Assembly (NCBI GenBank): GCA_016932235.1
Contig: JAFGDF010000085.1
Coordinates: 1-12,689, forward strand
Length of the DNA: 12,689 nucleotides
Direction of reading: 5' to 3'
Source: Deltaproteobacteria bacterium
GTDB taxonomy: Bacteria > Desulfobacterota > DSM-4660 > Desulfatiglandales > HGW-15
The notes under the pieces were generated by a model. The model did not search any database. It saw only the letters and a list, made by a program, of their open reading frames with translations, and was not told the DNA's origin. Positions 1-12,689 of the stretch are shown piece by piece (within the stretch, counting starts at the first letter, position 1; each line of letters starts with the position of its first letter). The translations under genes and the position numbers were made by a program.

Positions 1-34
1 ACAAAAAAAACGCCTAAGCGCGTGCTTGGCGTTT
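1..34 (-). terminator. Hairpin with T-rich tail, probable intrinsic terminator
   Basis: CGCC-AAGC (11-14 and 16-19, with T15 bulged) pairs with GCTTGGCG (24-31) around a GCGT loop. Read on minus, the stem is followed by eight T residues (3-10 on plus). Read on plus, it is followed only by GTTTCTT. The stronger tail is therefore on minus, yet no minus-strand gene lies to its right. It may be bidirectional and end a plus-strand gene left of the window. Confidence 0.5.
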
Positions 35-257
35 CTTGACCTGGTTTATATGCAGACACACGCTAACTACATGCAGGTCCCCCTGCTAAAAAAGAAGAAG
101 CCAAAAAAGCTGAAAGAGAAAGTGTGTGTTTGCATTTTTTTAACCTTTGCGTTAACTTTCACATTATTATTTAAGGTTGTCAAGTTTTTTTTAGACATGA
201 TACTGATTTTTCTATATTATCTTCATTGTGATCCCCCGGCTTGCCTGCCCGTCCATA

Positions 258-301
258 GTCCTGAGTCCTTCGACTTCGCTCAGGACCATGAGTTTGTCGA
301 A
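258..301. repeat. Short interspersed palindrome (TTCGAC type)
   Basis: GTCCTGAG (258-265) and CTCAGGAC (279-286) form a perfect 8 bp stem. A competing pairing joins TTCGAC (269-274) with GTCGAA (296-301). Elements with the core CCTTCGACTTCGCTCAGGA recur between genes in many bacterial genomes, so this is probably one copy of a dispersed non-coding repeat. A partly similar CTTCGACAAGC occurs at 12440-12450. Whether it is repeated in this genome cannot be judged from one window. Confidence 0.55.
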
Positions 302-387
302 TGGCCTGCCGAAGGGACGCCCGTCCTCTGTAGCAGGCTACTGCGTAGGATGGAAAGGCGGGACCGGTGGATCCAGTTCGTAACTTC

Positions 388-454
388 TCCTCCCCTCTTA
401 GGGGAGGATTAAGGTGGGGTCACCTCCTCCCGCCTCCCCCTAAAAGGGGGAGGA
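388..454. repeat. Nested G/C-rich palindrome (REP/MITE-like)
   Basis: The element has three levels of dyad symmetry. TCCTCCCC (388-395) pairs with GGGGAGGA (401-408) over loop TCTTA. CCTCCCCC (433-440) pairs with GGGGGAGG (446-453) over loop TAAAA. The two arms are imperfect inverted copies of each other around a centre where AGGTG (412-416) pairs with CACCT (421-425). This resembles dispersed miniature palindromic elements of intergenic DNA. It ends about 50 bases upstream of the acyl-CoA dehydrogenase start, so it lies in or near that gene's leader. Confidence 0.6.
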
Positions 455-503
455 ATAAAATCGGTGAAGAGCTTCACTTTTAAGAAAACTTCGGAGGGAC
501 AGG

Positions 504-1652
504 ATGTTTGAGCTTACAAAAGAACAGAGGGATATCAAACAGGCGGCCCGAGAATTTGCCGAAAAAGAATTTAAAGATATCGCGCGGGAACTGGATGAAA
601 AAGAACAGTATGATGACACCTTGAGGAAAAAGGCCGCCGAACTTGGTTTCATAGGAGTTTTTATTGATGAGAAATATGGAGGACCGGGGCTGGGCAACCT
701 TGAACAATGTCTTATCAATGAGGAATTCGCCCGTATAGATGGGGGCATCGCCCAGAGTTTGTCGGCGGGCTATTTCGGCTCCAAACTGATACAGCTTTTC
801 GGGACAGAGAAGCAGAAACAGGGATATCTCCCCCGTGTATGCTCGGGACAGCTGCTGGGAGGCATGGCATCCACGGAGCCGGATGCTGGAAGTGATTTAG
901 CCGCAATTTCCACAACCGCCATCAAGGATGGAAATGAATATGCCATTTCGGGGAATAAGATGTTTATCACCAATGCGACTTATGCTGATTTCCTTATAGT
1001 CCTCTGTGTTACAGACCCGGAAAAGCCACGGAAACACGACCGGTTGAGCACAATCATAGTGGAGACTAACAGGCCCGGCTATGAGGCCAATAAGCTGCAT
1101 GGGAAACTCTCTATAAGGTCTTCCGATACCGGAGAAATCGCCTTTAAGGAGGTACGGGTTCCCAGGGAAAACCTGCTCGGGGAAGAAGGGAGGGGATTTT
1201 ATCAGCTTATGGAATTCTTCAACTACTCCCGTCTTGACGGCGGAGGCGCCCTTGCCATAGGAACAGCCCAGGGCGCCCTTGAAAAGGCCATTCGCCATGT
1301 GAAAAACAGAAAGGCCTTTGGCAGTCCCCTCGCCGCGCATCAGATTGTTCAGGCGAAGATCGCGGAAATGGCAACCCTGATCGAAGCGGGGAGGAGCCTT
1401 TTATATCGCGCGGCGATAAAGGTCGATAAAGGAGAGGTTGATCCCGCTTTCGTAGCCATGGCGAAGTGGTATGCCTGTGAGATCGCGGTGAAGGTAGCGG
1501 ACGAGGCTATCCAGCTTCACGGGGGATACGGTATCCTGAAGGAATATGATGTGGAACACTACTGGAGGGACGCAAAGGTATTCGAGATCTTTGAAGGGAC
1601 AAAAGAGATAGAAAAGCTTATTATTGCAAAACAATTATTAAAGCGTTATTGA
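504..1652 (+). CDS. Acyl-CoA dehydrogenase family protein
   Basis: Predicted FAD-dependent cytoplasmic enzyme that oxidises an acyl-CoA to the 2,3-enoyl-CoA and passes electrons to electron-transfer flavoprotein. At 382 residues it has the normal length for the short/medium-chain subfamily. The N-terminal helical domain is followed by the flavin signature MASTEPDAGSD (121-131), the beta domain, and the C-terminal helical domain with signature QLHGGYG (337-343) and FEGTKEI (363-369). Glu364 occupies the catalytic-base position known from MCAD/BCAD. Arg243 is the usual conserved arginine before the C-terminal domain. The start is supported by GGAGGG at 493-498. The metallophosphoesterase follows after 25 bases, so the two may be co-transcribed. 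The substrate cannot be read from the sequence: short-chain, branched, glutaryl-type or cyclic acyl-CoA are all possible. The family call is firm. Confidence 0.95.
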   Translation: MFELTKEQRDIKQAAREFAEKEFKDIARELDEKEQYDDTLRKKAAELGFIGVFIDEKYGGPGLGNLEQCLINEEFARIDGGIAQSLSAGYFGSKLIQLFGTEKQKQGYLPRVCSGQLLGGMASTEPDAGSDLAAISTTAIKDGNEYAISGNKMFITNATYADFLIVLCVTDPEKPRKHDRLSTIIVETNRPGYEANKLHGKLSIRSSDTGEIAFKEVRVPRENLLGEEGRGFYQLMEFFNYSRLDGGGALAIGTAQGALEKAIRHVKNRKAFGSPLAAHQIVQAKIAEMATLIEAGRSLLYRAAIKVDKGEVDPAFVAMAKWYACEIAVKVADEAIQLHGGYGILKEYDVEHYWRDAKVFEIFEGTKEIEKLIIAKQLLKRY

Positions 1653-1677
1653 GCGAATCATCAACAGGGAGGCAATT

Positions 1678-3402
1678 ATGCGGAATTTCTATTCAGTAAA
1701 GAAATTGGCCATCATGATGCTGCTTGTCGCGGCAGTTATCTTCTCAGCGCAGTCCTGCGACGTAGAAACAGAACCATGGTCTTTCGGCGTTATGGGGGAC
1801 ACCCAATGGACGCCGTATAAAATAGTCGACGGCAAATACGTTTCATATGATCCTGGAGGAACAAACCCGAATAACGTTTCCGTTTCCATCATCAGGCAGA
1901 TCCAGCAGGAATTCATAAAAAAGGGCGTCAAGTTCGTTATACAGGTAGGAGACCTGAGTGATGAAGGCAATAATGAGGCCATCGTCACACGCGCGGAGGC
2001 CGCGCAGGAGCTCTACGACGCGGGGATCGGCTTCTTCCCGATGCGCGGCAATCATGAGACATACTATTCGTTCTTCTTTCCAGGAAAAGATAATGGTTTT
2101 TGCGTACCTGTTATGCAGGCCAGCTTTCCCCAGAATCGGGAAGGAAACGATCATAATTGCGACGCATACAACTTCAGCAGCCCGGCCAACGCGGATTTTC
2201 CGAATATGGAAGGCGAGCTGAACGGGCTTTCTTATGCGTTTGATTACGGTGATTACGGCAATAACGCCACATTCGTGATTATCGACCCGTGGGCGACCCC
2301 GACACAGTTAAACGAGGATTTCTTTAATACCCTTCGCGTGTATTACGGCTATACAATAGCATCACAGCAGGGATGGATAAGCAAACGCCTTAATAAGGAT
2401 ACGCGCGGTACTGTCCACGCCTTTGTATTTTCTCATCAGCCTCTTATTGCCGCCAACCATATAGACAGCCCGTTCGGATACCTTGACAGCGCGGTTGACG
2501 ATCAAAATGCATTTTATAAGGATCTTTCGGATAACGATGTGGCATACTATATCTCCGGCCATGACCATATTTACGAGAGAACCGTTGTGGCAAGCCCTGA
2601 CGGCAACTCCAGGGTGGAACAGCTTATCGCGGCCCCTGCCTGTCCAAAATTTTACGGTTCTCTGCCTGATGATAATGAGAGATGGCACGGACAGAAATAT
2701 CGCGCGATCCCGTTGTCTCAGGAAAAAAACAACGTGGGATTCTACATCTATACGGTAAATGGGCCTACTGTCACTGTTGATTATTATTCGGACGTCAACG
2801 GCGATTTCGGGGACACCAACAAATGGCCGGACAAGGTTGTTGATGAAAACGGATATGCAAGCTGCGTTACTCCCGATTTCAATTTTGTCAAAAAGGAAAC
2901 GTGGAGTTTCAGCCTGAACGGCAAAAGCTTCATGGTGCCCCGGGGAGGGGATTATACGGGCGTAACAGACGAATTCGCCGGCACATCCGCCGTAATACTC
3001 GGCGGTGCCAATAACAGCACCGCGGTCAACGACCTCGGAAAATCCTTTGTTAAAAAAGTGAATACAATCTGGGATTTCAACCGGAAATACGACAATCTTC
3101 ACAGCAACATCCTGACACTAACGGGCATGTCCGATTTCAACTCAGCGAAAACCGATACATACGCGCTTTCAATGGGGTGCAATGACAAAATGTCGGGGAA
3201 GGATCCCAAATATTATCTCGCGGCCAGGGATTCCAGCGGCCGTTTCGTTAATGCCGTTGATTTGAACGACGGCGGGATAAAGACGTTCGTGAACGGCCCG
3301 TGGGATGCGTCTTACGGGCTGGGCACATACGGCATTGACAAGGACGCCAACACTGTTTGGGCGGTTGTCAACTTCAACGGAACCTTTGCTGTAAAAAAAT
3401 AG
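1678..3402 (+). CDS. Exported metallophosphoesterase, probable lipoprotein
   Basis: Predicted calcineurin-like metallophosphatase outside the cytoplasm. The N-terminus has a basic stretch, a hydrophobic core (10-22) and Cys27 in AQSC, a weak lipobox. The metallophosphoesterase motifs appear in order: GDTQ with Asp41, GDLSD with Asp92, GNHE (124-127), SHQP with His253, and GHDHIYER with His295 and His297. Two details are unusual: the first motif is D-x-Q rather than D-x-H, and the purple acid phosphatase tyrosine expected after GD is absent, although GHDHIYER resembles that family. The catalytic domain ends near residue 370; residues 400-574 form a domain I do not recognise, possibly a secreted beta-rich domain. 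GGGAGG precedes the ATG, which lies 25 bases after the acyl-CoA dehydrogenase stop. The substrate is unknown (phosphomonoester, nucleotide or phospholipid). Confidence 0.88.
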   Translation: MRNFYSVKKLAIMMLLVAAVIFSAQSCDVETEPWSFGVMGDTQWTPYKIVDGKYVSYDPGGTNPNNVSVSIIRQIQQEFIKKGVKFVIQVGDLSDEGNNEAIVTRAEAAQELYDAGIGFFPMRGNHETYYSFFFPGKDNGFCVPVMQASFPQNREGNDHNCDAYNFSSPANADFPNMEGELNGLSYAFDYGDYGNNATFVIIDPWATPTQLNEDFFNTLRVYYGYTIASQQGWISKRLNKDTRGTVHAFVFSHQPLIAANHIDSPFGYLDSAVDDQNAFYKDLSDNDVAYYISGHDHIYERTVVASPDGNSRVEQLIAAPACPKFYGSLPDDNERWHGQKYRAIPLSQEKNNVGFYIYTVNGPTVTVDYYSDVNGDFGDTNKWPDKVVDENGYASCVTPDFNFVKKETWSFSLNGKSFMVPRGGDYTGVTDEFAGTSAVILGGANNSTAVNDLGKSFVKKVNTIWDFNRKYDNLHSNILTLTGMSDFNSAKTDTYALSMGCNDKMSGKDPKYYLAARDSSGRFVNAVDLNDGGIKTFVNGPWDASYGLGTYGIDKDANTVWAVVNFNGTFAVKK

Positions 3403-3484
3403 TGTGTTTATAAACATCTCAAAAAACATATAGGTTCGGCCTGACTTCAACTCCTCGGATGACAGTGAGCAGTGGATGCCGGGG

Positions 3485-3520
3485 CCGGCATAGCAGGCAA
3501 TACGCCGGATTTCTTTATTT
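3485..3520 (+). terminator. Weak terminator candidate between convergent genes
   Basis: CCGGC (3485-3489) can pair with GCCGG (3504-3508), followed by the T-rich ATTTCTTTATTT. An overlapping alternative pairs ATGCCGG (3476-3482) with CCGGCAT (3485-3491), with too small a loop unless the inner pairs open. The site lies in the 112-base gap between the metallophosphoesterase and the convergent flavoprotein and overlaps the flavoprotein's last bases. Stem and tail are both poor, so this is tentative. Confidence 0.3.
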
Positions 3521-4060
3521 GGCCCTTTTAAGGTTCGCTGCCAGCTTCTTGCCCATATCTTTCGCCTTTTTCACTAATCCCGGTTTGTTTTTAGCGGCAT
3601 CCTGGCCTGTATAGCCGGTAACCACAAGGCAGTTCTCCTCCGGCAGCCCGATGAATCTCTTTAAAGCCTCGATTGTCTCGTCAGCTCCGCCACCTCCGCC
3701 TATGGCAATCAGGCCGGCATACCTGGCCTTTTTATTTCCACCGTGGGTAAAGGTAAAAAAGTTCCTGTCTATAAACGCCTTCATCTGGGCGGAAACATTA
3801 TAGAAATAGACCGGACTAGCCAGAATTATGCCATCGGCATGGTTGTATTTTTTGATGATTCCCGGCGCGTCGTCCTTTATTTTACATACCGTGTATGTCC
3901 CGCACTCTTCGTGCCCCAGGCATGGATTGACCACGCATTCACCCAGAACGATCTTCTCTGTTTCTATGCCCCGCGCAGCCAGTTCTTCAAGCGCTACATC
4001 CGTCAGATAGCTGGTATTCCCCTTGGAATGCGGACTGCCTACAATCGCTATGACCTTCAT
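3515..4060 (-). CDS. Isf-like flavodoxin-fold NAD(P)H/FMN reductase
   Basis: A 181-residue soluble flavodoxin-fold protein of the NADPH-dependent FMN reductase / iron-sulfur flavoprotein group. The FMN phosphate loop is GSPHSKGNT (8-16), the second flavin segment is ASPVYFYNVSAQMKAFIDR (81-99), and a glycine-rich turn sits at 120-125. Between them is the segment that in iron-sulfur flavoproteins carries a compact four-cysteine cluster motif ending in KDD. Here it reads C47-x2-H50-x2-C53-x5-C59, then IKDD, so one expected cysteine is histidine. The protein may hold an altered [4Fe-4S] site or only FMN. The role is probably electron transfer or quinone/oxidant detoxification; partner and substrate are unknown. 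GGAGG precedes the ATG. The gene is convergent with the metallophosphoesterase and divergent from the small membrane protein. Confidence 0.88.
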   Translation of the reverse strand: MKVIAIVGSPHSKGNTSYLTDVALEELAARGIETEKIVLGECVVNPCLGHEECGTYTVCKIKDDAPGIIKKYNHADGIILASPVYFYNVSAQMKAFIDRNFFTFTHGGNKKARYAGLIAIGGGGGADETIEALKRFIGLPEENCLVVTGYTGQDAAKNKPGLVKKAKDMGKKLAANLKRAK

Positions 4061-4084
4061 TGTTTACCTCCGAAACGGTTTTTT

Positions 4085-4093
4085 ATTATAGCA
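4085..4093 (-). promoter_or_regulatory. Extended -10 promoter of the flavoprotein gene
   Basis: On the minus strand the sequence reads TGCTATAAT, a perfect -10 hexamer preceded by the TGn extension. It lies about 25 bases upstream of the flavoprotein ATG. No good -35 box is seen at 17 bases, which is common for extended -10 promoters. This is a pattern match only. Confidence 0.5.
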
Positions 4094-4198
4094 GTTGAAC
4101 TCATAAGAACGTGTTTTTTATAAATAGAGCATAGGAAAATTGCGGTTGTATGTCAAATAATATGTCTCATTGCCTCAGCGTTGCTCCAATCTTTTCTA

Positions 4199-4226
4199 TT
4201 GCTTAAAAATAAGTTTTCAATATAAT
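4199..4226 (+). promoter_or_regulatory. Candidate sigma70 promoter of the small membrane protein
   Basis: A perfect TATAAT (4221-4226) lies 16 bases after TTGCTT (4199-4204), a weak -35. It would give a leader of roughly 95 bases before the GTG start at 4327. The surrounding 4061-4326 gap shows no other gene. Confidence 0.4.
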
Positions 4227-4315
4227 CTCTACCCTAATTCCTGGACTTGCTTTTATTCTGTGAAAAGTCTGCCGCACAAGAATGCGGATCTTATGTTATC
4301 TGATGAATTTTTCTT

Positions 4316-4329
4316 GAGGGAATGCCGTG
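4316..4329 (+). promoter_or_regulatory. Ribosome binding site fixing a GTG start
   Basis: GAGGG (4316-4320) sits six bases before GTG (4327-4329). This selects the frame of the small membrane protein over an overlapping longer frame on the same strand and over the ATG at 4322, which is in a different frame. Confidence 0.55.
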
Positions 4330-4620
4330 GCCAGGCGGGAAAAAGCTATACTATTCGGGTGTATTCATTTCTTCCTGCAGGTATCTGTCTATATCTCTGC
4401 ATTTGCCCTTGGTCCGGCTATTGTGACACGCAGGGTGCTGGGTATCTCTTTGTACGATGTGGCCGTAATTATTACATTTCCGTTTGTGTACCTTTTTGAG
4501 AAATTGCAGTGGTCTGGATTTGGGATTGGGGTCTTTGTCTTAAATAGTGTTGTATGGGCAGGAATCTTCTATCTGGCTCTTGTGGCAATGGCCAGGAAAG
4601 CGACAAAAAGGAACCTCTAA
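4327..4620 (+). CDS. Small integral membrane protein, function unknown
   Basis: I do not recognise this 97-residue protein. It begins with the basic segment MARREK and has a hydrophobic stretch at about 8-30, a second at about 42-57, and a third at about 65-87, ending in the basic tail ARKATKRNL. This suggests three membrane segments with positively charged ends. No cysteine pairs, heme ligands or catalytic motifs are visible. The start is GTG, supported by GAGGG six bases upstream. It converges on the first sulfatase with only 26 bases between stops. It may be a free-standing small membrane protein; nothing in the context assigns a job. That it is a real gene rests on the ribosome site and the coherent membrane pattern. 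Confidence 0.6.
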   Translation: MARREKAILFGCIHFFLQVSVYISAFALGPAIVTRRVLGISLYDVAVIITFPFVYLFEKLQWSGFGIGVFVLNSVVWAGIFYLALVAMARKATKRNL

Positions 4621-4646
4621 AGTCAGCTGTGTTTTAGTTAGAATGG

Positions 4647-6329
4647 TTAATTTTTTCTTTTCGGTGGTGGTCCCATATACTGACTACTATTGCTTTTCGG
4701 GGGATTTGCAAAGAACGATTCCTTGGCGATAACCTCCTGAAGACGACAGAATTGCCACTCCGGGTCGTCCGGGGTCCAGGTGCCATCCTCGTATTTGGTG
4801 CAACTGTCGGGCTTTTCGAGGGGATATTCTTCGAGCGGGTCGTCAACCAGGTTATAGAATACACAACTTTCTGTCTTCGCATTATTATCGCAGATAACTT
4901 TGTATGTTGCGTTCCGTGCTCCGACCTCCATGAGGTTTTTCTTTACGGGATTTATAGTTTCCGAGAGCAGATAATCCGTATTAGGATCGCGAAGGCCCTT
5001 TGCGCCCTTGAAAAGGATCGGGGTGAGAGAGACAGAGTCAAGTTTTACCATGCTGTTGCCTGTCCTGTTGGGAACCGTGCCGGGCACATCAAGACCCGCC
5101 AGCTCCAAGATGGTGGAGAACAGATCCACATTATGTATCCACTCGTCGCTCTGGGAACCAGACTTTATGCCCGGTCCGCGGATCGCCATTGAAACTCGTA
5201 CCCCGCTTTCATAGGCCGTACCCTTGCTGCGGCCTTGCCTGGTGATGTACAGGTTGTCGATGAACTCGCGCTTGGGGCCGAACATCCATGTGCCGTTGTC
5301 GCCAAGGTAGATTACGTACGTGTTCGGATCCAGCTTGTCGACCGTTTCGAGCAACTTGCCGATCATGGTATCCATCGTGTTGGTCATGGCACGCATGAGC
5401 GCCTCTGAGGAGCAGGACCCTACGTTCGCCGAGCCGAATTTTCCGTCAGGGCCGATACATGCTTCCATCTCTTTGCGTGATGCCTCGTCCATAGTGTCGG
5501 CATTGGGAATTACCATCGGATTCGGTTCCTGTTGACCTGTGATATGGCACAGGTTGAACGCAAACCAGACGAACCACGGCTTGTCGGGATTATTCTTTTC
5601 CTGCTCGGTGATCCAGTTGATTGCATCGGCGGTTTTTACTACCGGCGCAAAGGTAGTCGGCGCTATGCCGGGCAGGGACCTGATGGGCGCCTTTTCTGTA
5701 CGGTACTGATCCGGAGGGTCGGTGTCATCCTGGATATGATAGTCGTATTCAAAATATGTGTCGAGACCGCCATGGAGATTGCCCAGGAAGAGATCGAAAC
5801 CTGCCTCTTTTGGCTTCATGCCCGGGTATACACCCAGACCCGCCATGTGCCACTTGCCGAACACCGCTGTGCTGTAGCCGCCTTTTTCTTTAAGGTCCTT
5901 GACAAAGGAGTGGTGGTTTTGGGTCAGATAATTCGTGTAATCCAGCACTCTTGTCTTGGCGGCATAAAGCCCGGTCAGAAGTGATGCGCGTGTGGGAGAG
6001 CAAAATGGTTGTGTCCAGGCATGGGTGAACCTTATGCCCGATTGGGCAAGGGTGTCAAGGTTTGGGGTGGATGCGGGGCGGCCATCGATCAGTTGATAAT
6101 TGGGATGATTATGCCCTGAGGGCCCGTATTGCTTCTTAAGACTGTCGATCAGGCCGGGATACATGTTTGTTGTCACGTCTATGCCGATATCGTCGCCGAT
6201 GATCAGCAGCATGTTTGGGCGTGGAGACTTGACCTGCTTATTAGTCATGAATATGCATCCTACTATAAAAATAAGCACAGCCAGTATGGCAAACCCGCTT
6301 AATGCTTTTATGACGATTCTATTGGCCAT
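4647..6329 (-). CDS. Type I sulfatase (arylsulfatase family), probable lipoprotein
   Basis: Predicted exported sulfate-ester hydrolase of the alkaline phosphatase superfamily, 560 residues. The N-terminus has a hydrophobic segment ending in IVGC, a good lipobox with Cys25, so membrane attachment is likely. Metal and active-site residues are in place: Asp46-Asp47 in GDD, the sulfatase signature CSPTRASLLTG with Cys110 (converted to formylglycine in this family) and Arg114, Lys159 and His161 in GKWH, His262, Asp344-Asn345 in GDNG, and Lys369 in KGTAYESG. Cysteines 291, 306, 480, 489, 509 and 528 match cysteines of the paralogue and probably form disulfides. The C-terminus is proline-rich (542-560). 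AGGAG precedes the ATG. The gene is divergent from its paralogue, with its own strong promoter. The substrate is unknown. No formylglycine-generating enzyme is encoded here. Confidence 0.93.
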   Translation of the reverse strand: MANRIVIKALSGFAILAVLIFIVGCIFMTNKQVKSPRPNMLLIIGDDIGIDVTTNMYPGLIDSLKKQYGPSGHNHPNYQLIDGRPASTPNLDTLAQSGIRFTHAWTQPFCSPTRASLLTGLYAAKTRVLDYTNYLTQNHHSFVKDLKEKGGYSTAVFGKWHMAGLGVYPGMKPKEAGFDLFLGNLHGGLDTYFEYDYHIQDDTDPPDQYRTEKAPIRSLPGIAPTTFAPVVKTADAINWITEQEKNNPDKPWFVWFAFNLCHITGQQEPNPMVIPNADTMDEASRKEMEACIGPDGKFGSANVGSCSSEALMRAMTNTMDTMIGKLLETVDKLDPNTYVIYLGDNGTWMFGPKREFIDNLYITRQGRSKGTAYESGVRVSMAIRGPGIKSGSQSDEWIHNVDLFSTILELAGLDVPGTVPNRTGNSMVKLDSVSLTPILFKGAKGLRDPNTDYLLSETINPVKKNLMEVGARNATYKVICDNNAKTESCVFYNLVDDPLEEYPLEKPDSCTKYEDGTWTPDDPEWQFCRLQEVIAKESFFANPPKSNSSQYMGPPPKRKN

Positions 6330-6358
6330 TGTTTTACTCTCCTTTTTTTTAGGATTTA

Positions 6359-6387
6359 AGTATATGCAGGATAGACTTGTGTGTCAA
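6359..6387 (-). promoter_or_regulatory. Strong sigma70-like promoter of sulfatase 1
   Basis: On minus, a perfect TTGACA (6382-6387 on plus) is followed by exactly 17 bases and TATACT (6359-6364), a five-of-six match to the -10 box. The leader to the ATG at 6329 would be about 20 bases, just enough for the AGGAG ribosome site. Confidence 0.7.
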
Positions 6388-6454
6388 TAATAGAGATTTA
6401 ATGGGCGGTTCCGAAGCAACTTGTCTATATTTAATCAAGCTTGCGGGGAGCATG

Positions 6455-6483
6455 TTGCAAAATGAGGATACCTGCTATATATT
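6455..6483 (+). promoter_or_regulatory. Sigma70-like promoter of the sulfatase-bc operon
   Basis: TTGCAA (6455-6460) is followed by 17 bases and TATATT (6478-6483), a five-of-six -10 match. It would start transcription near 6490, about 28 bases before the sulfatase 2 ATG. With the opposite promoter at 6359-6387, the two -35 regions face each other across about 67 bases, room for a shared regulator site, though no clear operator dyad was found. Confidence 0.55.
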
Positions 6484-6503
6484 ACAGAAGATTAATCCTT
6501 ATC

Positions 6504-6520
6504 AAAAGGAGGTTGTTATG
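6504..6520 (+). promoter_or_regulatory. Ribosome binding site fixing the sulfatase 2 start
   Basis: AAAAGGAGG (6504-6512) lies five bases before ATG (6518-6520). The same frame is open upstream to a TTG at 6377, but that stretch has no ribosome site, overlaps both promoters, and would place about 47 non-signal residues before an ordinary signal peptide. Confidence 0.85.
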
Positions 6521-8164
6521 TTTAAAAAATATTTTTTCAATATAGCAGCAGCCACAATCTTGATGATACTTTTTCTATGCTCAAACCTGTATTCAGCGTC
6601 AGAAGCAAAAAGGACGAATCATGATGCAGCAAAGCGTCCAAACATCCTTTTGATTATCGGCGACGATTTCGGAATGGATGTTACTTCAGATATGTATCCG
6701 GGTCTGATCGATAACCTGAGCAAAAAATACGGGCCTTCCGGGCACAATCATCACGATTACAAGGCGATTAAAGGCTTACAGGCCTCAACCCCCAGACTTG
6801 ATAAGCTGGCCCGTGAGGGAATGGTCTTTTCCAATGTCTGGGCTCATCCTTTCTGTTCACCCACACGAGCCGCTATCCTGACCGGTCTGTTCGGCAAAAA
6901 AACCAAAGTACTTACTTACGCCGATGCTTTATCTCAAAATCACACCTCCTTTGTGCAAAAACTCAAAGATGAAGGCGGTTACAGTACAGGGCTCTTTGGC
7001 AAATGGCACCTGTCCGGAATGCCCGGCCGCAACGGCGAACCCGGTTATCCGGGCGTTAAACCCAAGGAGGCCGGGTTTGATATTTTCAGGGGCAACCTCT
7101 TTGCCGCCATTAACTCCTACTGGGAATACGACTATCAAATCCAGGACAGCGCCACGCCTCCGGATCAATGGCGTACGGAAAAGGCGCCTGTCAGGTCCCT
7201 GCCCGGCATCGCGCCGACCACCTTCGCACCCGTGGTGAAAGTGGCCGACGCCATTGAATGGATTGCCGAGCAGGAAAAGAATAATCCTGACAAGCCCTGG
7301 TTTGCCTGGCTGGCTTATAATCTCTCCCACACCACAATAATGCAACAGCCGAGCGCCATGGCCGTACCCAATGCCGATACCCTGGATAAAAAAAGTCTGG
7401 CTGAAATGAAGGCCTGCGGCGGGCAATTCGGCTCAAACAATCCAGGTTCCTGCAGCGGTGAATCACTGATGCGCGCCATGACTAATGCCATGGACACCAT
7501 CACCGGCAAATTGCTTGATGCGGTAAATAAATTAGATCCCAATACCTACGTCATATACATAAGCGATAACGGCACACCCATGTACGGCAGGCCCGGTCTG
7601 GATTTCATCGATAACATGTATATCACGAGAAAAGGTCGCGGCAAAGGCACAGCCTATGAAAGCGGCGCGCATGTGGCAATGGCGATCAAAGGACCGGGCA
7701 TAAAGAACCAGGCCAAGAGCAATGAATTCGTTCACGCGGCGGACCTTTTTTCCACCGTGCTGGCGCTGGCGGGATTTGATGCGCCCGAACAAGTCAATAA
7801 CAGCGAAGGCAACGGCAAGGTGCCGCTGGACGCAGTTTCACTGACACCCATACTTTTTAGAGACAAGGATAAGGTGCGGGATCCAAATAAAGGCTACGTA
7901 CTCACAGAATCCATAAATCTGATGACCGGAGGCACTCAATATGCAGGAGCGCGCAACGCGAATTTCAAGGTGGCGTGTGAGGGAGGCGCCGAAAAAAGCA
8001 ACTGCCAGTTTTACAATCTGGCGGATGATCCTCTGGAAGAATATCCCCTGGCGAAACCGGATAGCTGCAAGGGGTACAACGATGGCAGCTGGACACCTGA
8101 AGATCCCGAATGGCACTATTGTCGATTGATGGAGGTTGTCAAGGAGTATTCCTATATTAAATAA
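6518..8164 (+). CDS. Type I sulfatase (arylsulfatase family), exported
   Basis: Predicted sulfate-ester hydrolase of 548 residues, a close paralogue of the divergent sulfatase. A Sec signal peptide is visible: MFKKYF, a hydrophobic core (9-22), and probable cleavage near residues 27-29. Active-site residues: Asp49-Asp50 in GDD, PFCSPTRA with Cys113 (formylglycine site) and Arg117, Lys162 and His164 in GKWH, His271, Asp350-Asn351 in DNG, and Lys376 in KGTAYESG. Six cysteines (300, 312, 487, 496, 517, 535) match those of the paralogue. Unlike the paralogue it has no convincing lipobox and lacks the proline-rich tail, so it may be free in the periplasm. Its stop lies two bases before the cytochrome b start, making it the first gene of the bc operon. 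The substrate is unknown; CSPTR can be matured by either FGE or anSME. Confidence 0.94.
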   Translation: MFKKYFFNIAAATILMILFLCSNLYSASEAKRTNHDAAKRPNILLIIGDDFGMDVTSDMYPGLIDNLSKKYGPSGHNHHDYKAIKGLQASTPRLDKLAREGMVFSNVWAHPFCSPTRAAILTGLFGKKTKVLTYADALSQNHTSFVQKLKDEGGYSTGLFGKWHLSGMPGRNGEPGYPGVKPKEAGFDIFRGNLFAAINSYWEYDYQIQDSATPPDQWRTEKAPVRSLPGIAPTTFAPVVKVADAIEWIAEQEKNNPDKPWFAWLAYNLSHTTIMQQPSAMAVPNADTLDKKSLAEMKACGGQFGSNNPGSCSGESLMRAMTNAMDTITGKLLDAVNKLDPNTYVIYISDNGTPMYGRPGLDFIDNMYITRKGRGKGTAYESGAHVAMAIKGPGIKNQAKSNEFVHAADLFSTVLALAGFDAPEQVNNSEGNGKVPLDAVSLTPILFRDKDKVRDPNKGYVLTESINLMTGGTQYAGARNANFKVACEGGAEKSNCQFYNLADDPLEEYPLAKPDSCKGYNDGSWTPEDPEWHYCRLMEVVKEYSYIK

Positions 8165-8166
8165 AG

Positions 8167-9534
8167 GTGATTGGAAAAACAAATTTGCTGCAAAAAATAA
8201 TCTATTCAATTTTTCCCGGTATTTCAGAACAGGATAAAAGCCGGGAAGGATACCGGCATTTTTATAAAAGCCTTATTTTCCACTTCAGGCCGAGGTTGGT
8301 GTACAGAAAAACACTCGACTTTACACTTACCTTCGGTCTGGGAGGAATGGCCTTCGTTCTAATCCTCCTGCTCTTTGGCACAGGCCTTCTCATGAAGTTC
8401 TACTACCTGCCTTTTCCTGATAAGGCTTACGAGTCCATCATTTATCTGAGTAACAATGTGCCGTTTGGTTCCCTTATTCGCAATATTCATTACTGGTCAG
8501 CTAATATGCTAATCATAGTGGTGTTTCTTCATTTTTTACGGGTATTTTTTACTTCTGCCTTTCATCCTCCGCGACAGTTTAACTGGGTAATAGGTCTCGG
8601 CCTGTTTGTAATCATATTACTCTTTAATTTTACCGGCTATCTGCTTCCCTGGGACCAGCTTTCTTTCTGGGCAATTACCATCTGCACAAGTATGATGGAT
8701 TATATCCCGGTGATTGGAAAATGGATGCAGAATATAGTAAGGGGAGGGGCGGATGTAGGTTCACCCACCCTGTCTATTTTTTATGCCGCTCACACGGCGT
8801 TCCTGCCAGCCGCCTTGATAATCATAATGCCCTTCCATTTCTGGCGAGTGCGCAAGGCTGGAGGGCTTGTTATTCCTTTGTCATCGGAAGAAAAGGGTGA
8901 GGACCCCGACATAAGAGTTCCCGCCATACCTGACCTGATATTAAGAGAGATCGTAACAGCACTTGTTTTGATTGCCGTTATTCTTTTTATTTCCATACTG
9001 TTCGACGCACCGCTCGGGAATAAGGCTAATCCGGGACTGAGCCCCAATCCGACCAAGGCGCCCTGGTATTTTATGGGTTTTCAGGAGATCCTTATGCATT
9101 TACACCCCATAATTACCATTTTCGTTATCCCTTTTCTGATGGTTGCCGGTCTGCTAACGATAGCTTATACCCGGTATCCAGCCGGCCGTGAGGGTATATG
9201 GTTTGTCTCTTCAAGAGGCCGCTCTGCAGCCGTTGCTTCTTCTGTCATGGCATTGATCTTGACGCCGATTATTATCATTCTGGATGAATATGTATTTGAT
9301 TTTCCAGCCTGGATGCCCGGGTTTTCACCGGTTGTCAGCAATGGTTTGATTCCCCTTTGTATTGTTATCCTGGGATTTTATGTTCTATATCTGTTTTTTG
9401 TAAAATTTTATTCTCCTGACAAGAATGAAAAGGTGCAGATGGTCTTTGTATTTTTTCTGACAGTGTTCATTATACTTACAATTACAGGCATATGGTTTCG
9501 AGGTAAGGGTATGAAGCTGTTATGGCCTGTTTGA
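8167..9534 (+). CDS. Cytochrome b, fused b6/subunit IV type
   Basis: Membrane subunit of a quinol:cytochrome c oxidoreductase (bc complex), 455 residues, with a b6-like half and a subunit-IV-like half in one chain. Heme ligands are His108 and His122 in helix B and His209 and His224 in helix D; the 15-residue step in helix D is that of b6 rather than mitochondrial cytochrome b. The Qo motif PWDQLSFWA is at 161-169. In the second half, PEWY appears as APWY (298-301), losing the glutamate. The cysteine that binds heme ci in b6 is Gly57 here. Hydrophobic segments continue to about residue 445, giving eight or nine helices. The start is GTG without its own ribosome site, two bases after the sulfatase stop, so translation is probably coupled. 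It is followed by Rieske and octaheme genes, its likely partners. Confidence 0.93.
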   Translation: MIGKTNLLQKIIYSIFPGISEQDKSREGYRHFYKSLIFHFRPRLVYRKTLDFTLTFGLGGMAFVLILLLFGTGLLMKFYYLPFPDKAYESIIYLSNNVPFGSLIRNIHYWSANMLIIVVFLHFLRVFFTSAFHPPRQFNWVIGLGLFVIILLFNFTGYLLPWDQLSFWAITICTSMMDYIPVIGKWMQNIVRGGADVGSPTLSIFYAAHTAFLPAALIIIMPFHFWRVRKAGGLVIPLSSEEKGEDPDIRVPAIPDLILREIVTALVLIAVILFISILFDAPLGNKANPGLSPNPTKAPWYFMGFQEILMHLHPIITIFVIPFLMVAGLLTIAYTRYPAGREGIWFVSSRGRSAAVASSVMALILTPIIIILDEYVFDFPAWMPGFSPVVSNGLIPLCIVILGFYVLYLFFVKFYSPDKNEKVQMVFVFFLTVFIILTITGIWFRGKGMKLLWPV

Positions 9535-9584
9535 TAATCGGAATGCAAGGCCTCGATGAATCGAATAAAATATAGGTAAAGATT

Positions 9585-10094
9585 ATGAAAAAACCCGCCC
9601 CATTTCCCTCACGCAGGTCCTTTCTCACGGTACTCTGGACAGGCCTGGGAATTGCCGCTATCGCTGAATTTATAGCAGTTATTATCTCTTTCCTAAGTCC
9701 CGGTAAAACACGGGAGAAATCCAGTGAGTCCGGTGCAATAATAGAGGCCGGCCACGCTGATAAATTTCCTCTCAATTCAGTGACCGCCAATATTCAGGGA
9801 AGGTTTTACCTGTGCAGGATGGAAGACGGCGGTTTTTTAGCCGTTTCAAGCAAATGCACCCATCTGGGGTGCACAGTTCCATGGATGGATAAAGAGAAAA
9901 GGTTTGCTTGTCCTTGCCACGGATCATCTTTTGATATTACGGGTAATGTGATGAGCCCTCCGGCCTCCAGACCGCTTGATACTTATCTCGTATATATTGA
10001 AAACAATATTGTAAAGGTGGACATCAGCAAAACAATAGAGCGCGAAAAATTCCTTGAGGAGCAGGCTGCCTACACCAAGAAGGTTTCAATATGA
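9585..10094 (+). CDS. Rieske [2Fe-2S] protein of bc complex
   Basis: High-potential electron carrier that takes the first electron from quinol at the Qo site of cytochrome b; 169 residues. The N-terminus has a twin-arginine pattern (Arg10-Arg11 in SRRSFL) before a membrane segment (about 15-38), as expected for a Tat-exported, membrane-anchored Rieske protein folded with its cluster. Box 1 is CTHLGC (91-96) with ligands Cys91 and His93; box 2 is CPCHGSSF (109-116) with ligands Cys109 and His112. Cys96 and Cys111 are placed to form the conserved disulfide. The gene starts 50 bases after cytochrome b with a weak AGGTAA site, and its stop overlaps the next start (ATGA at 10091-10094). Family and role are firm. 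Confidence 0.95.
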   Translation: MKKPAPFPSRRSFLTVLWTGLGIAAIAEFIAVIISFLSPGKTREKSSESGAIIEAGHADKFPLNSVTANIQGRFYLCRMEDGGFLAVSSKCTHLGCTVPWMDKEKRFACPCHGSSFDITGNVMSPPASRPLDTYLVYIENNIVKVDISKTIEREKFLEEQAAYTKKVSI

Positions 10095-12394
10095 GAAGGT
10101 GGAAAATTACAGGTTTTTGCGCCACCATTTTAATTATCCTGTCTATTCCGCTTTACATGTTAAAGACGTCCTATTTAACTCCCTTTCCGAACGATAATCA
10201 ATCAGAGGTGAAATATAATTTTGTGGGCAGTCTGAAATGTGCGGACTGCCACAGAAAAGAGTATGACAAATGGCAGAATTCTCATCATGACCATGCCATG
10301 GACATCGCCAATGATAAGACTGTCCTGGGCGATTTCAATAATGTCCTGTTCAAGAGCCATGGTGTGACGTCACGGTTTTTCAAAAAAAATGGCAGGTTTT
10401 TTGTCCATACACAGGGACCCAGCGGCCAGATGAAGGATTATGAGATCACCTATACCTTTGGCTGGCATCCACTTCAACAATACCTTGTTCCCTTTGAAGG
10501 AGGCCGCCTGCAATGTCTGCCGATTGCCTGGGATGACCGCGAAAAAAAGTGGTATGATCTCTATCCGGATGATCCTATCGATCCGGCTGACTGGCTTTAC
10601 TGGACGAACGCGGGTCAAAACTGGAATGGCATGTGCGCCGAGTGTCATTCCACAAATCTTAAAAAGAATTATGACTTAAAGAGTGATTCATATAAAACTA
10701 GATGGACCGATATTGATGTGGGTTGCGAGGCCTGCCATGGCCCAGGATCGGGGCATGTGGAATGGGCTGAGACGCCGGATATGGGCCGGCCTGCTGTCAA
10801 TAATTATAATCTTATAGTCAGGACATCAGGAATCGTTTCCCGGGAACTGGTAAATATTTGCGCTCCATGCCACAGCAGGCGTGCCATACTCGGCGATTAT
10901 ACCCACGCGGAGCCGAACCTTCTGGACAGCATGCTGCCCAGTTTTCTCACTCCGGAGTTATATTTTTCCGACGGTCAAATCCTGCAGGAAGTGTATGTTT
11001 ACGGCTCCTTTATCCAGAGCAAGATGTATCACCGGGATGTGCGCTGCAGCGACTGTCATGACAGCCACAGCGTTAAACCGTTCAAAGAAGGCAATGACCT
11101 GTGCCTGCAATGTCACAAGTCCGGAGAATATGACACTGTGGAGCACCATTTTCACAAAAGGAAAGGAGAAAATGGAGAACCTATTAAATCCAATGACGGG
11201 AAAATCCTGTTCGATGTAGGCGCAGGGGCTGAGTGTGTCCAGTGTCATATGCCCGGTCGCAACTATATGGTGATTGACTACCGGCCCGATCACAGTTTTA
11301 GAATTCCCAGGCCTGCCCTTAGTGATAAAATAAATGTCCCAAATGCATGTAACAGATGCCATATTGATAAAACGATCCGGTGGTCTGATGAGTGGATAAC
11401 CAAATGGTACGGTCCGGGACGAACTCGCCATTACGGGATGATCATAGATGCAGGCCGTAAACATAAACCTGAAGCCTATAGTGATCTTATTAAACTGGCC
11501 ATGGACTCTCTTTATCCGGTTAACGTCCGCGCTACTGCCTTGTCCATTTTAAGCTCGTATCCAGGCAAGGAAACCTTAAGGGCCTTTGAGCTTTCTTTAA
11601 TGGACAATGAAGCGCTAATACGGCGGACAGCGATTGAGAATCTTAATCTTCAGGATGTGAAAGAAAAGGTGCGACTTATTTCCCCGCTTCTTCTTGATCC
11701 TGTAAAGGCCGTGAGAATAGAGGCGGCGTTCAAACTGGCGGGCGAACCATCAGATCTTCTTGATGACAAACAACAAATGGTGTTTCAAGGAGCGCTTAAA
11801 GAATTTATTGCCTCGATGGAATACTCCGGAGACTTTGCCTTTGGCAGATTTAACCTCGGGAATCTCTATTCAGCCCTTGATGAAACACAGGAATCTATAT
11901 CACATTACAAGGCTGCCATAAAAATAGATCATCTTTTTTATCCCGCCAAAGTTAATCTCGCTATGCTTTATAACAGCCTGGGAGATAATGAACAGGCGGA
12001 AAAACTCTTTCGCCAGGTAATAGAAGAAAATACTGAATTATACGAAATATATTATTCTCTTGGATTGCTGCTTGCGGAAAAAAAGGAATATGAAGAAGCT
12101 GCGGCGTTTATGGAAAAGGCAGCTCTAAATATGCCTGAATCAGCCAGGTTTCATTATAATTACGGATTATTGCTGCAATTTTTAAAAAGAGATAGTGAGG
12201 CTGAAGTTGAATTATGTAAAGCGCTTTCATTGGAACCTGAAAATATGGATTTTCTTTATGCCCTTGCCGATTATTATCTGAAAAAATTGAATTATAAAAA
12301 GGCAAGAGAGTTTGCTGAGATCATGGTTAAGGTAGACCCCGATCAGCCTGTGGGGCATGATCTTTTAAATATCATATTGAAGAATCAGCAATAA
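10091..12394 (+). CDS. Octaheme c-type cytochrome with HEAT-like and TPR repeats
   Basis: A 767-residue periplasmic multiheme cytochrome anchored by one N-terminal hydrophobic segment (about 7-23). Eight CxxCH heme sites begin at Cys50, 182, 212, 257, 319, 338, 382 and 420. The first region, CADCH with following Trp61, His65 and His66, and the segment GCEACHGPGSGH (211-222) match the cytochrome c554-like/octaheme family. After the hemes come HEAT-like helical repeats (about 460-555) and about five TPR units (about 580-760), usually protein-binding. The ATG overlaps the Rieske stop, so translation is probably coupled. No cytochrome c1 or f gene is present, and this protein is the obvious electron acceptor from the Rieske centre. 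Its downstream partner is unknown. Alternatives are a catalytic multiheme reductase or a scaffold for a larger respiratory assembly. Confidence 0.92.
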   Translation: MRRWKITGFCATILIILSIPLYMLKTSYLTPFPNDNQSEVKYNFVGSLKCADCHRKEYDKWQNSHHDHAMDIANDKTVLGDFNNVLFKSHGVTSRFFKKNGRFFVHTQGPSGQMKDYEITYTFGWHPLQQYLVPFEGGRLQCLPIAWDDREKKWYDLYPDDPIDPADWLYWTNAGQNWNGMCAECHSTNLKKNYDLKSDSYKTRWTDIDVGCEACHGPGSGHVEWAETPDMGRPAVNNYNLIVRTSGIVSRELVNICAPCHSRRAILGDYTHAEPNLLDSMLPSFLTPELYFSDGQILQEVYVYGSFIQSKMYHRDVRCSDCHDSHSVKPFKEGNDLCLQCHKSGEYDTVEHHFHKRKGENGEPIKSNDGKILFDVGAGAECVQCHMPGRNYMVIDYRPDHSFRIPRPALSDKINVPNACNRCHIDKTIRWSDEWITKWYGPGRTRHYGMIIDAGRKHKPEAYSDLIKLAMDSLYPVNVRATALSILSSYPGKETLRAFELSLMDNEALIRRTAIENLNLQDVKEKVRLISPLLLDPVKAVRIEAAFKLAGEPSDLLDDKQQMVFQGALKEFIASMEYSGDFAFGRFNLGNLYSALDETQESISHYKAAIKIDHLFYPAKVNLAMLYNSLGDNEQAEKLFRQVIEENTELYEIYYSLGLLLAEKKEYEEAAAFMEKAALNMPESARFHYNYGLLLQFLKRDSEAEVELCKALSLEPENMDFLYALADYYLKKLNYKKAREFAEIMVKVDPDQPVGHDLLNIILKNQQ

Positions 12395-12462
12395 TAAATT
12401 TGCGCATTCAACCACGAGCACCGCAAAAAATGACGGGATCTTCGACAAGCACGTGGTCTTCC

Positions 12463-12520
12463 CTGTCTGGACGCGAGGCCGGTGCGAAGGCGGATAAAAA
12501 CCCGTCAGACAGATTTTTGT
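12463..12520 (+). terminator. Probable terminator of the bc operon
   Basis: CTGTCTG (12463-12469) pairs with CAGACAG (12506-12512), extended by ACG (12471-12473) with CGT (12503-12505) across one bulged G. The stem is followed by ATTTTTGTTT. The 29-base loop is long for an intrinsic terminator. A competing stem pairs TGACGGG (12431-12437) with CCCGTCA (12501-12507), sharing the right arm. Confidence 0.45.
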
Positions 12521-12550
12521 TTGACAAACATTAAGCGAGAGATTAAAAAT
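12521..12550 (+). promoter_or_regulatory. Candidate promoter of dsrA
   Basis: A perfect TTGACA (12521-12526) is followed after 17 bases by TAAAAA (12544-12549) or after 18 by AAAAAT, each a four-of-six -10 match. It would leave a leader of about 65 bases before dsrA. The -35 box lies directly against the T run of the upstream terminator, so dsrA can be transcribed on its own. Confidence 0.5.
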
Positions 12551-12621
12551 CTTTTCGTTAGTGAGTATAAGTGAAAATTGGGTCTGGGACGGCGAATTCT
12601 AAATATGAGGAGGCAGGAATA

Positions 12622-12689
12622 ATGTCAAAACATAAAACACCTTTATTGGACGAATTAGAAAAAGGTCCTTGGCCAAGCTTTGTAACGGA
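12622..12689 (+). CDS. dsrA: Dissimilatory sulfite reductase alpha subunit, 5' end only
   Basis: Only the first 22 codons are inside the window; the gene runs off the right edge. GAGGAGG (12607-12613) lies eight bases before the ATG. The residues SKHKTPLLDEL followed by EKGPWPSFVT match the conserved N-terminus of DsrA; from memory, Desulfovibrio DsrA starts with AKHATPKLDQL and ESGPWPSFVS. In DsrAB this siroheme and iron-sulfur enzyme reduces sulfite in the cytoplasm, delivering sulfur to DsrC, with electrons from DsrMKJOP; in sulfur oxidisers it runs in reverse. The fragment is too short to tell the reductive from the oxidative type. dsrB would be expected just outside the window. It follows the bc operon with its own promoter. 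Confidence 0.82.
   Translation, partial: MSKHKTPLLDELEKGPWPSFVT

Follow-up and report, generated by a model that had tools for sequence, protein, structure and literature searches.

Sulfatase genes recur beside a cytochrome b–Rieske–octaheme cytochrome gene cluster

Introduction

What is a sulfatase gene doing two bases away from the genes of a quinol-oxidizing complex? The question is raised by a stretch of 12,689 nucleotides, here called the window. The first-pass annotation saw in it an operon headed by the sulfatase, bounded by one promoter and one terminator and tied, through the dsrA gene just downstream, to sulfate respiration. The features are as follows.

4647–6329, minus strand: sulfA, a second sulfatase, 560 aa (Pfam Sulfatase, 135 bits)
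6506–6512, plus strand: AAGGAGG, ribosome-binding site of sulfB as read by eye
6518–8164, plus strand: sulfB, a sulfatase predicted to be exported, 548 aa (Pfam Sulfatase, 137 bits)
8167–9534, plus strand: cytochrome b, 455 aa, starting at GTG 8167 or TTG 8185 (Pfam Cytochrome_B, 154 bits)
9585–10094, plus strand: Rieske iron-sulfur protein, 169 aa (Pfam Rieske, 46.8 bits)
10091–12394, plus strand: octaheme c-type cytochrome with C-terminal helical repeats and TPR, 767 aa, eight CXXCH motifs
12622–12689, plus strand: 5′ end of dsrA, truncated where the window ends (phmmer match to DsrA 3or1_A)

The locus and its boundaries

The four open reading frames from sulfB to the octaheme gene lie where they had been placed, with a 2-base gap between sulfB and cytochrome b, a 50-base gap before the Rieske gene and a 4-base overlap between the Rieske and octaheme genes. 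The first of these spacings depends on where cytochrome b begins: GTG 8167 has AAGGAG 20 bases upstream, and the in-frame TTG 8185, preceded by AAAGGTGAT, also fits (both by eye), so the gap to sulfB may be 2 or 20 bases. The protein identities hold as well, since the Sulfatase, Cytochrome_B and Rieske matches exceed the Pfam curated cut-offs and the fourth protein carries C554/c7 and TPR domains. The gene order is thus real. What had been overlooked is the divergent sulfA (4647–6329), 60% identical to sulfB. The Pfam scan also finds an acyl-CoA dehydrogenase encoded in the window.

The signals proposed for either end do not rise above chance. The promoter-like site before sulfB (6455–6483, scoring 9/12) is one of 12 such hits, and 12.2 would be expected from shuffled sequence. 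The scan listed no terminator-like site after the octaheme gene; a hairpin is predicted at 12504–12525, with no T-run behind it and a z of −1.8 for the whole stretch. The truncated gene beyond does begin as dsrA, its residues 1–21 aligning with residues 1–21 of 3or1_A (E 4e-8, phmmer against solved DsrA chains). It has its own ribosome site, and 227 bases separate it from the octaheme stop codon. A motif search of 221 loci returned no dsrA-like start (0/221), so the proposed tie is not conserved. We considered a dsr operon of which these genes are members, and rejected it on account of dsrA’s own ribosome site, the 227-base distance and its absence as a neighbor in the loci searched.

The encoded proteins

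Both sulfatases are of the formylglycine (S1) type, at 137 bits for sulfB and 135 for sulfA against a Pfam cut-off of 25, and both carry the C-x-P-x-R modification motif as CSPTR, at residue 113 in sulfB and 110 in sulfA. The candidate catalytic residues of sulfB (D49, D50, C113, R117, K162, H164, H271, D350, N351 and K376) are invariant in a 22-row alignment, and are assigned as metal and substrate ligands by analogy with arylsulfatase A. The structure model of sulfB has a sulfatase fold (mean pLDDT 82), and its best fold matches, all of low identity, are sulfatases acting on carrageenan and other carbohydrates. A Sec-type N terminus, read by eye, agrees with the export first predicted for sulfB; sulfA has a lipobox-like IVGC at its N terminus, also by eye. 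In the tree, the sulfA clade is separate from sulfB with support of 100/99. Sulfatases from viral contigs, at only 23 to 36% identity, were left out of the comparison.

The cytochrome b combines a b6-type N-terminal part and a subunit-IV-like part in one chain, and matches PDB cytochrome b6 at E 1.9e-48. It has the His pairs HYWSANMLIIVVFLH and HTAFLPAALIIIMPFH and a PxWY-type Qo-site motif, KAPWYF. The Rieske protein has both cluster-binding boxes, CTHLGC and CPCHGS, and (by eye) a twin-arginine start. The octaheme protein, with Pfam C554, Cytochrome_C7 and TPR domains, has at least 7982 relatives; its profile matches chain 6i5b_A over positions 316–466 and the multiheme cytochrome 6qvm_A over 173–223.

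Sulfatases recur at octaheme loci

Is the window an accident of one contig? The cytochrome b–Rieske–octaheme core recurs, a strict filter recovering all three genes in 57 of the 80 octaheme loci taken from other genomes, many of them on cut contigs. Twenty of the 80 hold a sulfatase of another subfamily; the remaining 60 show none within the available stretch, many of their contigs being short. The fair set is the 25 loci with full flanks, which are all such loci among the 80. Ten of these have a sulfatase and 15 have none, where 0.63 would be expected from genome-wide counts (P 8e-11, about 16-fold); within 5 kb the count is 9 of 25 against 0.38 (P 3e-11), both P values treating loci as independent, uncorrected for relatedness. 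Once the two Desulfoluna loci are counted as one, and L057 and L058 likewise, the figure is 8 of 23. An earlier estimate from 37 genomes (16 observed, 0.86 expected) was dropped because some short contigs had been picked in the knowledge that a sulfatase was present. The linkage of sulfatases to these genes is well supported, and finding one beside the quinol-oxidizing complex is more than a one-contig accident.

Sulfatases are also the commonest non-core neighbors (20/80). The next family reaches 15 of 87 clustered loci and all others at most 6, so that sulfatases and one small protein family are the only recurrent non-core families around those 87. Four of the 37 counted genomes have a single PF00884 match at E 1e-15, and in three of the four (L004, L031 and L056) that match lies inside the octaheme locus. 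The flanking and window sulfatases together form six groups at 45% identity, five at 40% and three at 35%. The modifiable cysteine motif is present in 20 of the 22 flanking sulfatases; the other two are fragments at contig ends.

What does not recur is the arrangement. Among the loci compared, only the window runs from a sulfatase into cytochrome b on one strand. Nor does a sulfatase head the operon as a rule: two relatives of the window sulfatase (L113 and L114) lie divergently, on the opposite strand, before the same cytochrome b–Rieske–octaheme genes, and the octaheme gene is upstream of 20 of the 22 sulfatases in the 80 loci. In Desulfoluna spongiiphila AA1 (L075) the octaheme gene and the sulfatase are 158 bases apart. 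With orientation and order so variable, a shared single transcript is not the rule.

The sulfB subfamily itself is rare: the class of G001 has it in 0 of 389 genomes, the phylum of G001 in 3 of 395 and the class of G637 in 4 of 85. At 7 of its 11 places an octaheme-TPR gene adjoins it or is only one gene away, and two of the other four are contigs under 5 kb. Apart from L113 and L114, four sulfB relatives adjoin a second octaheme-TPR family. Among 14 genomes with that family in the phylum of G845, sulfB adjoins it in only 3, and the two genes lie apart in 2.

Octaheme-TPR linkage also occurs with no cytochrome b or Rieske gene seen alongside (L112, L136–L138). Outside Desulfobacterota, the linkage appears at L078 (labeled Calditrichaceae), at L040 (labeled Xanthomonadales; fragmentary, at the end of its contig) and, in the phylum of G845, beside the second octaheme family. 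Since the dsrA tie is not conserved and the linkage extends beyond Desulfobacterota, sulfate respiration does not by itself account for it. Of the interpretation first offered, the link to a quinol-oxidizing complex stands; a sulfatase heading the operon as a rule and a conserved dsrA tie are not supported.

What the linkage may mean

Our best reading is that the window is one lineage’s version of a recurrent gene module: a periplasmic unit of formylglycine-type sulfatases and a Rieske/cytochrome b–octaheme quinol oxidase, probably co-regulated under sulfate or acceptor limitation. We put its probability at roughly 0.4, which makes it a tentative reading. Cytochrome b, the Rieske protein and the octaheme-TPR cytochrome would assemble into a quinol oxidase, with the octaheme protein in the place of cytochrome c1/f, and menaquinol would give up its electrons to an acceptor in the periplasm or outside. 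Beside it the cell would keep at least one exported sulfatase of the formylglycine type, probably for co-regulation under limitation of sulfate or acceptor. In a shortage of free sulfate or of another acceptor, sulfate might then be freed in the periplasm from sulfate esters while a second outlet for quinol electrons is opened. Since the organism is a sulfate reducer, its Dsr pathway could use the sulfate so released; a coupling of the unit to sulfate respiration is inferred.

The same genes could instead serve catabolism, the sulfatase desulfating an organic compound (an aryl, sterol or glycan sulfate) for its carbon, with electrons from the product reaching bc-octaheme through the quinone pool and sulfate as a by-product. 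The linkage beyond Desulfobacterota (L078, L040, L136–L138), the low-identity fold matches to carbohydrate sulfatases, the acyl-CoA dehydrogenase and the Verrucomicrobia, whose sulfatases lie near both cytochrome and carbohydrate genes (PMC5615132, excerpts), all lean this way. Against it, the eight scanned window proteins include no glycoside hydrolase or transporter, and in the neighborhood counts no family beyond the core, the sulfatases and the small protein exceeds 6 of 87 loci. We regard it as a serious contender, if an unlikely one. (A polysaccharide utilization locus proper was rejected, there being no glycoside hydrolases, lyases or SusCD-like genes among the eight.) Those counts also weigh against a neighborhood devoid of function, an accessory-gene hot spot in which sulfatases are among the cargo and the window’s tight spacing is chance, as does the sole strong sulfatase match falling here in three genomes. 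Variable strand and order, occupation of the place by different sulfatase groups and a 2-base same-strand junction confined to the window are what a hot spot would give, and even so we doubt it slightly more.

Maturation bears on two further ideas. A recognized anaerobic sulfatase maturase appears to be missing from 15 of 23 related carrier genomes; the other 8 have an anSME match, above the cut-off in 7. Among those 8 are G426, G961, G1122 and G1044, all four of the genomes in which sulfB neighbors the second octaheme family. The absences, and the octaheme-TPR linkage that persists with no cytochrome b or Rieske gene alongside, would suit sulfatase-fold proteins that serve the cytochrome system, for example by modifying a surface lipid, glycan or quinone sulfate, with sulfate supply irrelevant. 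We think this improbable, given the candidate catalytic residues kept in the window family, the several sulfatase groups used and the 8 carriers with a maturase match. More radically, the octaheme-TPR cytochrome might itself be the anaerobic maturation partner of neighboring sulfatases, binding them in the periplasm through its TPR part and taking on its hemes the electrons given up as the active-site cysteine becomes formylglycine, in place of the radical-SAM maturase apparently missing from those 15 genomes. The sulfatase’s partner would then be the octaheme gene, with or without cytochrome b and Rieske. The same 8 matches disfavor this proposal, to which we give almost no credence. The apparent absence of a maturase from many carriers still raises the question of how, or whether, such sulfatases become active.

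Comparison with known systems

The module we favor has partial counterparts. Kuenenia has Rieske/cytochrome b complexes (Kustd1480–1485 and Kuste4569–4574) in which a cytochrome c with six or eight hemes takes the place of cytochrome f, and shares with the window a b6-like cytochrome b, a subunit-IV-like part, a Rieske protein and a multiheme cytochrome c (PMC12954380, excerpts). In Caldithrix, as in the window, Rieske/cytochrome b genes adjoin an octaheme gene (Cabys_2557–2558; PMC5317091, excerpts). The window differs from both in the TPR repeats of its octaheme protein, in the adjacent sulfatase and in its scanned proteins, which include neither an NAD(P) oxidoreductase nor Nap proteins. 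Its cytochrome b finds its best NCBIfam matches in ExtP and ExtQ of selenite/tellurite reduction operons, both below cut-off (280.8 bits against 290, and 38.2 against 150), and unlike them it is a single chain. Comparison with octaheme oxidoreductases of the HAO, Otr and MccA types is by profile only, most of the heme region being modeled below pLDDT 50.

To say that sulfatases are absent from electron-transfer loci is too strong. In saccharide-degrading lake Verrucomicrobia, sulfatase genes lie near planctomycete-specific cytochrome c genes, a likeness to the window, although the cytochromes differ and the excerpts of PMC5615132 contain no link to cytochrome b or Rieske. Sulfatases and octaheme proteins both figure in PMC8528874 and PMC7887784, but apart (excerpts). 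The terms Rieske, cytochrome b and sulfatase are all absent from PMC10553843, on the sulfate-reducing partners of methane oxidizers. Within excerpts of the open-licence PMC literature, we recognized no report of a sulfatase beside cytochrome b–Rieske–octaheme genes and found no respiratory gene set tied to sulfatases.

Closest in physiology are uncultivated relatives of Desulfatiglans, whose sulfatases have been proposed as a source of sulfate for sulfate respiration; organic sulfur may sustain as much as half of the sulfate reduction in certain marine sediments (PMC6129605 and work cited there, excerpts). A term search of the main text of PMC6129605 finds neither Rieske nor cytochrome b. The enrichment of sulfatases at octaheme loci is a hint that sulfate scavenging and respiration are linked in a way not yet described, and its statistical signature, together with cultivated carriers such as Desulfoluna and Desulfosarcina alkanivorans, makes that link testable.

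Genes of the window

In the window, an exported sulfatase (sulfB) stands directly before genes for cytochrome b, a Rieske protein and an octaheme c-type cytochrome with TPR domains, the last proposed in place of cytochrome c1/f. The first-pass annotation had read this as a sulfatase heading a cytochrome bc operon, tied to sulfate respiration through dsrA; its observation is largely right and its interpretation partly supported. Its coordinates were confirmed in the window sequence, as were the gaps of 2 bases between sulfB and cytochrome b and 50 between cytochrome b and Rieske, the 4-base overlap of the Rieske and octaheme genes, and dsrA just downstream. It did not mention sulfA, a second, divergent sulfatase.

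Features of the window (coordinates, strand, description)
4647-6329, minus: second sulfatase, sulfA; 60% identical to sulfB
6518-8164, plus: sulfatase sulfB; Pfam over cut-off
8167-9534, plus: cytochrome b; Pfam over cut-off
9585-10094, plus: Rieske protein; Pfam over cut-off
10091-12394, plus: octaheme-TPR cytochrome; Pfam cytochrome c554/c7 and TPR domains, eight CXXCH motifs
from 12622, plus: start of dsrA; 22 residues match solved DsrA chains from residue 1

The promoter placed before the sulfatase and the terminator-like hairpin placed after the octaheme gene fared less well: neither scan rose above shuffles, and the hairpin predicted at 12504-12525 has no T-run behind it. dsrA has, by eye, a ribosome site of its own, and a promoter-like site scoring 10 of 12 precedes it at 12521-12550, such sites being expected by chance. 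A motif search with the window as positive control found a dsrA-like start in none of 221 loci, so this neighbourhood is, as far as seen, peculiar to the window.

Cytochrome b is one chain, a b6-like N-terminal part followed by a subunit-IV-like part. The first part matches cytochrome b6 in the PDB (E 1.9e-48), and the protein scores 280.8 bits against NCBIfam ExtP, slightly below the cut-off of 290. Elsewhere in the window, a metallophosphatase (1678-3402; lipobox-like start by eye; no match in an NCBIfam scan) directly follows an acyl-CoA dehydrogenase (504-1652).

Sulfatases recur beside the octaheme operon

An octaheme-profile scan of genome contigs gave 402 confirmed loci, of which the best 80 were taken. 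These held 22 sulfatase ORFs in 20 loci, all of subfamilies other than the window's; 20 of the 22 have the cytochrome b-Rieske-octaheme core within 5 kb. All but two are downstream of the octaheme gene: the one in L007 is upstream, and the one in L056 is between Rieske and octaheme. A sulfatase is present in 10 of the 25 loci with full flanks, where 0.63 would be expected (exact P 8e-11); within 5 kb the count is 9 of 25, against 0.38 (P 3e-11). Both tests count loci as if unrelated; with relatives merged (Desulfoluna L072 and L075; L057/L058) the first count becomes 8 of 23. Genome-wide PF00884 (Sulfatase) counts were made in 37 genomes, with genome sizes rounded. Four have a single match, which lies inside the octaheme locus in three (ETH-SRB2, the L031 genome and Desulfosarcina alkanivorans PL12; contigs matched by coordinates); no sulfatase was found in the octaheme locus of the fourth (L066). 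In D. alkanivorans (L056, 3541-12310) the sole match at a threshold of E 1e-15 sits on the opposite strand and splits the cluster.

Clustering at 45% identity splits the sulfatases, the window's included, into six groups; at 40% there are five and at 35% three. Because one group alone covers 15 of the 20 loci, a single old linkage may lie behind much of the signal. When all ORFs of the 80 loci plus L112-L118 were clustered (87 loci), sulfatases were the commonest neighbour after the core, followed by a small protein family in 15 loci; every other family reached at most six.

That small family has an N-terminal hydrophobic stretch and a conserved domain, GxWxRPDGGY...YFNPRPINV...GYPGSTY. It adjoins cytochrome b/octaheme or a sulfatase in most of its 15 loci, was matched in 27 of 49 genomes, and in one (G208, contig C253) lies about 300 bases from a sulfatase. 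The L028 member had no Pfam match and the L021 member no NCBIfam match. A regulator family lies near the operon in five loci (L004, L013, L026, L048, L074); the sole member scanned, from L074, is a sigma-54 activator with a PAS domain.

sulfB in other genomes

The order sulfatase-cytochrome b-Rieske-octaheme was sought in other genomes, and the window's tidy operon was not found in any of those searched; the surprise is the recurrence of several sulfatase groups beside the complex. The window's own subfamily was absent from the best 80 of 402 octaheme loci. Sulfatase-profile searches found it in none of a first set of 12 genomes. Of 389 genomes from the same class as G001 none had it, and of 395 from that phylum three did (up to three candidates scored per genome in both searches). 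G637's class gave 4 in 85, and the phylum of G845, labelled Thermoanaerobaculales in the record, which we take to be Acidobacteriota, gave 6 in 297. sulfB is next to an octaheme-TPR gene, or one gene off, at 7 of 11 places, the window included and one further partial match (G961:C275) left out; it is away from one at two (G970, G1028), and the remaining two lie on contigs of 4.6 and 3.4 kb, which do not reach far enough to judge neighbours. In L113 and L114 (G595, G637) the sulfatase lies immediately before the core on the opposite strand. Of the 85 genomes in G637's class, 12 have the octaheme gene, and four of these (G595, G637, G802, G820) show a sulfatase within about 10 kb; several of the contigs span only 3.7-5.5 kb. 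Among 120 protein matches listed, eight sulfatase and eight octaheme matches agree, by eye, in the length of their longest contig, from 9,005 bases up, which suggests further linked pairs, though three of these contigs are at least 4 Mb, where sharing means little.

Some of these partners belong to a second family of octaheme-TPR proteins, which shares about 27% identity with the window's octaheme; identity to the family's L112 member is 70-78%. In L112 (G426; 14090-18934) sulfB adjoins it, and a sulfA-type frame follows sulfB after 10 bases. In the G845 phylum the family occurs in 14 of 396 genomes (two candidates scored per genome), three of which have sulfB nearby: in L138 the two genes adjoin, in L136 and L137 a single ORF separates them, and in L136 (5737-12884) sulfA lies on the other side. 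No cytochrome b or Rieske gene was found alongside in these four loci. The other 11 genomes showed no sulfatase related to seven query sequences nearby, some stretches being only 3-5 kb; in G970 and G1028 both genes are present but apart.

Sulfatase sites and maturation

In a tree, sulfA stands apart from sulfB (support 100/99), which clusters with 16 others, L113 and L114 included (100/100). The C-x-P-x-R cysteine is kept across the 22-sequence alignment, as are the positions to which we assign, presumptively, the metal and substrate ligands of arylsulfatase. The sulfB model (mean pLDDT 82) resembles carbohydrate sulfatases and human arylsulfatases in fold; among the 50 matches listed identity is 15-22%, too low to point to a substrate.

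Anaerobes usually activate formylglycine-type sulfatases by a radical-SAM maturase. Of the 22 sulfatases flanking the octaheme loci, 20 carry a modifiable cysteine motif (CTAGR, CSPTR, CSPSR, CTPTR or CTPSR); the remaining two are fragments. The anaerobic maturase anSME (TIGR03942) was matched in 8 of 23 genomes with octaheme-linked or sulfB-type sulfatases, seven over cut-off. At E 1e-30 there was no match in D. alkanivorans, both Desulfoluna, ETH-SRB2, G841, G595 or G637; G001, G005, G006, G007, G595, G637 and G841 have cysteine-type sulfatases but showed neither such a match nor, at the PF03781 places inspected, a recognisable FGE cysteine pair. PF03781, the FGE-type family, matched in 13 of 16 genomes, and the cysteine pair by which we assume true FGE can be recognised was found at none of 30 places inspected, of 46 over the 16; the pattern gave six chance matches, none FGE-looking. 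Both anSME and FGE are named in the part of PMC6388578 consulted. Two explanations are at hand: a maturase that escaped recognition, or flanking sulfatases of which some work without formylglycine. Incomplete MAGs could contribute, yet the D. alkanivorans genome, labelled complete, lacks a TIGR03942 match at E 1e-30.

A possible role

In complexes of the Rieske/cytochrome b kind that carry a multiheme c subunit, quinol is oxidised and its electrons go to acceptors in the periplasm. With the genes, the intact sulfatase sites and the sulfatase-complex linkage established, the cell might switch on the sulfatase and the bc-octaheme complex jointly when sulfate or acceptor runs low, and in the window organism the released sulfate could pass to Dsr. 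The wider spread of the linkage would also fit a catabolic reading. In the sections consulted, PMC6129605 proposes sulfatases feeding sulfate reduction, PMC5573963 lists sulfur for respiration among the uses of sulfatases, and PMC12954380 and PMC5317091 offer precedent for a multiheme cytochrome replacing cytochrome f.
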